Assembly (NCBI RefSeq): GCF_014873535.1
Contig: NZ_JADBEF010000001.1
Span: forward strand, 3,906,001-3,970,000
Direction: 5' to 3'
DNA length: 64,000 nucleotides
DNA from: Nonomuraea africana
GTDB taxonomy: Bacteria; Actinomycetota; Actinomycetes; Streptosporangiales; Streptosporangiaceae
Shown here: positions 1-64,000 of the stretch, piece by piece
Position numbering within the stretch: the stretch's first letter is position 1
Layout: each line of letters begins with the position of its first letter
Position numbers and translations under genes: made by a program
The notes under the pieces: generated by a model
What the model saw: only the letters and a program-made list of their open reading frames with translations
Told to the model about the DNA's origin: nothing
Databases searched by the model: none

Positions 1-103
1 CCCCTCCGACCCGGCCAACCAGCCGGAGGAGGATCCCGACGAGGAGGTGTACGGAGCCGCCGAAGGGTACGACAGGCCAACCGATCTTCCACCGTCAGGA
101 TGA
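1..103 (+). CDS. C-terminal end of a gene entering from the left edge
   Basis: An open frame enters at the left edge (codons in phase from base 2) and ends at the TGA at 101-103. The visible 33 residues form an acidic, proline-rich tail (PEEDPDEEVYG, then DRPTDLPPSG). No family can be named from a tail of this kind. It reads in the same direction as the P450 gene that follows 59 bases later. Codon use fits the region, but the piece is short, so it could also be chance. Confidence 0.45.
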   Translation, partial: PSDPANQPEEDPDEEVYGAAEGYDRPTDLPPSG

Positions 104-162
104 GTCGCATCTCATCCCAGGGGATCACATAACCGGCACCCCCTCCCCCTACGCTGAAGGTC

Positions 163-1338
163 GTGTCTGAAAACGAGTTTCCGCTCGTGCAGTTCATGCG
201 CGAGGGCTTCGACCCCGTGGCCGAGCTCGCCCGGATCCGCACGGAGCAGCCGGTCTTCCCCATGCAGATCCCCGGCGGGCAGACTGTGTGGCTGGCCACC
301 CGCTACGAGGACGTGCGGGCCGTCCTCGGCGACACCGGACGATTCAGCAACGACTTCGGCAACGTGACCGGCATGGGCGCCACGCAGGACGACCCGGGCG
401 GCCTCGGCTTCCGCGACCCGCCCGAGCACACCAGGCTGCGGCGCTACCTGACCCCCGAGTTCACCATGCGGCGGCTGCGCAGGCTGGAGCCGCGCATCGA
501 GGCCATCGTCGAGGAGCACCTCGACGCGATGGAGCGCAAGGGCTCGCCCGTCGACCTGGTCGAGGCGTTCGCGCTGCCGATCCCCTCACTGGTGGTGTGC
601 GAGCTGCTCGGCGTGCCGTACGAGGAGCGGGCCGACTTCCTCCGGCTCAGCACCGACAGGTTCGACTTCTCCGCGGGCCCCGAGGCCTCGCTGGACGCGG
701 TGAACGAGTCGATGGCCTACCTCACCGAGCTGGCCGTCAGAGAGCGCAAGAACCCCGGCGACGGCCTGCTGGGCCAGCTGGTGCGCGACTACGGCGACGA
801 GATCTCCGACAAGGAGCTGGCCGGGTTCGCCGACGGGCTGCTGACCGGCGGTCACGACACCAGCACCAGCATGCTCGCGCTGGGCACGCTGTGGCTGCTG
901 GAGAACCCCGACGAGCTGGCGAAGGTCCGCGAGGGCGGCGAGCACGTCACCAGAGTGGTGGAGGAGCTGCTGCGCTACCTGACCGTGGTGCAGGTGGCCT
1001 TCCCCCGCTTCGCCCGCGAGGACCTCGATCTAGCCGGGCAGCGCATCGCCAAGGGCGAGATGGTGCTGTGCTCGCTCACCGCGGCCAACCGCGACCCCGC
1101 GCTCGGCCCCGACATGGACAGCGTGAACCCGCTCCGCGACGTGCCCTCCCACCTGGCCTTCGGGCACGGGGTCCACCGCTGCATCGGCGCGCCCCTCGCG
1201 CAGATGGAGATGCGGATCGCCTACCCCGCGCTGCTGCGGCGCTTCCCCTCGCTCAGGCTGGCCGTGCCGTACGACGAGGTGCCCTTCAGGGAGCTGGCGA
1301 TCGTCTACGGCGTGAAGGAGCTCCAGGTCGCCTTCTAG
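163..1338 (+). CDS. Cytochrome P450
   Basis: A 391-residue bacterial class I cytochrome P450, a soluble haem monooxygenase. The I-helix oxygen-binding motif is GGHDTS (about 229-234), the ExxR pair lies in EELLR (about 267-271), and the haem-ligand loop is FGHGVHRCIG (333-342) with the axial Cys near 340. Length is normal for the CYP105/107-like group. The GTG start at 163 has a GAAGG Shine-Dalgarno 2-6 nt before it. No ferredoxin or ferredoxin reductase gene is nearby, so electrons must come from elsewhere. The substrate cannot be read from the sequence; there is no obvious biosynthetic cluster around it. Confidence 0.95.
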   Translation: MSENEFPLVQFMREGFDPVAELARIRTEQPVFPMQIPGGQTVWLATRYEDVRAVLGDTGRFSNDFGNVTGMGATQDDPGGLGFRDPPEHTRLRRYLTPEFTMRRLRRLEPRIEAIVEEHLDAMERKGSPVDLVEAFALPIPSLVVCELLGVPYEERADFLRLSTDRFDFSAGPEASLDAVNESMAYLTELAVRERKNPGDGLLGQLVRDYGDEISDKELAGFADGLLTGGHDTSTSMLALGTLWLLENPDELAKVREGGEHVTRVVEELLRYLTVVQVAFPRFAREDLDLAGQRIAKGEMVLCSLTAANRDPALGPDMDSVNPLRDVPSHLAFGHGVHRCIGAPLAQMEMRIAYPALLRRFPSLRLAVPYDEVPFRELAIVYGVKELQVAF

Positions 1339-1424
1339 GTCAGGATCAGCAGCGTCACCACGGCGACCGCGACCACGCCGAGCGTCATCACCACCACGGT
1401 GGCCAGCAGCACTCGCACGTTCAA
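1335..1424 (-). CDS. Possible very small single-pass membrane protein
   Basis: On the minus strand a TTG-initiated frame of 29 codons encodes a peptide that is almost wholly hydrophobic (LLATVVVMTLGVVAVAVVTLL) and ends at a TAG overlapping the P450 stop codon. A GGGGAG lies 11 nt before the TTG. One transmembrane helix with a short charged N-terminus (NVRVR-like) is seen. It fills the otherwise empty gap between the P450 and HAD genes. Length is too short to prove coding by composition, and no homologue is recognised. Confidence 0.3.
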   Translation of the reverse strand: MNVRVLLATVVVMTLGVVAVAVVTLLILT

Positions 1425-1447
1425 GACTTGGCCACTCCCCGCATGGC

Positions 1448-2167
1448 ATGTCAAGGCGTAGCGTCAGTGATGTGCCAGCAATCGATCTGAGCGGGATCAG
1501 GGCCGTCGTGTTCGACACCGACGGCGTCGTCACGGACACCGCCCGTGTCCACGCCGCCGCGTGGAAGAGCGTGCTCGACCCCTTCCTGCGCGGGCGTTCG
1601 GAGCCGTTCGACGTGCGCGAGGACTACCTCTGCCACGTCGACGGCCGCACGCGCCTCGACGGGGCGCGCACCTTCCTCGCCTCCAGGGGCCTCAGCCCCA
1701 CCGAGGAGGAGGTGGCCGCCCTCGGCGCGGCCAAGGACCGCGTCTTCGTGGAACAGATCGAGCGGTACGGCGTGGCCGCCTTCCCCGCCGCCGTCCGGCT
1801 CCTGCACGAGCTGCGGCACCGGGGCTGCCGCACCGCCGCGGTCTCCGCCAGCACGCACTGCCACAAGGTGGTGACGGCGGCCGGCCTCATGCACCTGTTC
1901 GACGTGGTGGTCGACGGCCGCCACGACCAGCCGGGCCCCGCCTCCTTCGAGGAGGGCGCCGCCCTGCTGGGGGTGCCGCCTGCGGAGGTCGCGGTGGTGG
2001 GCGACACGCTGCCCGGCATCGAGGCGGCCGGTCGCGGCGGGTTCGGACTGATCGTGGCGGTCGACCGGGCGGGGCTCGCCTTCAAGGAGCCCTTCAAGGA
2101 GCTGGGCGCGCACGTCGTCATCTCCGATCTCGCGGAGCTGGACGTCACAGGGCGTGTTCGCCTATAA
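1448..2167 (+). CDS. HAD-superfamily hydrolase, beta-phosphoglucomutase-like
   Basis: A 239-residue HAD protein. Motif I is FDTDGVVTDT (nucleophile D23), motif II is the Ser in TAAVSAS, and the last motif is VVGDTLPGIEAAGRGG near 185. The spacing fits beta-phosphoglucomutase-type subclass I enzymes with a helical cap. Two positions differ from the family: the region that normally reads PGKPDP reads HDQPGPAS, so the usual motif III Lys looks like Gln, and the ED pair of motif IV reads GD. Activity may therefore be altered. ATG 1448 gives the longest product; GTG 1472 is an alternative, as neither has a clear Shine-Dalgarno. Sugar-phosphate mutase or phosphatase is the likely class. Confidence 0.8.
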   Translation: MSRRSVSDVPAIDLSGIRAVVFDTDGVVTDTARVHAAAWKSVLDPFLRGRSEPFDVREDYLCHVDGRTRLDGARTFLASRGLSPTEEEVAALGAAKDRVFVEQIERYGVAAFPAAVRLLHELRHRGCRTAAVSASTHCHKVVTAAGLMHLFDVVVDGRHDQPGPASFEEGAALLGVPPAEVAVVGDTLPGIEAAGRGGFGLIVAVDRAGLAFKEPFKELGAHVVISDLAELDVTGRVRL

Positions 2168-2168
2168 C
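2139..2168 (+). promoter_or_regulatory. Candidate promoter for the small gene at 2178
   Basis: TGGACG (2139-2144) and TATAAC (2163-2168) are separated by 18 nt, and the ATG at 2178 begins 10 nt after the -10 box. This would give an almost leaderless mRNA. It lies inside the 3' end of the HAD gene. Confidence 0.35.
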
Positions 2169-2177
2169 GTGCGGACT

Positions 2178-2390
2178 ATGACCGACAATCTCGATCTCGC
2201 CGCCCGCGCCCAGGAATTCGCCGACAACGCTCCGGCTGGGTCGCTCAGCCGTACGGCCGCCCATTCGGTGGCGATCACGCTCGCGACCACACGGGACACC
2301 GACCACGCGAGGAGCGTGCTGGACGGCCTGGACCCGGCGGAGGTACGCCAGGCCGCCCTCGACCTCTTCGGAGACCTGACGCAGGCCTGA
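2178..2390 (+). CDS. Small hypothetical protein
   Basis: A 70-residue, mostly helical, soluble protein beginning MTDNLDLAARAQEF and ending DLFGDLTQA. It has no transmembrane segment and no known motif. The ATG at 2178 is preferred over an upstream in-frame GTG at 2154 that would overlap the HAD gene, because a TATAAC box sits just before it. Its regular amphipathic pattern (AEVRQAALDLF) suggests a helix bundle, but the function is unknown. Confidence 0.6.
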   Translation: MTDNLDLAARAQEFADNAPAGSLSRTAAHSVAITLATTRDTDHARSVLDGLDPAEVRQAALDLFGDLTQA

Positions 2391-2419
2391 CGGGGGTCTG
2401 GCGGGGGTCTGGGGGAGGC
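2391..2419 (+). repeat. G-rich tandem repeat
   Basis: CGGGGGTCTGG occurs twice in tandem and is followed by GGGGGAGG directly after the preceding stop codon. Three to four G5 runs could fold as a G-quadruplex in the transcript. There is no clear terminator here. Confidence 0.4.
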
Positions 2420-2568
2420 GGTCGTCCTCCCCCGCTCTGGCGGCGCTCATCATCCGGGAACGGATGGCGGGCCGCCGGGCGGGTTTGGGGCCGGGCTGGG
2501 AGGGGAAGCGGGGACCCGGCGTCATATCCTGGAGTCGCCCTTGTCCGCCGACCCAAACGGTGATCTTC

Positions 2569-2721
2569 ATGTTCGAGGTCTTCTCGGCTCTCGCGCCTCC
2601 CGCGATCGTGGCCACCGCCTTCCTGCTGGGCGTGCGTGCCCTGCTCAACCACGAGAAGGCCGCCAGGGCCGAGGAACGTCGTCAGGCTCTCGCCGAGCGG
2701 CAGGCCGCCGCCGGACAGTAG
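2569..2721 (+). CDS. Small membrane protein with charged helical tail
   Basis: A 50-residue protein: MFEVFSALAPPAIVATAFLLG forms one transmembrane helix (about 5-24), followed by RALLNHEKAARAEERRQALAERQ, a highly charged helix that probably lies in the cytoplasm. An in-frame start at 2464 exists but its extra N-terminus is low-quality sequence, so ATG 2569 is chosen. No family recognised. It ends 3 nt before the convergent AhpD-like gene. Confidence 0.5.
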   Translation: MFEVFSALAPPAIVATAFLLGVRALLNHEKAARAEERRQALAERQAAAGQ

Positions 2722-2724
2722 CGC

Positions 2725-3252
2725 TCAGGCCGCCTCCTCCGGCGCCTCGAGCCCCGCGAGGAGGTTGAAGGCCCCCGTCATCAGGTTGAGCGCGACCAGG
2801 CCGACGATCTCCGCGATCACCCGGTCGCTCCATCCGTGGCCGCGCAGTTCCGCCACGTCCGTGTCGGTGATCGACCCGGGCTCGGCCAGCACCCGCACCG
2901 CCACCGCGATCAGCGCCGCCTCCCTCGCGTCGGCCGAGGTGCCCTGCCTGGCCAGCTCGATGTCGGCCGCGCTGAGGCCCGCCGTACGCGCCGCCTGGGT
3001 GTGCGCCGCCATGCACAGACCGCACCCGATCCACTCCTGCAGCGCCAGCGAGACCTTCTCGCTGAGCGCCCGGGGCATCTTGACGCGTTTCATGGCGCGC
3101 GAGAAGTCGAGATAGCCCTGGAGCAGCGCGGGCGAGTGCGCCATCGTCGAGACCATCTCCCCCGCTCTGCCATGACGCTCGACGATTCCGCTGAGCAGTT
3201 CTCTCGACTTCTCCGGTGCCTGCTCGGGCTCCACCCGGTCCAGACGTCTCAT
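2725..3252 (-). CDS. Carboxymuconolactone decarboxylase / AhpD-like protein
   Basis: A 175-residue all-helical AhpD-like protein. The signature E73...C77-x2-C80-x3-H84 (EWIGCGLCMAAH) is the redox-active centre of AhpD-type thiol peroxidase partners. The C-terminal half carries a second helical repeat (LNLMTGAFNLL). ATG at 3252 has a good GGAGGA Shine-Dalgarno; an upstream in-frame ATG at 3276 has none. The family helps remove organic peroxides, or handles other substrates in the decarboxylase branch; the CxxC favours the peroxidase branch. No adjacent ahpC is seen. Confidence 0.85.
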   Translation of the reverse strand: MRRLDRVEPEQAPEKSRELLSGIVERHGRAGEMVSTMAHSPALLQGYLDFSRAMKRVKMPRALSEKVSLALQEWIGCGLCMAAHTQAARTAGLSAADIELARQGTSADAREAALIAVAVRVLAEPGSITDTDVAELRGHGWSDRVIAEIVGLVALNLMTGAFNLLAGLEAPEEAA

Positions 3253-3500
3253 GTCTCCTCCTTGGATCTTCCGCATCGAACCATACCCCCCTAGGGTTTA
3301 TTCCTGCGAGAGGCCCGGCGGGCTTTCCACGGGCCCAGCGAAGGGCGCCGCGACGGTGCTCGACGAGGCGAGGAGGTGTCAGGCAGAGGGCGGTGGGCGA
3401 TTGTTGAACACCAAGCGCGCGGGTCTTCCCAAAGATCGTCGGTGAATCTAGCGTCGCACTCAACGGCCCGACTTTTCGGCTGACGGGAAGGGACACCGGG

Positions 3501-4835
3501 ATGTCCGATGCGTCGATCACCACCGAGTTATCCGATGACGGTCTCGCCCGCGACGACTACGCGCTCCAGCGGGTGCCCGCCTCCGCCCGCTACGGCTGGG
3601 TGACGGTCGCCGTCCAGCGCTTCGGCATGCTGAGCGCGCTCAGCCAGTTCCTGCTCGGCGCCACCCTCGGCATGGGCATGACCTTCTGGGACGCGGTGCT
3701 GGCCATCACGCTCGGCGCTGTCATCCTCGAGGTCGTCGCGATCGCCATCGGCATCGCGGGCATGCGCGAGGGCCTGTCGACGACCGTGCTCGCCCGCTGG
3801 GCCGGGTTCGGCAGGTACGGCGCGGGCATCGTCGGCATGGTCGTCGCGATCTGCCTGCTCGGCTGGTTCGGCGTGCAGTCGGCGGTCCTGGCCCAGGGCC
3901 TCGCCGCGCTGCTGGGCGGGCCGCCCGTGTGGGTGTGGTCGATCCTGGCGGGGCTGGCGGTGACCGCGATCGTCGTGCACGGCTTCGCGGGAATGGCCTG
4001 GACCGCGTGGATCACCGTTCCCGCCTTCCTCGTCCTGGCGGGGTGGGCGATCGCCGTGGAGCTGTCGAAGCAGTCGCTCGGCACCCTGGTCGCCTCGGCG
4101 CCACCGGGACCGGCCATGAGCCTCGCCGAGGGCGCCACCATCGTCGCGGGCGGGTTCATCGTCGGCGCGGTCATCTCCCCCGACATGTGCCGGTGGAACC
4201 GCAGCGCGGCCGACGTGGTCAAGCAGACCGTGCTCGGCATCACGCTCGGCGAGTACGTCGTGGCCCTGGTCGGGGTCCTGCTCGCCCACGCGCTGCGCAC
4301 CGGCGACGTGATCGCCATCGTCACCACCACCTCGGGCGCGGTGGGCACGATCGTCCTGGTCACCGCCACCTTGAAGATCAACGACTGGAACCTCTACGCC
4401 GCCTCTCTCGGCATGACCAACACCCTGCACACCGCGTTCGGCAAGCGCGCGAACCGGGCCGCCGTCACCGTCGCACTCGGCGTGATCGGCACCGGCCTGG
4501 CCGCGGCGGGCATCCTCGACCATCTCGTCGACTTCTTCGTCCTGCTCGGCGTCGCCATCCCGCCCGTCGCCGGCATCATGGTCGCCGAGTACTACGTCGT
4601 CCGCCGATGGCGACCCGCGCTCGACGCCTCACGAGCCTCCGGCGCGCTCCCGGACACGGCGCCTGGCTGGGCGCCGGCCGCGCTGATCATCTGGCTCGTC
4701 TCCGCGCTGGTCGGCAAGTACGTCGCGTGGGGCATCCCCGCCCTCAACGCCCTGCTCGTGGCGTTCGCCGCCTACGCGGTCGCGGGCAGGCTGGGCCTCA
4801 CAGGGGCGCCGCGGGACGAGCGAGCCGTCCTCTGA
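3501..4835 (+). CDS. NCS1-family purine/cytosine permease
   Basis: A 444-residue polytopic membrane protein of the nucleobase:cation symporter-1 family, CodB-like. The N-terminal cytoplasmic segment is followed by about 12 hydrophobic segments; the early helix RFGMLSALSQFLLGATLG and the conserved DMCRWNRSAADV loop (about 230-241) are typical. GAAGGGA precedes ATG 3501. The next two genes encode hydantoinase-like and DUF917 proteins, so the substrate may be a hydantoin, thiohydantoin or related heterocycle rather than cytosine itself. No cytosine deaminase is present. Confidence 0.9.
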   Translation: MSDASITTELSDDGLARDDYALQRVPASARYGWVTVAVQRFGMLSALSQFLLGATLGMGMTFWDAVLAITLGAVILEVVAIAIGIAGMREGLSTTVLARWAGFGRYGAGIVGMVVAICLLGWFGVQSAVLAQGLAALLGGPPVWVWSILAGLAVTAIVVHGFAGMAWTAWITVPAFLVLAGWAIAVELSKQSLGTLVASAPPGPAMSLAEGATIVAGGFIVGAVISPDMCRWNRSAADVVKQTVLGITLGEYVVALVGVLLAHALRTGDVIAIVTTTSGAVGTIVLVTATLKINDWNLYAASLGMTNTLHTAFGKRANRAAVTVALGVIGTGLAAAGILDHLVDFFVLLGVAIPPVAGIMVAEYYVVRRWRPALDASRASGALPDTAPGWAPAALIIWLVSALVGKYVAWGIPALNALLVAFAAYAVAGRLGLTGAPRDERAVL

Positions 4836-4869
4836 TCGTTTTCCACTGACGCAGACAGGAGCAGCATTC

Positions 4870-6447
4870 GTGCGTGTCGGGATCGACGTGGGCGGCACCC
4901 ACACCGACGCCGTCCTGATGGCGGGGACCACCGTCCTGGCCGAGATCAAGACAGCTACCACTCTCGACGTGACCGGCGGCGTCGTCACCGCCCTGGAACG
5001 ACTGCTGGCCGCCTCCGGCGTCGACCGGGCGCGCGTCACCGCCGTGATGATCGGGACGACCCACTTCACCAACGCGCTGGTGACCGGCCGCCGCCTGGCC
5101 CGCACCGCGGTGGTACGGCTGGCGCTGCCCGCCACCGCCGCGCTGCCGCCCATGGTCGACTGGCCCGACCGGTTGACCAAGGCGATCGATCCCAGCGTCC
5201 ATCTGTGCGACGGCGGCCACGAGTTCGACGGCCGCCCGATCTCGCCGCTCGATCCGGACCAGCTCAAGCGCATCGCGGCCGGCCTGGGTGGTCAGGGGAT
5301 CAACACCGTCGCCATCAGCAGCGTCTTCTCCCCCGTCAACGCGGAACTCGAGGAGCGGGCCGCCGAGATCTTCCTCGCGGAGCTGCCTCACCTGCATGTG
5401 AGCCTGTCCCATCAGATCGGCAGGGTGGGACTGCTGGAGCGGGAGAACGCCACCGTCGTCAACGCCTGCCTGCGCGATCTGGCCGACGAGATCGTCGACG
5501 CCTTTGCCGAGGCGCTCCGGGCGGTCGGCATCCGGGCGCCGCTGTACCTGTCGCAGAACGACGGCACGCTGATGGACGCCGAGTACACCCGCCGCTACCC
5601 CGTTCGCACGTTCGCCTCAGGGCCGACCAACTCCATGCGGGGCGCGGCGTTCCTGGCCGACCTGGCCGACTGCGCCGTGGTCGACATCGGCGGCACCACC
5701 ACCGACGTCGGCGTGCTGAGCGGCGGCTACCCCCGCCAGGCCACCGGCGAGGTGGACATCGGCGGCGTGCGCACCAACTTCCGCATGCCGGACGTGCTGT
5801 CGATCGGGCTCGGCGGCGGCAGCCGCGTCACCGGCGCGCCGATGCCGGAGATCGGGCCCGACAGCGTCGGCTACGAGTTGACCAGTCAGGCGCTGGTCTT
5901 CGGCGGCCAGGTCCTCACCGCCACCGACCTCGCGGTCGCCGCGGGGCTGGCCGACATCGGCGACGCCTCCCTCGTCCGCCATCTCGGCAAGGACCTGGTC
6001 AGGAACGGAGTGGCGTGGATGTCCGGCAGGGTGGCCGAGCTCGTCGACCAGATGCGCGTCTCGGCCCGGCCGCTGCCGGTCGTCGTGGTCGGCGGCGGCA
6101 GCGTCCTGATGCCCGACCACCTGCCGGGCGTGCCGGCCGTCCACCGGCCCGAACATCACGCGGTGGCCAACGCCATCGGCGCCGCGACCGGCCAGATCGG
6201 CGGCGACGTCGACCGGCTGTTCGCCATCACCGCCGCCCGCACCCGCGAGGACGTGCTCGACCAGGCCCGCGCCGAGGCCGTCGAGCGGGCCATCGCGGCA
6301 GGGGCCGACCCCGACACCGTCGACGTGGTCGACGTCGACGAGGTGCACGTGGCCTACCTGCCCGGCAACGCCGTGCGGGTGCGGGTCAAGGCCGTCGGCG
6401 ACCTTCGCCTCAGCGATCCCGCGACCACCGAGGAGGTGCAGGTGTGA
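4870..6447 (+). CDS. Hydantoinase/oxoprolinase family protein (HyuA-like)
   Basis: A 525-residue protein of the HyuA/oxoprolinase group with an ASKHA-type ATPase fold. The first phosphate loop is VGIDVGGTHTDAVL (residues 3-16) and the second is VVDIGGTTTDVGVL (about 272-285), with a glycine-rich LGGGSRV after it. These enzymes open hydantoin or 5-oxoproline rings with ATP. The B subunit (HyuB) is absent; a DUF917 protein overlaps its end instead, which is a recurrent pairing. The GTG start follows AGGAG (4857-4861). It is 34 nt downstream of the permease, so the three genes form one operon. Confidence 0.88.
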   Translation: MRVGIDVGGTHTDAVLMAGTTVLAEIKTATTLDVTGGVVTALERLLAASGVDRARVTAVMIGTTHFTNALVTGRRLARTAVVRLALPATAALPPMVDWPDRLTKAIDPSVHLCDGGHEFDGRPISPLDPDQLKRIAAGLGGQGINTVAISSVFSPVNAELEERAAEIFLAELPHLHVSLSHQIGRVGLLERENATVVNACLRDLADEIVDAFAEALRAVGIRAPLYLSQNDGTLMDAEYTRRYPVRTFASGPTNSMRGAAFLADLADCAVVDIGGTTTDVGVLSGGYPRQATGEVDIGGVRTNFRMPDVLSIGLGGGSRVTGAPMPEIGPDSVGYELTSQALVFGGQVLTATDLAVAAGLADIGDASLVRHLGKDLVRNGVAWMSGRVAELVDQMRVSARPLPVVVVGGGSVLMPDHLPGVPAVHRPEHHAVANAIGAATGQIGGDVDRLFAITAARTREDVLDQARAEAVERAIAAGADPDTVDVVDVDEVHVAYLPGNAVRVRVKAVGDLRLSDPATTEEVQV

Positions 6448-7562
6448 TGGGCGTGGACCTGACGGTCGACGCGCTGCGCGATCTGGCCGAGGGCGCCGCC
6501 GTCCTGGGCACCGGCGGCGGGGGCGACCCCTACATCGGCAGGCTCCTGGTCGAACGGCAGCTGCGCGAAGGCCGCCGGGTGACCATCATCCCGGTCGACG
6601 AGTTGCCCGACGACGCGCTCGTGCTGCCGTCGGCGATGATGGGCGCGCCCACCGTCTTCGTCGAACGGCCGCCCTCTGGCAAGGGCAACGTCGCCGCTCT
6701 GCGCGCCCTGGAAAGGCATCTGGGCCGTACGGCGGCCGCCACCATGCCCATCGAGTGCGGCGGTCTCAACAGCATGATGCCGCTGCTGCTCGGCGCCCAG
6801 CTCGGCCTGCCGGTCATCGACGCCGACGGCATGGGCAGGGCCTTCCCCGAGCTGCAGATGGAGACGTTCGCCGTGTACGGCGTGCCGGGCTCGCCCATGT
6901 CGATCGCCTCCGACCACGGCGACGTCGCCATCATCGACGCCCTCGACAACGTCCGCATGGAACGGCTGGCCCGCGTCATGACGGTCGAGATGGGCGGCGC
7001 CGCCTACATCTGCGACTACCCGATGGACGCGGCCACCGTGCGCCGCACCGCCGTACCGGGCACGCTGACCCTGGGCATGCGGATCGGCGCGGCGCTCCGG
7101 ACCGCGCGCGAGCGGCACGACGACCCCTTCGACGCGCTCACGGCGGCGCTGGCCGGCACCATCTACAGCCACGGCCTGGTGTTGTTCAGGGGCAAGGTCG
7201 TCGACATCGACCGCAGGACCGTCGACGGATTCGCCCGCGGCCAGGTGACGCTGGCCGCGCTCGACGACCCGGCCGACCAGCTGGTGATCACATTCCAGAA
7301 CGAGCATCTCGTCGCCCGCAGTAACGGCGAGGTGGTCGCGATCGTGCCCGATCTGATCTGCACGCTCAACGCCGACACCGGAGCGCCCGTGACGACCGAG
7401 GCGCTGGCCTACGGGCAGCGGCTGACCGTCTACGCCATCTCCACACCCGAGATCATGCGCAGCCCCGCGGCGCTGGACTGCTTCGGCCCCGCGGCGTTCG
7501 GCCTCACCGACCCCTATACCCCCGTCGAGCGGCTCGCCGCCAGAGCACGGGCCGGCGCCTGA
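6447..7562 (+). CDS. DUF917 domain protein
   Basis: A 371-residue DUF917 protein: N-terminal LGTGGGGDPYIGRLL and central PIECGGLNSMMPLL and DADGMGRAFPELQM are the family hallmarks. The stop of the HyuA gene and this ATG overlap (TGATG), with GAGGAGG upstream, so the two are translationally coupled. Members of this family have been linked to thiohydantoin desulfurisation and otherwise travel with hydantoinases. That fits a heterocycle-degrading cassette with the upstream permease. The exact reaction here is inferred only from context. Confidence 0.85.
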   Translation: MGVDLTVDALRDLAEGAAVLGTGGGGDPYIGRLLVERQLREGRRVTIIPVDELPDDALVLPSAMMGAPTVFVERPPSGKGNVAALRALERHLGRTAAATMPIECGGLNSMMPLLLGAQLGLPVIDADGMGRAFPELQMETFAVYGVPGSPMSIASDHGDVAIIDALDNVRMERLARVMTVEMGGAAYICDYPMDAATVRRTAVPGTLTLGMRIGAALRTARERHDDPFDALTAALAGTIYSHGLVLFRGKVVDIDRRTVDGFARGQVTLAALDDPADQLVITFQNEHLVARSNGEVVAIVPDLICTLNADTGAPVTTEALAYGQRLTVYAISTPEIMRSPAALDCFGPAAFGLTDPYTPVERLAARARAGA

Positions 7563-7758
7563 CCCCCTGGACACCGCCACCACCTCACCGCACCACGTCG
7601 CCGCACCGCACCACTTCGCCGCCGGAGCGGCCCGGCCCGGCGGCGGCGACGCAGGCGCCAGGGTGCGAGCCGGCTCTTGAGGCGCCCTTGATCAACCAGA
7701 CTGCCTACAAATCCTGACTTATCCCGCTAAGGTGCATGAGGTTGATCTCGCCCGCCTC

Positions 7759-7771
7759 AGGAGTCACTCCT
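7759..7771 (+). promoter_or_regulatory. Palindrome covering the kinase ribosome-binding site
   Basis: AGGAGTCACTCCT is a perfect 6-bp inverted repeat around one base. Its left arm is the Shine-Dalgarno of the kinase gene whose ATG begins at 7773. As RNA it could pair and hide the ribosome-binding site; as DNA it could be an operator. Confidence 0.4.
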
Positions 7772-7772
7772 C

Positions 7773-9293
7773 ATGCCGCAAGCCGCACCCCTGCGTGAAG
7801 GTGACCCGGCCGCGATAGGCGCCTACGTGATCGTCGGCCGGCTCGGAGAGGGCGGCCAGGGCGTCGTGTATCTCGGCCGGGCCCCCGACGGCAGGCTCGT
7901 GGCCGTCAAGGTCCTGCGCGACGGCGTCGCCGCCGACGACCGCTTCGCCAAGGAGATCGCCGCCGCGCGCAGGGTGGAGCCGTTCTGCGTCGCCCAGGTG
8001 CTCGACGCGTCGCTGAGCGGCCGGCCGTACATCGTGACCGAGTACGTCGACGGCCCCACCCTGCAGCAGGCGGGCCGCCACAGCGGGGCGGACCTGCAGC
8101 GGCTGGCCGTGGCCACGGCGACCGCGCTGGCGGCGATCCACCAGGCAGGGGTCGTCCACCGGGACTTCAAGCCGGCGAACGTGCTGCTGGGCCCGGGCGG
8201 CCCGCGGGTCATCGACTTCGGCATCGCCCGCGCGGCGGACTCCGCCCTCACCGTCACCAGCAGCGTCGTCGGCACCCCCTCCTACATGGCCCCCGAGCAG
8301 CTCGCGGGCGCGCAGGTGGGTCCGGCGACGGACGTGTTCGCGTGGGCGTCGGTGATGGTGTGGGCCGCCACGGGCGCGCCGCCGTTCGGCGAGGACACCC
8401 TTCCCGCGATCATCAACCGCATCCTGCACAACGAGCCCTGGCTGGGCGACCTCCCCGAGCCGCTGCGTTCGATCGTCCACGACTGCCTGGCCAAGGACCC
8501 GGCGCACCGGCCCACCATGCGGGACGTCCTCCTGCGGCTCCTCGGCGGGGGCGGGCAGTCCACGGCGCCCACGGCGCCCACGCGCGGCCGCCGCGCGGTT
8601 CCCGGCCGGAGGCGCGTCCTCGTCCCCCTGGTCGCGGGAGGCGCCGTCGTGGTGTCCGCGGCGCTGGTGGCGGCCGTCGTCTGGCGGATGCCCGCGGCGG
8701 ACGGCTCCGGGCCCCCTGCGCTCGCCGCCGTCACCACGTCGTCCGATGCAACCACGTCGTCCGATGCGACCACGTCGTCCGACGACACCACGCAGTCCCC
8801 GTCGCCGGCCAAGCCGTCCAAGAGCAGGCCGCCGAGGGCGAAGACCCCCAGGCCCACGCCGTCCGGCGAGCCCGGCGCCGCGCCCAGCCGCACGCCCTCG
8901 GACCGGGCCACCACGCGCACCACCAGGCCGTCCCCCACGGCCACGCGCACCACGCGCAAACCCGCGGCGAGCCTCGACGTCGACATCCAGCCCATCAGCC
9001 TGTCCGGAGGGCCCGGCCAGGTCGAGGCCGAGGGCTGCTACATGCCTCCGGTGCACTTCCAGACCACGGCGTCGGCGAGCAGGAAGGGGTTGTGGCTCTC
9101 CTACCAGTGGCTCGTGGACGGGAAGGTGAAGGAGAGCAGCAGGAGCTGGGTCCCCGAGGACGACTACACCGCGTTCATCACCGCGGGGCAGTACATGCTG
9201 GACGCCGGGCGGCACACCGTCTCCCTGCGGATCACCTCGCCGGCCACCGCCAGCAGGAGCATCTCGTTCTCCGTCTGCTCCCTGGAACACTGA
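7773..9293 (+). CDS. Receptor Ser/Thr protein kinase with extracellular Ig-like domain
   Basis: A 506-residue PknB-type kinase. The catalytic domain (about 14-270) has GEGGQG (25-30), K46, HRDFKPAN (129-136), DFG (148-150) and APE, so it should be active. A transmembrane helix lies near 282-305. An extracellular Ser/Thr/Pro linker with SSDATT repeats follows, and then a beta-rich domain (about 390-506) with YQWLVDG and one Cys near each end, probably a disulfide. The domain order is cytoplasmic kinase, membrane, external sensor. The next gene is a close paralogue whose ATG overlaps this stop (TGATG). Confidence 0.95.
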   Translation: MPQAAPLREGDPAAIGAYVIVGRLGEGGQGVVYLGRAPDGRLVAVKVLRDGVAADDRFAKEIAAARRVEPFCVAQVLDASLSGRPYIVTEYVDGPTLQQAGRHSGADLQRLAVATATALAAIHQAGVVHRDFKPANVLLGPGGPRVIDFGIARAADSALTVTSSVVGTPSYMAPEQLAGAQVGPATDVFAWASVMVWAATGAPPFGEDTLPAIINRILHNEPWLGDLPEPLRSIVHDCLAKDPAHRPTMRDVLLRLLGGGGQSTAPTAPTRGRRAVPGRRRVLVPLVAGGAVVVSAALVAAVVWRMPAADGSGPPALAAVTTSSDATTSSDATTSSDDTTQSPSPAKPSKSRPPRAKTPRPTPSGEPGAAPSRTPSDRATTRTTRPSPTATRTTRKPAASLDVDIQPISLSGGPGQVEAEGCYMPPVHFQTTASASRKGLWLSYQWLVDGKVKESSRSWVPEDDYTAFITAGQYMLDAGRHTVSLRITSPATASRSISFSVCSLEH

Positions 9294-10753
9294 TGACGGC
9301 GTCCTTCATCGGCCCCTACCGGGTCGTCAGACCGCTCGGCGAGGGCGGCCAGGGTGTGGTCTATCTCGCCACCGCGCCTGACGGACGGCCCGTGGCGGTC
9401 AAGACGCTGCGCGAGGGGTTCGCAGGAGACGACCGCTTCGCCAAGGAGATCGCCGCCGCGCGCCGGGTGGAGCCGTTCTGCATCGCCCAGGTGCTCGACG
9501 CGTCGCTGGGCGGCCGGCCGTACATCGTGACCGAGTACGTCGAGGGCCCCTCCCTGCAGGAGGCGGGCCGCCACCTGGGCGCCGACCTGCAACGGCTGGC
9601 GATCAGCACCGCCACCGCGCTGGCCGCCATCCACCGGGCGGGCGTCGTGCACAGGGACTTCAAGCCCGCCAACGTCCTGCTCGGCAGGGACGGGCCGCGG
9701 GTCATCGACTTCGGCATCGCCCGCGCGGCGGACTCCGCGCTCACCGTCACCAGCAGCGTCGTCGGCACCCCCTCCTACATGGCTCCCGAGCAGCTCGCGG
9801 GCGAGGAGGTCGGGCCCGCCACGGACGTGTTCGCCTGGGCGGGGGTGATGGTGTTCGCCGCCACCGGCACGCCGCCCTTCGGCAGAGGGTCGCTGCCCGA
9901 GGTGATCAGGAGGGTTCAGTACGGCGAGCCGCACCTGGACGCGGTGCCGGACGCGCTGCGCCCGATCGTGGCCCGCTGCCTGGACAAGGAGCCCGCCCGC
10001 CGTCCGAGCATGCAGGACGTGCTCTTCGAGCTCATCGGCGGCCAGACACTTCCGAGAAGCGCTCCCGCCCGCCGCCGCCCCCGTCCCGCGCTCGTGGCGG
10101 GCGGCGCGGCGCTAGCCGTGACCTGCGTCGCCGCCGCCGCGTGGGGAGCCGCCTCGTTCTGGGACGGCGGCGCCGGCACGGCCGCCGTCCCCCTCCCTTC
10201 CGTCGAGCAGACCGGGAAAATCGAGCAGACCGGGAAGACGTCGCAGACCAGGAAGACACCGCAAACCGGGAAGACACCGCAGCCCGGGAAGACATCGCAG
10301 GCCGGGCAGACGGAGAGCGAGCGCCTGGCGGGGAAGACGCGCAGGCCCGAACCCACCAGGAGCCCGACTCCCACCATGAAGCCCGCTCCCACCAGGGCCG
10401 TCACCTCGCCCGCGAGCAAGCCCACCGCGTCGCCCACGACCAAGAGGCCCACCAGCGGCGGTGGGGTGAGCTCGGCGACCCTGCGCTACGAGGGCATCAG
10501 GCTGGGCGACTGCTGGCGCTATGACCTGAACATCTTCGCCGATGTGAAGGCCTCGGGCACGTTCAGCTACCGGTGGCTGGTCAACGGGCAGAACATGGGC
10601 CGGCACGAGGCCCGCTCCGGCGACAAGGTGGTGCTCCCTTCCATCACGTGGAAGCAGGCGGGCTCGTATCGCGTCGTGTTCGAGGTGATCACCCCCTCGG
10701 CCGTACGGCGCGGCGTCACGGTCGACATCTGCGACTTCGACGAGGGCTGGTAG
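9293..10753 (+). CDS. Receptor Ser/Thr protein kinase, tandem paralogue
   Basis: A 486-residue kinase nearly identical to the preceding one over its catalytic domain (GEGGQG 17-22, K37, HRDFKPAN 120-127, DFG, APE). It has a transmembrane helix near 263-285. Its linker carries a different degenerate repeat (QTGKT, QTRKT, QTGKT, QPGKT, QAGQT). The external domain has YRWLVNG and Cys in GDCWRY and DICDF. The sensor regions have diverged far more than the kinases, which suggests different ligands feeding similar targets. Start ATG 9293 overlaps the upstream stop, so the pair is translationally coupled. Confidence 0.94.
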   Translation: MTASFIGPYRVVRPLGEGGQGVVYLATAPDGRPVAVKTLREGFAGDDRFAKEIAAARRVEPFCIAQVLDASLGGRPYIVTEYVEGPSLQEAGRHLGADLQRLAISTATALAAIHRAGVVHRDFKPANVLLGRDGPRVIDFGIARAADSALTVTSSVVGTPSYMAPEQLAGEEVGPATDVFAWAGVMVFAATGTPPFGRGSLPEVIRRVQYGEPHLDAVPDALRPIVARCLDKEPARRPSMQDVLFELIGGQTLPRSAPARRRPRPALVAGGAALAVTCVAAAAWGAASFWDGGAGTAAVPLPSVEQTGKIEQTGKTSQTRKTPQTGKTPQPGKTSQAGQTESERLAGKTRRPEPTRSPTPTMKPAPTRAVTSPASKPTASPTTKRPTSGGGVSSATLRYEGIRLGDCWRYDLNIFADVKASGTFSYRWLVNGQNMGRHEARSGDKVVLPSITWKQAGSYRVVFEVITPSAVRRGVTVDICDFDEGW

Positions 10754-10830
10754 GGCGTTCCGCTTGACCCAGCGTAGTCATGCGGTTACAACTCTGAGGG
10801 CCAGTCTTCCCAGCGAAAGGTTCTCCGCAC

Positions 10831-11148
10831 ATGCGCACAGCTCTCAGGACAGCCGCACTCACGGTCACCGGCCTCGCCGTGAGCCTGCTCGCCCTTCCCG
10901 GCCAGGCAGGTGCCTCGGCCGCGGCGATCCCCGCGGGGAACGCGCCGACCTGCGTCACCGTCTGGGAGCACACGGGCCGCATCACCAAGACCGGCTACGC
11001 CAGGAACGACTGCAGGTACACGCTGAATTTGAAGATCGTCTGGGCCCGGGGCACCGATGGGCCCTGCCGCACCGTACGGCCGGGAGAGACGATCAGCACC
11101 CAGGTCCCGCGCGGTATCCGCTCGTTCGACGGCGCCGACCGCTGCTGA
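10831..11148 (+). CDS. Small secreted protein with four cysteines
   Basis: A 105-residue protein. MRTALRTAALTVTGLAVSLLALPGQAGA is a typical Sec signal peptide, leaving about 75 mature residues. Four Cys occur (PTCV, NDCR, GPCR and the C-terminal DRC), enough for two disulfides in a small beta-rich fold. GAAAGG lies upstream of the ATG. Similar small secreted proteins are widespread in streptomycetes and relatives, but I know no assigned function. It follows the kinase pair by 77 nt and could be their ligand or an unrelated extracellular protein. Confidence 0.75.
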   Translation: MRTALRTAALTVTGLAVSLLALPGQAGASAAAIPAGNAPTCVTVWEHTGRITKTGYARNDCRYTLNLKIVWARGTDGPCRTVRPGETISTQVPRGIRSFDGADRC

Positions 11149-11227
11149 CCTGACCCGCTGGACGCCGCCGCCCCGTCCACCGGCCGGAACGCCGGACCGT
11201 CCGCCAACCGGAGGGCGGTGCGGCGCG

Positions 11228-11377
11228 CTCCATCGGACCGCTCACCGGCGCACAGCAGACAGCATGCGCGACCGCACACTCCATCAGACCGCTCGCGCGC
11301 GGCCCTCCTTCGGCCGCTCTGGGCAGGAGACGGCGCACGCCGCGCGGTCGTCCTTGGCACAAGCACAGGAGACGGCG
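11228..11377 (+). repeat. Two pairs of imperfect direct repeats between genes
   Basis: CTCCATCRGACCGCTC occurs at 11228-11243 and 11279-11294 with one mismatch. CAGGAGACGGCG occurs at 11324-11335 and 11366-11377, with further similarity downstream. They fill the gap between the secreted-protein gene and the convergent membrane-protein gene. No open frame here looks real. Confidence 0.45.
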
Positions 11378-11409
11378 TGCCGGGCGGTCCTCTTCGGCGG
11401 AGGTGCTCG

Positions 11410-11892
11410 CTAGGACGCGAGGATGTCGAAGTGGAAGCCCACGGCCAGCAGGATGGCCGCGAGCCCGTAGACGACCGGCTCCCACCGGCTGGCGAACAGC
11501 CTGCCCAGCCCGCGAACGATCCCGACCAGGAGCGCCGGGATCGCCACCCCGATCAGACCGGTGATCAGCGCACCGAGGACGTACAACCAGACGCTGGACA
11601 GGAAGTCGACTCCCGCGCCCGCCAGGACCTGAATCTGCATCACCATGACGATGGGCACTCCGACGAACATGAGACGCTGCCTGACCCGCTCCTGGTCCGC
11701 GGTCCACTTGCCGAACTGCTGCAGGCGTTCGGCACCGATGGCGTCCAGGATGATCGTCGCCCCGCTGACGAAGCTGATGACCTTGCCGATGCGCCCCCAC
11801 CACAGCAGCTGGAGCCCCCACAGGTCATAGCCGGCCACCGGCTTGCCCGCCTGCCACATCGCCCACGCCTCGAAGTAGCTGATGTCCGCCAC
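11410..11892 (-). CDS. Hypothetical multi-pass membrane protein
   Basis: A 160-residue protein. An amphipathic N-terminus (ISYFEAWAMWQAGKPVAGYDLWG) is followed by about four hydrophobic segments (VISFVSGATIILDAIG, LMFVGVPIVMVMQIQVLAG, VWLYVLGALITGLIGVAIPALL, WEPVVYGLAAILLAVGFHF). A charged cytoplasmic loop, ERLQQFGKWTADQERVRQR, separates the first two. No family recognised. Start ATG 11892 is taken as the first Met of the frame. It is convergent with the secreted-protein gene. Confidence 0.65.
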   Translation of the reverse strand: MADISYFEAWAMWQAGKPVAGYDLWGLQLLWWGRIGKVISFVSGATIILDAIGAERLQQFGKWTADQERVRQRLMFVGVPIVMVMQIQVLAGAGVDFLSSVWLYVLGALITGLIGVAIPALLVGIVRGLGRLFASRWEPVVYGLAAILLAVGFHFDILAS

Positions 11893-11965
11893 TACCTGAG
11901 CGTAGAGGCGACGGCCACGGCTGACCAGTGGCGTCAGGACGGCCGCGACCCGGCGATCCCGCCGG

Positions 11966-12088
11966 TCACCGCGTCAGCCACCACACCGCCACCACGACGA
12001 CGGCGAAGAGGAGGGCGACGCCGTATCCGAGGAGCGCTCGGCCGATTCGCCGCACGACGTAGCCACGCCGATGCCGATCGACAGTCAA
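11966..12088 (-). CDS. Possible small single-pass membrane protein
   Basis: A 40-codon frame starting at TTG 12088 after a GGGGGG run encodes a basic N-terminus (TVDRHRRGYVVRRIGRALLG) followed by one strongly hydrophobic helix (YGVALLFAVVVVAVWWLTR). The frame extends upstream to 12280 but that part looks like non-coding sequence. The basic-then-hydrophobic design is a good membrane-anchor pattern. Function unknown. Confidence 0.4.
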   Translation of the reverse strand: MTVDRHRRGYVVRRIGRALLGYGVALLFAVVVVAVWWLTR

Positions 12089-12280
12089 GGTGTCGCCCCC
12101 CTGCTGAGATGAACGGGTCCCCAACGAGAGCAGGTCCCTCCCGTGGTCGTGTGCCGAGATTATCGGCAGGCGTCGTGAGACGCGCGGTGGAGTCAGGCCG
12201 GCGATCTGGAGGGGGACAGGAGATGGGCCGGATCCACCCCTCAGATGCAGGGTCACCCAGTCAGTCACTCGGAAGATCAA

Positions 12281-12313
12281 AAAGGCCGCTTCCCGAAACG
12301 GGAAGCGGCCTTT
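12281..12313 (-). terminator. Rho-independent terminator after tRNA-Val(CAC)
   Basis: A perfect 15-bp inverted repeat (AAAGGCCGCTTCCCG arm) with a 3-nt loop. On the minus strand it is followed by a T run, as expected for intrinsic termination of the tRNA transcript. Confidence 0.85.
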
Positions 12314-12320
12314 GAGCTGG

Positions 12321-12392
12321 TGGGCGATACTGGGATCGAACCAGTGACCTCTTCGGTGTGAACGAAGCGCTCTCCCCCTGAGCTAATCGCCC
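12321..12392 (-). tRNA. tRNA-Val (anticodon CAC)
   Basis: A complete cloverleaf on the minus strand: acceptor GGGCGAT pairs with ATCGCCC, D-arm TAGCTCAG, anticodon arm CTTCG-TTCACAC-CGAAG with CAC at 34-36, and T-arm CTGGTTCGATCCCAG. CCA is encoded next to the discriminator A (12318-12320). It reads the GUG codon. An intrinsic terminator follows. Confidence 0.97.
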
Positions 12393-12828
12393 GCCCTGTC
12401 TGGCTCCTTGCGGCGCCGACGGGGAAAACCATACCGCACTTCCGGCCCGCTGGCGAAGCGACGCCGCACACCGCTGGGTCACGGGCCTGAGGCGGGTTTC
12501 GGGCCAATGGGGGCGGTTGCCCGTCAGCATGGTGGCTCGTTGGCATACCATCAAGCTGTTCCGGAAGGCCCCGATCGCCCGAAAGGTCGTAGAGGGGCGC
12601 GCTGGAACGACGCCAGCAACGCGCAAAACCCTCGCAAACATCACCCAGTTGATGATGTTTAGCCAGGTAGATGCCCAAATGTCCAGCTGTGAGTTGCGTT
12701 ACAGAAGGGCCTGGAGGCGGAATCTTTCCTACAGGTTTCTTCGTTCCGCGTCATAGCTCAGGACGAAGTCCGTCAGAGCAGTGAAAGCCCCGAAGAGGGG
12801 ACCGTACGACGAAAAGGTTTGGCTGACG
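12393..12828. other. Intergenic region between tRNA-Val and ssgB
   Basis: A 436-nt stretch with no convincing gene. The left part must hold the leftward tRNA promoter (a TATGGT box on the minus strand near 12426-12431). The right part must hold the rightward ssgB promoter; it is AT-richer than the surroundings (12650-12760). Short open frames here have poor codon bias. Confidence 0.5.
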
Positions 12829-13245
12829 ATGAACAGCACCACCGTCTCCGCCGAGCTTGGCCTTCGGCTTGTGGTCCCCGACCGTACCACCGTCCCCCTG
12901 CTCGCCGGACTGAGTTACACAGCCGACGACCCGTACGCCATCCGCATGGCCTTCCACGTAGGGAACGACGAACCGGTCGAGTGGATCTTCGCCCGAGAAC
13001 TACTGACTGTAGGCATTGTGAGACGTGTCGGCGACGGCGACGTGCAGGTTTGGCCCGCACGCGCCGACGGCGAGCGCACGCTTCACATCAGCCTGACGTC
13101 ACCGTTCGGACAGGCGCTCTTCGAAGTCCCGCTGGCTCCTCTCACCGAGTTCCTGCACCGCACGTACGACCTCGTGCCCGCAGGCCGGGAGACCGATTTC
13201 ATGGACCTGGACGCCGAGCTGACCAACATGCTCTGGCCGTCCTGA
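12829..13245 (+). CDS. ssgB: SsgA-like sporulation/cell-division regulator, SsgB type
   Basis: A 138-residue SALP-family protein: MNSTTVSAELGLRLVV, DDPYAIRMAFH, VEWIFARELL, VQVWPAR and SPFGQALFE follow the SsgB pattern, and the length matches the usual 137. In Streptomyces SsgB marks septum sites and recruits FtsZ during sporulation. AAAAGG lies 11 nt before ATG 12829; an in-frame GTG at 12781 would add 16 residues not expected in the family. No other cell-division genes are adjacent. Its presence is good evidence for a morphologically complex actinomycete. Confidence 0.92.
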   Translation: MNSTTVSAELGLRLVVPDRTTVPLLAGLSYTADDPYAIRMAFHVGNDEPVEWIFARELLTVGIVRRVGDGDVQVWPARADGERTLHISLTSPFGQALFEVPLAPLTEFLHRTYDLVPAGRETDFMDLDAELTNMLWPS

Positions 13246-13254
13246 CCTTCTCCA

Positions 13255-13297
13255 CCCCCCGAAAGCCCCCGAAAACCCCGAAAGCCCCCTGAAAGCC
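13255..13297 (+). repeat. Short tandem repeat after ssgB
   Basis: Four units of a C4-C6 run followed by GAAA(G/A) in about 43 nt, immediately after the ssgB stop codon. Confidence 0.5.
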
Positions 13298-13329
13298 TGG
13301 CGAGCCCACACCCCCAAGGCGCTCCCGCG

Positions 13330-13356
13330 ATGCCCATGCCGTCCCGGCATGGGCAT
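13330..13356 (+). terminator. Bidirectional hairpin between convergent genes
   Basis: A perfect 12-bp inverted repeat (ATGCCCATGCCG arm) with a 3-nt TCC loop lies between ssgB and the convergent DUF305 gene. There is no long T run on either strand, so termination is likely but of the T-poor kind common in actinomycetes. Confidence 0.65.
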
Positions 13357-13362
13357 TGTGAT

Positions 13363-14016
13363 CTACGGGGTCAGCAGCTCCCGCATGCGGGCGATCTCGA
13401 TGCCCTGGCCCGCGAAGACGTCGTCGGCCATGAGGCGCATCGTCTGGTCCCGCCCGCCGGACAGCTCCTCCCGTGCCATCCGCCGCGCGCCCTCGTGATG
13501 TCTGATCATCAGTTCCAGGAAGAGCCGGTCGAAGGCGGCGCCGCGCGCCGCGCGCAGCCTGTTCATCTCCTCCAGCGAGGCCATCCCGTAGCCGTCACCG
13601 CCCCCGTGTGAGCTGTGATCGGGTACGGCCCGGCCGAGGCCGTCCAGCCAGTCGGACATCAGCGTGATCTCGGGCTGCTGGGTGAGCGTGATCTGCCGTG
13701 CCACGGCGCGCACGCTCTTGGTGGTGGTGCGCGCGTCGACGAGTCCGGCCATCTCCAGCGCCTGCCGGTGGTGGGGGATCATGCCCTCGGCGAAGCGCAC
13801 GTCCGCCGCGACCGCCGTCCAGTCCCTGGTCGGCAGGCTCTCCCCCGGCCCTGCCGTACGGCCTGCCTCGCCCGGGCCGCCTGGAACGATCACCGGCGCG
13901 CCCGGGCCAACGGGCGAGGGCCCCTGGGGTCCCGCCGAGCATCCCGCGAGCGTCAATGTCGTCATAACCGTGACGAGAACCCCGCACGCTTGGACCTTGG
14001 CTGACATAGCTTCCAT
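13363..14016 (-). CDS. DUF305 family lipoprotein
   Basis: A 217-residue DUF305 protein. A signal peptide ends in the lipobox LAGC (Cys26), so it should be lipid-anchored outside the cell. The ferritin-like four-helix domain carries the paired motifs GMIPHHRQALEMA and LMIRHHEGARRMA, whose His residues are the likely metal ligands. The linker is Pro/Gly-rich. In actinomycetes DUF305 genes often adjoin an LVIVD-repeat gene, as here, where the two are divergent with 29 nt between start codons. ATG 14007 is an alternative start. Confidence 0.88.
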   Translation of the reverse strand: MEAMSAKVQACGVLVTVMTTLTLAGCSAGPQGPSPVGPGAPVIVPGGPGEAGRTAGPGESLPTRDWTAVAADVRFAEGMIPHHRQALEMAGLVDARTTTKSVRAVARQITLTQQPEITLMSDWLDGLGRAVPDHSSHGGGDGYGMASLEEMNRLRAARGAAFDRLFLELMIRHHEGARRMAREELSGGRDQTMRLMADDVFAGQGIEIARMRELLTP

Positions 14017-14045
14017 ACTGGTTCATAATTTCGAAGGGGGCGCAT

Positions 14046-15470
14046 GTGATCTTTTCCCGATTGGGTGGCGTGGCGGCGTTGGTGCTGGTGGTGTCGGCGT
14101 GCGCGTCGTCTCCACCACCCTCGCGCTCCCCGCAGGCGGCCCCCTCCTCGCCCCCGGCGACCTCCGCCGCCTCCCCCTCGGTCACCGCCGCCCCCGGCGA
14201 CGTGATGACCAGCGACAACGTCAAGCTGGTCGCGAACCTGCCGCGTGAGGCGCCGCTCGACGGCGACATGGATCTGAACTCCGACCTGGCCTTCCAGGGC
14301 GACTACGCGTTCGTGGGGAACTTCGGCGGTTTCACCGTCTACGACATCAGCAATCCCACCAGCCCGAAGCGGGTCAGCACGGTCGCCTGCGAGTCCCAGC
14401 AGAACGACGTCTCGGTCTACGGTGACCTGCTGTTCCTGTCAGTGGACGAGCCCCGCTCCGACGAGACCTGCCAGTCCAAGCCGCTGAGCGCGGACGGCGG
14501 GCAGGGCGGCAGGCCGTGGGAGGGCATCCGCGTCTTCGACATCAGCGACAAGACCGCGCCGAAGTACGTGAGCTCGGTGGCGACCGACTGCGGCTCGCAC
14601 ACGCACACGATGGTGCCCGGCAAGGATCCCGACACGCTCTACATCTACGTCTCCTCGCCGGGCTCGGCCGGCCCGGAGTCCGACTCCCCGACCTGCCCCT
14701 CGCCGCACGAGCTGATCCAGATCGTCGAGGTGCCCGTCAAGGATCCGAAGCAGGCCAAGGTCGTTGCCTCGCCCAACATCTTCCCCGAGGGACAGGGCGA
14801 GGGATCCTTCGCGGCCGGCTGCCACGACATCACCGCCTTCCCGGAGAAGAACCTGGCCGCGGCCGCCTGCTTCGGCGACGGCGTGCTGCTCGACATCACC
14901 GACCCGGTGCAGCCGAAGGTGCTCCAACAGGTCAAGGACAGGGAGAACTTCGAGATCTGGCACTCGGCGACGTTCAACAACGACGCCACGAAGGTGGTCT
15001 TCGGCGACGAGCTCGGCGGCGGCGGGATGCCGACCTGTGACGCCAGGACCCCCGCGACGAAGGGCGCGAACGCGATCTACGACATCGTGGACGGCAAGCT
15101 CGAGCGGCGCGGATACTTCAAGATGCCGCGTGAGCAGACGTCCAAGGAGAACTGCGTCGCGCACAACGGCTCGCTGATCCCGGTCAAGGGCAAGGACATC
15201 ATGGTCCAGTCGTGGTACCAGGGCGGAGTGTCGATCTGGGACTTCACCAACTCCGACGCGCCCAAGGAGATCGGCTTCTTCGAGCGCGGCCCTGAGCCGC
15301 AGGACGGCGTGATCGCGGGATCGTGGTCGGCGTACTACTACAACGGCTACATCTACTCCAGCGACATGCTGCGCGGCCTGGACGTCATCGAGATCACCGA
15401 TCCGCTGACCGACCCGGCGAAGTCGGTGCGTATGACCGACTTCAACGTGCAGACCCAGAAGGTCTACTGA
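14046..15470 (+). CDS. LVIVD-repeat secreted lipoprotein
   Basis: A 474-residue protein. A signal peptide with lipobox VSAC (Cys19) is followed by a Pro/Ser linker and a beta-propeller made of LVIVD-type repeats (GFTVYDISNPTSPKRVS, GIRVFDISDKTAPKYVS, LLDITDPVQPKVLQ, SIWDFTNSDAPKEIG, LDVIEITDPL). His-rich SHTHTM and several Cys occur. GTG 14046 follows GAAGGGG. It shares a very short divergent promoter region with the DUF305 lipoprotein. The family has no settled biochemical role. Confidence 0.88.
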   Translation: MIFSRLGGVAALVLVVSACASSPPPSRSPQAAPSSPPATSAASPSVTAAPGDVMTSDNVKLVANLPREAPLDGDMDLNSDLAFQGDYAFVGNFGGFTVYDISNPTSPKRVSTVACESQQNDVSVYGDLLFLSVDEPRSDETCQSKPLSADGGQGGRPWEGIRVFDISDKTAPKYVSSVATDCGSHTHTMVPGKDPDTLYIYVSSPGSAGPESDSPTCPSPHELIQIVEVPVKDPKQAKVVASPNIFPEGQGEGSFAAGCHDITAFPEKNLAAAACFGDGVLLDITDPVQPKVLQQVKDRENFEIWHSATFNNDATKVVFGDELGGGGMPTCDARTPATKGANAIYDIVDGKLERRGYFKMPREQTSKENCVAHNGSLIPVKGKDIMVQSWYQGGVSIWDFTNSDAPKEIGFFERGPEPQDGVIAGSWSAYYYNGYIYSSDMLRGLDVIEITDPLTDPAKSVRMTDFNVQTQKVY

Positions 15471-15483
15471 CCGCTCATGCGTG

Positions 15484-15521
15484 AAGGGCCCTCTTACGGC
15501 AAGCCCGCCGTGAGGGCCCTT
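15484..15521 (+). terminator. Terminator of the LVIVD gene
   Basis: AAGGGCCCTC at 15484 pairs with GAGGGCCCTT ending at 15521, and the inner TTACGGC/CCGCCGT region extends the stem. It begins 14 nt after the stop codon. Confidence 0.8.
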
Positions 15522-15530
15522 GTCCGCGGC

Positions 15531-15611
15531 ATGAGCGTTCCCCTTGCCCTGCTCGGCCTGCTCGACCGGGAGCCGAGCCATGGGTAGAACTCAACCGCGA
15601 CTACGACATCA
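15531..15611 (+). pseudogene. Remnant of a PadR-family regulator gene
   Basis: ATG 15531 starts MSVPLALLGLLDREPSHG, the signature N-terminus of PadR transcription regulators. A stop codon follows at once because one base is missing: adding one base restores the expected Tyr-Glu-Leu-x-Arg-Asp-Tyr-Asp (YELNRDYD). After that the similarity disappears, so most of the gene is deleted. It lies directly after a terminator. Confidence 0.6.
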
Positions 15612-15837
15612 CCGCGCTGGCGGTGTCGTGGTGCTGCTCGAGTCGGCGCTGCCGCCGGTCCTGGCCGCCGGAGCGGGGTCGGGCCGCCGTCACCTCGGCC
15701 GGGCCCGGGTGCGGGATCCGGCACTCGGGAAACGGGCGACGTGACGGCGGGGACCGGAGTCCCGCTGGAGGACGCGTGATGGACGGGCGGTCAGCGGTGA
15801 CCCCGGTGGCCTTGGGGCGGCCTGCCGTACCGGACGG
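15612..15837. other. Non-coding stretch after the PadR remnant
   Basis: No intact gene is seen. The GC-rich frames here do not resemble a protein. It probably holds further decayed sequence and the 3' flank of the convergent pabC gene. Confidence 0.4.
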
Positions 15838-16671
15838 TCAGCGGGGGTCGGGGTCGGCCGCGGCACGGGCCGCGAAGATCTCCTGCGCCTTGGCGGTGAC
15901 CGGCCCCGGCGCGGACGGCAGGACGGTGCCGTCGACCAGGCGGATCGGCTGGATGTCGCGGGTCGTGGAGGTGAGGAACGCCTCGTCGGCCTCGTAGAGC
16001 GCCGCCAGCGGCACGTCGGCCTCCTCGCCGCCGCACCACTCCAGCGTCAGCGCGCGCGTGACACCCGCCAGGCAGCCGGACGCCAGGGTCGGGGTGATCA
16101 GCCTGCCGCCCTGGACCAGGAAGACGTTGGAGCCGGTGCCCTCGCAGAGGTTACCGGCCAGGTTCTCGAAGATGGCCTCGCCACCGCCGCGGGCCTTGGC
16201 GAAGGCCAGCGCCTTGGCGTTGTCGCCGTACGACGTCGACTTGACCCCGGCCAGCGCCCCGCGCTCATTGCGCGGCCACGGAACCACGGTCACGTCGGCG
16301 GTGAGCGGGAAGGGCGCCTGCTCGCCCACGATGACGATCGCGGTGGCGCCCTCGTTGCCCCGGTCGGAGCCGAGCGGGCCGGGCCCGCTGGTGTAGGTGA
16401 TGCGGATGCGGCCGAGCGGCCAGGCGGGGGCCGCGGCCAGGCAGCGGCGCACGCCGTCGGCGATGGCGTCGAGGTCGGGCTCGGGCAGGTCCATGCGCTG
16501 GGCCGACAGCTTGAGCCGGTCGAGGTGCCTGGTGAGCGCGAACGACTGGCCGCCCACGGCCTTGACGGTCTCGAACACGCCGTCGCCGACCATCAGCCCG
16601 TGGTCGAACACCGAGACGGTGGCCTGCGCCGGATCCAGCAGTTCCCCGTTGACCCAGACGGGAACGTTCAT
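15838..16671 (-). CDS. pabC: Aminodeoxychorismate lyase (class IV aminotransferase)
   Basis: A 277-residue PLP enzyme of the branched-chain aminotransferase / ADC-lyase fold: N-terminal VWVNGELLDPAQATVSVFDHGLMVGDGVFETVK, the Schiff-base Lys in GVKSTSYGDN, and cofactor-binding NLCEGTGSNVF. Its ATG 16671 overlaps the pabB stop by 4 nt (ATGA) and has AGGAGGA upstream. Together with PabB it makes p-aminobenzoate from aminodeoxychorismate for folate. D-amino-acid or branched-chain aminotransferase activity is the alternative, but the pabB overlap favours PabC. Confidence 0.88.
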   Translation of the reverse strand: MNVPVWVNGELLDPAQATVSVFDHGLMVGDGVFETVKAVGGQSFALTRHLDRLKLSAQRMDLPEPDLDAIADGVRRCLAAAPAWPLGRIRITYTSGPGPLGSDRGNEGATAIVIVGEQAPFPLTADVTVVPWPRNERGALAGVKSTSYGDNAKALAFAKARGGGEAIFENLAGNLCEGTGSNVFLVQGGRLITPTLASGCLAGVTRALTLEWCGGEEADVPLAALYEADEAFLTSTTRDIQPIRLVDGTVLPSAPGPVTAKAQEIFAARAAADPDPR

Positions 16672-17663
16672 CGATTTCCTCCTGAGGATGCCAAAGTGAT
16701 GAGCCGCGACGCCTTCAGCTCGGTTTCGCGCCACTCGCGGCGAGGGTCGCTGCCCCAGGTGATGCCCGCTCCTGTGCCGAAGCGGATCTCCCCGGCGGTG
16801 ATCCAGAACGTGCGGATCCCGACGGCCAGCGCCGCCGTGCGCCGGTCGGCGTCGACCCAGCCCACCGCCCCACAGTACGGCCCTCGCGGCTCGGGTTCGA
16901 GCTCATTGATGATGCGCAGGGCCGAAGATTTCGGAGCTCCGGTGACCGAGCCGGGCGGGAAGGTGGCGGCGAACAACTCGGACCAGCCCATCCCCTCGGC
17001 CAGCCTGGCCCTGACGGTCGAGACCAGGTGCACCGAGCCCGGGTAGTCCTCCACCTCGCAGAGCGAGGGGACGGTGACCGAGCCCACCTCGGCGACCCTG
17101 CCCAGGTCGTTGCGGACCAGGTCGACGATCATGACGTTCTCGGCGTAGTCCTTGTCGAGCAGGTCGTCGGCGGTGACGCCGGTGCCCTTGATCGGCCTGG
17201 ACTCCACCACGTCGCCGTCGCGCGAGAGGTAGAGCTCGGGCGAGGCCGACACGACGCTCGTGCCCGGTACGTCGATGACGGCCGCGTACGCGGCGGGGTT
17301 GCCCTGCCTGAGCCGGTGCGCCAGGGCCAGCGGGTCGGCGCCGGACGGCAGCGGCGCCGACAGGACGCGGCAGAGGTTGGCCTGGTAGACCTCGCCCTGC
17401 TCGATGTAGTCGCGGATGCGCTGGACGCCGCGCTCGTAGGCGGCCTGGTCGAGCGAGCTGCGCCACTCGCCCGGCCCGATCCACGGGCCCGACTTGGGCA
17501 GCGGCGCGGGCCGTACGTCGTCGAAGCGCGCGCACGTCACCTTGCCCTCGTAGTCGACCACGACCGCCCACCAGCCCGCGCTGTCGAGCGCGGCCAGATC
17601 GGTCGTGAGATCACGGAGCCTGGTCGCCAGGAGCCCCCCGACATGGGCGAAACTGTCGTGCAC
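16668..17663 (-). CDS. pabB: Aminodeoxychorismate synthase component I
   Basis: A 331-residue chorismate-binding enzyme. The catalytic motif PIKGTG (the Lys specific to PabB), VRNDLGRVAEVGSV, and FPPGSVTGAPK are all present, and the C-terminus has the GAGITWGSDPRREWRET block. It is shorter than E. coli PabB because the N-terminal extension is missing, as in many actinobacterial copies. No PabA amidotransferase is adjacent; TrpG or a distant PabA must supply ammonia. GTG 17663 lies 4 nt after the LysR stop, so lysR-pabB-pabC may be one transcript. Confidence 0.88.
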   Translation of the reverse strand: MHDSFAHVGGLLATRLRDLTTDLAALDSAGWWAVVVDYEGKVTCARFDDVRPAPLPKSGPWIGPGEWRSSLDQAAYERGVQRIRDYIEQGEVYQANLCRVLSAPLPSGADPLALAHRLRQGNPAAYAAVIDVPGTSVVSASPELYLSRDGDVVESRPIKGTGVTADDLLDKDYAENVMIVDLVRNDLGRVAEVGSVTVPSLCEVEDYPGSVHLVSTVRARLAEGMGWSELFAATFPPGSVTGAPKSSALRIINELEPEPRGPYCGAVGWVDADRRTAALAVGIRTFWITAGEIRFGTGAGITWGSDPRREWRETELKASRLITLASSGGNR

Positions 17664-17667
17664 GACC

Positions 17668-18537
17668 CTATTGTCCCAGTAGTTCGACGAACGCGAGCGC
17701 GGACGGCAGCGGCACCTCGGGCAGCGCCGCGTAGACAGTCCTGCGCGGCCCCTCCTCGGAGATCGGCCGGAGCACCACGTCGTCGGGCACGGCGCGGGCG
17801 GCGAGCTCGGGCACCAGCGTCACCCCGAGGCCCGCGGCCACGTAGCCGAACTTGCCGGTCCACTCGGCCACGCGCAGCCCGCCGCGCGGGGTGAACCCCG
17901 CCCGCGCGCAGGCCGCCTGCAGGATCGTCGGCTGACCTCGTGGAGCCGCCTCGATCCATGTCTCCCGCGCCAGGTCGCGCAGGTCGATCACCTCGCGGTC
18001 GGCGAGACGGTGCCCCTGGGGCAGCGCCACCAGCAGCCGCTCCTCCAGCAGCCGCACGGTCTCGGCCGCCACGGGCAGCCCCGCGGGGTAGTCGCTGACC
18101 ACGGCCACGTCGAGGGCCCCGGCGTGGAGCCGGTCGAGCAGACGTCCCGTCAGCCCCTCGGCCAGGCGCAGTTCGACCTCGGGCCGCCTGGCCTTGAACG
18201 CCTTCAGCGCCTGCGGCACCAGCCACACGTTCGCGGTGGCGAACGCGCCGATCCGCAGCGTGCCCCCACCGCCCCGGTGGATGGCGGCCAGCTCCTCCTC
18301 CGCCTTGTCGAGACGGTCGAGGACGGCCTCCGCGTGCCTGCGCAGGGCGGCGCCGGCGGGGGTGAGCCTGACGCCCCTGGCCAGACGCACGAACAGCGGC
18401 CCTCCCGCCTCTTTCTCCAGCGCGGCGATGCGCCTGGACACCGCGGACTGCGTGTAACCGAGCAGCTCGGCGGCGGCGGTGAAGGACCCTTCGCGGGCGA
18501 CCTCGTGGAACAGTCGCAAATCATTCGTATCTAGCAT
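17668..18537 (-). CDS. LysR-family transcriptional regulator
   Basis: A 289-residue LysR protein: the winged helix-turn-helix at 1-60 (LRLFHEVAREGSFTAAAELLGYTQSAVSRRIAALE) is canonical, followed by two periplasmic-binding-like subdomains from about 88. It is divergent from the dehydrogenase-RidA fusion gene, with 57 nt between start codons, the usual LysR arrangement, and a palindrome lies at its own start. It most likely controls the fusion gene and possibly the pab genes behind it. The co-inducer is unknown. Confidence 0.92.
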   Translation of the reverse strand: MLDTNDLRLFHEVAREGSFTAAAELLGYTQSAVSRRIAALEKEAGGPLFVRLARGVRLTPAGAALRRHAEAVLDRLDKAEEELAAIHRGGGGTLRIGAFATANVWLVPQALKAFKARRPEVELRLAEGLTGRLLDRLHAGALDVAVVSDYPAGLPVAAETVRLLEERLLVALPQGHRLADREVIDLRDLARETWIEAAPRGQPTILQAACARAGFTPRGGLRVAEWTGKFGYVAAGLGVTLVPELAARAVPDDVVLRPISEEGPRRTVYAALPEVPLPSALAFVELLGQ

Positions 18538-18548
18538 GGCTGGTATGC
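18534..18548. promoter_or_regulatory. Candidate LysR operator
   Basis: GCAT-N7-ATGC is a perfect dyad overlapping the LysR start codon, in the divergent region with the fusion gene. Position fits autoregulation. The classical T-N11-A core is not clear. Confidence 0.3.
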
Positions 18549-18594
18549 AATGTAGTCGGTGGTGGAATGCCTCGCATCCGGCTTGAATCAGAAC

Positions 18595-19917
18595 GTGATT
18601 GCATTTCTCGGACAGGGACGCATGGGCGTCCCCATGGCTCGGCGACTCGTGGAGGCCGGGCATGAGGTGAAGGTGTGGCGGCGCGGCCTCGGCCCGGTCA
18701 GCTCGGCGGTGGAGGGCGCGGACCTGGTCATCACCATGCTGCGCGACGGACCCGCGGTCGAGGAGGTGCTGCGGCAGGCGCTTCCCGGGCTGCGGCCGGG
18801 GGCGACGGTGGTGGAGATGTCCACGATCGGGCCCGAGGCGGTGCTGGCGCTGCGCGAGCTGCTGCCGTCCTCCGTGGGCCTCGTGGACGCGCCGGTGCTG
18901 GGCAGCGTCGGCCCCGCCGCCGACGGCACCCTGACGGTGCTGGCGGGCGGCGACCTGACGGCGTGCCGGTCGGTGCTGTCCGTCTTCGGGACGGTGCGCG
19001 AGCTCGGGGCGCTGGGGGCGGGCGCCGCGCTGAAGGTGGCGGTGATGGGCGCGCTGGTGCCCGCCCAGGTGCTGCTGGCGGAGACTTTCGCGTACGGCGA
19101 GGCGCACGGGGTCAGCCGGTCGGCGCTGGCCGAGGTGCTGGAGGGGACGCCACTGGGGGTGCTGGCCGCTCGGGTGGCGGCGCCCGCAGAGGAGACGCGG
19201 TACGCGCTGGGGTTGGCGGCGAAGGATGTGCGGCTGGGTGCTTGGGAGGGGGCGACGATGGCCCGGGCCGCGAGCGCCCGCCTGGAGTCCGCCGAGGCGT
19301 CGGGCTACGGGGATCACGACGTGACGTCGATCGCCACCCACATCGCCGACTCCCCCACCCCGGCGTCCTCCTCCTCCGGAGACACCGGGACTTCGGGCTC
19401 GCCTGCCTCAGGAGACAGCGGCTCATCGGAAGGCTCGGTTTCTTCCGGCGACGTCGGGGCTTCGGGAGGTGCCGTCTCCTCGGGTGGGACGGAGGCTTCC
19501 GGGGGGGCGGTTTCCCCCAGGGGTTCCGGGAGCAGGGCGGTGCGGGTCAATCCGGGGAGCGTGCCTGCCACCAACGGGTTCTACTCGCACGCCGTCCGGG
19601 TCGGGGACATGCTCTACGTCTCGGGTCAGGCCGCCTTCGACGAGCGGGGCGCCGTGGTCGGTGAGGGCGACATGACGACGCAGGCGGAGGTGGTCTTCCA
19701 GAACATCGGCAAGATCCTCGCCGACCAGGGTGCGGACTTCGCCGACATCGCCTTCATCAGGACCTACCTGACGGACCTGGACCTGCGGATGGAGTACGGC
19801 GCGGTGCGCAGGAAGTACCTCACGGGACCTCCGCCCGCCAGCACGACCGTGGAGGTGTCGAAGCTCTTCATGCCCGGGTTGCTGCTGGAGGTGGACCTGA
19901 TCGTCGCCCTGCCTTGA
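18595..19917 (+). CDS. Fusion of a 3-hydroxyisobutyrate dehydrogenase-like domain with a RidA domain
   Basis: A 440-residue protein. Residues 1-250 are a beta-hydroxyacid dehydrogenase: Rossmann loop AFLGQGRMGVPMA, substrate-binding DAPVLGSV, and catalytic Lys in LGAGAALKVAVMG. Residues about 258-312 are a Ser/Gly/Ala linker with repeats (SSGD, GASGGAVSS, EASGGAVS). Residues about 315-440 are a RidA/YjgF domain (NGFYSHAVRVGDMLYVSGQ, FIRTYLTDL, LLLEVDLIVAL). The usual RidA Arg in PARST is Ser (PPASTT), so imine deaminase activity is doubtful. GTG 18595 is chosen because the family starts just before the Rossmann strand; GTG 18559 is possible. Divergent from a LysR gene. Confidence 0.85.
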   Translation: MIAFLGQGRMGVPMARRLVEAGHEVKVWRRGLGPVSSAVEGADLVITMLRDGPAVEEVLRQALPGLRPGATVVEMSTIGPEAVLALRELLPSSVGLVDAPVLGSVGPAADGTLTVLAGGDLTACRSVLSVFGTVRELGALGAGAALKVAVMGALVPAQVLLAETFAYGEAHGVSRSALAEVLEGTPLGVLAARVAAPAEETRYALGLAAKDVRLGAWEGATMARAASARLESAEASGYGDHDVTSIATHIADSPTPASSSSGDTGTSGSPASGDSGSSEGSVSSGDVGASGGAVSSGGTEASGGAVSPRGSGSRAVRVNPGSVPATNGFYSHAVRVGDMLYVSGQAAFDERGAVVGEGDMTTQAEVVFQNIGKILADQGADFADIAFIRTYLTDLDLRMEYGAVRRKYLTGPPPASTTVEVSKLFMPGLLLEVDLIVALP

Positions 19918-19926
19918 CCTGACCGG

Positions 19927-19985
19927 CGCGAGGGACGGGCCGCGTCTGCCACGGCGGGACCGCGAGGGACGGGCCGCGTCTGCCA
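19927..19985 (+). repeat. 25-nt perfect direct repeat
   Basis: Two identical 25-nt copies (19927-19951 and 19961-19985, beginning CGCGAGGGACGGGCC) are separated by 9 nt, just after the fusion-gene stop codon. Confidence 0.75.
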
Positions 19986-20057
19986 GGCGTGGCTAAGGGG
20001 GGCAGGCCGCGTATGGGCGGCCCGCCCCGCGCTCCCGAGGAGCGTCACCCTGGACGG

Positions 20058-20085
20058 GGCCCCGCCCCGTGCCGGGGGTGGGGCC
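20058..20085 (-). terminator. Hairpin between convergent genes
   Basis: GGCCCCGCCCC pairs with GGGGTGGGGCC (one G-U pair) across a 6-nt loop. It could end either transcript but lacks a T run. Confidence 0.4.
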
Positions 20086-20224
20086 ACACGGCTTGCCGTA
20101 CCGGCCGGTCCTGGGTTGTCCCGCGACAACGGGAAACGACCGCGCGAACGAACCCAGGACGCCGCACGCGGACGACCTCAGAACGCCGCGCGGACGACCC
20201 CAGGGCTCCGCGGAGAAGGAGAGA

Positions 20225-21775
20225 TCAGGCCAGGGGGCCGGTGACGGACTCCGCGGTGGTGACGATGGTGCCGTCGGCGACCAGGCGGACCACGGACTCG
20301 ATCTCGGGTGCGAGGAAGCGGTCGGGCCCCGGGCCCGCCACGCTGTCCCTCAGCGCGCCGACCACCGCGCCCGTCGCCGGTGCGGGCTGGAGCGGGGCGC
20401 GCAGGTCGATGGCGCGTGCGGCGGTCAGGATCTCGATCGCCAGCACCCTGGTCAGGCCGTCCACCGAGCGGCGCAGCTTGCGGGCGGCCGACCAGCCCAT
20501 GGAGACGTGGTCCTCCTGCATGGCCGAGCTCGGGATCGAGTCGACGCTCGCCGGGGCCGCCAGGCGCTTCATCTCGGAGACGATGGCCGCCTGGGTGTAC
20601 TGGGCGATCATGTGTCCCGAGTCGACGCCGGGGTCGTCGGCGAGGAACGCGGGCAGCCCGTGGTTGCGGGCCACGTCGAGGAAGCGGTCGGTCCTGCGCT
20701 CGGACATGGAGGCCACGTCGGCGGCGACGATGCCCAGGAAGTCGAGCACGTAGGCGACGGGCGCGCCGTGGAAGTTGCCGTTGGACTCGACGCGTCCGTC
20801 GGCGAGGACGGCGGGGTTGTCGACGGCGGAGGCCAGCTCCCAGGTGGCGACGTTGGCCGCGTGGGCGACGGTGTCGCGGGCGGCTCCGGCCACCTGCGGG
20901 GCGCAGCGCAACGAGTAGGCGTCCTGGACGCGGGTGCAGGCGTTGGGGTCGCGGTGGCTCTCCATGATGCCGGAGTCCTTGAGGACACGGACCATGTTCG
21001 CCGCGGCCAGCGCCTGGCCCGGCTGGGGACGCAGGGCCTGCAGTTCGGGGGCGAAGACGCGGTCGGTGCCGAGCAGCGCCTCCACGCTCATGGCGGCGCT
21101 GATGTCGGCGGTCTTGAGCAGCCTGGTCAGGTCGTCGATGGCGAGGATGAGCATGCCGAGCATGCCGTCGGTGCCGTTGATGAGGGCGAGACCCTCCTTG
21201 GCGGCCAGCTCGACGGGCTCGAGTCCGGCCTGCTTGAGCGCCTCGGCCGACGGCCCGATATTTCCGGACTTATCCCTCACGACGCCTTCGCCCATCAGGG
21301 TCAGGGCGACGTGCGCGAGCGGGGCGAGGTCTCCCGAACAGCCCAGGCTGCCGTATTCGTGGACGACAGGGGTGATGTGCGCGTTCAGCAGGCCCGCCAT
21401 GGCCTTGGCGGTCGTCGGGCGGATGCCCGTGTGCCCGGTGGCCAGCGTGTGCAGGCGCAGCAGCATGAGCGCGCGCACCACCTCGGTCTCCACCTCGGGC
21501 CCGCTTCCGGCCGCGTGCGAGCGCACCAGCGAGCGCTGGAGCTGGGCGCGCAGTTCGGGGTCGATGTGCCTGGTGGCCAGCGCGCCGAACCCGGTCGAGA
21601 CGCCGTAGGCCGGGACCGGGCTCTCGGCCAGCTCGTCGATCCGCTGGCGCGCGGCGGAGATCGCCGCCATCGCGTCGTCGGTGAGGTGTACGGCGGCGCC
21701 GTGTCGGGCCACTTGGATGACGTCCTCGAAGCTCAACGGCTCCGGTCCTACGTTCACGACTGCGTTGTCGCGCAT
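20225..21775 (-). CDS. hutH: Histidine ammonia-lyase
   Basis: A 516-residue aromatic amino-acid lyase. The MIO prosthetic group forms from Cys146-Ser147-Gly148 in GSLGCSGDLAPL (many family members have Ala-Ser-Gly). The catalytic Tyr lies in YGVSTGFG near 57, and the C-terminal SSAMQEDHVSMG block is typical of HutH rather than phenylalanine ammonia-lyase. It deaminates L-histidine to urocanate. hutU, hutI and hutG are not in the window, which is common in actinomycetes where hut genes are scattered. Confidence 0.95.
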   Translation of the reverse strand: MRDNAVVNVGPEPLSFEDVIQVARHGAAVHLTDDAMAAISAARQRIDELAESPVPAYGVSTGFGALATRHIDPELRAQLQRSLVRSHAAGSGPEVETEVVRALMLLRLHTLATGHTGIRPTTAKAMAGLLNAHITPVVHEYGSLGCSGDLAPLAHVALTLMGEGVVRDKSGNIGPSAEALKQAGLEPVELAAKEGLALINGTDGMLGMLILAIDDLTRLLKTADISAAMSVEALLGTDRVFAPELQALRPQPGQALAAANMVRVLKDSGIMESHRDPNACTRVQDAYSLRCAPQVAGAARDTVAHAANVATWELASAVDNPAVLADGRVESNGNFHGAPVAYVLDFLGIVAADVASMSERRTDRFLDVARNHGLPAFLADDPGVDSGHMIAQYTQAAIVSEMKRLAAPASVDSIPSSAMQEDHVSMGWSAARKLRRSVDGLTRVLAIEILTAARAIDLRAPLQPAPATGAVVGALRDSVAGPGPDRFLAPEIESVVRLVADGTIVTTAESVTGPLA

Positions 21776-22051
21776 GGTGCCACTCTCTCGATCAGGTAAC
21801 CGGCGTATGCGATGTTAGCTCCTTACAGGACAACACCGTCGCCCTGCCTCCCCTGCCCCGGTCAGGCGAGATTCACCCGCACGGCCCGCCTCCGCGGCCC
21901 TCGATCTCACCGCCGCACCCAGGTCACGGGGTGCGACCGGACAACGGGCACTGCTGGACGGCGGGCACGACCGGACGACGGGCACGGGTGGACGGCTGAC
22001 GTGGCGGGAGCGCGGCCACCCTCACGAGCGCCTCTCCTCGAGGCCTCCGGG

Positions 22052-22810
22052 TCAGGACTTCGCGACCGCGCACAGCAGGCGGTTGTTGCCGCGCTGCCAC
22101 AGGGTCCCGACCTCCGCGAACCCGGCCGCCACCAGCGCGTCCACGTGCGTGGACAGCAGGTGGGACTCGGAGCCGTGGTGCCCCGCGCCCGCCGTGCTGC
22201 GGGCCGTGTTGAGCTCGGCCAGGTCGGGATCGGCGGCGATCGCGTCCCACCACTCCCGCCACCCCTCCGGACGCCCGTCGGCGAAGGCGCGCGCGGTCTC
22301 CTTGTCGTGGACGGCCCGCTCCAGCGCGGCGATGGACGGCGTGGCGTCGTCGGACTCGAAGTGGTCGCCGTTCAGCAGCAGGCCACCGGGCCGCAGCAGC
22401 GACGCGACCTCGGCGTACATGGCGGTCAGCTCAGGGCCCGTGATCCAGTGCAGTGCGGTCGTGCTCACGGCGGCGTCCACCGGACGGTCCAGTCCCAGCC
22501 CCTCGCTCCAGCCCGGCGTGCGGAGGTCACGCGAGAAGAAGGTCAGGTGCGGGTAGGCGGCGCGGCCAAGACCGAGCAGGAGCGGGTCGGCGTCGATCGC
22601 GATCACGGTGGCCTTCGGCACCTTCTCCAGCAGCCTCGCGGACAGCGAACCGGGCCCGCAGCCCAGGTCGAGCACCAGCGGATCCGGACGTCCCGCGGCC
22701 TCGACGGCGTCGATCAGCGCGGTGAAGCGCTCCTCGCGGTCCGGCAGGTAGCCCTCCTGCTGGCGGTCCCAGCGCGCGATCCATTCGAGTGCGGCATCGT
22801 TGGTGAGCAC
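22052..22810 (-). CDS. Class I SAM-dependent methyltransferase
   Basis: A 252-residue methyltransferase. Motif I is VLDLGCGPGSLSARLL, followed by an acidic residue after strand 2 (VIAIDADPLL) and LLRPGGLLLNGDH. GTG 22810 has AGGAGG upstream. The substrate is unknown; the fold resembles trans-aconitate or ubiquinone-type methyltransferases. It is divergent from a CGNR zinc-finger gene, and the short region between them carries a TATACT box. Confidence 0.85.
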   Translation of the reverse strand: MLTNDAALEWIARWDRQQEGYLPDREERFTALIDAVEAAGRPDPLVLDLGCGPGSLSARLLEKVPKATVIAIDADPLLLGLGRAAYPHLTFFSRDLRTPGWSEGLGLDRPVDAAVSTTALHWITGPELTAMYAEVASLLRPGGLLLNGDHFESDDATPSIAALERAVHDKETARAFADGRPEGWREWWDAIAADPDLAELNTARSTAGAGHHGSESHLLSTHVDALVAAGFAEVGTLWQRGNNRLLCAVAKS

Positions 22811-22845
22811 AGAAGGCCTCCTTGTGACCGTCGTCTATACTTTCG

Positions 22846-22904
22846 ACAGTCACAACTTAGAACGTGAGGGTGTAACCGGTCAAGTGGAATTCAACAGTCA
22901 CAAC
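22846..22904. repeat. Direct repeat in the methyltransferase/CGNR divergent region
   Basis: ACAGTCACAAC occurs at 22846-22856 and 22894-22904 (48-nt spacing). The first copy lies just after a TATACT box (22836-22841); the second lies inside the first codons of the CGNR gene. Possible regulator-binding sites. Confidence 0.35.
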
Positions 22905-23453
22905 GACGGAGTGGTTCTGGTCGCCGTCGGCCTGGTCAACGCGCTCACGCCCGGCGAGCGGCGCGGCCGCCCCTTCCCCGTGCCCGCCGACCTGCCCGCC
23001 GCCGCCACCGAGGCGCTGCGGAACGGTTACCCGAACCACCACGAGATCGCCGAGGGCGACGCGGGCGAGCTGGCCAAGGTCGCCGCGCGGCTGCGGGTGG
23101 TGTTCGAGGCGGTCTCCTCCGGCGACATCGACACCGCCGCGGGACAGATCAACCACCTGCTGGACGAGACCCGCGCCAGGCCGCGCCTCGACCGTCACGA
23201 CGGGGAACCGTGGCACCTGCACTTCCACGGGCCCGGCGGCACGATGGCCGGAGACTGGGCGGCCAGTTGCGCGACGGGTCTGGCGATCGTGCTGGGCAGC
23301 GAGTTCCACGATCGGCTGGGGGTGTGCACGGCGCCGCACTGCGACCGCGTCTACGTGGACGTCTCCCGCAACGGCACCCGCCGCTTCTGCTCCACCGCCT
23401 GCCAGAACCGGGTCAAGACAGCAGCCTTCCGCGCCCGCACCAAAACTCCCTGA
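22884..23453 (+). CDS. CGNR zinc-finger domain protein (stress-response type)
   Basis: A 189-residue protein with an N-terminal helical ABATE-like region (VGLVNALTPG) and a C-terminal treble-clef zinc finger: CTAPHC followed by RRFCSTACQNR, giving four Cys ligands (the eponymous CGNR reads CQNR here). Such proteins are DNA-binding regulators in actinobacteria. GTG 22884 is chosen because the family starts close to this point; upstream in-frame starts (22800, 22824) would reach into the divergent promoter. Confidence 0.82.
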   Translation: MEFNSHNDGVVLVAVGLVNALTPGERRGRPFPVPADLPAAATEALRNGYPNHHEIAEGDAGELAKVAARLRVVFEAVSSGDIDTAAGQINHLLDETRARPRLDRHDGEPWHLHFHGPGGTMAGDWAASCATGLAIVLGSEFHDRLGVCTAPHCDRVYVDVSRNGTRRFCSTACQNRVKTAAFRARTKTP

Positions 23454-23627
23454 CCCGGACCGCCGCGTCTCCCCGCAGCCCAGCAGGACGCCGACACCTG
23501 GCGCAAGGCGGCCGCGCGTCCCCGAGGAACGGGCTCGATGGGGCCGACGGACCGGCCTGGCCCGCCTGTCCCTCCGGCCACGGGCGGTCCAGGCAGGCGG
23601 TTCTGGCATATGGCCTCAAGTCGCGGG

Positions 23628-24326
23628 TCAGCAGGAGCCGTCGACCGTGCAGACGCCGTCGCCGTCGAGCACCTCGGTGGGGGCGATTTCCCGCCACGCG
23701 CGGTCGATCAGGTCGGTGAAGACCTCCACCGACTGGGCCCCCGACACCGCGTACTTTTCGCCGAACACGAACGTCGGCACGCCCGAGACGCCCAGCCGCC
23801 GCCCCAGCGCCTCGTCCTGCCGAACTGCCGCGGCGAAGTCGTCGCTCCCCAGCATCGCCCGCGTCGCGGCGGGGTCCAGGCCGCACTCGGCGCCGAGCCG
23901 TACCAAAGTGTCGTGATCGGACACCACCGCGCCCTCTCCCGTGTACGCCCGCAGCAGCCGCTCGCGCACCCGCTCCCCCGCGCCCTCCTGGTCGGCGTAG
24001 CGCATCAGCCGATGGGCGTCGAAGCTGTTCACCGGCCTGGCCAGGTCGAGGCGGTAGGTCAGGCCTGACTCCGCCGCCAGGTCGCTCAGCCAGCCGATGC
24101 GCCGACGGGCCTCCTTGATCGTGCCCCCGACGTCCTTCCGGTGGCGCTCGGGAAGCGTGAGGTCGGCCTCCGTGCTCCCGTCGGGGTCGAGCTCGAAACT
24201 GCGCCACCGCACCTGTACGGCGTCGCGCCGCGCGAACCCGTCGAGCGCGGTCTCGAACCGGCGCTTGCCCAGGTAACACCAGGGGCAGACGATATCGGAC
24301 CAAATATCCACCATGAGAGTGCTCAT
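23628..24326 (-). CDS. DsbA-family oxidoreductase, FrnE-like
   Basis: A 232-residue thioredoxin-fold protein with an inserted helical domain. The active site is VCPWC (Cys14, Cys17), and the cis-Pro loop reads GVSGVPTFVFG. Two more Cys sit at the very C-terminus (VCTVDGSC), an uncommon feature. There is no signal peptide, so it acts in the cytoplasm like FrnE, a disulfide isomerase linked to oxidative stress and polyketide biosynthesis. ATG 24326 is preferred; ATG 24314 is possible. Confidence 0.88.
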   Translation of the reverse strand: MSTLMVDIWSDIVCPWCYLGKRRFETALDGFARRDAVQVRWRSFELDPDGSTEADLTLPERHRKDVGGTIKEARRRIGWLSDLAAESGLTYRLDLARPVNSFDAHRLMRYADQEGAGERVRERLLRAYTGEGAVVSDHDTLVRLGAECGLDPAATRAMLGSDDFAAAVRQDEALGRRLGVSGVPTFVFGEKYAVSGAQSVEVFTDLIDRAWREIAPTEVLDGDGVCTVDGSC

Positions 24327-24399
24327 ACGGCTAACCATAAGCCACGAGCTAACTTGAGGTAAGTATGAACCTGATCGTAAGGGGCTTACCCGAAACGGT

Positions 24400-24428
24400 T
24401 TGGGGACTCGGCCAGGATTCGCTAGAGT
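24400..24428 (+). promoter_or_regulatory. Promoter of the tRNA-Gly/tRNA-Val pair
   Basis: TTGGGG (24400-24405) and TAGAGT (24423-24428) are separated by 17 nt, about 30 nt before tRNA-Gly. Confidence 0.6.
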
Positions 24429-24457
24429 TCTCTACGTCGCCGCGAACGAGCGGCAAC

Positions 24458-24529
24458 GCGGAAGTGGCTCAGTGGTAGAGCATCACCTTGCCAAGGTGAG
24501 GGTCGCGGGTTCGAATCCCGTCTTCCGCT
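24458..24529 (+). tRNA. tRNA-Gly (anticodon GCC)
   Basis: Acceptor GCGGAAG pairs with CTTCCGC, the D-arm is GGCTCAGTGGTAGAGC, the anticodon arm is TCACC-TTGCCAA-GGTGA with GCC, and the T-arm is CGGGTTCGAATCCCG. CCA is not encoded. Confidence 0.97.
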
Positions 24530-24542
24530 CTGGTTCACCCGA

Positions 24543-24614
24543 GGACGATTAGCTCAGCGGGAGAGCGCTTCCCTGACACGGAAGAGGTCACTGGTTCAAT
24601 CCCAGTATCGTCCA
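24543..24614 (+). tRNA. tRNA-Val (anticodon GAC)
   Basis: Acceptor GGACGAT pairs with ATCGTCC, the anticodon arm is CTTCC-CTGACAC-GGAAG with GAC, and the T-arm is CTGGTTCAATCCCAG. CCA is not encoded. It lies 13 nt after tRNA-Gly and is probably co-transcribed. It is closely similar to tRNA-Val(CAC) at 12321-12392. Confidence 0.97.
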
Positions 24615-24621
24615 CCCGATG

Positions 24622-24657
24622 GAGAGGCTGGATCCGAGACGACGGATCCAGCCTCTC
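24622..24657 (+). terminator. Terminator of the tRNA pair
   Basis: A perfect 15-bp inverted repeat (GAGAGGCTGGATCCG arm) with a 6-nt loop lies 7 nt after tRNA-Val. The T run is poor. Confidence 0.8.
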
Positions 24658-24676
24658 GCGATTTCCGGGGTACCCG

Positions 24677-25555
24677 TCAGAGTCCAGAGCTCAGACGCAG
24701 GCGGCGGCGGTACTCCCGCGGCGGCAGCCCGAACGCCCCGCTGAAGACGCGGCTGAAGTGGAAGGGGCTGACGAAGCCCGACGCGTTCGCGACCTGGCCC
24801 ACGTCGAGGTCGGTGACCTCGAGCAGCCGGGCCGCGTGCCGTACTCTCGCCTCTCTGACCGCCTGCATGGGCGTGCGACCGGTCTGCTCGGAGAACAGGT
24901 GCGCCAGCCGCGACGGCGACAGCGCGACCGCGCGGGCCAGCGAGGCGACGGTGTGCCGGGCCGAGGGTTCGGCCGCGATCAGGGCCTCGACCTGCCTGAC
25001 GCGCGGATCACCCGTTCCCGGACGGCGCGCCGCCGCCGTGGCCAGCACCAGCACCTCCTCGACCGCGCCCAGGACGAGCTCGCGGGCCTCGGCGGCAGCG
25101 GCGACGACCGGCTGGGCCGGTCGGGAGGGAACGGCGGGCGGGCCGTGCCCCGTCCATCTGGCGTCGGCGCCCGCGCGCAGGAGCGCCTGCTCGATCCGGT
25201 CGTGGCCGACGCCGTGGATCACGTGGCAGCCAGGGGCGAGGGCGTACGGCGCGAGCCAGGGCAGCCAGGCGGGCCTGGGCTGGAAGTGCACCCACCAGAA
25301 CCGCCACCGGTCCTGCCCCGGCGCGGTCCGGTAGAACTGGGCCGCCGCCGACCCGAGGACGACCAGGTCGCCGGGGCCCGCCGTGGTGCGGATCCCCGCC
25401 TGCTCGACCAGCCCCGCACCGGCCTGCGTCCACATGAGCAGCCAGCTGGGCGAGCCCCTGGTGCGACGCGTCGCGTAGCCGGCCGGCTGGTCGAAGTGGC
25501 CGACGATCACGAGTTCGGCAGCAGGAACGGACATGTCCTCAACCGTCACGGGCAT
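24677..25555 (-). CDS. AraC-family transcriptional regulator
   Basis: A 292-residue regulator with an N-terminal cupin-like sensor domain (GAGLVEQAGIRTTAGPGDLVVLGS) and a C-terminal double helix-turn-helix (about 195-292: HTVASLARAVALSPSRLAHLFSEQTG, then ANASGFVSPFHFSRVFSGAFG). This layout is typical of sugar-responsive AraC proteins. It is divergent from the PhyH-type dioxygenase gene with 35 nt between start codons, so it probably controls that gene. ATG 25534 is an alternative start. Confidence 0.92.
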   Translation of the reverse strand: MPVTVEDMSVPAAELVIVGHFDQPAGYATRRTRGSPSWLLMWTQAGAGLVEQAGIRTTAGPGDLVVLGSAAAQFYRTAPGQDRWRFWWVHFQPRPAWLPWLAPYALAPGCHVIHGVGHDRIEQALLRAGADARWTGHGPPAVPSRPAQPVVAAAAEARELVLGAVEEVLVLATAAARRPGTGDPRVRQVEALIAAEPSARHTVASLARAVALSPSRLAHLFSEQTGRTPMQAVREARVRHAARLLEVTDLDVGQVANASGFVSPFHFSRVFSGAFGLPPREYRRRLRLSSGL

Positions 25556-25590
25556 ACCATCGCACGGCCGCCCTCCCTAGCGTGAAGGGC

Positions 25591-26370
25591 ATGAGAACCA
25601 CCGACTTCCACGATCAGGGATACGTCGTCGTGCCCGGCCTGTTCGGCGCAGGTGAGGTGGCCGAGCTGCGCGAGGAGTTCATGCGGCTGAAGGAGCGCGG
25701 CCCCGTCCCCGGGCACTTCACCCCGACGCCGCAGGAGCCCGGCCGGCCGTACGACGTGCTGCTCGAGTTCCCCCGGGTGATGCACCCGCACCAGGTGAAC
25801 GACGTCGCGCTGCGCTACCTGCTCGATCCCAGGATCGCCGCCATCCTGCGCGAGCTGCTCGGTGAGGAGCCGATAGCAGCGCAGAGCATGTTCTACTTCA
25901 AGCCGCCCGGCGCGCGCGGCCAGGCGCTGCACCAGGACAATTTCTACCTGCGGGTCGAGCCCGGCACCTGCGTCGCCGCATGGGTCGCGATCGACCGGGT
26001 CGACCGGGCGAACGGCGGGCTCGAGGTGGTCCCCGGCACGCACCTGATGGACCTGTTCTGCCCCGAGGAGGCCGACACGGAGGTCTCGTTCACCCGTGAG
26101 TACGTCCCGCCGCCGCCTGGTCTGGAGCGCGTTCCCGTCGACATGGAGCCGGGTGACGTGCTGTTCTTCAACGGCAGCCTGGTGCACGGCTCGGAGCCCA
26201 ACTCGACGGCCGACCGGTTCAGGCGCAGCTTCATCTGCCACTACGTCGGACGGTCCACCGAGCGGATCTCCTCCTGGTATCCGACGCTCACCATGGCGGG
26301 CGAGCCGGTGGCCATCGCCGCCGCGACCGGCGGCGGCCCCTGCGGAACCGAGGCAACGGGCCCGCACTGA
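25591..26370 (+). CDS. Phytanoyl-CoA dioxygenase (PhyH) family protein
   Basis: A 259-residue Fe(II)/2-oxoglutarate oxygenase. The iron triad is H114-x-D116 (LHQDNFYL) and H199 (LVHGSEPN), and R210/R211 should bind 2-oxoglutarate. The substrate is unknown; PhyH proteins beside AraC regulators often act on sugar-linked or small-molecule substrates. A TAGCGT box (25578-25583) puts the transcript start almost at the ATG, so it may be leaderless. Confidence 0.9.
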   Translation: MRTTDFHDQGYVVVPGLFGAGEVAELREEFMRLKERGPVPGHFTPTPQEPGRPYDVLLEFPRVMHPHQVNDVALRYLLDPRIAAILRELLGEEPIAAQSMFYFKPPGARGQALHQDNFYLRVEPGTCVAAWVAIDRVDRANGGLEVVPGTHLMDLFCPEEADTEVSFTREYVPPPPGLERVPVDMEPGDVLFFNGSLVHGSEPNSTADRFRRSFICHYVGRSTERISSWYPTLTMAGEPVAIAAATGGGPCGTEATGPH

Positions 26371-26628
26371 GGTCCCGCAGACACCCCGGAACCGGTCTCC
26401 GGGCCGAGGAGACCGTGGCCGACACCAGGAGGATGCCTTCGGGGGCGAGGAGACCGGGGCCGCATGAGAGGCCGCCCTGGACGTGCCCGCTCCCCCTCTG
26501 CCGTCCGCGCCTGGGCGAGCGGGATGGGAGCGCGGGGCCTCGAACGCCAAGGCCCGCGCGCTCGGCTGGCGGCCGGCCCACCCGTCGTGGCGGACCGGCT
26601 TCCCCGCGCTGTCCCGCTGATCGCCCGG

Positions 26629-27150
26629 TCAGAACAGCCAGCGGGTCTGGCCGTACTCGCCTTCCCTGGCGAACCCGAAGGCCCGCTCCGGCGCGACCGC
26701 GAAGACCAGCGCTCTGCCGCCCTCGCCTGCGAAAGCGCCGTCGGCGACGTCGAAGTGCCAGTCGGGGCCGTACTTCTCCTCGTAGGCGGCGGCCAGGCGG
26801 CGCAGGACCTGCTCGTCGCGCACCTGGACCGCCTCACCCTCGACCACCACGTCGGTGCCCTCGCTGAGCGAGTTGCCGCCGGTGGTGAGGACGCAGTGGG
26901 AGTTGGACTCGAGGTTCTTCGCCTTGCGCTCGGCCGGTCCGGTGCAGAAGTGCAGCGCGCCGTCCAGCCAGATCCCGATCAGCGGGGTGACGTGCGGCCG
27001 CCCGTCGGGCCGGACGGTGGACAGCCAGTAGATCTCCGCGCGCTCCAGGAGACCCCGTGCGTCGGACCAGCTGACGGGGGTCGCCTTGTCGCTGCTGAAC
27101 CGGGCGTCGAGCTCGGTCGTGGGCTCTTTCTCTGCCATGCCCTCCGGCAT
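26629..27150 (-). CDS. Pyridoxamine 5'-phosphate oxidase-fold protein
   Basis: A 173-residue split-barrel flavin/F420-binding protein: EIYWLSTVRPDGRPHVTPLIGIWLDGALHFCTGP is the canonical start of the fold, and SNSHCVLTTGGNSLSEGTDVVVEGEAV follows. In actinomycetes such proteins are often F420-dependent reductases or haem-binding relatives rather than true PdxH. ATG 27150 lies 1 nt from the upstream deaminase stop, so the two are coupled. ATG 27138 is an alternative start. Confidence 0.85.
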   Translation of the reverse strand: MPEGMAEKEPTTELDARFSSDKATPVSWSDARGLLERAEIYWLSTVRPDGRPHVTPLIGIWLDGALHFCTGPAERKAKNLESNSHCVLTTGGNSLSEGTDVVVEGEAVQVRDEQVLRRLAAAYEEKYGPDWHFDVADGAFAGEGGRALVFAVAPERAFGFAREGEYGQTRWLF

Positions 27151-27151
27151 A

Positions 27152-27628
27152 TCACCTGGACAAGGAGCGGCGCACCAGGGCGCGCACGTCTTCCTCGAAT
27201 TCGGGGACCGGGCCCTCGACCTGGACGCCGAGGACGACCTCCTGGATCGGGATCGGCCTGACCGGCGCGGCGGGCGCGCCCAGCTCGGCCCGCCAGGCGG
27301 TGAGCTGGGCGGCGGAGGTGGCGTAGACGATGCGGCCCAGCCCCACCCAGCCGTGCGCGGCCGAGCACATCGGGCAGTGCTCGCCCGAGGTGTAGAGGGT
27401 GGCGGCGGCCCGCTCCTCGGCGGACAGGTGGGTGGCGGCCCACCTGGCCAGGTCGATCTCGGGGTGCCTGGTCGGGTCACCCGAGGAGGTCTCGTGGTTG
27501 CGGCCCTCTCCGAGAACGGTGCCGTCGGCGGCGACCAGCACCGAGCCGAACGGGTCGTCGCCCGCCTCGATGGCCTCGGCCGCCAACTCCACACACCGTC
27601 GCAGATGCCGTAGATCGATCTCGTTCAC
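27152..27628 (-). CDS. Zinc-dependent nucleoside/nucleobase deaminase
   Basis: A 158-residue cytidine deaminase-fold protein. The zinc site is H55-P56-E57 (usually HAE) and EHCPMC (Cys85, Cys88; usually PCPMC). The proton-shuttle Glu and all three metal ligands are kept, so catalysis is plausible. The family includes guanine, cytosine and tRNA adenosine deaminases; the length suits guanine-deaminase-like or general CMP/dCMP-type enzymes. It starts with GTG 27628 and lies 31 nt downstream of the rhamnose operon stop. Confidence 0.88.
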   Translation of the reverse strand: MNEIDLRHLRRCVELAAEAIEAGDDPFGSVLVAADGTVLGEGRNHETSSGDPTRHPEIDLARWAATHLSAEERAAATLYTSGEHCPMCSAAHGWVGLGRIVYATSAAQLTAWRAELGAPAAPVRPIPIQEVVLGVQVEGPVPEFEEDVRALVRRSLSR

Positions 27629-27658
27629 CCGGCCATGCTAGAGGTCCCGCGCGCGTGA

Positions 27659-29695
27659 TCAGCGGAGGAAGGCGGCGGCCACTCCCGCGTCGACCGGGAT
27701 GTGGAGCCCTGTCGTGAGCGACAGGTCGCCGCCGGTCAGGGCGAACACCGCCGCCGCGATGTGCTCGGGCAGCACCTCTCGCTTGAGCAGGGTCCGCTGG
27801 GCGTAGAACTCGCCGAGCTTCTCCTCCTCCACCCCGTACACCGCCGCCCTGTTGGCGCCCCAGCCCGAGGCGAAGATGCCCGATCCGCGCACCACGCCGT
27901 CCGGGTTGACCCCGTTGACGCGGATACCGTGCGCGCCGAGCTCGGCCGCCAGCAGCCGCACCTGGTGGGCCTGGTCGGCCTTGGCGGCGCCGTAGGCGAC
28001 GTTGTTCGGCCCGGCGAAGACGGCGTTCTTGGAGGAGATGTAGACGATGTCGCCGCCCAGGTCCTGGGCCAGCAGGACCCTGGCCGCCTCGCGGGAGACG
28101 AGGAAGGAGCCGCGAGCCATGACGTCGTGCTGGAGGTTCCAGTCGTCGACCGTGGTCTCCAGCAGCGCGCGCGACAGGGAGAGGCCCGCGTTGTTGACGA
28201 CCAGGTCGAGGCCGCCGAAGGCCAGGACGGCCTGCCGTACGGCCGCGACGACCTGCTCCTCCGAGGTGACGTCGACGGCCGCGGCGACGGCCACGTCGGA
28301 GGGGCGGTGGGCACGGGCGCCGAGTTCGGCGGCGACCTTCTCCGCGGACCCGAGGTCACGGTCGGCGACTACGACGCAGGCGCCCTCGGCGGCCAGGCGC
28401 CGGGCGGTGGCCGCGCCGATGCCCGAGCCGCCCCCGGTGACCAGGGCCACGCGCCCGGCCAGCGGCTTGGGCCTGGGCAGGCGGCGCAGTTTGGCCTCCT
28501 CCAGCTCCCAGTACTCGATGCGGAACTTCTCCGACTCGGGGATCGGGGCGTAGACGGAGACGGCCTCGGCGCCGCGCATCACGTTGATGGCGTTGACGTA
28601 GAACTCGCCGGCTACGCGGGCGGTCTGCTTGTCCTTGCCGAAGGAGAACATGCCCACGCCCGGCACCAGCACGATCGCGGGGTCGGCGCCGCGCATCGCC
28701 GGGGAGCTCTCCACGGCGTGCCGCGCGTAGTAGGCGGCGTACTCCTCACGGTAGGCGGCGTGCAGGACGCGCAGCCGCTCCGTGACCTCCTCCAGCGACG
28801 CCTCGGGCGGCAGGTCCACGACGAGGGGGGCGACCTTGGTCCGCAGGAAGTGGTCGGGGCAGGAGGTGCCGAGCGCGGCCAGGCGGGGGTGTTCGGCACG
28901 CGAGAGGAAGTCGAGGACCTCGGGGCTGTCGGTGTAGTGGCCGACCTGGCGGACGTCGGTCGAGCACAGCCCCCTGACCAGTGGGAAAAGCGCCGCCGCG
29001 CGCTCCCTGCGGGCCACCTCGTCGAGCGGCTCGTGGATGACCGGGCCGAACGGCTCGGGCCTGCCGTGCTCCTCGATGTACCGCGCGGCCGTACGGATGA
29101 TCTCCAGGGAGTTGGCCTGACACTCCTGGCTGGTCTCGCCCCACGCGGTGATCCCGTGGCCGCCGAGTACGCAGCCGATCGCCTGGGGGTTGGCCTCCTT
29201 GAGCGCGGCGATGTCGAGCCCGAGCTGGAAGCCGGGCCGCCGCCACGACACCCACAGCACCCGGTCGCCGAAGATCCGCGCGGTCAGTTCGGGGCCGTCC
29301 TGGGCGGTGGCGATGGCGATGCCGGAGTCGGGGTGCAGGTGGTCGACGTGGACGGCGTCGACGAGGCCGTGCATGGCGGTGTCGATGGACGGCGCGGCGC
29401 CGCCCTTGCCGTGCAGGCAGAAGTCGAACGCGGCGACCATCTCGTCCTCGCGCTCGACGCCCGGATAGGTGTCGGCCATGGCGCGCAGCCGGTCGAGGCG
29501 CAGGACCGCGAGCCCTTCGGCGGTGAGCGTGCCCAGGTCGCCGCCCGAGCCCTTCACCCACATGAGCTCGACGTCGCCGCCGGTCACGGGGTCGCGCTCC
29601 ACCCCCTTGGCGGAGGCGTTGCCGCCCGCGAAGTTGGTGTTGCGCGGGTCCGAGCCGAGGGCGTGCGCCCGGTCGAGCAGCTCGGTAACCGTCAT
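27659..29695 (-). CDS. rhaEW: Bifunctional rhamnulose-1-phosphate aldolase / lactaldehyde dehydrogenase
   Basis: A 678-residue fusion. Residues 1-390 are a class II aldolase domain (NTNFAGGNASAK near 20; HVDHLHPDS supplying zinc His ligands). Residues about 420-678 are a short-chain dehydrogenase (VTGGGSGIGAATARRL, VNNAG, YISSKN, YGAAKAD). This is the RhaE-RhaW fusion known from Bacillus and actinobacteria. It cleaves rhamnulose-1-phosphate to dihydroxyacetone phosphate and L-lactaldehyde and oxidises the latter. AGGGAGAG precedes the ATG. It is the third gene of the leftward rhamnose operon. Confidence 0.93.
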   Translation of the reverse strand: MTVTELLDRAHALGSDPRNTNFAGGNASAKGVERDPVTGGDVELMWVKGSGGDLGTLTAEGLAVLRLDRLRAMADTYPGVEREDEMVAAFDFCLHGKGGAAPSIDTAMHGLVDAVHVDHLHPDSGIAIATAQDGPELTARIFGDRVLWVSWRRPGFQLGLDIAALKEANPQAIGCVLGGHGITAWGETSQECQANSLEIIRTAARYIEEHGRPEPFGPVIHEPLDEVARRERAAALFPLVRGLCSTDVRQVGHYTDSPEVLDFLSRAEHPRLAALGTSCPDHFLRTKVAPLVVDLPPEASLEEVTERLRVLHAAYREEYAAYYARHAVESSPAMRGADPAIVLVPGVGMFSFGKDKQTARVAGEFYVNAINVMRGAEAVSVYAPIPESEKFRIEYWELEEAKLRRLPRPKPLAGRVALVTGGGSGIGAATARRLAAEGACVVVADRDLGSAEKVAAELGARAHRPSDVAVAAAVDVTSEEQVVAAVRQAVLAFGGLDLVVNNAGLSLSRALLETTVDDWNLQHDVMARGSFLVSREAARVLLAQDLGGDIVYISSKNAVFAGPNNVAYGAAKADQAHQVRLLAAELGAHGIRVNGVNPDGVVRGSGIFASGWGANRAAVYGVEEEKLGEFYAQRTLLKREVLPEHIAAAVFALTGGDLSLTTGLHIPVDAGVAAAFLR

Positions 29696-29751
29696 CAGAA
29701 TCTCTCCCTTGGATGTGCGTGATCGAGGTGCGGTCCGTACCGCGGGCGCGG

Positions 29752-30897
29752 TCAGGCGCCCCAGCCCGCCTGGGCGCCGCCGACACGCTCGGCCGCGATC
29801 TTCTCGAAGTAGCCGGACCTGGCGTAGGCGGCCATGGGGTCGGGGTCGAGCCCCATCTCCTCACGCAGCTCACCGAGCAGCGGCCGGACGTCGGTGTTGT
29901 AGGCGTCCATCAGCACGGCGTTGGCGCCGAGCACGTCACCCGCCCGCTGCGCGGCGGCCAGCGCCTCGCGGTCCACCAGGAGCGCCTTGGCGGTCGCCTC
30001 CTGGACGTTCATCACCGAGCGGATCTGCCCGGGGATCTTCGGCTCGATGTTGTGGCACTGGTCGAGCATGAACGCGACGTGCGGGCCGTACCCGCCGCCG
30101 CCGATGACCTCGAACATGATCCGGAACAGCTGGAAGGGGTCGGCCGCGCCCACCATGAGGTCGTCGTCGGCGTAGAAGCGGGAGTTGAAGTCGAAGCCGC
30201 CGAGCTTCCCCTCGCGCAGCAGGAACGCGACGATGAACTCGATGTTGGTGCCGGGCGCGTGGTGGCCGGTGTCGACCACCACCTGGGCCCTGTCGCCGAG
30301 CTTGAGGCAGTGGGCGTAGGCGGTGCCCCAGTCCGGCACGTCGGTGGTGTAGAAGGCGGGCTCGAACAGCTTGTACTCCAACAGGAAACGCTGGCCGTCC
30401 CCGAGTCGCTCGTAGACGGCCGCGAGCGCCTCGGCGAGCCGGTCCTGGCGCGCTCTGATGTCGTCCTGGCCCGGGTAGTTGGTGCCGTCGGAGAACCACA
30501 GCTTGAGCGTGTCGGAGCCGGTGGCGTCCATGATGTCGACGCAGTCGAGCAGGTGGCCGAGCGCCTTGCGGCGGACGGCGGGGTCGGGGTGGGTGACGCT
30601 GCCCAGCTTGTAGTCGTCGTCCTGGAACACGTTGGAGTTGATGGCCCCGATGCCCACCCCCAGGTCGCGTGCGTGCCGCGCCAGCGCCGCGTAGTCGTCC
30701 ACCCGGTCCCACGGGATGTGCAGCGCCACGGTGGGCGCCATCCCCGTGAAGGCGTGGACCTGCGCGGCGTCGGCCAGCTTCTCATAGGGGTCGCGCGGCA
30801 CCCCCTGCTGAGCGAACACCTTGAACCTGGTGCCGGAGTTGCCGTAGGCCCAGGAGGGCGTCTCGACACGCTGCCGGCGGAGCAAGTCCTTGATCAT
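29752..30897 (-). CDS. rhaI: L-rhamnose isomerase
   Basis: A 381-residue TIM-barrel isomerase of the RhaI type (not RhaA): LWFSDGTNYPGQDD, LEYKLFEPAFYTTD, DTGHHAPGTNIEF and GGFDFNSRFYADDD carry the metal-binding Glu, Asp and His. It converts L-rhamnose to L-rhamnulose. GGGGAC lies before the ATG, and the gap to the mutarotase gene is 15 nt. It sits between the mutarotase and the aldolase fusion in one operon. Confidence 0.95.
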   Translation of the reverse strand: MIKDLLRRQRVETPSWAYGNSGTRFKVFAQQGVPRDPYEKLADAAQVHAFTGMAPTVALHIPWDRVDDYAALARHARDLGVGIGAINSNVFQDDDYKLGSVTHPDPAVRRKALGHLLDCVDIMDATGSDTLKLWFSDGTNYPGQDDIRARQDRLAEALAAVYERLGDGQRFLLEYKLFEPAFYTTDVPDWGTAYAHCLKLGDRAQVVVDTGHHAPGTNIEFIVAFLLREGKLGGFDFNSRFYADDDLMVGAADPFQLFRIMFEVIGGGGYGPHVAFMLDQCHNIEPKIPGQIRSVMNVQEATAKALLVDREALAAAQRAGDVLGANAVLMDAYNTDVRPLLGELREEMGLDPDPMAAYARSGYFEKIAAERVGGAQAGWGA

Positions 30898-30912
30898 TTA
30901 TCGTCCCCGATC

Positions 30913-31218
30913 TCAGTCCAGGTGGAAGACTTCGTCCAGCAGCAGGAACCCTCGGTCGGCGCCTTCGAAGAAGGGCGCCATCTCGGCCTGCCAGCGCGCG
31001 TCGACGTCGGTCTCGGCCATGGCCGAGCGGGCCGCCTCGAAGTCGTCGGTCTCCAGGTAGCCGACCAGCAGGCCGTCGTCGCGCAGGAAGAGGGAGTAGT
31101 TCCGCCAGCCCGTCCCGCTGAGCGCCTCGAGCATCTCCGGCCACACGTTCCTGTGACGTTCGCGGTACTCCTCCAGGCGATCCGGCTTGACCTTGAGAAG
31201 GAAACACACGCGCTGCAC
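30913..31218 (-). CDS. rhaM: L-rhamnose mutarotase
   Basis: A 101-residue ferredoxin-fold protein: MQRVCFLLKVKPDRLEEYRERH, VWPEMLEAL, YSLFLRDDG and VDARWQAEMAPFF match rhamnose mutarotases (also called RhaU). It interconverts the anomers of L-rhamnose for the isomerase. GTG 31218 has GGAGG. It is the first gene of the leftward operon and faces rhamnulokinase across a 108-nt promoter region. Confidence 0.93.
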   Translation of the reverse strand: MQRVCFLLKVKPDRLEEYRERHRNVWPEMLEALSGTGWRNYSLFLRDDGLLVGYLETDDFEAARSAMAETDVDARWQAEMAPFFEGADRGFLLLDEVFHLD

Positions 31219-31239
31219 CGAACCTCCACAGAACTTACC

Positions 31240-31249
31240 AAAACGTTTT
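31240..31249. promoter_or_regulatory. LacI-type operator, rhamnose locus (left)
   Basis: AAAACGTTTT is a perfect palindrome with the central CG typical of LacI-family operators, 22 nt before the mutarotase start. Confidence 0.65.
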
Positions 31250-31307
31250 AATGGAATCTAGGCGGGGCTCGTCGGGGCGTCAATGCCAGGTTCCGCCTGG
31301 CCTGGTT

Positions 31308-31318
31308 TGTACGTTTTA
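31308..31318. promoter_or_regulatory. LacI-type operator, rhamnose locus (right)
   Basis: TGTACGTTTTA shares the ACGTTTTA half with the left site and lies just before the rhamnulokinase ATG at 31327. With the left site it could let one repressor control both arms. Confidence 0.5.
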
Positions 31319-31326
31319 ATCGTGGA

Positions 31327-32670
31327 ATGCGATTCACAGCTGTCGATCTGGGCGCCTCCAGCGGACGGGTGATGCGGGCCGAGATCTCCTCGGGCCGGGT
31401 GGACCTCGTCGAGGTGCACCGCTTCGCCAACCGTCCCGTCAGCGTGGCGGGCACCCTGCACTGGGACGTGCTCGGTCTCTACGCGGAGGTGCTGGACGGC
31501 CTGCGCAGGGCCGGACCCGTCGAGTCGGTCGGCATCGACTCGTGGGCGGTCGACTACGGGCTGCTGGACGGCGACGGCCGGCTGATCGGCAACCCCGTGC
31601 ACTACAGGGACGCTCGCACCGCCCGCTACACCGAACGCCTCGACGCCGACCGCTACGAGGTGAACGGCCTGCAGTTCCTCCCGTTCAACACGCTCTACCA
31701 GCTGCTCGAGGACCGCCTCGACCAGGCGGAGACGCTACTCATGATCCCCGACCTGCTCGCCTACTGGCTGACCGGGCTCAGGGGCGCGGAGCTGACGAAC
31801 GCCTCCACGACCGGCCTGTTCGACGTCAGGGAGCGGACCTGGGCGCGGCCGCTCATCACGCGGCTCGGGCTGCCGGCGCGCATCTTCCCCGAGATCTCCG
31901 AACCGGGGAGCGTGGTCGGTCCGGTGACCGCGGAGCTGGGCTTCGACACGGTCGTCACCCGGGTCGCCTCCCACGACACCGCCTCCGCCGTCGCCGCCGT
32001 GCCGGCAAGCACGCCGAACTTCGCCTACATCTCCTGCGGCACCTGGTCGCTGGTCGGGGTCGAACTCGACTCGCCCGTGCTCGGCGACGACAGCAGGGCG
32101 GCCAACTTCACCAACGAGGCGGGCATCGACGGCACGATCCGATACCTGCGCAACGTCATGGGGCTGTGGATCCTGCAGGAGTGCCTGCGCGCGTGGGGCG
32201 AGTGCGACCTGGAGGGCCTGCTCCAGGCCGCCGCGCGCGCCGAACCTGGGCAGATGACCATCGATCCCGACGACCCGAGCTTCCTGCCGCCGGGGGACAT
32301 GCCCGCGCGCATCGCCGCCTACTGCTCGCGCACAGGTCAGCCCGCACCGGCCGACAGGGCGCAGGCCGTACGATGCATCCTGGAGAGCCTGGCCCTCGCC
32401 TATCAGCGAGCGGTCAGCGACGCCGCGCGGCTGAGCGGACGGGAGATCGACGTCGTGCACCTGGTGGGAGGCGGCGCGCGCAACGCGCTGCTGTGCCAGC
32501 TGACGGCCGACGCCACGGGCCTGCCCGTGGTCGCGGGCCCGGTGGAGGCGGCGGCGCTGGGCAACGTGCTGGTCCAGGCCCGCGCGAGGGGGCTGGCGGG
32601 CGACCTGCGCGAGTTCGTACGGCGCAGCCAGCCGCTGCGCACCTACCACCCCGGGGGCGGGCTTGTCTGA
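31327..32670 (+). CDS. rhaB: Rhamnulokinase
   Basis: A 447-residue FGGY-family kinase: phosphate loop VDLGASSGRVM at the N-terminus, substrate-side GIDSWAVDYGLLD, SCGTWSLVGVE and the C-terminal VHLVGGGARNALLCQ adenosine motif. It phosphorylates L-rhamnulose. No Shine-Dalgarno is seen, and an AT-rich TTTAAT box lies directly before the ATG, so it may be leaderless. It runs rightward, divergent from the rest of the rhamnose genes, with the regulator gene overlapping its end. Confidence 0.94.
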   Translation: MRFTAVDLGASSGRVMRAEISSGRVDLVEVHRFANRPVSVAGTLHWDVLGLYAEVLDGLRRAGPVESVGIDSWAVDYGLLDGDGRLIGNPVHYRDARTARYTERLDADRYEVNGLQFLPFNTLYQLLEDRLDQAETLLMIPDLLAYWLTGLRGAELTNASTTGLFDVRERTWARPLITRLGLPARIFPEISEPGSVVGPVTAELGFDTVVTRVASHDTASAVAAVPASTPNFAYISCGTWSLVGVELDSPVLGDDSRAANFTNEAGIDGTIRYLRNVMGLWILQECLRAWGECDLEGLLQAAARAEPGQMTIDPDDPSFLPPGDMPARIAAYCSRTGQPAPADRAQAVRCILESLALAYQRAVSDAARLSGREIDVVHLVGGGARNALLCQLTADATGLPVVAGPVEAAALGNVLVQARARGLAGDLREFVRRSQPLRTYHPGGGLV

Positions 32671-33664
32671 AACGGTCAGCATCAAGGAGGTCGCCGCAAG
32701 GGCGGGCGTCTCACCCGGCACGGTGTCGAACGTGCTCAACAGGCCGGAGAAGGTCGCGGGCGCCACGCGCAGCAGGGTCGAGCAGGTCATCCGCGAGCTG
32801 GGCTTCGTCCGCCACGGATCGGCCTCCACGCTGCGCGCCGGCCACAGCCGCACGATCGGCCTGTCGGTGATCGACATCGGCAACCCGTTCTTCACAGACG
32901 TCGCCGCCGGCGTGGAGGACCTGGCCAGCGACCGAGGCTACGCGGTGATCCTCGGCAACTCGGCGGGCAGCAGGTCGAAGGAGGAGCGCAACCTGCTGGT
33001 CTTCGCCGAGCAGCGGGTGCGCGGCGTGCTCATCACCCCCTCGGACGACGACCCGCACCGGCTGGAGCGGCTGCGAGGGCGCGGCATCAACGTCGTGCTC
33101 GTCGACCACCCCGCCGATCGGGCCGACCAGTGCGCGGTCTCGGTCAACGACGTGACCGGCGGCACCATGGCCGCCGCCCACCTGCTCGAGGGCGGCGCCG
33201 AGCGCCTCGCCTACGTCGCGGGGCCCGCCACCATGCGCCAGTGCAGGGAGCGCAGGACGGGCGCGGAGCGGGCACTCGCGGCGGCGGGACGCGATCCGGC
33301 GCAGCTGCGGGTGCTGGAGATGACCGCGATGACCGCCAAGGCCGGCCAGCAGGCCGCCGAGCTGCTGCTCGCCGACCTGCCCGACGCGGTGTTCTGCGCC
33401 AACGACCTGCTGGCCCTCGGCCTGCTGCGGGGCCTGCTGCAGGCGGGCGTACGGGTGCCCGAGCAGGTGTCGCTGATCGGCTACGACGACATCGACTTCG
33501 CCTCGGCCTCCACCGTTTCGCTCAGCTCGGTCCGCCAGCCGACCTACCAGCTCGGCAGGGTCGCCACCGAACTGCTGCTCGACGAGTGCGACAACCCCGA
33601 CACCCACGCCCACCAGCAGATCATGTTCCAGCCCGAACTCGTGGTCAGGGAATCCAGTCGCTGA
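32663..33664 (+). CDS. LacI-family regulator of the rhamnose genes
   Basis: A 333-residue LacI protein: helix-turn-helix VSIKEVAARAGVSPGTVSNVLNRP at 5-28, then a hinge helix and a periplasmic-binding-like effector domain (GLSVIDIGNPFFTDVAAG). TTG 32663 overlaps the rhaB stop by 8 nt. Its likely sites are the AAAACGTTTT and TGTACGTTTTA elements in the divergent region; rhamnose or rhamnulose is the likely inducer. Confidence 0.93.
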   Translation: MSETVSIKEVAARAGVSPGTVSNVLNRPEKVAGATRSRVEQVIRELGFVRHGSASTLRAGHSRTIGLSVIDIGNPFFTDVAAGVEDLASDRGYAVILGNSAGSRSKEERNLLVFAEQRVRGVLITPSDDDPHRLERLRGRGINVVLVDHPADRADQCAVSVNDVTGGTMAAAHLLEGGAERLAYVAGPATMRQCRERRTGAERALAAAGRDPAQLRVLEMTAMTAKAGQQAAELLLADLPDAVFCANDLLALGLLRGLLQAGVRVPEQVSLIGYDDIDFASASTVSLSSVRQPTYQLGRVATELLLDECDNPDTHAHQQIMFQPELVVRESSR

Positions 33665-33669
33665 CGCTC

Positions 33670-33675
33670 TAGACT
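33670..33675 (+). promoter_or_regulatory. -10 box of a leaderless transcript
   Basis: TAGACT ends 7 nt before ATG 33683, placing the transcript start at the start codon. No Shine-Dalgarno is present. Confidence 0.5.
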
Positions 33676-33682
33676 GCCCCCT

Positions 33683-34207
33683 ATGTCCAACGCTGCCCGC
33701 CATGTCCTCGGAGTGGTCGCTGGACTGCTCCTGACCCCTTTGCTGATGCTCGGCCTGACGTACGGCTCCGGCCAGGTCGTGTACGCCTTCAGGACCGACT
33801 TTTCGACTTCGTGGCCAGGGGCCGCCGTGCTGGCGGCCTGCGCCGTCGCGCTGGGCTTCCTGGCCGGCTCGCGACTGTCGCCCCTCGCCTCGCTGGTGAC
33901 CGGGCTCGGCTACACCGGCATGGGCACGGTGCTGCTGATCCCCATGCTCTACCCCAGCGACCTGGCCGACCTGCTGCCCGCCCCGCTCCGCTGGGGTTTC
34001 GACATGCTCGGCCCGACCGGCGTGCTCTTCATCGTCGGCATCCTGCTGCTGACCGCCTCCGCCTTCCCGTCCAGGTGGCGCGCGGCCAGGCCGGCTCCGC
34101 CCGCCCCCTCGTACGGCCCGCCGCCACAGCCGTACCCGCCGGCGTTCACGCCCTTCCAGCCGCCCGCGCCCGGTGACGAGGACCAGACCCGCCCGATGCC
34201 CCGCTGA
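33683..34207 (+). CDS. Hypothetical membrane protein with proline-rich tail
   Basis: A 174-residue protein with about four transmembrane helices (VLGVVAGLLLTPLLMLGL, AAVLAACAVALGFLAG, LVTGLGYTGMGTVLLIP, GPTGVLFIVGILLLTAS). The cytoplasmic tail is Pro-rich (RPAPPAPSYGPPPQPYPP) and ends in DEDQTRPMPR. Proline-rich tails of this kind often bind other proteins. The family is not recognised. Confidence 0.7.
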   Translation: MSNAARHVLGVVAGLLLTPLLMLGLTYGSGQVVYAFRTDFSTSWPGAAVLAACAVALGFLAGSRLSPLASLVTGLGYTGMGTVLLIPMLYPSDLADLLPAPLRWGFDMLGPTGVLFIVGILLLTASAFPSRWRAARPAPPAPSYGPPPQPYPPAFTPFQPPAPGDEDQTRPMPR

Positions 34208-34238
34208 CCCGTGTCGTCGCCGGGATGCGGAAGAATGC

Positions 34239-34292
34239 GTGATCGTGCCCGACGAGATCATCGACCGGCTGCGGGAGGCCTACGATGCGTGA
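34239..34292 (+). CDS. Possible 17-residue leader ORF
   Basis: GTG 34239 opens a 17-codon frame (MIVPDEIIDRLREAYDA) whose stop overlaps the next gene's ATG at 34285. The GGGAGG Shine-Dalgarno of the next gene lies inside it. Translation of the leader could couple to the amidotransferase. The peptide itself looks helical and natural, but it may equally be a chance frame. Confidence 0.3.
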   Translation: MIVPDEIIDRLREAYDA

Positions 34293-34971
34293 TGTCCTGA
34301 TCGTGCAGAACGCCGCCAGTGGCGGCCCTCGCAGGATGGGCGACTGGCTGGCGGCGGACGGCCTCGAGCTGGAGATCGTGCGGGCCTTCGAGGGCGCCCC
34401 CGTACCCGACGAGCTGGGCGAGCGTGCGCTGGTCGTGCTGGGCGGCGGCTACCTGCCCTCGGAGGACGACAGAGCGCCGTGGCTGGCCGCGACCAGGGCG
34501 CTGGTGCGCGAGGCGCTCGACGAGGGCCGGCCGTACCTGGGGGTCTGCCTGGGCGGGCAGATGCTCGCCGAGGTCGCCGGCGGGCTGGTGAAGGGCGACG
34601 CGGGCGAGCCCGAGAACGGCAGCACGCCGATCACCCTTCGGCCCGAGGCGGCCGACGACGCGCTCTTCCACGGCCTGCCCGAGGTCGTCACCGCGATCGA
34701 GCACCACAAGGACGCGATCGTGGCGCTGCCGCAGGACGCGGTCTGGCTCGCCCAGACCGAGGCCTGCCCCTACCAGGCCTTCAGGGTCGGCCCCGCGGCG
34801 TGGGGCGTGCAGTTCCACCCCGAAGTGTCACCCGAGCGGATGCTGGAGTGGGACGACCACGGCTTCGACCTGGCCGCGCTGCACCGGCAGGCGCTGCTCG
34901 ACGAGCCCGCGGCCACACCCGTCTGGCGCGAGGTCGTCAGGCGGTTCGCCGAGGTCAGCCGAAACTCGTAG
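34285..34971 (+). CDS. Class I glutamine amidotransferase
   Basis: A 228-residue stand-alone amidotransferase. The catalytic triad is Cys88 in GVCLGGQML, and His178/Glu180 in QFHPEVSPE. It resembles GMP-synthase-like amidotransferases of unknown acceptor (YfeJ type). Because it lacks a synthetase domain or partner gene it could also be a gamma-glutamyl hydrolase. GGGAGG precedes ATG 34285. Confidence 0.9.
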   Translation: MRDVLIVQNAASGGPRRMGDWLAADGLELEIVRAFEGAPVPDELGERALVVLGGGYLPSEDDRAPWLAATRALVREALDEGRPYLGVCLGGQMLAEVAGGLVKGDAGEPENGSTPITLRPEAADDALFHGLPEVVTAIEHHKDAIVALPQDAVWLAQTEACPYQAFRVGPAAWGVQFHPEVSPERMLEWDDHGFDLAALHRQALLDEPAATPVWREVVRRFAEVSRNS

Positions 34972-35000
34972 ACGACGCCGCGGCCCTCGGTTACTTTGCG

Positions 35001-36515
35001 ATGATGCGATTAATCCGATCACGCACCCTTATCGCCATGACCGCGGCGGCCGGGCTCGTCCTTGCCACTCCCGCGGCCGCCACCGACAGGGGCCCGGGGG
35101 CGCCGGGCATCGGAGACTCCTACTTCCCCAACCACGGCAACGGCGGCTACGACGCCAGGCACTACAGCCTCAACCTCGACTACCAGCCGGGCGCCGACCT
35201 GCTGCGTGGCAGGGCGCGGATCCTGGCCACGGCGACCCAGCACCTGACCCGGTTCAACCTCGACTTCCTGCTCAAGGTCGACACCGTGAAGGTCGACGGC
35301 AGGCCCGCCACGTTCGCCAGGACGGGGCTGCACGAGCTGGAGATCACCCCCGCCCAGGCGCTGACCAGCGGCAAGCCGTTCATGGTCGAGGTGAGCTACG
35401 CCGACACGCCGTCCAAGGTGCCGGTGCCCGACGAGACGGGCGGCTTCCAGCCGTGGCTCGCCACCGCCGACGGCGCGCTCGCCCTGGGCCAGCCGCAGGT
35501 GGCGTGGTGGTGGTTCCCGAGCAACGACCACCCGCTCGACAAGGCCACCTACGACATCACGGTCAGCGTGCCGAAGGGCACCCAGGCCATCACCAACGGC
35601 ATCAAGGTCAAGGAACGCACCTCGGGCGACAAGACCACCTCGACCTGGGTGATGGACAAGCCGATGGCCACCTACCTGGCCACGCTCTTCATCGGCCAGC
35701 TGGAGGTGCGCACCGGGCAGTCCAACGGCCTGCCCGTGGTGACCGCCTACAGCAAGGACCTCGGCCGGTACGAGGCGGCGGCCAAGGAGTCGATCGAGCA
35801 GACACCGCAGGTCGTCGACTGGCTGGCCGGCTACTTCGGCCGCTACCCGTTCCGCTCGATGGGCGGCTCGGTCACCAGCGCGCTGCCCGGCTTCGCGCTC
35901 GAGACACAGACGCAGCCGGTCTACGACCCGCGCTTCTTCAGCAGGGGCCCCGACACCTACGTGGTCGTGCACGAGAACGCGCACCAGTGGTTCGGCGACA
36001 GCGTCGCGGTCAAGGACTGGAAGCACATCTGGCTCAACGAGGGCTTCGCCACCTACGCCGAGTGGATGTGGTCGGAGAAGCTGGGCGAGGGCACGGCTGC
36101 GGAGGTCGCCGACTACTTCTACGGCCTGTGGCCGGCTGACGACGAGTTCTGGCAGGTCAAGCCGGGCGACCCGGGCGCGGCCGACCTGTTCCACAACGCC
36201 ACCTACTACCGGGGCGCGATGGCGTTGCAGGCGCTGCGGGTCGAGGTGGGCGACGCGGCGTTCTGGAACATCGTCAAGACCTGGCCGAGCGTCAAGCGGC
36301 ACGGCAACGCCGAGACGGCCGAGTTCGTCGCGCTGGCCGAGCGGATCTCCGGCAAGCAGCTCGACGCGGTCTTCGACACCTGGCTGTTCACCGTGGGCAA
36401 GCCCGCCACCTCGCCGAACGGCACGGCGGCGGCCACCGCCAAGGCGGCCGCGGGCGAGCCCGCCTCGGTCGCGAAGATCAAGGCGGTGCACGAGCTGCTG
36501 AGGCACACCAAGTAA
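35001..36515 (+). CDS. Secreted M1-family metallopeptidase
   Basis: A 504-residue zinc aminopeptidase-like protein. A Sec signal peptide (TLIAMTAAAGLVLATPAAA) is followed by an N-terminal beta domain. The zinc site is HENAH (His324, Glu325, His328) with Glu347 in NEGFATY. The substrate loop that normally reads GxMEN reads GFALETQ. It is shorter than full M1 aminopeptidases because the C-terminal helical domain is reduced. It acts outside the cell. No clear Shine-Dalgarno; two adjacent ATGs at 35001 and 35004. Confidence 0.92.
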   Translation: MMRLIRSRTLIAMTAAAGLVLATPAAATDRGPGAPGIGDSYFPNHGNGGYDARHYSLNLDYQPGADLLRGRARILATATQHLTRFNLDFLLKVDTVKVDGRPATFARTGLHELEITPAQALTSGKPFMVEVSYADTPSKVPVPDETGGFQPWLATADGALALGQPQVAWWWFPSNDHPLDKATYDITVSVPKGTQAITNGIKVKERTSGDKTTSTWVMDKPMATYLATLFIGQLEVRTGQSNGLPVVTAYSKDLGRYEAAAKESIEQTPQVVDWLAGYFGRYPFRSMGGSVTSALPGFALETQTQPVYDPRFFSRGPDTYVVVHENAHQWFGDSVAVKDWKHIWLNEGFATYAEWMWSEKLGEGTAAEVADYFYGLWPADDEFWQVKPGDPGAADLFHNATYYRGAMALQALRVEVGDAAFWNIVKTWPSVKRHGNAETAEFVALAERISGKQLDAVFDTWLFTVGKPATSPNGTAAATAKAAAGEPASVAKIKAVHELLRHTK

Positions 36516-36560
36516 TCCCCTGAGCCGGTACGGCGGGCCCCGCCCGCCGTACCGGCCCGG

Positions 36561-37292
36561 TCAGGTGAGGGCGTCGACGCCCAGCGTGACCGCGACGGCC
36601 AGCCCGCACGCCGCCGCCAGGTAGCGCAGCGAACGGCCGGGCAGGCGGCGGGCGATCGAGGGCCCGAGCCACCCGCCGATGAGGAAGCCCGCCGCCAGCG
36701 GTGCGACGGCCCACCACACCACCGGGCCGAACAGCGCGAACGCCACCGCGGCGACGAGGTTGGCCAGCCCCGAGACGACGTTCTTGACCGCGTTCACCCT
36801 GGCGGGCGCCTGGTCCAGGATGGCGGTGAGGACGGCGAACATGAGGATGCCGCCCGCGGCGCCGAAGTAGCCGACGTAGATCGCCACCGCGAACAGCGCC
36901 ACCCTCGCCAGGACGCTGTGGTTGCCGCCGGGCCGGACGCCGGGCGGGCGGATCAGCAGCAGCGAGGCGATCGCGATCAGGAACGGCGCGATCAGCTCGA
37001 ACGTCCTGGATGGGGTGATCAGCAGCAGGAGCGCGCCGGTCGCGCCGCCCAGCGCGCTGACCCAGCCCAGGCGCAGCACCGCGCCGCCCTGCCCCTTCAG
37101 CTCCGGCCGGGAGCCCGCCGCCGCGCCGAGACCGGTGAACACCAGCGAGACGGTGTTGGTGACGTTGGCGGCCAGCGGCGACAGGCCGAAGGCGAGCAGC
37201 GCGGGATAGGAGATGATCGAGGCCAGGCTGACCACGGTGCTGACCACCCCGGCCACGACACCCACCGCGAGCAGGCCGAGGACTTCGAGCAT
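36561..37292 (-). CDS. TauE/SafE-family sulfite/anion exporter-like permease
   Basis: A 243-residue membrane protein with about eight helices and the internal duplication of the family; conserved segments are SYPALLAFGLSPLAANVTNTVSLVFTG and IYVGYFGAAGGILMF. These proteins move sulfite, organosulfonates or other anions. No sulfur genes are adjacent. It is convergent with the peptidase gene. Confidence 0.88.
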   Translation of the reverse strand: MLEVLGLLAVGVVAGVVSTVVSLASIISYPALLAFGLSPLAANVTNTVSLVFTGLGAAAGSRPELKGQGGAVLRLGWVSALGGATGALLLLITPSRTFELIAPFLIAIASLLLIRPPGVRPGGNHSVLARVALFAVAIYVGYFGAAGGILMFAVLTAILDQAPARVNAVKNVVSGLANLVAAVAFALFGPVVWWAVAPLAAGFLIGGWLGPSIARRLPGRSLRYLAAACGLAVAVTLGVDALT

Positions 37293-37301
37293 CCCGACAT
37301 G

Positions 37302-38636
37302 CTAGGACGCGGGCGCCGGCCGGCCCCAGGCGGGGTCGGGGCCGAAGCCGGGGATCCAGCGTTCGGCCTCGGCGCGGAAGCGGCCCGTGGCGGCCAACTG
37401 CGACAGGATGCCGTAGCCGGCGGTCAGCACGCGGAAGCTCACCACGTAGTCGGGTGGCACGTTCAGCATCCTGAAGATGCTCGACCCGTCGCTGAACATG
37501 TACAGGCCGCGCTCGCGCATCCAGTCGCGGGTGAAGGAGAACTCCGGGACGGCGATCGGCTCGGCGTAGGGGGCGACGAAGGAGGCCAGCGCGTCGAGGT
37601 CCACCTCGACGCCCTCGCGGATCACGCCCTCCTGCCTGAAGACCTCGGCCACGCCCTCGATGTCGCCGGCCGCGCCGCAGCGCAGCAGCGGGCCGATGGC
37701 GGGAGGGTGGCCGCCGGGCAGCCGCTTGACCGCGCCGAAGTCGAGCACGCCGAGCCGGCCGTCCTCGGTGATCTTGAAGTTGCCCGGGTGCGGGTCGCCG
37801 TGCAGCAGGCCGCAGCGGGTGGGCGAGGAGAAGGAGAAGCGCACGAGGAGCAGCGCGGCCCTGTCGCGCTCCTCCTGCGTGCCGCCCTCGACGATCCTGG
37901 ACAGCGGCGTGCCGTCCAGCCACTCTGTGACGATCACGTGCTCGGACGCGGCCACGACGGGAGGCACCGCGAAGTCGGGGTCTTCGGCGTACTCCTCCGC
38001 GAAGGCGTGCCAGGCCTCGGCCTCCAGCCCGTAGTCGAGCTCCTCGGCCACCCGCTCCTGCAGCTCCTGCACGAACGCCCGCACGTCGAGACCGGGCAGC
38101 AGCACGCCGAACAGCTTGGCCACCCTGCCGACCTGCCGGAGATCGCTGCGCAGCGCCTTGGCCGCGCCGGGGTACTGCACCTTGACCGCGACCTTCCTGC
38201 CGTCGGCCCACACCGCTCTGTGCACCTGCCCGATCGAGGCGGAGGCGGCCGGCAGGTCGTCGAAGGCGGCGAAGTGGTCGCGCCAGCCCTCGCCGAAGTC
38301 CTCGGCCAGCACCCTGTGCACGGTCGCGGCGGGCATGGGCGGCGCGGAGTCCTGCAGTCTGGTCAGCGCCGCCCGGTACGGCTCGACGACGGCCGGCGGC
38401 AGCGCCGCCTCCAGCACCGAGAGCAGCTGGCCGATCTTCATCGCGCCGCCCTTGAGCTCGCCCAGCACCTTGAAGATCTGTTCGGCCGTGCGCAGCTGGA
38501 CCTCGGTGGCGACGAGCTCGGCGGGCCTGCCGAGCACGCGCTTGCCGAGCCCCAGCGCGGTACGTCCTGCGTAACCGAGGGGGAGCGTGGCGAGCTTGGC
38601 GGTTCGCGTCACCGCCAGACGGGGAAGATCGGCCAT
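37302..38636 (-). CDS. ABC1/AarF/UbiB family atypical kinase
   Basis: A 444-residue atypical kinase. The N-terminal KxGQ signature reads LKGGAMKIGQLLS, the phosphate-side loop reads ASIGQVHRA (Ala-rich loop variant), the catalytic loop reads LLHGDPHPGNF and the metal loop VLDFGA. Family members support quinone biosynthesis or lipid export and have ATPase activity. ATG 38636 (MADLPRLA) is taken; ATG 38645 adds three residues. The longer upstream frame is poor sequence. Confidence 0.9.
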   Translation of the reverse strand: MADLPRLAVTRTAKLATLPLGYAGRTALGLGKRVLGRPAELVATEVQLRTAEQIFKVLGELKGGAMKIGQLLSVLEAALPPAVVEPYRAALTRLQDSAPPMPAATVHRVLAEDFGEGWRDHFAAFDDLPAASASIGQVHRAVWADGRKVAVKVQYPGAAKALRSDLRQVGRVAKLFGVLLPGLDVRAFVQELQERVAEELDYGLEAEAWHAFAEEYAEDPDFAVPPVVAASEHVIVTEWLDGTPLSRIVEGGTQEERDRAALLLVRFSFSSPTRCGLLHGDPHPGNFKITEDGRLGVLDFGAVKRLPGGHPPAIGPLLRCGAAGDIEGVAEVFRQEGVIREGVEVDLDALASFVAPYAEPIAVPEFSFTRDWMRERGLYMFSDGSSIFRMLNVPPDYVVSFRVLTAGYGILSQLAATGRFRAEAERWIPGFGPDPAWGRPAPAS

Positions 38637-38657
38637 ACGGCCCATTTTTTGGACTGT

Positions 38658-38672
38658 TTGCCAATAAGGCAA
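38658..38672. promoter_or_regulatory. Palindrome upstream of the UbiB-family gene
   Basis: TTGCC-AATAA-GGCAA is a perfect dyad in an AT-rich patch 22 nt before the kinase start. A possible operator or promoter element. Confidence 0.3.
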
Positions 38673-38673
38673 C

Positions 38674-38832
38674 GTGACGGTCACCACACAGGGCCGGCGG
38701 GCGGCGTCACGCCTCGGCGGCAGGCACGTGGAGATCCCTGACTCGCGGATGCTCATCCCGCTCGACAACCCCGCGGCCCTGAGCGCGCAACTGCGCCGCT
38801 TCATCACCTCGACCGGCACCGGCAGGATCTGA
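38674..38832 (+). pseudogene. 3' remnant of an alpha/beta hydrolase gene
   Basis: A 52-codon frame ends HVEIPDSRMLIPLDNPAALSAQLRRFI, which is the typical last 30 residues of an alpha/beta hydrolase, including the catalytic His region. Nothing of the upstream 200 residues is present. It starts at a chance GTG. I read it as a truncated relic, though a short expressed peptide cannot be excluded. Confidence 0.5.
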
Positions 38833-38847
38833 TCCGCGGGCGCGGCC

Positions 38848-40434
38848 TCACCCCAGCCCGAGCAGGCCGATCGAGCGCTCGCGCATCTCCACCTTCCTGA
38901 TCTTGCCGGTGACGGTCATCGGGAACGCGTCGACGACGTGGACGTAGCGCGGGATCTTGTAGTGGGCGATCTCCCCCGCGCAGAACTCCCTGATCGCCTC
39001 GGCGGTCAGCGGCTCGGCCCCCTCGCGCATGACGATCCAGGCCATGAGCTCCTCGCCGTACTTCTCGTCGGGCACACCGATGACCTGCACGTCGGCGATG
39101 TCGGGGTGGCGGTGGAGGAACTCCTCGATCTCCCTGGGGTAGATGTTCTCGCCGCCCCTGATCACCATGTCCTTGATCCGGCCGACCACGTTGACGTAGC
39201 CGTCGTCGTCCATGGTGGCCAGGTCGCCGGTGTGCATCCAGCGGGCCCTGTCGATCGCCTCGGCGGTCTTGCCCGGCTCCTCCCAGTAGCCGAGCATCAC
39301 CGAGTAGCCGCGGGTGCACAGCTCGCCGGGCTCCCCGCGCGGGACGGTCAGGCCCGTCTCGGGGTGCACGATCTTCACCTCGACGTGCGGCATGACCCGG
39401 CCGACCGTCTCCGTGCGCCGCTCCAGGCCGTCGGCGGTCCTGGTCATCGTGGAGACGGGCGAGGTCTCGGTCATGCCGTAGCAGATGGCGACCTCGGTCA
39501 TGTTCATCTCGCCGACCACCCGCCTCATGACCTCGACCGGGCAGGGCGAGCCCGCCATGATGCCGGTGCGCAGGCTGGACAGGTCGTAGTCCTTGGCCGG
39601 GTTCTCCAGCAGGGCCAGCTCGGCGATGAACATGGTCGGCACGCCGTACAGGCTGGTGCAGCGCTCCCGCTCGACCGCGCGCAGGGTGGCCTCGGGGTCG
39701 AAGCCCGCCGAGGGGATGACGATGCACGCGCCGTGCGAGGTGGCGCCGAGGTTGCCCATCACCATCCCGAAGCAGTGGTAGAACGGCACCGGCAGGCAGA
39801 CGCGGTCGTGCTCGGTGTAGTGGATCAGCTCGCCGACGAAGAAGCCGTTGTTGAGGATGTTGTGGTGCGACAGGGTCGCGCCCTTGGGGAAGCCCGTCGT
39901 GCCAGAGGTGTACTGGATGTTGATCGGGTCGTCGAAGGTCAGCTCGATGTCCTTCAGCGGGGCCTGCTCGGCCAGCAGGGCGCTCCAGCTCTCCTCCCCC
40001 AGGTAGACCACGTCGCCGAAGCCGATCTCCTCGATCATCGCCCGGTAGTCGCTGCCCTTGTGGGCGACGGCGCTGATCAGCAGGCGCATGCCCGACTGCT
40101 TGACCACGTACTCCAGCTCGTGGCTGCGGTAGGCGGGGTTGACGTTGACCAGGATCGCGCCGATCTTGGCCGTGGCGTACTGCACGAAGACCCATTCGGC
40201 GCAGTTGGGCGCCCAGATACCCACCCTGTCGCCCTTGCCGATGCCCCTGGCCGTGAGGGAGCGCGCCAGGTGGTCCACCTCGTCGTTCAGCCGCGCGTAG
40301 GTCCATCGGCGGCCTGTCGGCACCTCGACCAGCGCCTCCCGGTCGCCGAAGCGGCGGACCGCTCGCTCGAAGTTCTCCCCGATCGTCTCGCCGAGCAGCG
40401 GAGCGTCCGTGACGGCGCTGGAGTAGGACTGCAT
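38848..40434 (-). CDS. Acyl-CoA synthetase (AMP-binding)
   Basis: A 528-residue ANL-superfamily ligase. The P-loop is [11 protein letters not shown], the adenine motif is CYGMTETSP, the hinge region reads [16 protein letters not shown] and the catalytic Lys lies in TGKIRKVEM near the C-terminus. The sequence is closest to medium/long-chain fatty acyl-CoA synthetases of the FadD3/FadD35 type. Its role is activation of a carboxylic acid for beta-oxidation or lipid synthesis. ATG 40434 (MQSYSS) is chosen; an upstream start at 40470 adds 12 residues. Confidence 0.92.
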
Positions 40435-40488
40435 AGGGACAGTCTGCGACCGGCCGCCGTCGCGCACCACCCCGGCGCGCCCGGGCTC

Positions 40489-41838
40489 CTACCGGAGGAT
40501 CCGCTTCACGCCCGCGGGCCAGCCGGGATCGCCGTCCCTGACGAAGCGCACCCATGCTCCGTGCATCTCGCGGGCCAGCGCCTGGGGCGCGCCCTGGCCC
40601 GCGGTGCGGGCCACACCGGGCGCGTCGAGCACGTCGAAGGCGAAGGGCAGGTCGAGATTGTGCACGGCCCCGACCCGGCCGCCGCCCGCCGGGCTCTCGA
40701 CTGGCGACTCCCAGCGGAACTCGTAGGCGTAGGTGGGCGCGATGGCCGCCGAGCGGGCCCGCAGGAGCAGGCGGGTCTCCCTGGTGAACAGGTGGTGGGT
40801 GACGGCCCTGGCCACCAGCTCGGCGGGCGGCAACTCAGGGTCGTAAGGGAAGCCGAGCCCTTCGGCCGCGCCCCGCGCGGTGCCGGCGTCGATCCCTTCC
40901 ACCATGCGCCTGACGAACACGTCGGCCTCCTGGGAGGTGCAGCCCGCCAGCAGCCGCAGGTGGCCGCCGATGCCGGTGCCGATCGCCTCGAGCGGGACCC
41001 CCGGCACCACCTCGCCGTCGACGACCGGCTTGATCGGGACCGACTCGCCCAGCGAGTCGAGCTGTCCTGTCATCGGCGGCGGCTGCTCGGCCAGCAGCCG
41101 TTCAGGGGGCAGCGCCGCGAAGTCCTCCCGCAGCGGCCGGACGCCCAGCCTGGCCGCCAGCTCCTTGGCGTGGGCCCTGGCCTCGGCCAACGGGGCCACC
41201 AGCGTGGCCGATCCGCTCATGACGATCGACCTGCGAAACAGGCCGGCCGCGTCGGGCATGGTCATGAGCGTGACCACCGCGGCTCCGCCCGCCGAGTGGC
41301 CCGCGAGCGTCACGTCGGCGGGGTTGCCGCCGAAGGCCGCGATGTTGGCCCGCACCCAGCGCAGCGCGGCCAGCCAGTCGAGGACGCCGAGGTTGGCGGG
41401 GGCGTCGTCGAGCGCGAGGAACCCCTCGAAGCCGAGCCGGTAGTTGGCGGCCACGAAGACCACGCCGTCGCGGGCGAAGCGGTGGCCGCGCTGCCACGCG
41501 GCGGAGTTGGCGCCGGTGGAGAAACCCCCTCCGTGAATCCAGACCAGGACGGGCAGCCCGGCCACTCCGAGGTCGGGGGTGTAGACGTCGAGGTTCAGGC
41601 AGTCGGCGCCGGGCCGGAAGACGTCGGGCGCGAACAGGCCGATGTCCTGGGCGGGCAACTGCGGCGCGGCGGGACCGTGCTCGACGGCGGGCCGCACGCC
41701 CTCCCACGGCTCGGGCGGCGCGGGCGGGCGGAAGCGGCGCTCGCCGAACGGCGGCGCGGCGAAGGGCACGCCGAGGAAGGCGTGCACCCCGTCCACGCGT
41801 GTGCCGGAGACCCGTCCAGCGGCCGTCTTCACGATCAT
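40489..41838 (-). CDS. Type B carboxylesterase
   Basis: A 449-residue carboxylesterase: the N-terminal GVPFAAPPFGERRFRPP block, the oxyanion motif HGGGF, the nucleophile elbow GHSAGG and an NLDLPF region near the C-terminal His. It is similar to p-nitrobenzyl esterases and has no signal peptide, so it is cytoplasmic. ATG 41838 begins MIVKTAAGRVSG, the normal family start; the frame extends upstream to 42123 but without coding character. It follows the acyl-CoA synthetase gene in the opposite order, same strand. Confidence 0.92.
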   Translation of the reverse strand: MIVKTAAGRVSGTRVDGVHAFLGVPFAAPPFGERRFRPPAPPEPWEGVRPAVEHGPAAPQLPAQDIGLFAPDVFRPGADCLNLDVYTPDLGVAGLPVLVWIHGGGFSTGANSAAWQRGHRFARDGVVFVAANYRLGFEGFLALDDAPANLGVLDWLAALRWVRANIAAFGGNPADVTLAGHSAGGAAVVTLMTMPDAAGLFRRSIVMSGSATLVAPLAEARAHAKELAARLGVRPLREDFAALPPERLLAEQPPPMTGQLDSLGESVPIKPVVDGEVVPGVPLEAIGTGIGGHLRLLAGCTSQEADVFVRRMVEGIDAGTARGAAEGLGFPYDPELPPAELVARAVTHHLFTRETRLLLRARSAAIAPTYAYEFRWESPVESPAGGGRVGAVHNLDLPFAFDVLDAPGVARTAGQGAPQALAREMHGAWVRFVRDGDPGWPAGVKRILR

Positions 41839-42106
41839 GCCTGGTCCATCCCGCCGTTCCCTCGACGATCCTGATCGCCACGTGGGCTCGGTGGCAAGAG
41901 GCCCGGCACACCGACCTTCCCGACGATCGGGTCGCGACACGCGGTGACGCCCCGGACGGAAGGCGTGCGCGGCCCACCTCGCCACTGGACGCAGCTGCCC
42001 CGACTCACGGCCGACCTCCTCGCGGGAGCGGTTCGGGGCAGGGCGTGGGAGGTGTTCCTGCTCGTGTGAGGGGTAGGCGCAGACTCCTCTCGAGAGGAGT
42101 ACGCCC

Positions 42107-42691
42107 ATGGGCGACCGACACACGGTGCCTGAGCTGATGGACGAGAACGACGTCGTCGACCTGCTCCTACGGCAGCACGCCCTGATCAGGGACCTGTTCG
42201 CCGAGGTCGCGAGCGCGCCGGAGGACGCGCGGGGCGAGCCGTTCCAGAGGCTGGTGCGCCTGCTGGCCGTCCATGAGACGGCTGAGGAGGAGATCGTGCA
42301 CCCCTACGCCCGGCGCAAGCTGCCCGGCGGGGACGAGGTGGTGGACGAGCGGCTGGCCGAGGAGAACGCGGCCAAGGACATGCTCACCCAGATGGAGAAG
42401 GCGGGCGTGGCCGACCCGCAGTTCCTGGCCAATCTGGATGTACTGCGCTCCGCCGTGCTGACCCACGCGAGGGCGGAGGAACGGTACGAGTTCACCCGCC
42501 TGCGCGCCGAGACCAGCGTCGCCGAGCGCAGGGCGATGGCGGCGGGGGTGAAGGCGGCCGAGGCGATGGCGCCCACGCATCCGCACGCGGGCGTCGAGAC
42601 CGCGATGGCGAACCTGCTGGTCGGGACGCCCATCGCGATGGCGGACCGGATCCGCGACGTCATCAGGAAGGCGATGGGCAAGCAGAGCTGA
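42107..42691 (+). CDS. Hemerythrin HHE-domain protein
   Basis: A 194-residue helical protein with hemerythrin-like metal ligands: HALIRDLF, HETAEEEIVHPYAR and HARAEERYEF supply His and Glu for a di-iron site. The C-terminal 50 residues form an Ala-rich helix. AGAGGAG precedes ATG 42107. Such proteins sense or handle oxygen, nitric oxide or iron in actinobacteria. Confidence 0.9.
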   Translation: MGDRHTVPELMDENDVVDLLLRQHALIRDLFAEVASAPEDARGEPFQRLVRLLAVHETAEEEIVHPYARRKLPGGDEVVDERLAEENAAKDMLTQMEKAGVADPQFLANLDVLRSAVLTHARAEERYEFTRLRAETSVAERRAMAAGVKAAEAMAPTHPHAGVETAMANLLVGTPIAMADRIRDVIRKAMGKQS

Positions 42692-42835
42692 TCCGGCGAG
42701 ACCGGGTTGGCGTGTGCCGGGGCCCGCGGAGGCGCCGTCGGCCGGGCGCCTCTCGGGCCGGATGAGCGTGGTGCGGACCGGATGCTCGCCCCGATAGCGG
42801 TGATCAAGTGCGCCAACCACGCCTCACATCATGAC

Positions 42836-44134
42836 TTATCTTGATTTCTTCCATGTGATCGCCCCGGCGACCAGCAATGCGGCCGCGGCGGCCCCTGCCC
42901 ATCGGCGCTGGCGGGCGATCCGCCGTTCCACCTCGGCGTACGGGGTGGTGGTGAAGGAGACCAGCTCGTAGCGGGAGACGTAGCGCCCGGGCAGCACCCG
43001 CTCCAGCGCGTGCTCGATCCGCTTCTGCGCCAGGAACACCCTGGAGCCGACCTTGTCGCGCATCTCCACGAAGTTGTCCAGTGCGAGGCGGGCGATGACG
43101 TCGGTGTCGGCCTTGCGGCGCTGGAACAGCTCCAGCGCCCTGCCGAAGTCGTCTCCGGTCTCCTCCAGGCACCTGTCGAGCTCGACGCAGTCCTGGAAGC
43201 CGCAGTTGGCGCCCTGGCCGTAGAAGGGGACGATCGCGTGGGCCGCGTCGCCGACCAGCCCGAGCAGCGTGCCGCCGACCTCGCCGTGCCACGGGTCGCA
43301 GCGCACCGTCACCAGATGGCCGACGGGGTTGCGCGCGTAGTCGGAGGCCAGGTGCGGCATGACCTCCGCGGCGTCGGGATACTCCTGCGTGAAGTGCGCG
43401 CGGATCTTCTCGGGCGTATCGAGCCCGGCCAGCGCCTCGTGCGGCCAGAAGAGCGTGCAGGTGAACGACTTGTCCGGGTTCGGCAGTGCGATCATCATCG
43501 ACCGGCCCCGCGGCCAGATGTGCAGCGCTCCGGGATCGAAGGCGAACTCCCCCAGCTTGGGCGGGATCGTCAGCTCCTTGTAGCCGTAGTCGAGGTACTC
43601 CTGGCTGAAGTTCGTGCCCTGCATCGCCTGCAGCCTCGCCCTGACCGCGCTGCGGGCGCCGTCGGCGCCGATGACGACCTGCTGGCCCTTCTCGGTGACC
43701 AGGCCGGCGTCGGTCTCGAACTCCAGGGTGCCATGGCCGATCCCGACCAGCCGGTGGCCGAACTTCGCCGTGACGTTCGGCCGCGCCTCGGCGGCGTCGA
43801 GGAGCTTGCGGTTGAGCGCGGCGCGGCTGATGGAGTTGATCGCGTGCGCGCCGTCGGCCGAGTAGGGCTGGAAGGTGAGGGTGCCGTCGGTGGCGTGCAT
43901 CATCCTGCCCGGCATCGGCAGCGCGTCCGCCAGCGCCATTTCGTCCAGGCCGAGCCTGCGCAGGGCGTCGATGCCGCGCTCTGAGACGGCCAGATTGATC
44001 GACCTGCCACGCTCGGCTCCGGCCGTTCGGGGGTCGGGACGCCGCTCGTAGAGGGTGACCTCGTGTCCTCTCCGGGAGAGGTAGCAGGCGAGCAGGCAGC
44101 CGACCAGACCGGCTCCGACGATGGTGACCTCCAC
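42836..44134 (-). CDS. Kynurenine 3-monooxygenase-like flavoprotein
   Basis: A 432-residue group A flavin monooxygenase. The FAD dinucleotide loop is VTIVGAGLVGCLLA, the ribose motif is GLVGDAAHAIVPFYGQGANCGFQD, and RGRSINLAVSERG matches kynurenine monooxygenases. It ends in a hydrophobic helix plus basic tail (AGAAAAALLVAGAITWKKSR), which may anchor it in the membrane as in eukaryotic enzymes. GTG 44134 has GGGAG 5 nt upstream. It lies downstream of a kynurenine-formamidase-like hydrolase, supporting a role in tryptophan or kynurenine breakdown. kynA and kynU are not in the window. Confidence 0.88.
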   Translation of the reverse strand: MEVTIVGAGLVGCLLACYLSRRGHEVTLYERRPDPRTAGAERGRSINLAVSERGIDALRRLGLDEMALADALPMPGRMMHATDGTLTFQPYSADGAHAINSISRAALNRKLLDAAEARPNVTAKFGHRLVGIGHGTLEFETDAGLVTEKGQQVVIGADGARSAVRARLQAMQGTNFSQEYLDYGYKELTIPPKLGEFAFDPGALHIWPRGRSMMIALPNPDKSFTCTLFWPHEALAGLDTPEKIRAHFTQEYPDAAEVMPHLASDYARNPVGHLVTVRCDPWHGEVGGTLLGLVGDAAHAIVPFYGQGANCGFQDCVELDRCLEETGDDFGRALELFQRRKADTDVIARLALDNFVEMRDKVGSRVFLAQKRIEHALERVLPGRYVSRYELVSFTTTPYAEVERRIARQRRWAGAAAAALLVAGAITWKKSR

Positions 44135-44373
44135 GATGACTCCCTTCCCTTCCCCTCCTTCGTACGGCGCGGCGCCCGAAAACGCCACCACGCGACGACA
44201 GGCGCCGCCCTGTCTCGCGCTACGGTTTCGGGCCGGCTCGACGGAAGAGCCGTCGCCGGACGGCCCTCCGGTCCTCGTCCCCCCGAGTCGGCGCCGGCGG
44301 CATGTCGAGTTGGCCGCGGGGTGGGCGAGCGGTTTCGAGTCGGCAGGGCCCGCCCTCTCGACGGAGGGGCGGG

Positions 44374-45930
44374 TCAGGACGGGTCGGTTTTCTCGGGTGG
44401 GGTCGTGCGGGTGAGGTGGTCTGCGATGGCGAGGGCGGTGGTGCGCCAGATGGGGGTGCGGGGGTCGATCACCGCGAAGTGGTCGCCTGACATCTCCATG
44501 TAGGTGACCTCGTCCCCGGCCTCCGCCGCCGCCCTGGCGTACCTGCGGCTGAAGTCGATCAGGTCCAGGTCGTCGCCCGAGCCCTGGACGATGAGTTGCG
44601 GGATGCCCAGCGGGAGACGGAGCAGGGGGCTGGAGGAGGCGTACCGATCGTGCGGGGCTCCGCGCTCCTCGCCCGCGCGGCCGTCGAGCGCCGCCGCGAC
44701 GGCGCCCGAGCTGAGGTGGCGCCGGTCGCCCTCCACCAGGTCGAGCACTCCGGCGAGGGAGACGGCGAGCGCCACTCCCGCTCCGTCGGCCGCCGCCCTG
44801 AGGGCCAGCTGTCCTCCCGCGGAGTGGCCGACCACGGCGACGCGACCCAGATCGAGCAGCACCCCTGGCCCCGATGAGACAGGGGACCCCGGACCGGCAG
44901 CCCAAGAATCGGAGCCGGGGACCCGAAGATCGGAGCCGGGGACCGAAGGATCAGGGGTGGAGGAAGGTGATTGGCGGACTGGCGGGTGCGAACCGGTTAC
45001 CGGAGGGCGAGGGTTGATGTCCGAAGGGTGGGGGGCGAGCGATGGGCGCGGGTTGACGGGGGAGGCGAGAGGGCGGATGTCCGCCGGGCCGGGGGTGGCC
45101 GGACGAGAGCCGAGGGCTGGTGGGTGAGAGGCGGAGGAGTGGCGTGGGGGTGCCGTTGGGGTGCTGAGGGAGGCCGCCACCGAAGGGAGGGCGGCCAAGC
45201 CTGCGGCGACGTCGGTGGTGGTGGCATCCCAGCCGTGCAGGTCGGGGCGGCGGTACTCCAGGTTCCACGCGGCGAATCCGCGGGCCGTCAGGTCGGCGCA
45301 GAGGGCCTCCATCAGGTCGGCCGCCCAGATCGAGCGCCAGTATCCGCCGTGCACGAGCGCCACGACCGGCACCGCCGCCTTCGCAGAGTCCGTCGAGGTC
45401 GGCAGGTGCAGGTCGCCCCACTGCTCGGGGTGCGGGCCGTACGGGATGCGGCGGGGACGGTGGCGCGCCCGGTGGACGGCGTGCCTGATCGCCCAGGCCA
45501 GCCCTTCGATCCCCCTGCCGTGGATGTGCGAGGCGCCGTCGACCTGGCGGACCCTGGCGAAGTCGCACCAGACGACCTCGCCGCCCGCGCCGATGAGCTC
45601 CCGCATCTCCCGCGAGGGCCCAGGAACCACCACGACGGCCGTGCTGAGGCCGCCCGCCGGGCCGAGATCACCGCCCCCGGGTTCTCCGGGGAGTGCCCGC
45701 GTTGCGGCGGGGAGGGTGTCGGCGTCCGGGTGTCTTTCTGGCGGATCGGTGAGCCGACCCGCATGGCCCGGGAGAGCGGCTGAGAGGAGGGCGCGGGTTT
45801 CGGTGGCGTCGCGGGCGTGTGTGAGCACGCCGTGCACGCCGAGGGCCGCGAACTCCCGCTCGGCCACCTCTCCGACCAGCGCCCGATCCGCCTGCAGGCC
45901 GGGGCCGATGATCACCTGTACGTCCGTCAT
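44374..45930 (-). CDS. Two-domain alpha/beta hydrolase, kynurenine formamidase-like
   Basis: A 518-residue protein. Residues 1-165 resemble a type II dehydroquinase-like fold (VQVIIGPGL, ALGVHGVL, AVVVVPGP, VVWCDFARV, SHIHGRGIEGLAWAIRHAV). From 175 on it is an alpha/beta hydrolase with HGGYW (194-198), typical of kynurenine formamidases, and nucleophile Ser370 in GHSAGG; the His lies in GDHFAV. Between these motifs, residues about 251-357 are a Pro/Ser-rich low-complexity insertion in the catalytic domain. It precedes a KMO-like gene on the same strand. The N-terminal domain assignment is inference from strand pattern. Confidence 0.75.
   Translation of the reverse strand: MTDVQVIIGPGLQADRALVGEVAEREFAALGVHGVLTHARDATETRALLSAALPGHAGRLTDPPERHPDADTLPAATRALPGEPGGGDLGPAGGLSTAVVVVPGPSREMRELIGAGGEVVWCDFARVRQVDGASHIHGRGIEGLAWAIRHAVHRARHRPRRIPYGPHPEQWGDLHLPTSTDSAKAAVPVVALVHGGYWRSIWAADLMEALCADLTARGFAAWNLEYRRPDLHGWDATTTDVAAGLAALPSVAASLSTPTAPPRHSSASHPPALGSRPATPGPADIRPLASPVNPRPSLAPHPSDINPRPPVTGSHPPVRQSPSSTPDPSVPGSDLRVPGSDSWAAGPGSPVSSGPGVLLDLGRVAVVGHSAGGQLALRAAADGAGVALAVSLAGVLDLVEGDRRHLSSGAVAAALDGRAGEERGAPHDRYASSSPLLRLPLGIPQLIVQGSGDDLDLIDFSRRYARAAAEAGDEVTYMEMSGDHFAVIDPRTPIWRTTALAIADHLTRTTPPEKTDPS
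44908..44948 (-). repeat. Tandem repeat inside the hydrolase insertion
   Basis: ATCGGAGCCGGGGACC(C)GAAG occurs twice in tandem (21 and 20 nt). It encodes the PGSD repeats of the low-complexity insertion. The odd-length difference shows that repeat units here shift frame relative to each other. Confidence 0.6.
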
Positions 45931-46085
45931 GAGGCAAGCATGCTGAGGGTCCCGCTGGAGTCAAAGCCCATATGGACTTTTATCGCCCTTTCTTCCGGAT
46001 ATGAGGCAGGAGGCAGAGCTGACGGAGGAGGACACCAGGAGGCTGTCACAGCTCGGCAAGAACGGCCCGCGCGACGTGACGGGGC

Positions 46086-46499
46086 TCAAGATGACGCACT
46101 GCGTGCCGAATGGGAGGGTGTGAACGCCCAGGCCGCCAGCCACACGCTGAGGCCCATGATCGCCATGCCGAGCGGCACGTGCAGGGTGACGGCGCCGGAG
46201 CCGCCGGTCGCCGACTGCGCGAAGCCCAGCAGCAGGATCGCCAGGCTGGCCAGCGCGGGCCAGCCTGGGCCCCTGCCCGGACGCCACATGAGCACGCCGA
46301 TGATCAGCAGGATCAGCGCTGCGGCGTGGACGGCCCCTGCGCCCATGCCGTGCGTCGCGCTGCCCGCACCGCCGAGCAGCTGGCCCGCGGTGACGGCCTG
46401 GACGAGCACCGCGACCACGTTGACCGCGGCGAAGATCTTGAAGGGGGTGAGGTATCTGACCATGCGGTCCAGGATCGTGCGGGAGGCGGACCCCGACAT
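46086..46499 (-). CDS. Hypothetical membrane protein
   Basis: A 137-residue protein with four predicted helices (FKIFAAVNVVAVLVQAVTAG, GAVHAAALILLIIGVLMW, WPALASLAILLLGFAQ, VPLGMAIMGLSVWLAAWAF). His and Met occur in GSATHGMGAGAVH and LHVPLGM, which could bind a metal or haem. A perfect 22-nt palindrome lies 20 nt upstream of the start. ATG 46463 is an alternative start. Function unknown. Confidence 0.7.
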   Translation of the reverse strand: MSGSASRTILDRMVRYLTPFKIFAAVNVVAVLVQAVTAGQLLGGAGSATHGMGAGAVHAAALILLIIGVLMWRPGRGPGWPALASLAILLLGFAQSATGGSGAVTLHVPLGMAIMGLSVWLAAWAFTPSHSARSASS

Positions 46500-46519
46500 C
46501 CGCCACCGGTCGTCATGGC

Positions 46520-46541
46520 CACTACACCCAGGGGTGTAGTG
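46520..46541. promoter_or_regulatory. Perfect palindrome, probable operator
   Basis: CACTACACCC and GGGTGTAGTG form perfect 10-bp arms around AG, between a reductase stop and the membrane-protein start. There is no T run, so an operator fits better than a terminator. Confidence 0.55.
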
Positions 46542-46544
46542 CGA

Positions 46545-47126
46545 TCACAGCGGCGGCGCTATCGCCTGCGCGTCCAGGCCCTTGAACCACAGTCCGATCA
46601 TGAAGGCGGCCGTGGCCTCCAGCAGCGCGGCCCTGGCCAGCCCGCCGCCGTCGAACGGCGTGCAGCCGAGGTCCGCCACCAGCCCGCGCACGACCGTCAA
46701 CGCCTCCTCGTCGTCCCCGCACAGGGGTACGGCCAGCGGCCGGCCGCCGAACACGGGCGGCGTCATCCGCCAGACATCCACATGACACAGGTTGAACGCC
46801 TTGACCACGCGCGCGCCCGTGGCGGCCGCGACCCGCTCGGCCATCGGGTGGTCGGCCGTCAGCTCGCCGTCCCGGATCGGGTTGGTGCAGTCGATGAGCA
46901 CCTTGCCGCGCAGCGAGTCGTCGGCCACCTCGAGCGCGGCGTGCGCGGGGACGGCGAGCAGCACGGCCTCGCCGTACGCCATGGCCTGGCTGAAGGAGCC
47001 GTACCCCATGGCCTGGGTGGCGGAGCCCGAGCTCCTGCCGCTGGTCATCACCTCGTGTCCCGCGCGGGTCCACTGGGTGCCGAGAGCGTCGGCCATGCCG
47101 CCCGCGCCGAGAATACCGATACGCAT
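46545..47126 (-). CDS. NADP-dependent, F420-dependent reductase-like oxidoreductase
   Basis: A 193-residue Rossmann-fold protein: MRIGILGAGGMADALGTQWTRAGHEV, VLLAVPAHAALEV, KVLIDCTNPI and a C-terminal short helical region match the NPF/coenzyme F420-dependent NADP oxidoreductase family. GAGGAGG precedes the ATG. It is divergent from an HxlR regulator with which it shares a short regulatory region, the usual pairing for HxlR-controlled redox enzymes. Confidence 0.88.
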   Translation of the reverse strand: MRIGILGAGGMADALGTQWTRAGHEVMTSGRSSGSATQAMGYGSFSQAMAYGEAVLLAVPAHAALEVADDSLRGKVLIDCTNPIRDGELTADHPMAERVAAATGARVVKAFNLCHVDVWRMTPPVFGGRPLAVPLCGDDEEALTVVRGLVADLGCTPFDGGGLARAALLEATAAFMIGLWFKGLDAQAIAPPL

Positions 47127-47174
47127 GCGTCCTCCTCGAAGATGTAGGTAAGGACGAAGGTAGAAAAAGCACGA

Positions 47175-47194
47175 GATACCGATTGGTGCGTATC
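47175..47194. promoter_or_regulatory. Candidate HxlR operator
   Basis: GATAC-N10-GTATC is an inverted repeat at the start of the HxlR gene, in the divergent region with the reductase gene. Confidence 0.35.
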
Positions 47195-47197
47195 GGC

Positions 47198-47536
47198 ATG
47201 TTCCTCGCTGACTGTCAGGCCAGGCTGGCCTTTGACCTGCTCGCCAACACCTGGAACGCGGTAGTGGTCTGGGCGTTGCGAGAGGGGCCGAGCCGCCCGG
47301 CCGAGCTGCGCGGGCGCATCGGCGGGATCAGTCCCAAGGTGCTGAACGAGACGCTGCGCCGGCTCGAGTTCAACGGGATCGTCTCCCGCACGGCCTACGC
47401 GGAGGCGCCGCCCAGGGTGGAGTACGCGCTGACGGAGCTGGGCCGCACCCTGCTCGGGCCGATCGAGGCGTTCGGCGCGTGGGCGTTCGAGCACGCCGAG
47501 GAGGTCATGGCCGCCCAGGACGGGTTCACGAGGTGA
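47198..47536 (+). CDS. HxlR-family transcriptional regulator
   Basis: A 112-residue winged-helix regulator: Cys6 in LADCQARLAFDLLANTW is the conserved redox-sensitive Cys of many HxlR proteins, and RGRIGGISPKVLNETLRRLEFNGIVSR is the recognition region. ATG 47198 gives the normal N-terminus; TTG 47183 and GTG 47186 are in frame but fall in a palindrome. It likely represses the divergent reductase. Its 3' end overlaps the convergent HAD gene by 11 nt. Confidence 0.9.
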   Translation: MFLADCQARLAFDLLANTWNAVVVWALREGPSRPAELRGRIGGISPKVLNETLRRLEFNGIVSRTAYAEAPPRVEYALTELGRTLLGPIEAFGAWAFEHAEEVMAAQDGFTR

Positions 47537-48323
47537 AGTAGCGCTCCAGGACCACGGCGACGCCGTCCTCGACGTTGGAGAGGGTGTGCCGCTCGACCGC
47601 GGCCAGCACGGTGTGGTGGGAGTTGGCCATCGCGTAGCCCGCGCCCGCGTAGGTCAGCACGGCCAGGTCGTTGGGCATGTCGCCGAAGGCCACGACGTCC
47701 CGGGGGTCGATGCCGCGCTCGGCGCACAGCTCGGCCAGCGCGCCCGCCTTGGTCACGCCGGCCGCGCTGATCTCCAGCAGCCCACCGGCGCCGGAGTAGG
47801 TGATCTCCGCCTGCCCGTCCACCGCCGCGGTCGCCGCGGTGAACATCTCGTCGGCGTGGTGCTCGGCGGACCAGGCCAGCAGCTTCACCACCGGCTCCGC
47901 GCGCGTCCACACCGACTCCACCTGCGTGCGGTACGGCGCGTCCTGGACGACGTGCTTGGCGTATCCCGGCTCGAACAGCACGCCCGAGCCCGTCTCGATC
48001 GCGAACGCGATGCCGGGCAGCGCCTCGGAGAGCGTCTGCGCCACCCCGCGCGCGGCCTCGAGCTCCAGGGCACGGACCCGCAGCGTCTCGCGCGTGTCCA
48101 GGTCGTGGACGATCGCGCCGTTGCTGCAGATCGCGGTGCCGCCGACGCCCGCCGCCTTCGCCAGCTCCCAGACGCTCCTCGGCGGCCGCGCGGTGACGAA
48201 CACCACGTCGGCCCCCGCCTCCCTGGCCAGGAGCAGGGCGCGGCGGGTGCGAGGGGAGACCGATCCCTCGTCGTCGAGGAGCGTGCCGTCCAGGTCGGTG
48301 GCGATCAGGCGAGGGAGGCTCAT
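47526..48323 (-). CDS. HAD hydrolase, Cof type
   Basis: A 265-residue subclass IIB HAD phosphatase: ATDLDGTLLDDEG (motif I), VFVTARPP (motif II), Lys in GVTKAGALAELC, and VVAFGDMPNDLAVL (motif IV) are all intact. Such enzymes dephosphorylate sugar phosphates or flavin precursors. ATG 48323 (MSLPRLIATD) is preferred to ATG 48332. Confidence 0.9.
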   Translation of the reverse strand: MSLPRLIATDLDGTLLDDEGSVSPRTRRALLLAREAGADVVFVTARPPRSVWELAKAAGVGGTAICSNGAIVHDLDTRETLRVRALELEAARGVAQTLSEALPGIAFAIETGSGVLFEPGYAKHVVQDAPYRTQVESVWTRAEPVVKLLAWSAEHHADEMFTAATAAVDGQAEITYSGAGGLLEISAAGVTKAGALAELCAERGIDPRDVVAFGDMPNDLAVLTYAGAGYAMANSHHTVLAAVERHTLSNVEDGVAVVLERYFTS

Positions 48324-48348
48324 GCCGGGCATTATCCGGCATGCCCCC

Positions 48349-49149
48349 TCAGCGCGGGATCAACGCCCTGATGTCAGAGAAGACCCTCTCGTGAGCCGCC
48401 GCGGCCTCGGCGGAGGCGTCCTGGATGAAGCCGTGCGCCAGGCCGGGCTCCTGCCGGTGCACCACCTTCACACCCGCCTCCGCGAGCCGGGCGGCGTAGG
48501 CGTCGCCCTCGTCGCGCAGGGCGTCGTTCTCGGCGGTCACCAGGAGCGTGGTGGGCAGGCCGTACAGGTTGGGTGACAGCAGCGGGCTGGCGGCGGCGCG
48601 GGCGGCGGGCTCGGGCACCCACTGCGCCACGAACCAGGCCAGCGTCTCGGCGTCGAGCCCGGAGCCCGAGCCCTTGTCGGTGACGCTCGCGCAGGAGAGC
48701 GTGAGGTCGGTGTTCGGGCAGAGCAGCACCTGGAGGGCGGGCACCGCGCAGCCCTCGTCGCGCAGGCGCAGGCAGGCCATGGTCGCCAGGTATCCGCCCG
48801 AGCTGTCCCCCGCGACGGCGACCGGCCTGGCCCAGCGGAGCACCTCCACGGCGTCGTCGAGCGCGGCGGGGCAGGGGTGCTCGGGGGCGAGCCGGTAATC
48901 CACCGCCAGCACCTCCACGTCGCACTCCCGCGCGATCCTGCGGCAGGTCGTGTCGTGGGAGTCCAGGCCGCCGATCACCCAGCCGCCGCCGTGCAGGTAC
49001 ACCATCAGCGGGCGAGGACGTTCGACGGGACGGTAGCGGCGCAGGCGCAGCCCCGAGGGGCTGGTCAGATCGAGGACCTGGGCCAGCTCCGGTCCTGGTG
49101 GGCGTTGAGGGGTGCGCGCCCTGAGCTCCAGCAGTCTCGTGTCAGACAT
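48349..49149 (-). CDS. Alpha/beta hydrolase, hormone-sensitive lipase family
   Basis: A 266-residue esterase of the HSL (family IV) group: oxyanion motif YLHGGGWVIGG, nucleophile GDSSGG, acid in TAENDALRDEG and His in GLAHGF. A TACTAT box on the minus strand ends 8 nt before the ATG and no Shine-Dalgarno is present, so the transcript is probably leaderless. The substrate is a short-chain ester. Confidence 0.92.
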   Translation of the reverse strand: MSDTRLLELRARTPQRPPGPELAQVLDLTSPSGLRLRRYRPVERPRPLMVYLHGGGWVIGGLDSHDTTCRRIARECDVEVLAVDYRLAPEHPCPAALDDAVEVLRWARPVAVAGDSSGGYLATMACLRLRDEGCAVPALQVLLCPNTDLTLSCASVTDKGSGSGLDAETLAWFVAQWVPEPAARAAASPLLSPNLYGLPTTLLVTAENDALRDEGDAYAARLAEAGVKVVHRQEPGLAHGFIQDASAEAAAAHERVFSDIRALIPR

Positions 49150-49157
49150 AACGGCAC

Positions 49158-49167
49158 ATAGTAGGGT
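49158..49167. promoter_or_regulatory. Overlapping divergent -10 boxes
   Basis: Leftward TACTAT (plus-strand 49158-49163) and rightward TAGGGT (49162-49167) overlap by two bases. Each lies 6-8 nt from a start codon (ATG 49149 leftward, GTG 49174 rightward). Confidence 0.5.
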
Positions 49168-49173
49168 TTCCGG

Positions 49174-49518
49174 GTGCCTGAAAAAGCCGGAATCGGCTCC
49201 GCACTTCGGTTCGCCACCGAGTTGGTGGCCTGGATCGCCACTCCGTGGGCCCTGGCGCCGCACTCCGTGCCTCTGGCCGTACTGTCGGTGATCACGCTGA
49301 TCGGGCTCCCGACCCTCTTCTCGACCCCCGGCGACAAGCGCCACGTGATCGTCGCCGTGCCCGGCTTCGTCACGATCCTGCTCGTGGCGCTCCAGCTCGT
49401 CGCGGCCGTGGTGTCGTCGTGGCAGGCGTGGGCGCCCGCCGCCGCGGTCGTCGTGTCGGTTCTCGCCGCCGCGACCGTCGTGACCGAGCTGCCCCGCTGG
49501 CGCCGCCTGCTCAGGTGA
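49174..49518 (+). CDS. Small four-helix membrane protein, DUF2568/YrdB-like
   Basis: A 114-residue protein with four hydrophobic helices (ALRFATELVAWIATPWAL, PLAVLSVITLIGLPTLF, VIVAVPGFVTILLVALQL, APAAAVVVSVLAAATVV). The ALRFATELVA opening and the overall size resemble the YrdB/DUF2568 family. The GTG start follows a -10 box by 6 nt, so the message is probably leaderless. Function unknown. Confidence 0.7.
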   Translation: MPEKAGIGSALRFATELVAWIATPWALAPHSVPLAVLSVITLIGLPTLFSTPGDKRHVIVAVPGFVTILLVALQLVAAVVSSWQAWAPAAAVVVSVLAAATVVTELPRWRRLLR

Positions 49519-49780
49519 ACTCGTCCCACACCAGCAGGCCCTCCCGGGCCTCGGGCGAGCCCTCCAGCGCGCCCCGCACGGTGGTCAGCGCGATCTCCAG
49601 GGCCTGGATCGAGTCCGCGCCCGAGACCTTTCTCTCGTGTTCCCATCCGTGGAGCCCGTCGATGCGGTAGGGGCACGACCACTCCCCCGTCGGCTCCTCG
49701 TACGGCAGGCCGACGGCCACGGTGACCTCGCGCGGCGGCTCGGTCAGCAGCGTGAGAACACGCTGGGCGATCTCGTACAT
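49511..49780 (-). CDS. Small hypothetical protein, DUF6968-like
   Basis: An 89-residue soluble protein (EVTVAVGLPYEEPTGEWSCPYRIDG, then SIQALEIALTTVRGALEG). The pattern of a two-strand hairpin with a Cys-Pro-Tyr followed by a helix occurs in a small actinobacterial family of unknown role. It overlaps the convergent membrane-protein gene by 8 nt. Confidence 0.7.
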   Translation of the reverse strand: MYEIAQRVLTLLTEPPREVTVAVGLPYEEPTGEWSCPYRIDGLHGWEHERKVSGADSIQALEIALTTVRGALEGSPEAREGLLVWDEFT

Positions 49781-49790
49781 GCCAGCTGAT

Positions 49791-50570
49791 CTACCCAGTC
49801 GGCCGCACCGCGAAAGTGATCACGCCCAGGTAGCCGCCGGCCTCTTTCACCGTCTTCATGACCATGCTCGGCTCGAAGATGCCGTCGTCGTCGTTGAAGG
49901 TGTCGCGGCCCGCGTGGGCGGTGTACGGCTCGCTCCCGTAGACCTCGGCGGTGACCGCCTCGTCGAACATCGTCTGCGTGGTGAGCACCCGCTCGTCCGA
50001 GACGTGCACCATGGCGTGGATGTGCACGGTCCTGCCGCGGTACCAGCCGGGATAGATCGTGGTGAACTCCACGATCCCCTCCTTGTTGGTGACCTGGGCT
50101 CCGCGCAGGTAGCGCTCGTCGTCCGACGGGCCGCCGCCCCCGCCGCCGCCTTCCCTGGACCGCTCCTCGAAGCCGGAGTAGAGGCCCATGGCGTCGCAGT
50201 GCCAGATCTCCACCACCGCGCCGGATATCGGCGCGCACGTCCCCGCGTCCTGCACCCTGATCGCCACCCGCAGCGTCGCGCCCTGCCGGTCCTCGCGGAT
50301 GTCGCTGCGGATCCTGTCCGCGTCGAAGTGGTAGGGCCCCTGTGTCGTCTCCTCCGTCAGCGTGCAGGTGCCGGCGTCCTCGAACAGCGCGTCCAGGCCG
50401 GTGGCGGCCGTCGTCGGCGTGATGGTGGCGGTGCCACCCGCCGAGGTGGCGACCCGGACGGGCGTGCCGCCCTCCGCGCAGGCCGCGAGCAACGCGCTCA
50501 GCCCGACGCCGCCGATCCCCGCGAGGACGGCCCGCCTGCTCACCCGCTGACCCTCATGGTCGACACTCAT
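49791..50570 (-). CDS. Secreted intradiol ring-cleavage dioxygenase-like protein
   Basis: A 259-residue protein with a Tat signal (VSRRAVLAGIGG) and a lipobox LAAC, so it is exported folded and lipid-anchored. The intradiol fold carries the Fe(III) ligands Tyr in MGLYSGF and YPGWYRGRTVHIH (Tyr, His, His). A poly-Gly loop (SREGGGGGGGPSDD) is inserted in the core. Extracellular members of this family are common in actinomycetes; the substrate is likely a catecholic compound. Confidence 0.9.
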   Translation of the reverse strand: MSVDHEGQRVSRRAVLAGIGGVGLSALLAACAEGGTPVRVATSAGGTATITPTTAATGLDALFEDAGTCTLTEETTQGPYHFDADRIRSDIREDRQGATLRVAIRVQDAGTCAPISGAVVEIWHCDAMGLYSGFEERSREGGGGGGGPSDDERYLRGAQVTNKEGIVEFTTIYPGWYRGRTVHIHAMVHVSDERVLTTQTMFDEAVTAEVYGSEPYTAHAGRDTFNDDDGIFEPSMVMKTVKEAGGYLGVITFAVRPTG

Positions 50571-50604
50571 ACCTCGGACGGTAGAGAGACCACCTGAGGA
50601 TTGG

Positions 50605-51228
50605 ATGAGAATGACGCGCGTGCTGCTGACCGGGTTCGAGCCCTTCGGCGGGGAGACGACGAACCCCTCCTACGACGCCGCCGTGCTGGTCCCGGGGGTG
50701 AGCGTGGCCGAGCTGCCCTGCACGTTCGCGGGCGCGCTGACGGCGCTGCGCGAGGCCGTCGACCGGCACGACCCCGAGCTGGTGCTGTGCGCGGGACAGG
50801 CGGGAGGGCGGGCGGTGATCTCGGTGGAGAAGGTGGCGATCAACCTCATCGAGGCGCGCATCCCCGACAACGGGGGCCGCCGGCCGTACGGCGTGCCGGT
50901 GGTGGCGGGCGGGCCGGACGCCTACCTGTCCACGCTGCCGGTCAAGGCCATGGCGCGGGCGGTGCGGGAGGAGGGGATCCCCGCGGAGGTCTCCTACACC
51001 GCGGGCACGTTCGTCTGCAACCAGGTCGCCTACGGCCTGGCGCACCTGATCGCGACCGAGCGGCCCGGCCTGAGGGGCGGGTTCGTGCACGTGCCGTACG
51101 CTCCGCACCAGGTCACCGAGTCGGGACAGCCCAGCATGGAGACCACCACGGTGGCGCGCGCCCTCGCCGCGCTGGTCAAGGCGGCCGACAGCGTCGAGGA
51201 CGAGCTCCCCGCGGGCGCCATCCAGTAG
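50605..51228 (+). CDS. pcp: Pyroglutamyl peptidase (pyrrolidone-carboxylate peptidase)
   Basis: A 207-residue C15 peptidase: Glu75 in GGRAVISVEKVAIN, Cys138 in GTFVCNQV and His162 in GFVHVPY form the triad. It removes N-terminal pyroglutamate. TGAGGA lies before ATG 50605; ATG 50611 is an alternative. Its stop codon is part of the -10 box of the next gene. Confidence 0.94.
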   Translation: MRMTRVLLTGFEPFGGETTNPSYDAAVLVPGVSVAELPCTFAGALTALREAVDRHDPELVLCAGQAGGRAVISVEKVAINLIEARIPDNGGRRPYGVPVVAGGPDAYLSTLPVKAMARAVREEGIPAEVSYTAGTFVCNQVAYGLAHLIATERPGLRGGFVHVPYAPHQVTESGQPSMETTTVARALAALVKAADSVEDELPAGAIQ

Positions 51229-51231
51229 AGT
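51226..51231 (+). promoter_or_regulatory. -10 box overlapping the pcp stop codon
   Basis: TAGAGT contains the pcp stop codon TAG and ends 6 nt before ATG 51238, consistent with a leaderless pyrF transcript. Confidence 0.45.
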
Positions 51232-51237
51232 CGCGGC

Positions 51238-52044
51238 ATGAGCGAGCCGTTCGGCGTGCGGTTACGCACGCAGATGGAGCGGCGAGGGCCGCTGTGCGTC
51301 GGCATCGACCCGAGTCCCGCGCTGTTGACCGCGTGGGGCCTCGACGACTCCCCCGCGGGGCTCGAACGCTTCAGCTTCACCGTCGCCGAGGCGGTGGCCG
51401 ACGTGGCCGCCGCGGTCAAGCCCCAGTCGGCCTTCTTCGAGCGGTGGGGCAGCAGGGGCGTGGCGGTGCTGGAGCGGCTGATCCCCGCGCTGCGCGAGGC
51501 GGGGGCGCTGGTCGTCCTCGACGCCAAGAGGGGCGACATCGCCTCCACGATGGCCGGTTACGCCGAGGCCTACCTCGAGCAGGGCAGCCCCATGGCGGTC
51601 GACGCGATGACGGTCAGCCCGTACCTCGGGTTCGGCTCGCTGGCGGGCACGATCGCCACCGCGCACGCCAACGACGCCGGCCTGTTCGTGCTGGCCCGCA
51701 CCTCCAACCCCGAGGCGGCCCTCCTCCAGGAGACGGTGGCCGACCAGATCTTCGAAGGGGTGGCCGCGGCCAACGAGGGCGCGGCCGGCCTCGGCTCCGT
51801 GGGAGTGGTCGTCGGCGCGACGCTGGACAAGGTCGGCCATCCCCTCGACCGCCTGGGCGGCCCCGTCCTGTCGCCGGGCCTCGGCGCCCAGGGCGCCTCC
51901 GCCGCCGCGGTGGCCAGGCTCTTCTCCGGGGTACGGCACGCGGTCCTGCCCTCAGTGTCGAGGGCCGTGCTGGGCGACCCCGCGCGGATCAGGAGCCTGA
52001 CCGAGCGCTACCGCGACGAGTGCGTACGGCACCTGCGCGGCTAG
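51238..52044 (+). CDS. pyrF: Orotidine 5'-phosphate decarboxylase (type 2)
   Basis: A 268-residue type 2 OMP decarboxylase. The signature VLDAKRGDIASTM holds the catalytic Asp95-x-Lys97-x2-Asp100 cluster; CVGIDPSPALL and SPYLGFGS bind substrate. It completes UMP synthesis. It stands apart from a pyr operon and probably has its own promoter. It is tail-to-tail with the ribokinase gene, separated by one base. Confidence 0.95.
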   Translation: MSEPFGVRLRTQMERRGPLCVGIDPSPALLTAWGLDDSPAGLERFSFTVAEAVADVAAAVKPQSAFFERWGSRGVAVLERLIPALREAGALVVLDAKRGDIASTMAGYAEAYLEQGSPMAVDAMTVSPYLGFGSLAGTIATAHANDAGLFVLARTSNPEAALLQETVADQIFEGVAAANEGAAGLGSVGVVVGATLDKVGHPLDRLGGPVLSPGLGAQGASAAAVARLFSGVRHAVLPSVSRAVLGDPARIRSLTERYRDECVRHLRG

Positions 52045-52045
52045 A

Positions 52046-52933
52046 TCACCCGGTGAGGGCGGCGTCGATCTCGGCACGGTCCGGCATGGACGTGCTGGCC
52101 CCTTCGCGCTGGACCGAGATCGACGCGGCGACCGAGGCGAAGCGCAGGGCGTCGGCGGGGGCCAGGCCCTCCGAGCGAGCCACGGCCAGGGCGCCGACGA
52201 ACGTGTCGCCCGCCGCGGTCGTGTCGACGGCCTTCACCTTGACCGCGGGCACGCGCAGGCGCTCGCCCTCGCGCGAGCCGTACAGCGCGCCCTCGGAGCC
52301 GAGGGTGATCACCGCCTCGGGAACCCGCTCCAGCAGCGCGTCGAGCGCCTTGTCCGGATCGGTCAGCCCGGCGATCGCCGCCGCCTCGTGCTCGTTCGGG
52401 ACGATCAGGTCGACCGCGTCGAGCAGTTCCTCCGGCAGCGGCTGGGCGGGCGCGGGAGTGAGGATCACCTGCGCGCCCGCGTCCCTGCCCGCCCTGGCGG
52501 CGCCGACGACGGCCGCCATGGGCAGCTCCAGCTGGAGCAGCAGCACGGAGGAGGCGTCGATCACGGCGAGGTCGTCGCCTGAGGGTCCGGTCACGCTGCC
52601 GTTCGCGCCGGGCACGACGATGATCGAGTTGCCACCCGAATCCTCCACCACGATGTGCGCGATGCCGCTCGGCCCCTCGACCCGCCGCAGCGCCCTGACG
52701 TCTACGCCGGCCTCCTCCAGCGTGGCGCGCAAGGCGGCGCCGAAGGAGTCGTCGCCCACCGCGCCGAGGAAGGCGACCTCGCCGCCCGCGCGGGCCGCGG
52801 CGATCGCCTGGTTGGCGCCCTTGCCGCCGGGGATGGTGCGGAAAGCGCGTCCCGTGACGGTCTCTCCGAGTTTGGGCGCCGACGGTACGTAGGCGACCAG
52901 GTCCATGTTCGCGCTGCCGAAGACCGAGATCAT
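52046..52933 (-). CDS. rbsK: Ribokinase (PfkB family)
   Basis: A 295-residue PfkB kinase: N-terminal ISVFGSANMDLV and GGKGANQAIAAARAG, and the C-terminal catalytic motif DTTAAGDTFVGAL with the base Asp. It phosphorylates ribose, or a related sugar, at the expense of ATP. It is the last gene of the leftward operon; its ATG overlaps the upstream hydrolase stop by 4 nt (ATGA). That makes ribose, or a ribosyl product, the likely end product of the hydrolases in the same operon. Confidence 0.92.
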   Translation of the reverse strand: MISVFGSANMDLVAYVPSAPKLGETVTGRAFRTIPGGKGANQAIAAARAGGEVAFLGAVGDDSFGAALRATLEEAGVDVRALRRVEGPSGIAHIVVEDSGGNSIIVVPGANGSVTGPSGDDLAVIDASSVLLLQLELPMAAVVGAARAGRDAGAQVILTPAPAQPLPEELLDAVDLIVPNEHEAAAIAGLTDPDKALDALLERVPEAVITLGSEGALYGSREGERLRVPAVKVKAVDTTAAGDTFVGALAVARSEGLAPADALRFASVAASISVQREGASTSMPDRAEIDAALTG

Positions 52934-54345
52934 GACTCCATCATCCTCTCCGTGCGCTCGGCGAGCTCACCCAGCGCCATGCCGTCGAACCCGGTCAGGC
53001 TGGTGGCCAGGCTGTCGCGCAGCCTCCAGCGCTCCGGCACGCCGCCGTTCAGCGCGCCGACGACCGAGCCGACCGTCGCGCCCGCCGAGTCGGTGTCCCA
53101 GCCGCCCGCGACCGCTCCCGCGATCGAGGCGGTGAAGTCGCCCTGCGCGTGCACGAGGGTGGCGGCGACGAGGGCGGCGTTGTTGATCGTGTGCACCCAG
53201 TGCAGGTCGCCGTGCCGTTCGTGCAGGCGGTCAATGACCTGCTCGAAGTCGGCGAGGGCCGAGGCGTCCTCGACCGCCTGCCGTACGGCCAGGGCCAGCC
53301 TGGAGCGCGGCGGGACCACGGAAAGGCCCGCCTCGACCACCTCCTTCACCGACGTGGCGACCAGCGACTGGGCGCACATGGCGGCCACGAACATCGCGCC
53401 GTAGACGCCGTTGGCGGTGTGGGTGAGGCGGGCGTCGCGCCAGGCGTACTCGGCGGCGGTCGCCGGGTCGCGCGGATTGACCCAGCCGTACAGGTCGGTC
53501 CTGATCAGTGCGCCGATCCACTCGCGGAACGGGTTGCGGTAGGTCGCGGTCTCCGGCGGCTCGATCCCCGCCAGCAGGTTGCGGTAGGCGACCCGCTCGG
53601 CGGTGAACGTCCGGCCCGCGGGCAGCTCGTCGAGCCACAGCTGGGCCACGTCGTCGGTGGTGAAGCCGCGCCCGCGCCGCTCGAGCACCGACAGAGCCAG
53701 CAGCGGGTAGTTGAGGTCGTCGTCCTCGGGGATGCCGTCGATGTTCTCGGCGAGGGAGTTGACGGCGCTGCGCCGGTTCCACGGCCACCGCTCGCCGATC
53801 TCGGCGGGCAGCCCCACCGCGGTGAACCAGCCCCTGATGGGCCAGTTGCCGGTGGCCTCGGCGATCTGCCTGATGCCCTCGCGGGGGATCTTCTCGACCG
53901 GCTTGCCGAGGACGCACCCCGCGGCCCTGCCGCGCCACGCCCCGAGCACGCGAGCCGAGTCCGGCCGCACGGCCCGCCCCGTGCCGGAGCGGCCTCCGAC
54001 CCCGCCGGCGCCGCCCTCCGGGCGACCGGCCGCACGCTGTTCCCTTTGCGGGAAGACGCCCGCCGAGTGACCCGGCCAGCTCGGGCAGGAGGCGATGATG
54101 TCGGCCAGCTCCGTGGGCTCGTCCAGCGGGGATTCCAGCGTGGCCAGCTCGTCGAGCAGCTCCTCCGCCAGCCGCCGCAGCCGCCGCGCGCCCGCCTCCG
54201 ACGCTCCCGCCCTGGGCGGCGCGTCGTGCCCGCCCGCCGCGTGCCAGCGGGCCGCGATCTCCCGCACGTCGCGCCCGTCCTCGGCGGCCTGGCGCAGCTC
54301 GTGCCCCACCAGGTCCTCGGGCTGCGCCCAGGTGAGCCTGATCAC
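52930..54345 (-). CDS. ADP-ribosylglycohydrolase family protein 1, with N-terminal extension
   Basis: A 471-residue protein. Residues 1-130 are an extension absent from the other copies: LTWAQPEDLVGHELRQAAEDG, a helical region, and an Ala/Gly-rich linker. The hydrolase domain follows. Its opening reads AAGCVLGKPVE (the GDALG Asp is Cys), the first acidic cluster is EDDDLNY (207-213) in place of TDDT, and the second is GGWDTDSAG. Both metal clusters keep Asp residues, so magnesium binding is plausible. GTG 54345 overlaps the next-upstream stop by 4 nt. It is a separate subfamily within PF03747. Confidence 0.85.
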   Translation of the reverse strand: MIRLTWAQPEDLVGHELRQAAEDGRDVREIAARWHAAGGHDAPPRAGASEAGARRLRRLAEELLDELATLESPLDEPTELADIIASCPSWPGHSAGVFPQREQRAAGRPEGGAGGVGGRSGTGRAVRPDSARVLGAWRGRAAGCVLGKPVEKIPREGIRQIAEATGNWPIRGWFTAVGLPAEIGERWPWNRRSAVNSLAENIDGIPEDDDLNYPLLALSVLERRGRGFTTDDVAQLWLDELPAGRTFTAERVAYRNLLAGIEPPETATYRNPFREWIGALIRTDLYGWVNPRDPATAAEYAWRDARLTHTANGVYGAMFVAAMCAQSLVATSVKEVVEAGLSVVPPRSRLALAVRQAVEDASALADFEQVIDRLHERHGDLHWVHTINNAALVAATLVHAQGDFTASIAGAVAGGWDTDSAGATVGSVVGALNGGVPERWRLRDSLATSLTGFDGMALGELAERTERMMES

Positions 54346-55481
54346 CGGCCGGCCAGCTCGGTGAAGGCGTCCTCGTGTGCCCTGCGCCTGGCCACGTCGT
54401 CGCGGTGGATCCGCAGCGCGACCTCGGCGATCGCCCGCCCCGGCGCGAGCAGGTCCGTACGGCTGGCCGCGCCGATCTGCTCGACCCAGTCGGACGGCAC
54501 GGCCGACAGCCCGCCGAGCGCCCCCGCGATCGCCCCGCCCATGGAGGCGATCGAGTCGGCGTCGCGCCCGTAGTTGACCCCGCCCAGCACGGTGTCCCTG
54601 ACGTCTCCCTTGGCGATCAGCAGGAACGCCAGCGCGAGGGGTAGCTCCTCGATGCTGTGCACGCGCGACGGCCGCCTGGCGCCGAGCCCCTGGTCGCGGT
54701 AGGTGTCGGCGACCGTGTCGTAGGGCCGCATGGCGGCGCGCAGCCCCACGAACGAGCCCTCCCAGTGGCCGAAGTCGCGGGCCTTCGAGCACACGGCGTC
54801 GATCGCGGCCCTGGTGCCGTCCTTGGCCAGCCTGAGCGAGGTCGCCACCACCGAGTCGGGGGTGGCGCCGGGGCGCATCGCCTCGGCGACGGCGGCGGCC
54901 ATCACGCCCGCGGCCTCGCGCCCGTAGGAGGACTGGTGCGCGCCCGTCAGGTCGATCGCCTCGGCGTAGGCGGCGTCGGGGTCGCCGGCGTTGACGATGC
55001 CGACCGGCGCGACGTACATCGCCGCCCCGCAGTTGACGATGTTGCCGACGCCCGCCTCGCGCGGGTCGACGTGCCCGTAGTGCAGCCGCGCCACGATCCA
55101 CTTCTCGGCCAGGAACACCCGCTGCAGCGGCAGCGCGTCGGCCTCGAGCTCGGGGATCCACTGCTTGGCGCCCATCATCTCGGGCACCATGTGCTCGGCC
55201 ATGGAGTAGGCGTCGAGGTGACCGCCCGCCTTCTGGTAGACGCGGATGAGCGCGTGCGTCATCAGGGTGTCGTCGGTGATGTGGCCGTCGCCCTTGTGGT
55301 ACGGCGCGATGGGCCGCGCGTTGCGCCAGTCGGCGTTGAACGGCGGGACGACCCCCTCGACCGTCCCGCCGTAGCGCTGGGTGATCTGCTCGGGAGTCCA
55401 GCCCTCGGTGGCGCCGCCGAGCGCGTCACCCACCGCCGCTCCCGCCACGCATCCAGTGGCCCTGTCCTCCAGCGGCGTCAT
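54342..55481 (-). CDS. ADP-ribosylglycohydrolase family protein 2
   Basis: A 379-residue hydrolase, the longest without an extension. GAAVGDALGGATEG, ITDDT (Asp70, Asp71) and GRDADSIASMGG (Asp307, Asp309) are intact, so a two-metal site should form. A long insertion near 90-140 (QKAGGHLDAYSMAEHMVPEM) distinguishes it from copy 4 and probably shapes the substrate pocket. ATG 55481 overlaps the copy 3 stop by 4 nt. Confidence 0.88.
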   Translation of the reverse strand: MTPLEDRATGCVAGAAVGDALGGATEGWTPEQITQRYGGTVEGVVPPFNADWRNARPIAPYHKGDGHITDDTLMTHALIRVYQKAGGHLDAYSMAEHMVPEMMGAKQWIPELEADALPLQRVFLAEKWIVARLHYGHVDPREAGVGNIVNCGAAMYVAPVGIVNAGDPDAAYAEAIDLTGAHQSSYGREAAGVMAAAVAEAMRPGATPDSVVATSLRLAKDGTRAAIDAVCSKARDFGHWEGSFVGLRAAMRPYDTVADTYRDQGLGARRPSRVHSIEELPLALAFLLIAKGDVRDTVLGGVNYGRDADSIASMGGAIAGALGGLSAVPSDWVEQIGAASRTDLLAPGRAIAEVALRIHRDDVARRRAHEDAFTELAGR

Positions 55482-56446
55482 GCGATTCCCTCCGAAATAT
55501 CCAGTAGATCCCTGCCGGCCAGTTCAGGCAGGCAGCACCCGGCCAGCCTCCGCGCGGAGGCGGCCCACCCCTCAGGTATCACGCCGTATCCGCCCAGGGC
55601 GCCCGTGAGCGCCCCGGTGAGCGCGGGCGCCGAGTCGGCCACCGGCGCCAGGCACGCGGCGGCGGGCACGGCCTCGGCCAGCGACCCGCCGGAGACCTCC
55701 GCCAGCGCGAGCGCGACGGGCACGGTCACCGCCGCGGAGACGGCGTAGCTGTAGACATGGTCGATCAGTTCGGCGTCGAGCGCGGGCACGGCGGCGAAGG
55801 CCCCGCCCGCCTTGCGGGCCACCCGCAGCGCCGCCCTGGCGTTGTGGCCGATCGCGGTGTCCTCCGGCAGCTGGGCCAGCGCCGCCTCGACCGCGAGCGC
55901 GGCCGAGCCGCCGGAGACCGCCTCGGCCACCGCCGCGGCCATCGCCCTGGCGCCGAGCACGCCGTCACCCGCGTTGGTGACCTGCGCGTCGAGCGTGGGG
56001 TCCTGTCCCACGGCGCCGAAGGCCACGGCCCTGACGGCCGCGGCGTCGTCGAAGAAGTGCGGGTTGTCGTGCCCGCTGGCCGGCGGCCGCACGCCGCCGC
56101 GCAGGTTGCCGAGCGCGGTCGTCACCGAGATCCGCGCCCGCAGGTCGTCCCGCTCGGCCAGGTCGGCGAAGGCCCGCACCCTGTCCTGCGCGATCGTCAG
56201 CGCCGTCCACGCCAGCCATTCGGCGTCGTCGGAAGGTCCGACGGCCAGTGGCGCGGTCGGCTGGTTCAGCGCGAACGGCACGGGCAGCGTCGTGACCCCG
56301 TGCTCCTCGGCGAAGGCGTCGAGCTCGCGGTGCAGCCGCCTGCTCCATGGAGCGTGCAGCGCCGCGCGGTGCCTGGCGGCGGGCCAGCCCGCGGCGTCGC
56401 CCACGGCCAGCCCGACGAAGGCTCCGTTGATCCTGTCCCCCGACAT
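55478..56446 (-). CDS. ADP-ribosylglycohydrolase family protein 3, divergent metal site
   Basis: A 322-residue relative. The opening VGLAVGDAAGWPA keeps the family Asp. The first cluster is SDDAEW (Asp73, Asp74 kept; the final Thr is Ala), but the C-terminal GRDAD(T/S) cluster reads APVADS, so the first Asp is Val269. One metal site is therefore likely impaired. It may be a poor enzyme, bind a different ligand, or act as a partner of the neighbours. The frame is intact and codon use is normal, so it is not a pseudogene. Confidence 0.82.
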   Translation of the reverse strand: MSGDRINGAFVGLAVGDAAGWPAARHRAALHAPWSRRLHRELDAFAEEHGVTTLPVPFALNQPTAPLAVGPSDDAEWLAWTALTIAQDRVRAFADLAERDDLRARISVTTALGNLRGGVRPPASGHDNPHFFDDAAAVRAVAFGAVGQDPTLDAQVTNAGDGVLGARAMAAAVAEAVSGGSAALAVEAALAQLPEDTAIGHNARAALRVARKAGGAFAAVPALDAELIDHVYSYAVSAAVTVPVALALAEVSGGSLAEAVPAAACLAPVADSAPALTGALTGALGGYGVIPEGWAASARRLAGCCLPELAGRDLLDISEGIA

Positions 56447-56455
56447 GTGCTGTCC

Positions 56456-57400
56456 TTACAGTCGTCTCGCGAGCTCATCCGCGACGTCGAGCACGTGCCT
56501 GCCCGCCACGACGGGCAGACATTTGCCGGTGGCCGGGCCGATGCGCTCGGCCCACCTGTCCGGCACGCCGTCCTCACCGCGCCCGGCTCCCGCCAGGGCG
56601 CCCGCGATGGCGCCGATGGTGTCGGCGTCGCGGCCGAGGCTCACCGCGTAGGTCACCGACTCCTCGACGTCGCCGCCGCCGTGCAGGTAGGCGGCGAACG
56701 CCAGCGCCACGGCCTCGGGCGCGAGGTCGGTCCAGGGGTAGTGCCTGATCACCACGGCCTCGTGCAACCCTTCGGGCGAGTCCTTGAGCGGCAGCGCCCT
56801 GGTGATGGTGCGGGCCGTCCACGAGTCCTCGGGGATCGCCGACAGGCCCGCCCGCACCACCTCGTCCGGCGTGGCTCCCGCCATCGCGGCCGCCACGGCG
56901 GCCGCGACCGCCCGGCCGCCGTTGATGCCCTCACCCTCGCCGCTGACCAGTCCGTCCTGCTCGATCAGCCGCGCCGCCTCCGCCGGGTCGCCGGGACAGA
57001 AGATCCCGTACGGCGCCGCCCGCATGGCCAGCCCGTCGGACCAGCCGTGCGAGTGGATCATCCCGGTCATGGGCGGTTCGAGTCCGCGGCGCAGCGCCTG
57101 GACGGTGCCGAGCTCGGAGAAGCCCGCGCCCCTCATCGGGCCGAGGACCGCCGGGATGATCTCCCTGCGGTAGGCGTCGGCCACGTCGTCGCTGGTGAGC
57201 GCATGACCGTGGCGCACCAGCAGCGAGGCCGCGAAGATCGCGTACTCGGTGTCGTCGGTGCCGCCGCCCTCGATCTCCGTGAGCCTGCCCCACTTCGCCC
57301 GGATCTGGGCAGGCTCCATGTTCTCCGCCGGAGCGCCGAGGGCGTCGCCGGCCGCGAGGCCGAGCAGACACCCCCGGGCGCGATCCCTCAAAACACTCAC
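56456..57400 (-). CDS. ADP-ribosylglycohydrolase family protein 4, canonical
   Basis: A 314-residue DraG-like hydrolase with the complete signature: GLAAGDALGAPAE, GTDDTEYA (Thr48, Asp49, Asp50, Thr51) and GRDADTIGAIAGAL (Asp258, Asp260, Thr261). The family cleaves N- or O-ribosyl bonds using two magnesium ions. Its GTG start overlaps the sugar-binding protein stop by 4 nt (GTGA). It is the first hydrolase read in the operon. No target of regulatory ADP-ribosylation such as dinitrogenase reductase is nearby, so catabolism fits better than protein de-ADP-ribosylation. Confidence 0.9.
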   Translation of the reverse strand: MSVLRDRARGCLLGLAAGDALGAPAENMEPAQIRAKWGRLTEIEGGGTDDTEYAIFAASLLVRHGHALTSDDVADAYRREIIPAVLGPMRGAGFSELGTVQALRRGLEPPMTGMIHSHGWSDGLAMRAAPYGIFCPGDPAEAARLIEQDGLVSGEGEGINGGRAVAAAVAAAMAGATPDEVVRAGLSAIPEDSWTARTITRALPLKDSPEGLHEAVVIRHYPWTDLAPEAVALAFAAYLHGGGDVEESVTYAVSLGRDADTIGAIAGALAGAGRGEDGVPDRWAERIGPATGKCLPVVAGRHVLDVADELARRL

Positions 57401-58719
57401 TGGGAGTACCGCTCCAGCACCTTGTTCCCCTCTTCGACGAGCTGCTTGGCCGCGTCGTCAAGGGAGATCTTGTTGGCGAAGTACTGCTGGAGGGTGGGGG
57501 TGGCGACCTTGCTCTTCCACTCGTCGAAGCCGTTGACCTTCAGGAACGGCGCGACGACGAGGTTCTTGGCGGAGGCGGTGGCGATGTCCCAGCCGTTCTC
57601 CTTGGTCGTCATGGACGGGTCGGCGGCGGCCTGCTGCGAGGTGGGCAGCAGCCAGTCGCCCTTGGCGAGCTTGGCCTGGTTCGGGCCGTTCAGGAAGAAG
57701 GCCATGAACTTGATGGCCTCGTCGGGGTGCTTGCTGTCGGCCGAGACCGACAGGGTCTGGGAGACCGCGCCCTGGTTGGCGGTCTCACCCTTCAGCGGGG
57801 GAAGGGTGACCCACTCGAAGCCGTCGGGCGCCTGCTCGACGACCTGCTGGCGCAGGTAGACGCCGACGGGCAGCATCGCGTACTTGCCGGCGAAGAAGCC
57901 GGGCAGCGGATCGGCGGTGCCCATGCCGAGCGCCGAGGGGTCGGCCGACTTGTCCTTGTGGAGCTGGTCGTGGATGCGCTGGAGGACCTGCTTCTCCTCC
58001 GGGCCGACCTTGACCGTGGTCTTGCCGTCCGCACCGGTCTGGAAGAAGGTGCCGTTGAAGTTGAGCGCCAGGTTGAGGGTCTTGTTGACCGGCGACTTCA
58101 TCGGCCAGGCCACCCCGAACGCCTCGCCCTTGGTCAGCTTCTTGCTGATCTCGGCGAACTCGTCCCACGTCCAGGGGGACTCCGGAGTGGGGATGCGCAC
58201 CTTCGCGGCGTCGAGCAGCTTCTTGTTGGCGATGATGACCTGCGACTCCTGCAGGAACGGCACGCCGTAGACGCCCTGGTTGCCCTTGCCGTCGTCGAAG
58301 GTGACGGTGTCCCACGCCGACTGGGGGATGTCGCTCTTCAGCTCGGCGGGCAGCTTGTCCTTCAGGTCCAGCAGGTAGCCGCGCGAGGCGAAGCCGGACA
58401 GCGCGGGCGAGTCGTCGTGGATGACGTCCGGCGCGTCGCCGCCCTCGAAGGAGGTGACCAGCTGGTCGTTGACGTTGTCCCAGCTGCCCTGGACGTAGGT
58501 GACCTGGATGTTCGGGTTGGCCTTGTTCCAGGCGTCCACGATCTCCTTGTTGGCCGCCACGGACTCCTTCTGCCAGGCCAGGCTGAGGAAGTTCAGCTTC
58601 ACCGGCTCACCGGCGCCGCCGGACTTGGCCGGCTCGGCGGCGTTGCCGCCACCACCCGAGCCGCACGCGGCAGCCATCGCGACGATCGCCGCGGCCGCCA
58701 AAGCGGATTTGATACGCAT
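57397..58719 (-). CDS. ABC transporter sugar-binding lipoprotein
   Basis: A 440-residue family 1 extracellular solute-binding protein. The signal peptide ends in the lipobox AAAC, followed by a Gly/Ser linker; the body has two alpha/beta lobes (LAWQKESVAANKEIVDAWNKANP near 48; FEGGDAPDVIHDD; GVPFLQESQVIIANKKLL). AGGAGG precedes the ATG. It delivers a sugar-like ligand to the two permeases encoded directly upstream. The ligand is unknown; Trp and acidic residues in the cleft are as usual for carbohydrate binders. Confidence 0.93.
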   Translation of the reverse strand: MRIKSALAAAAIVAMAAACGSGGGGNAAEPAKSGGAGEPVKLNFLSLAWQKESVAANKEIVDAWNKANPNIQVTYVQGSWDNVNDQLVTSFEGGDAPDVIHDDSPALSGFASRGYLLDLKDKLPAELKSDIPQSAWDTVTFDDGKGNQGVYGVPFLQESQVIIANKKLLDAAKVRIPTPESPWTWDEFAEISKKLTKGEAFGVAWPMKSPVNKTLNLALNFNGTFFQTGADGKTTVKVGPEEKQVLQRIHDQLHKDKSADPSALGMGTADPLPGFFAGKYAMLPVGVYLRQQVVEQAPDGFEWVTLPPLKGETANQGAVSQTLSVSADSKHPDEAIKFMAFFLNGPNQAKLAKGDWLLPTSQQAAADPSMTTKENGWDIATASAKNLVVAPFLKVNGFDEWKSKVATPTLQQYFANKISLDDAAKQLVEEGNKVLERYSQ

Positions 58720-58728
58720 AAGAGCCTC

Positions 58729-59547
58729 CTAGCCCTTGACCGCTCCGGCCATGAGGCCGGACCTCAGCCGTCGCTGGATGATTGCGAAGAAGATCAGGCT
58801 GGGGATCGTCGCCATGAGCGACGCCGCGGCCAGCGGCCCCAGCCTGGACACGCCCTCGGGTCCGGTGAAGCGGACCAGGGTGAGCGGCAGTGTCATCACG
58901 TCGGGGTCCTTGAGGACCACGAGCGCGAAGAGGAACTCGTTCCACGACGAGATGAACGAGAACAGCAGCGTGGCCACCACGCCAGGGGCCAGCAGCGGCG
59001 CCACCACGCTGACGATCGAGCGGATCCGGCCCGCGCCGTCCACGGAGGCGGCCTCCTCCAGCTCGCGCGGAACCGCGCGGACGTAGCCCTGCAGCATCCA
59101 CAGCGCGAACGGCAGCGTGAAGGTCACGTGCACGATGATCAGACCGGGCAGGGTGTTCACCAGATCGAGGTTCCGCAGCACCATGAAGAGCGGGATGATG
59201 ATCAGGATGAACGGGAAGACCTGGCTGACCAGCACCCATCCGGTCGCGACCCTGCTCACCGCGCCGCGGTAGCGCGCCATCGCATAGGCCGCGGGGAGCG
59301 CGACCACCACCGTGAGCACCGCGCTGGCGATCGCCACGACCATGCTGCGCGCGGCGGCGCCGACCAGGTCCTGCTCGCCGAAGGCCGCGGCGAAGTTGTC
59401 GAGGGTCGGCCGCTCCGGGATCCAGGTCGGATGGAGGCCGGCCATCTCCTGCGGCGTCTTCAGCGCCGTGGACAGCAGCCACACCAGCGGGAAGGCCAGG
59501 AAGAAGACATAGGCCAGCAGCGCGACGTACTTCAGGAGCTGCTTCAC
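58729..59547 (-). CDS. ABC sugar permease, MalG type
   Basis: A 272-residue permease with six helices and the EAA loop ELEEAASVDGAGRIRSIVSVVAPLLAPG, the ATPase contact. GTG 59547 overlaps the stop of the MalF-type gene (GTGA). No ATPase gene is in the operon; a shared MsiK-like ATPase encoded elsewhere probably energises the system, as is usual in actinomycetes. Confidence 0.93.
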   Translation of the reverse strand: MKQLLKYVALLAYVFFLAFPLVWLLSTALKTPQEMAGLHPTWIPERPTLDNFAAAFGEQDLVGAAARSMVVAIASAVLTVVVALPAAYAMARYRGAVSRVATGWVLVSQVFPFILIIIPLFMVLRNLDLVNTLPGLIIVHVTFTLPFALWMLQGYVRAVPRELEEAASVDGAGRIRSIVSVVAPLLAPGVVATLLFSFISSWNEFLFALVVLKDPDVMTLPLTLVRFTGPEGVSRLGPLAAASLMATIPSLIFFAIIQRRLRSGLMAGAVKG

Positions 59548-60455
59548 GACGCCTCCCTCATCTGCCGCCACAGGTACACGCCGAGCACCGCGAGGACGAC
59601 GATCACGATGGCCACGCCGAGCGAGGCGGCGTAACCGTAGAAGCCGTTACGGAAGGCCTCCTCGTAGGCGAACAGCATCGGCAGCCTGGTCTGGCCGCCG
59701 GGACCGCCCTGGGTGAGCACGTACACCAGGCCGAACTGGTTGATGTTCCAGATGAAGTCGAGCGAGGTGATGGCCACGATGACCGGGCGCAGCTGCGGCA
59801 GCGTGATGTTCCAGAACCGCCGCCAGGTGCCCGCGCCGTCGACCTCGACCGCCTCGTACAGCTCCTTGGGCACGTTCTGCAGGCCCGCCAGCAGCACGAC
59901 CGTGGTCTGCGGCATGCCGCTCCAGATGCCCACCACGATGATCGCGGGCAGCGCGAGCGAGAAGTTCTGCAGCCAGTCGATGTCGGTGCCGAGCATGCTG
60001 TTGAGGATCCCGGCGTCCGGGTGGTAGACCAGGCGCCACATCAGGCCGATCACCACGGGCGGCATCGCCCACGGCACGACCGCCAGCACCCTCGCCACGC
60101 CCCTGAACCGCAGGTTCTGGTTCAGCAGCAGCGCCAGGCCGAGCGACAGCAGGAACTGCAGACCGGTGACCGAGACCGCCCAGATCAGGCCGATCCTGAA
60201 GGACGACCAGAAGGCCGAGTCGGCGAACAGGTCGACGAAGTTCTCGAGTCCGACGAACTCGGTGACCCTGTTCCTGCCGAACCGGGCGTTGGTGAAGGCC
60301 AGGCCGATGCCGTACAGCAGCGGGCCGACGCTGAACAGCAGGACCGGCACCAGCGCCGGGAGCATCAGCAGCAGGGTCTCGCGGCCCTGCCGCGAGCGGG
60401 GCTTGCGGCGCTTGCGCGGTGAGCTCCGCGGGGGTCTGGTCGCGACCGCCGTCAT
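59544..60455 (-). CDS. ABC sugar permease, MalF type
   Basis: A 303-residue permease with a basic cytoplasmic N-terminus (PPRSSPRKRRKPRSR), six helices, and the EAA loop KELYEAVEVDGAGTWRRFWNITLPQLRP. ATG 60455 overlaps the LacI stop by 4 nt. It forms the heterodimeric channel with the MalG-type protein. Confidence 0.93.
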   Translation of the reverse strand: MTAVATRPPRSSPRKRRKPRSRQGRETLLLMLPALVPVLLFSVGPLLYGIGLAFTNARFGRNRVTEFVGLENFVDLFADSAFWSSFRIGLIWAVSVTGLQFLLSLGLALLLNQNLRFRGVARVLAVVPWAMPPVVIGLMWRLVYHPDAGILNSMLGTDIDWLQNFSLALPAIIVVGIWSGMPQTTVVLLAGLQNVPKELYEAVEVDGAGTWRRFWNITLPQLRPVIVAITSLDFIWNINQFGLVYVLTQGGPGGQTRLPMLFAYEEAFRNGFYGYAASLGVAIVIVVLAVLGVYLWRQMREAS

Positions 60456-61531
60456 GGCGTGCCTCCCTTCGACTGGAGTGGGATGTTCACGGTTTCGCCC
60501 GTGGATGCGCGGGCTTGGTGGTCCGTCGCCTCGCCCACGGTGGAGGCGCGGATCACCAGTCGCGGCGCGACCGTGACCACGCGCGGCTGGCGGTCCATGT
60601 CGTTGAGCCGGTCGAGCAGCAGCTCGGCGGCGGCCTTGCCGCGCTCCGCCGAGCCGAGCGAGACGCTCGTCAGCGACGGCCACGAGGCGGCGGCCAGGTC
60701 GGTGTCGTCCATGCCGACCACCGCGACGTCCTCGGGCACCCGCAGCCCCGCCGCGCGCAGCACGTCGAGCGCGCCGAGCGCGATCAGGTCGTTGGCGCAC
60801 ATCAGCGCGTCCACCCCGGGCGCCCGGTCAAGCAGCGCGCGCGCCGCGCGCGCCCCCTCGGCCCGGTAGAAGTCGCCCACCTCGACGATCTCCTCGTCGT
60901 ACGGCAGGCCGCGCTCCTTCAGCGCCTCCCTGTAGGCGGCGGCGCGGGCCGCGCCCGGCACGGTGTCGAGCGGGCCGTTGACGAAACCGATGCGGCGGCG
61001 GCCCAGCTCGTACAGGTGGTCGATGGCAAGCTTGACGCCGGTACGGGAGTCGGCCCTGACGTTGTCGACCCGCGTGCCCTCGGGCACCGAGCCGATGATC
61101 ACGACAGGCGCCCGTGCGGTGGCGATCATCTTCAGGTGCTCCTCGGTGACGCGCAGCGGGCTCATGATCAGCCCGTCGACGTACCGCTCCCCGAGGCTGT
61201 GCAGAACATCGATCTCGTCGGCGGCGATCGCGTCGGTGGAGTGCAGCACCAGCCGGTATCCGGCCGCCTTGAGCACCGGCTGGATCTGCCTGACCATCGC
61301 CAGGTAGACGGGGTTGCCGATGTCGGCCATGGCGAAGGCCACCTGGTGGGTACGGCGCGACTTGAGACTCCTGGCGACGGCGTTGCGCACGTAACCGAGT
61401 TCCTCGGCGGCGGCGAGCACCTTGCGGACGGTCTCCTGCCTGGTGGGCAGGCCGTTGAGCACCCGAGAGACGGAGGCGATCGACACCCCGGCCCGCTCAG
61501 CGATCGTGTTGATCGTGGGTCCTTCGGCCAA
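60452..61531 (-). CDS. LacI-family regulator of the glycohydrolase operon
   Basis: A 359-residue LacI regulator: helix-turn-helix TINTIAERAGVSIASVSRVLNGL (6-28), hinge NAVARSLKSRRT, and a sugar-binding effector domain. TTG 61531 follows GAGGGGAC. Two LacI-type operators lie 21-56 nt upstream, so it probably represses its own promoter and thereby the whole nine-gene operon until a ligand is present. Its C-terminus ends in an unusual tail (STGETVNIPLQSKGG). Confidence 0.93.
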   Translation of the reverse strand: MAEGPTINTIAERAGVSIASVSRVLNGLPTRQETVRKVLAAAEELGYVRNAVARSLKSRRTHQVAFAMADIGNPVYLAMVRQIQPVLKAAGYRLVLHSTDAIAADEIDVLHSLGERYVDGLIMSPLRVTEEHLKMIATARAPVVIIGSVPEGTRVDNVRADSRTGVKLAIDHLYELGRRRIGFVNGPLDTVPGAARAAAYREALKERGLPYDEEIVEVGDFYRAEGARAARALLDRAPGVDALMCANDLIALGALDVLRAAGLRVPEDVAVVGMDDTDLAAASWPSLTSVSLGSAERGKAAAELLLDRLNDMDRQPRVVTVAPRLVIRASTVGEATDHQARASTGETVNIPLQSKGGTP

Positions 61532-61551
61532 GACGGTCCCCTCACTCGGGA

Positions 61552-61563
61552 GAAAACGATTAC
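61552..61563. promoter_or_regulatory. LacI-type operator 2 (imperfect)
   Basis: GAAAACGATTAC matches the neighbouring perfect site at 10 of 12 positions and lies between it and the regulator start. Centre-to-centre spacing of the two sites is 24 nt. Confidence 0.5.
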
Positions 61564-61575
61564 AGCACCTTCACT

Positions 61576-61587
61576 GTAAACGTTTAC
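61576..61587. promoter_or_regulatory. LacI-type operator 1 (perfect palindrome)
   Basis: GTAAACGTTTAC is a perfect dyad with a central CG, the classical LacI/PurR-family half-site arrangement, upstream of the regulator gene. Confidence 0.75.
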
Positions 61588-61820
61588 GGCGCTGGGGCAC
61601 ATGAAACATGCACGTAACGTGCGGGTCAAGTCACGATCCCATAACACCAGGTCAGAGCCCCAACACCGCCTTCAGTGGGAGCTGCTGCCTGTCGAACACG
61701 TCGGGGGAGGTACTTCTTGTCGAACCGGCCGCCTTGACCATCATGGGCACCATAGGGTCACGATTTATGAACAAGGAGTCATCCAACCGGCGCCGAGAGC
61801 GCTCGTCTACGGTGGTGGTC

Positions 61821-61994
61821 ATGGACGTTGAGCAGCCCATCGAATACGAGACCGTGCGGCAGCGGTTCCCGTGGGTCGGGCTCGTCTACACCGGTGAGCA
61901 CGACTTCTCCTCGCGGTACCGCGAGATCATGGCCGAGGGGCGGCGCAACCGCGAGATCGTGGAGGCGATTGACGCGATCCGGCACAGCGCGTGA
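61821..61994 (+). CDS. Small antitoxin-like protein
   Basis: A 57-residue charged, helical protein (VEQPIEYETVRQRFPWVGLVYTGEHDFSSRYREIMAEGRRNREI). Its stop overlaps the start of a PIN-domain gene by 4 nt (GTGA), the typical layout of a VapB-like antitoxin. A TACGGT box ends 7 nt before the ATG, so it may be leaderless. The partner toxin gene is broken, so the antitoxin is now probably without function. Confidence 0.6.
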   Translation: MDVEQPIEYETVRQRFPWVGLVYTGEHDFSSRYREIMAEGRRNREIVEAIDAIRHSA

Positions 61995-62430
61995 GCGCGC
62001 TGCTCTGCGACTCCGGCGCCCTCATAGGCTTGTTCGACCGTGGTGACCGCTATCACTCGCACTGTACGCGGGTGATCGCCGCGTGGCCCGGGCAGGTTGG
62101 TCATCCCGGAGCCGGTGCTCGGCGAGACCTGCAACTTCATCCGCAACCAGATGCGCGGCGGACCCGCTCTCGAGGTCACGTTCCTCAAGGCGATGCTCGA
62201 CTCGTCAGGTTGTCGTGCAGCCCACGGGCGACCTCGTCGGCGTACCGCTCGTGGTCGAGCTCCAGCAGAAGATCGATGAACTCCCGCTGGACGGCTGACG
62301 CCATCGGGTAGCGGGTCTCCGGGTCGTGATACCCCTTCCCGAGCCCGCCGGGAGGCCGGTCGCCACGACCAGGCGGATGCCGCGGAACCGGGTGGTCAGA
62401 CGGCTGCATCGTACGCAGGAGCTCGGCGCC
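61991..62430 (+). pseudogene. Broken PIN-domain (VapC-like) toxin gene
   Basis: GTG 61991 starts SALLCDSGALIGLFDRGDRYH, the first acidic motif of PIN nucleases. The reading then shifts frame near 62090 (LVIPEPVLGETCNFIRNQM continues the domain), again near 62200 (VVQPTGDLVGVPLVVELQQKIDELPL), and again before VATTRRMPRNRVVRRLH (about 62365-62410), which resembles the PIN C-terminus. At least three frameshifts make this a pseudogene. Confidence 0.65.
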
Positions 62431-62538
62431 GCAGACCTAGCTCATGCTCGCCGGCCGGTCACGGTCGAAAGCCGTCCCCGGATCCACCTGGACCAGCTCT
62501 TCAGGCCCTTCGTGGTCTCCCTTGTAAGGTCCCTGGCC

Positions 62539-63495
62539 ATGCGGATTCTTGTTCTTGGCGGTACGTCCTTCATCGGTCGCGCCATCGTCGATGACGTCCT
62601 GCGAGCCGGTGCCGAGGTGACGTTGTTCGGCCGGGGGAAGACCGGTCCCGAGCTGTTCCCCCAGTTGACCCGGCTCATCGGCGACCGCGACACCGGCGAC
62701 TACGCGGTACTGCGCGATGGCACATGGGACGCGGTCGTGGACGTCAGCGGCTACGTTCCGCGCCATGTCGCGCAGTCGATGGACGCGCTCGGCGACCGGG
62801 TCGGCCGATACCTGTTCATCTCGAGCCACGCGGTGTACCAGCGCACGGGCCTGGGGCCGGGTTCTGACGAGGACACTCCGCGTCGGCCCCCGGTGCGCGA
62901 CACCGAGGAGCTCGACGACGACACCTACGGTCCGCTCAAGGTGGCATGTGAGGACGACGTGGTGGCCGGGTACGGCTCGCGAGCGACGATCGTGCGGCCG
63001 GGAAAGGTGGCCGGGCCCTACGACCCATCGGACACGTTCACCTACTGGGTGCGACGGGCCGCGCAGGGCGGGCGGGTGGCGCTGCCCGCGGACCCCGAGC
63101 AGCCGGTGCAGATCATCGACTCGCGCGACCTGGCCCGGTTGGTGGTGCGGTTGCTCGTTGACGAGCGCACCGGCGCGTTCAACGCGGTGGGTCCGGCTGA
63201 GCCGACCACGCTCGGGGCGCTCATCGAGACCTGCGCCCGGGTGGCGGGCACCGAAGTCGAGATCGTGCCGGTGTCACCCGACGTGCTGCCACCGCTGTTC
63301 CCGCTGGTGCGGCCGAACTGGCCGACGCAGCAGCGTAGCTCGGCGCGCGCCCGTGCGGCGGGCATGCCCGCGACCCCGCTGGAGGTGACGGCGGCCGACG
63401 TCTTGGCCTGGGACCGCGAGCGCGGCGAGCCACCCCTCCAGAAGGGTTTCTCTCCAGAGGAGGAGCACGCCCTCCTGGCGCGGCAGGCGCGATAG
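62539..63495 (+). CDS. NAD-dependent epimerase/dehydratase family protein
   Basis: A 318-residue extended SDR: MRILVLGGTSFIGRAIVDDVL is the nucleotide-binding loop, WDAVVDVSGYVP and FISSHAVY follow, and the active-site Tyr/Lys lie in DDDTYGPLKVACE (YxxxK). The C-terminal part (VVRLLVDERTGAFNAVGPAEPTTLGAL) is typical. It resembles a plant/actinobacterial group sometimes annotated as isoflavone-reductase or RNA-binding-like reductases. ATG 62539 follows a TAAGGT box by 9 nt. Confidence 0.88.
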   Translation: MRILVLGGTSFIGRAIVDDVLRAGAEVTLFGRGKTGPELFPQLTRLIGDRDTGDYAVLRDGTWDAVVDVSGYVPRHVAQSMDALGDRVGRYLFISSHAVYQRTGLGPGSDEDTPRRPPVRDTEELDDDTYGPLKVACEDDVVAGYGSRATIVRPGKVAGPYDPSDTFTYWVRRAAQGGRVALPADPEQPVQIIDSRDLARLVVRLLVDERTGAFNAVGPAEPTTLGALIETCARVAGTEVEIVPVSPDVLPPLFPLVRPNWPTQQRSSARARAAGMPATPLEVTAADVLAWDRERGEPPLQKGFSPEEEHALLARQAR

Positions 63496-63549
63496 CGCGA
63501 GCTGCATGGGAGTCCGCCAGGCTCCTGCCCGCACGCCATCGGTGATGAC

Positions 63550-63720
63550 CTGCACCTTCCAGGGGAGGCGGCCGCGACCGGACGCGGTAGTCGCAAGCGG
63601 ATGGTGGTGGCGGCTGGAAGCGGTGGTCGCGACCGGAGGTGGCGATCGTGCGGTCGTGCATCGGGATGAGAGTACCGTCCACGGTCCTCGCCGGTCCTCT
63701 GCCAGTCCTTCCACCAGTCC
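63550..63720 (-). pseudogene. Possible transposase relic
   Basis: On the minus strand VDGTLIPMHDRTIA (about 63640-63684) resembles the first catalytic-Asp region of IS5-type transposases (VDGTL-P-x-D). The flanking frames show no further intact domain and shift frame. No terminal inverted repeats are recognisable. This is weak evidence from one short match. Confidence 0.25.
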
Positions 63721-63774
63721 TCGGGTCGCGCCGGGGCGGGCGAGAGTGGGCTTTCGCGTGGGTCTTGGTGCCGC

Positions 63775-64000
63775 CTACCGTGCCGACTGGGCCTGGACCT
63801 TGGTCGCGTCGAACTCCACGTACTCGATGACGGCGCCGCCGGGGTGGCGGATCGTCAGGTTGCGTCCGGTGGGGACCTCGTTGGGGCCGTCGAGCGTCTC
63901 GCCGCCCTCTTGCTCGACTACGGCGAAGACCTCGTCGAGGCTGTCGACGATGGTGGTGGCCTGCACGTTGCGGAACGGAGCCAACGCCTCCGGGCTTCCG
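63775..64000 (-). CDS. C-terminal part of a VOC-family (glyoxalase-fold) protein, cut by the right edge
   Basis: The frame enters from the right edge and ends at the TGA at 63775. The visible 75 residues (LAPFRNVQATTIVDSLDEVFAVVEQEGGETL, then PTGRNLTIRHPGGAVIEYVEF) match the second beta-alpha-beta module of vicinal-oxygen-chelate proteins, with the metal Glu in VIEYVEF. The N-terminal module lies outside the window. Likely a glyoxalase or bleomycin-resistance-like protein of unknown substrate. Confidence 0.7.
   Translation of the reverse strand, partial: GSPEALAPFRNVQATTIVDSLDEVFAVVEQEGGETLDGPNEVPTGRNLTIRHPGGAVIEYVEFDATKVQAQSAR

Follow-up and report, generated by a model that had tools for sequence, protein, structure and literature searches.

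The window analysed here, a stretch of 64,000 nucleotides from the 9.7 Mb genome of Nonomuraea africana, contains a single uninterrupted open reading frame at 18595-19917 on the forward strand. It encodes 440 residues comprising a β-hydroxyacid dehydrogenase domain (DH; 18595-19362, residues 1-256), a disordered Ser/Gly/Ala-rich linker (19363-19533, residues 257-313) and a RidA (Ribonuc_L-PSP) domain (19543-19914, residues ~317-440). A gene for a LysR-type regulator (17668-18537, reverse strand; Pfam HTH_1 and LysR_substrate) diverges from the fusion gene and starts 57 bases from it. Also on the reverse strand are genes for a PabB-like chorismate-binding enzyme (16668-17663) and a class IV aminotransferase of the aminodeoxychorismate lyase-like or branched-chain type (15838-16734, putative start), both identified from Pfam and NCBIfam and by conserved synteny. 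Convergent with the fusion gene is a gene for histidine ammonia-lyase, HutH (20225-21775, reverse strand), with an NCBIfam match above the cut-off and conserved synteny.

Both domains were assigned from Pfam matches and tabulated residues, together with AlphaFold and VIA-align for DH and a profile match for RidA; the linker was delimited by low pLDDT, length variation between species and a lower GC3. Pfam identified NAD_binding_2 (PF03446) at residues 2-133 (E 5e-23) and Ribonuc_L-PSP (PF01042) at residues 324-438 (E 4e-24). The match to NAD_binding_11 (PF14833) at 141-247 is weak (17 bits, cut-off 30). The AlphaFold monomer, built with 46 homologues, shows two confident domains, and residues 257-313 between them have pLDDT <50. 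The GTG start at 18595 aligns with ATG or GTG starts of relatives. The nearest relative among those found is N. dietziae (88% identity for DH, 93% for RidA), and the comparison with it indicates purifying selection on both halves (dN/dS 0.27 for DH, 0.16 for RidA).

Among the 80 best matches of a scan covering one genome per species, 77 have DH and RidA together in a single open frame. The 77 include a locus with an internal deletion (L112), and one of the other three (L144) is truncated by the end of its contig. The low complexity of the linker and its shifted codon-position GC pattern could indicate a missed stop or frameshift there, in which case two genes would be present, but dozens of independent assemblies keep the junction in the same open frame. 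This refutes a sequencing artefact for the family and leaves it a negligible probability here. The locus therefore holds one genuine gene for a 3-hydroxyisobutyrate-dehydrogenase-like enzyme joined to a RidA fold without the key catalytic Arg. The original prediction of a single-chain fusion is thus borne out by the open frame, Pfam, AlphaFold and the same-frame matches. That prediction had proposed searching other genomes for the same domain order, and would have been undermined by homologues always encoded as two genes. The order was found in many genera, and most close homologues are fused, though separate pairs exist. In L112 (Nonomuraea turkmeniaca; the same locus as L021), the linker and the start of RidA are missing through an in-frame deletion; the shortened fused frame that remains is probably a decayed copy. 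Further fusions at three other RidA genes of the same genome as the window (L002, L004 and L007) were rejected, as the extensions of their long frames look by eye like non-coding frame rather than a second domain; frame length alone was therefore not accepted as proof of fusion elsewhere.

Alignment to N. dietziae defines an inter-domain stretch of 66 residues, with 21 Ser, 16 Gly and 8 Ala, and linker GC3 is low (0.76 versus 0.93). The earlier estimate of about 55 linker residues agrees with the disordered core at 257-313. Across 82 distinct fused proteins the linker has 14-87 residues (median 18), and by the same counting it has 71 residues in the window protein and 19 in N. dietziae; these lengths start after the last DH helix motif and so slightly exceed the 66 of the alignment. 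Long linkers evolved several times, each with different repeats. Tandem Repeats Finder reported no array in the linker of the window protein, where a motif of 12-13 residues in two copies can be seen by eye. Given this hypervariability and the differing repeats of the long versions, the Ser/Gly run is a recent local expansion. With length drifting so widely among the fused proteins, a long Ser/Gly linker does not belong to the conserved design of the fusion.

The DH half has the expected fold, with a Rossmann part and a helical C-terminal domain, and pLDDT is >90 over most of it. Its best structural match is NADP+-bound γ-hydroxybutyrate dehydrogenase (VIA-align to 3pdu: Z 31.8, 252 residues, rmsd 1.5). 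The catalytic Lys147 (GxGxxxKxxxN) is invariant in fused homologues, and a KD motif occurs at residues 210-211. Enzymes of the GLYR / γ-hydroxybutyrate dehydrogenase type (3pdu, 3pef, AtGLYR1, MtHIBADH) share with residues 1-256 the full fold, the catalytic Lys, KD and the dinucleotide motif GxGxMG. Unlike them, the fusion protein has DAPVLGS in place of the family motif DAPVSGG (Ser to Leu), Met151 instead of the family's Asn, a C-terminal RidA domain and, in Nonomuraea, a shorter segment after β2. Fold and Lys place DH in the β-hydroxyacid dehydrogenase superfamily, and we do not file it as an acid dehydrogenase with a known substrate.

Imine reductases are more distant structural matches (Z about 23). 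Their Rossmann half superposes on that of DH, and both lack the Asn of β-hydroxyacid dehydrogenases, but DH retains the catalytic Lys, a position taken by Asp or Tyr in imine reductases. An imine reductase identity was rejected on Lys147, the position of DH in the tree and the motif. Two paralogues in the same genome, L164 and L169, cluster apart from DH. These are imine-reductase-like and have the Lys replaced (GLASLYDLALL, with Asp in a YD motif, and GLAALFYQIGM, respectively).

In the β-hydroxyacid dehydrogenase family, the Ser of DAPVSG and the Asn of KxxxN contact the carboxylate of the substrate. The Streptosporangiaceae form of DH has Leu for this Ser and Met for this Asn (Ile in L126), and this loss suggests a shared substrate without the usual carboxylate. 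Most Actinomadura rows keep both the Ser (as SGS) and the Asn, so the argument covers only one of the two forms. Use of NADP(H) is indicated by the NADP+-bound best structural match and by an NRT motif retained in most members outside Nonomuraea. The Nonomuraea proteins have RRG in place of NRT and a shortened segment after β2, and thus their cofactor use is less certain.

For the RidA half, fold and sequence both indicate the RidA subfamily: in addition to the Pfam match, profile comparison ranks RidA/YabJ structures highest, with 1x25 first (E 2e-27). Like archetypal members (YabJ, ST0811 and TdcF of the RidA/YjgF/UK114 family), it has the conserved active-site Tyr17 and Glu120, kept across the set apart from a Phe for Tyr in two unfused rows. 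Unlike them, it is attached to an oxidoreductase and has Ser at the position of E. coli Arg105 (motif PASTTVEV), confirming the replacement predicted for the key Arg. Ser occupies this position in every fused member and in the unfused ones nearby, and Cys107 is replaced by Thr in nearly all of them (Ser in one). Because unfused relatives also have Ser, the change predates the fusion and is no consequence of it. Characterised RidA proteins need this Arg to hydrolyse imines and lose nearly all of that activity when it is replaced (PMC4433059); natural proteins with Ser there make up about 10% of the RidA subfamily (Niehaus et al., 2015; PMC4433059). The loss of Arg argues against ordinary imine-deaminase chemistry, and on these residues we do not file the RidA half as an imine deaminase.

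The RidA half could be a non-catalytic trimerisation module that multimerises DH, leaving the chemistry to DH alone. The replacement of Arg105 in every member, the change at Cys107 and a variable N88 position fit such a scaffold, as do a linker free to vary in length and the occurrence of LysR with DH but without RidA. We nevertheless consider it rather unlikely, given that Tyr17, Glu120 and the PxSTTVEV motif are strongly conserved even in unfused RidA without an adjoining DH, which suggests a pocket under selection, and that RidA evolves more slowly than DH. The only PADLOC match in the search was that of the RidA domain to PD-T4-2_B, a phage-defence protein whose C-terminal part matches residues 322-439 and so seems to be RidA-like itself. 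As the match is limited to the RidA domain, there is no sign in it of a role in phage defence.

Fused loci were identified in Nonomuraea, Thermoactinospora, Streptosporangium, Microbispora, Microtetraspora, Planobispora, Planotetraspora, Planomonospora, Sphaerisporangium, Sphaerimonospora and Actinomadura. This type of RidA was found in 160 of 345 order-level genomes (E <1e-20), compared with 19 of 395 in a class-wide draw (E <1e-22), mostly from the same family. By this sampling, the fusion is established in one actinomycete family (in the wide sense, including Actinomadura) and rare elsewhere.

Several loci hold partial or rearranged sets. Other genera, and one further family, have DH and RidA as adjacent, unfused genes accompanied by a divergent LysR (L063, L064, L070, L076 and L171). 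Four loci have RidA and LysR without DH (L058, L059, L065 and L069), two Microbispora genomes (G123 and G124) have LysR and DH without RidA, one genome (G136) has LysR alone at the locus, and DH is found without LysR or RidA in L155 and L156. Some Nonomuraea genomes have lost the module. In one (L187 in G034) pabB directly adjoins hutH and the whole LysR-fusion module is gone; in another (L185 in G020) the tails of RidA and LysR form a scar between pabB and hutH. DH and RidA therefore travel together, and these partial sets and losses show that neither is obligate for the other.

The fusion likely arose twice. In the RidA tree the fused Actinomadura group falls among unfused RidA, and a single clade of all fused rows is rejected by the AU test (p 0.009). 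The DH tree points in the same direction, with one fused clade not significantly rejected (p 0.09), and the placement of LysR also differs (divergent in Streptosporangiaceae; convergent and downstream in Actinomadura). All 11 fused Actinomadura genes of the scan (L146-L154, L157 and L158) have a Shine-Dalgarno sequence (AGGAG or AAGGA) and an in-frame ATG at the RidA start, so that the gene may yield both fused and free RidA. No conserved internal RidA start was found in Streptosporangiaceae. In the window gene, GGGAG precedes an in-frame GTG by 7 nt, a feature absent from N. dietziae.

The retained start signals in Actinomadura are also what would be expected if co-regulated neighbours had simply been joined by stop loss, with a tether that contributes nothing. 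Freely drifting linkers are consistent with this, as are three loci of one genus (L048, L066 and L067) in which separate DH and RidA genes lie at the same locus inside the fused clade and share a GTGA stop/start overlap; these pairs look like fission. Retention of the fusion across at least ten genera and its probable double origin weigh against neutrality, which we regard as a rather unlikely explanation.

In those fused Streptosporangiaceae loci that were examined, the divergent LysR gene is the neighbour of the fusion gene and a conserved partner of the module. Where the flank was long enough, the order in nearly all loci of this family (Nonomuraea, Streptosporangium, Microbispora, Planobispora and other genera) is class IV aminotransferase and pabB, divergent LysR, DH-RidA and convergent hutH. 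Two conserved elements lie in the 57-base gap between LysR and the fusion gene, the dyad GCAT-N7-ATGC and a second core, and both also occur in distant unfused loci. The dyad, at 18534-18548 and overlapping the LysR start codon, was identified in an intergenic alignment of 72 loci and is a candidate LysR operator. Exact 4-7-4 dyads of any kind are present in 47 of the 72 loci, whereas shuffling predicts 20; the stronger argument for an operator is the conservation of the specific GCAT-N7-ATGC core. In Actinomadura the pabB/hutH neighbourhood is absent, and thus PabB, the aminotransferase and HutH are probably bystanders outside the function.

The PLP-enzyme and ammonia-lyase genes nearby could be seen as support for a role in control of metabolite damage, in which the tethered RidA would immediately hydrolyse a reactive imine, enamine or aldehyde that DH makes or meets, using Ser and Thr in place of Arg. 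This is close to the original suggestion that RidA binds or channels the product or an imine intermediate of the dehydrogenase. The RidA half shares its fold with imine deaminases, and a partial parallel exists in the DauA system of P. aeruginosa. DauA is FAD-dependent and is a separate protein from its RidA partner, which is of the Arg type; the fusion, by contrast, is NAD(P)-type, one chain and carries a Ser-type RidA. RidA proteins are reported to accelerate this amine-oxidising dehydrogenase by hydrolysing its product, so that there too a RidA protein cooperates with a dehydrogenase (PMC5619798). Opposed to damage control are the essential role of Arg in characterised RidA proteins (PMC4433059), the fact that imines are not normal products of β-hydroxyacid dehydrogenases, and the absence of the pabB/hutH neighbourhood in Actinomadura, which is therefore not function-defining. 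We consider this role quite unlikely.

The explanation that we favour, tentatively and with somewhat less than even confidence, is a LysR-controlled bifunctional polypeptide that tethers an oxidoreductase of β-hydroxyacid-dehydrogenase type to an Arg-less RidA for one non-standard substrate. DH would be probably NADP(H)-using, and the RidA half would form its usual trimer, thereby gathering DH units. A single small compound, which DH produces or uses up, would be the target of both halves, and the RidA pocket would handle the product or an intermediate without the clamp that imine deaminases form between Arg and carboxylate. LysR would induce the fusion gene when that compound accumulates. LysR, DH and RidA recur in different loci as fused, adjacent or rearranged sets. 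The pairing of the two families stands as originally proposed, and their functional coupling is supported comparatively, because several lineages have the two domains either fused or encoded side by side, next to one type of LysR. An unlikely and more far-reaching reading is a family-wide two-step enzyme with a reaction as yet assigned to neither family, in which the altered DH would act on a carboxylate-less substrate and the Arg-less RidA would be a true second active site.

No published DH-RidA fusion was found in the open-access literature, which is weak evidence of absence. This is a new combination of two well-known families, and it is widespread and conserved among the genomes compared. 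Arg-less Rid proteins are without a settled function, and the attached enzyme, regulator and candidate operator provide a direct handle on the role of RidA; the DH substrate and the LysR inducer are both screenable. Given its family-wide retention and probable double origin, the fusion links the two protein families in the manner of a Rosetta stone.

Two loci, each in another genome, encode an unfused DH, a Ser-type RidA and a methyltransferase-like protein, beside an ATP-grasp ligase in L061 and an NRPS A-PCP gene in L062. These contexts hint at amino-acid-derived intermediates. The regions involved (L061:1078-4644 and L062:2265-6702) resemble small biosynthetic gene clusters, and a gene that by eye is threonine-dehydratase-like ends L062. 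At another locus (L057:4060-6891), a Ser-type RidA without DH or LysR lies beside genes for an extradiol-dioxygenase-like protein and, by eye, an aldehyde dehydrogenase, where degradation of aromatic compounds is possible.
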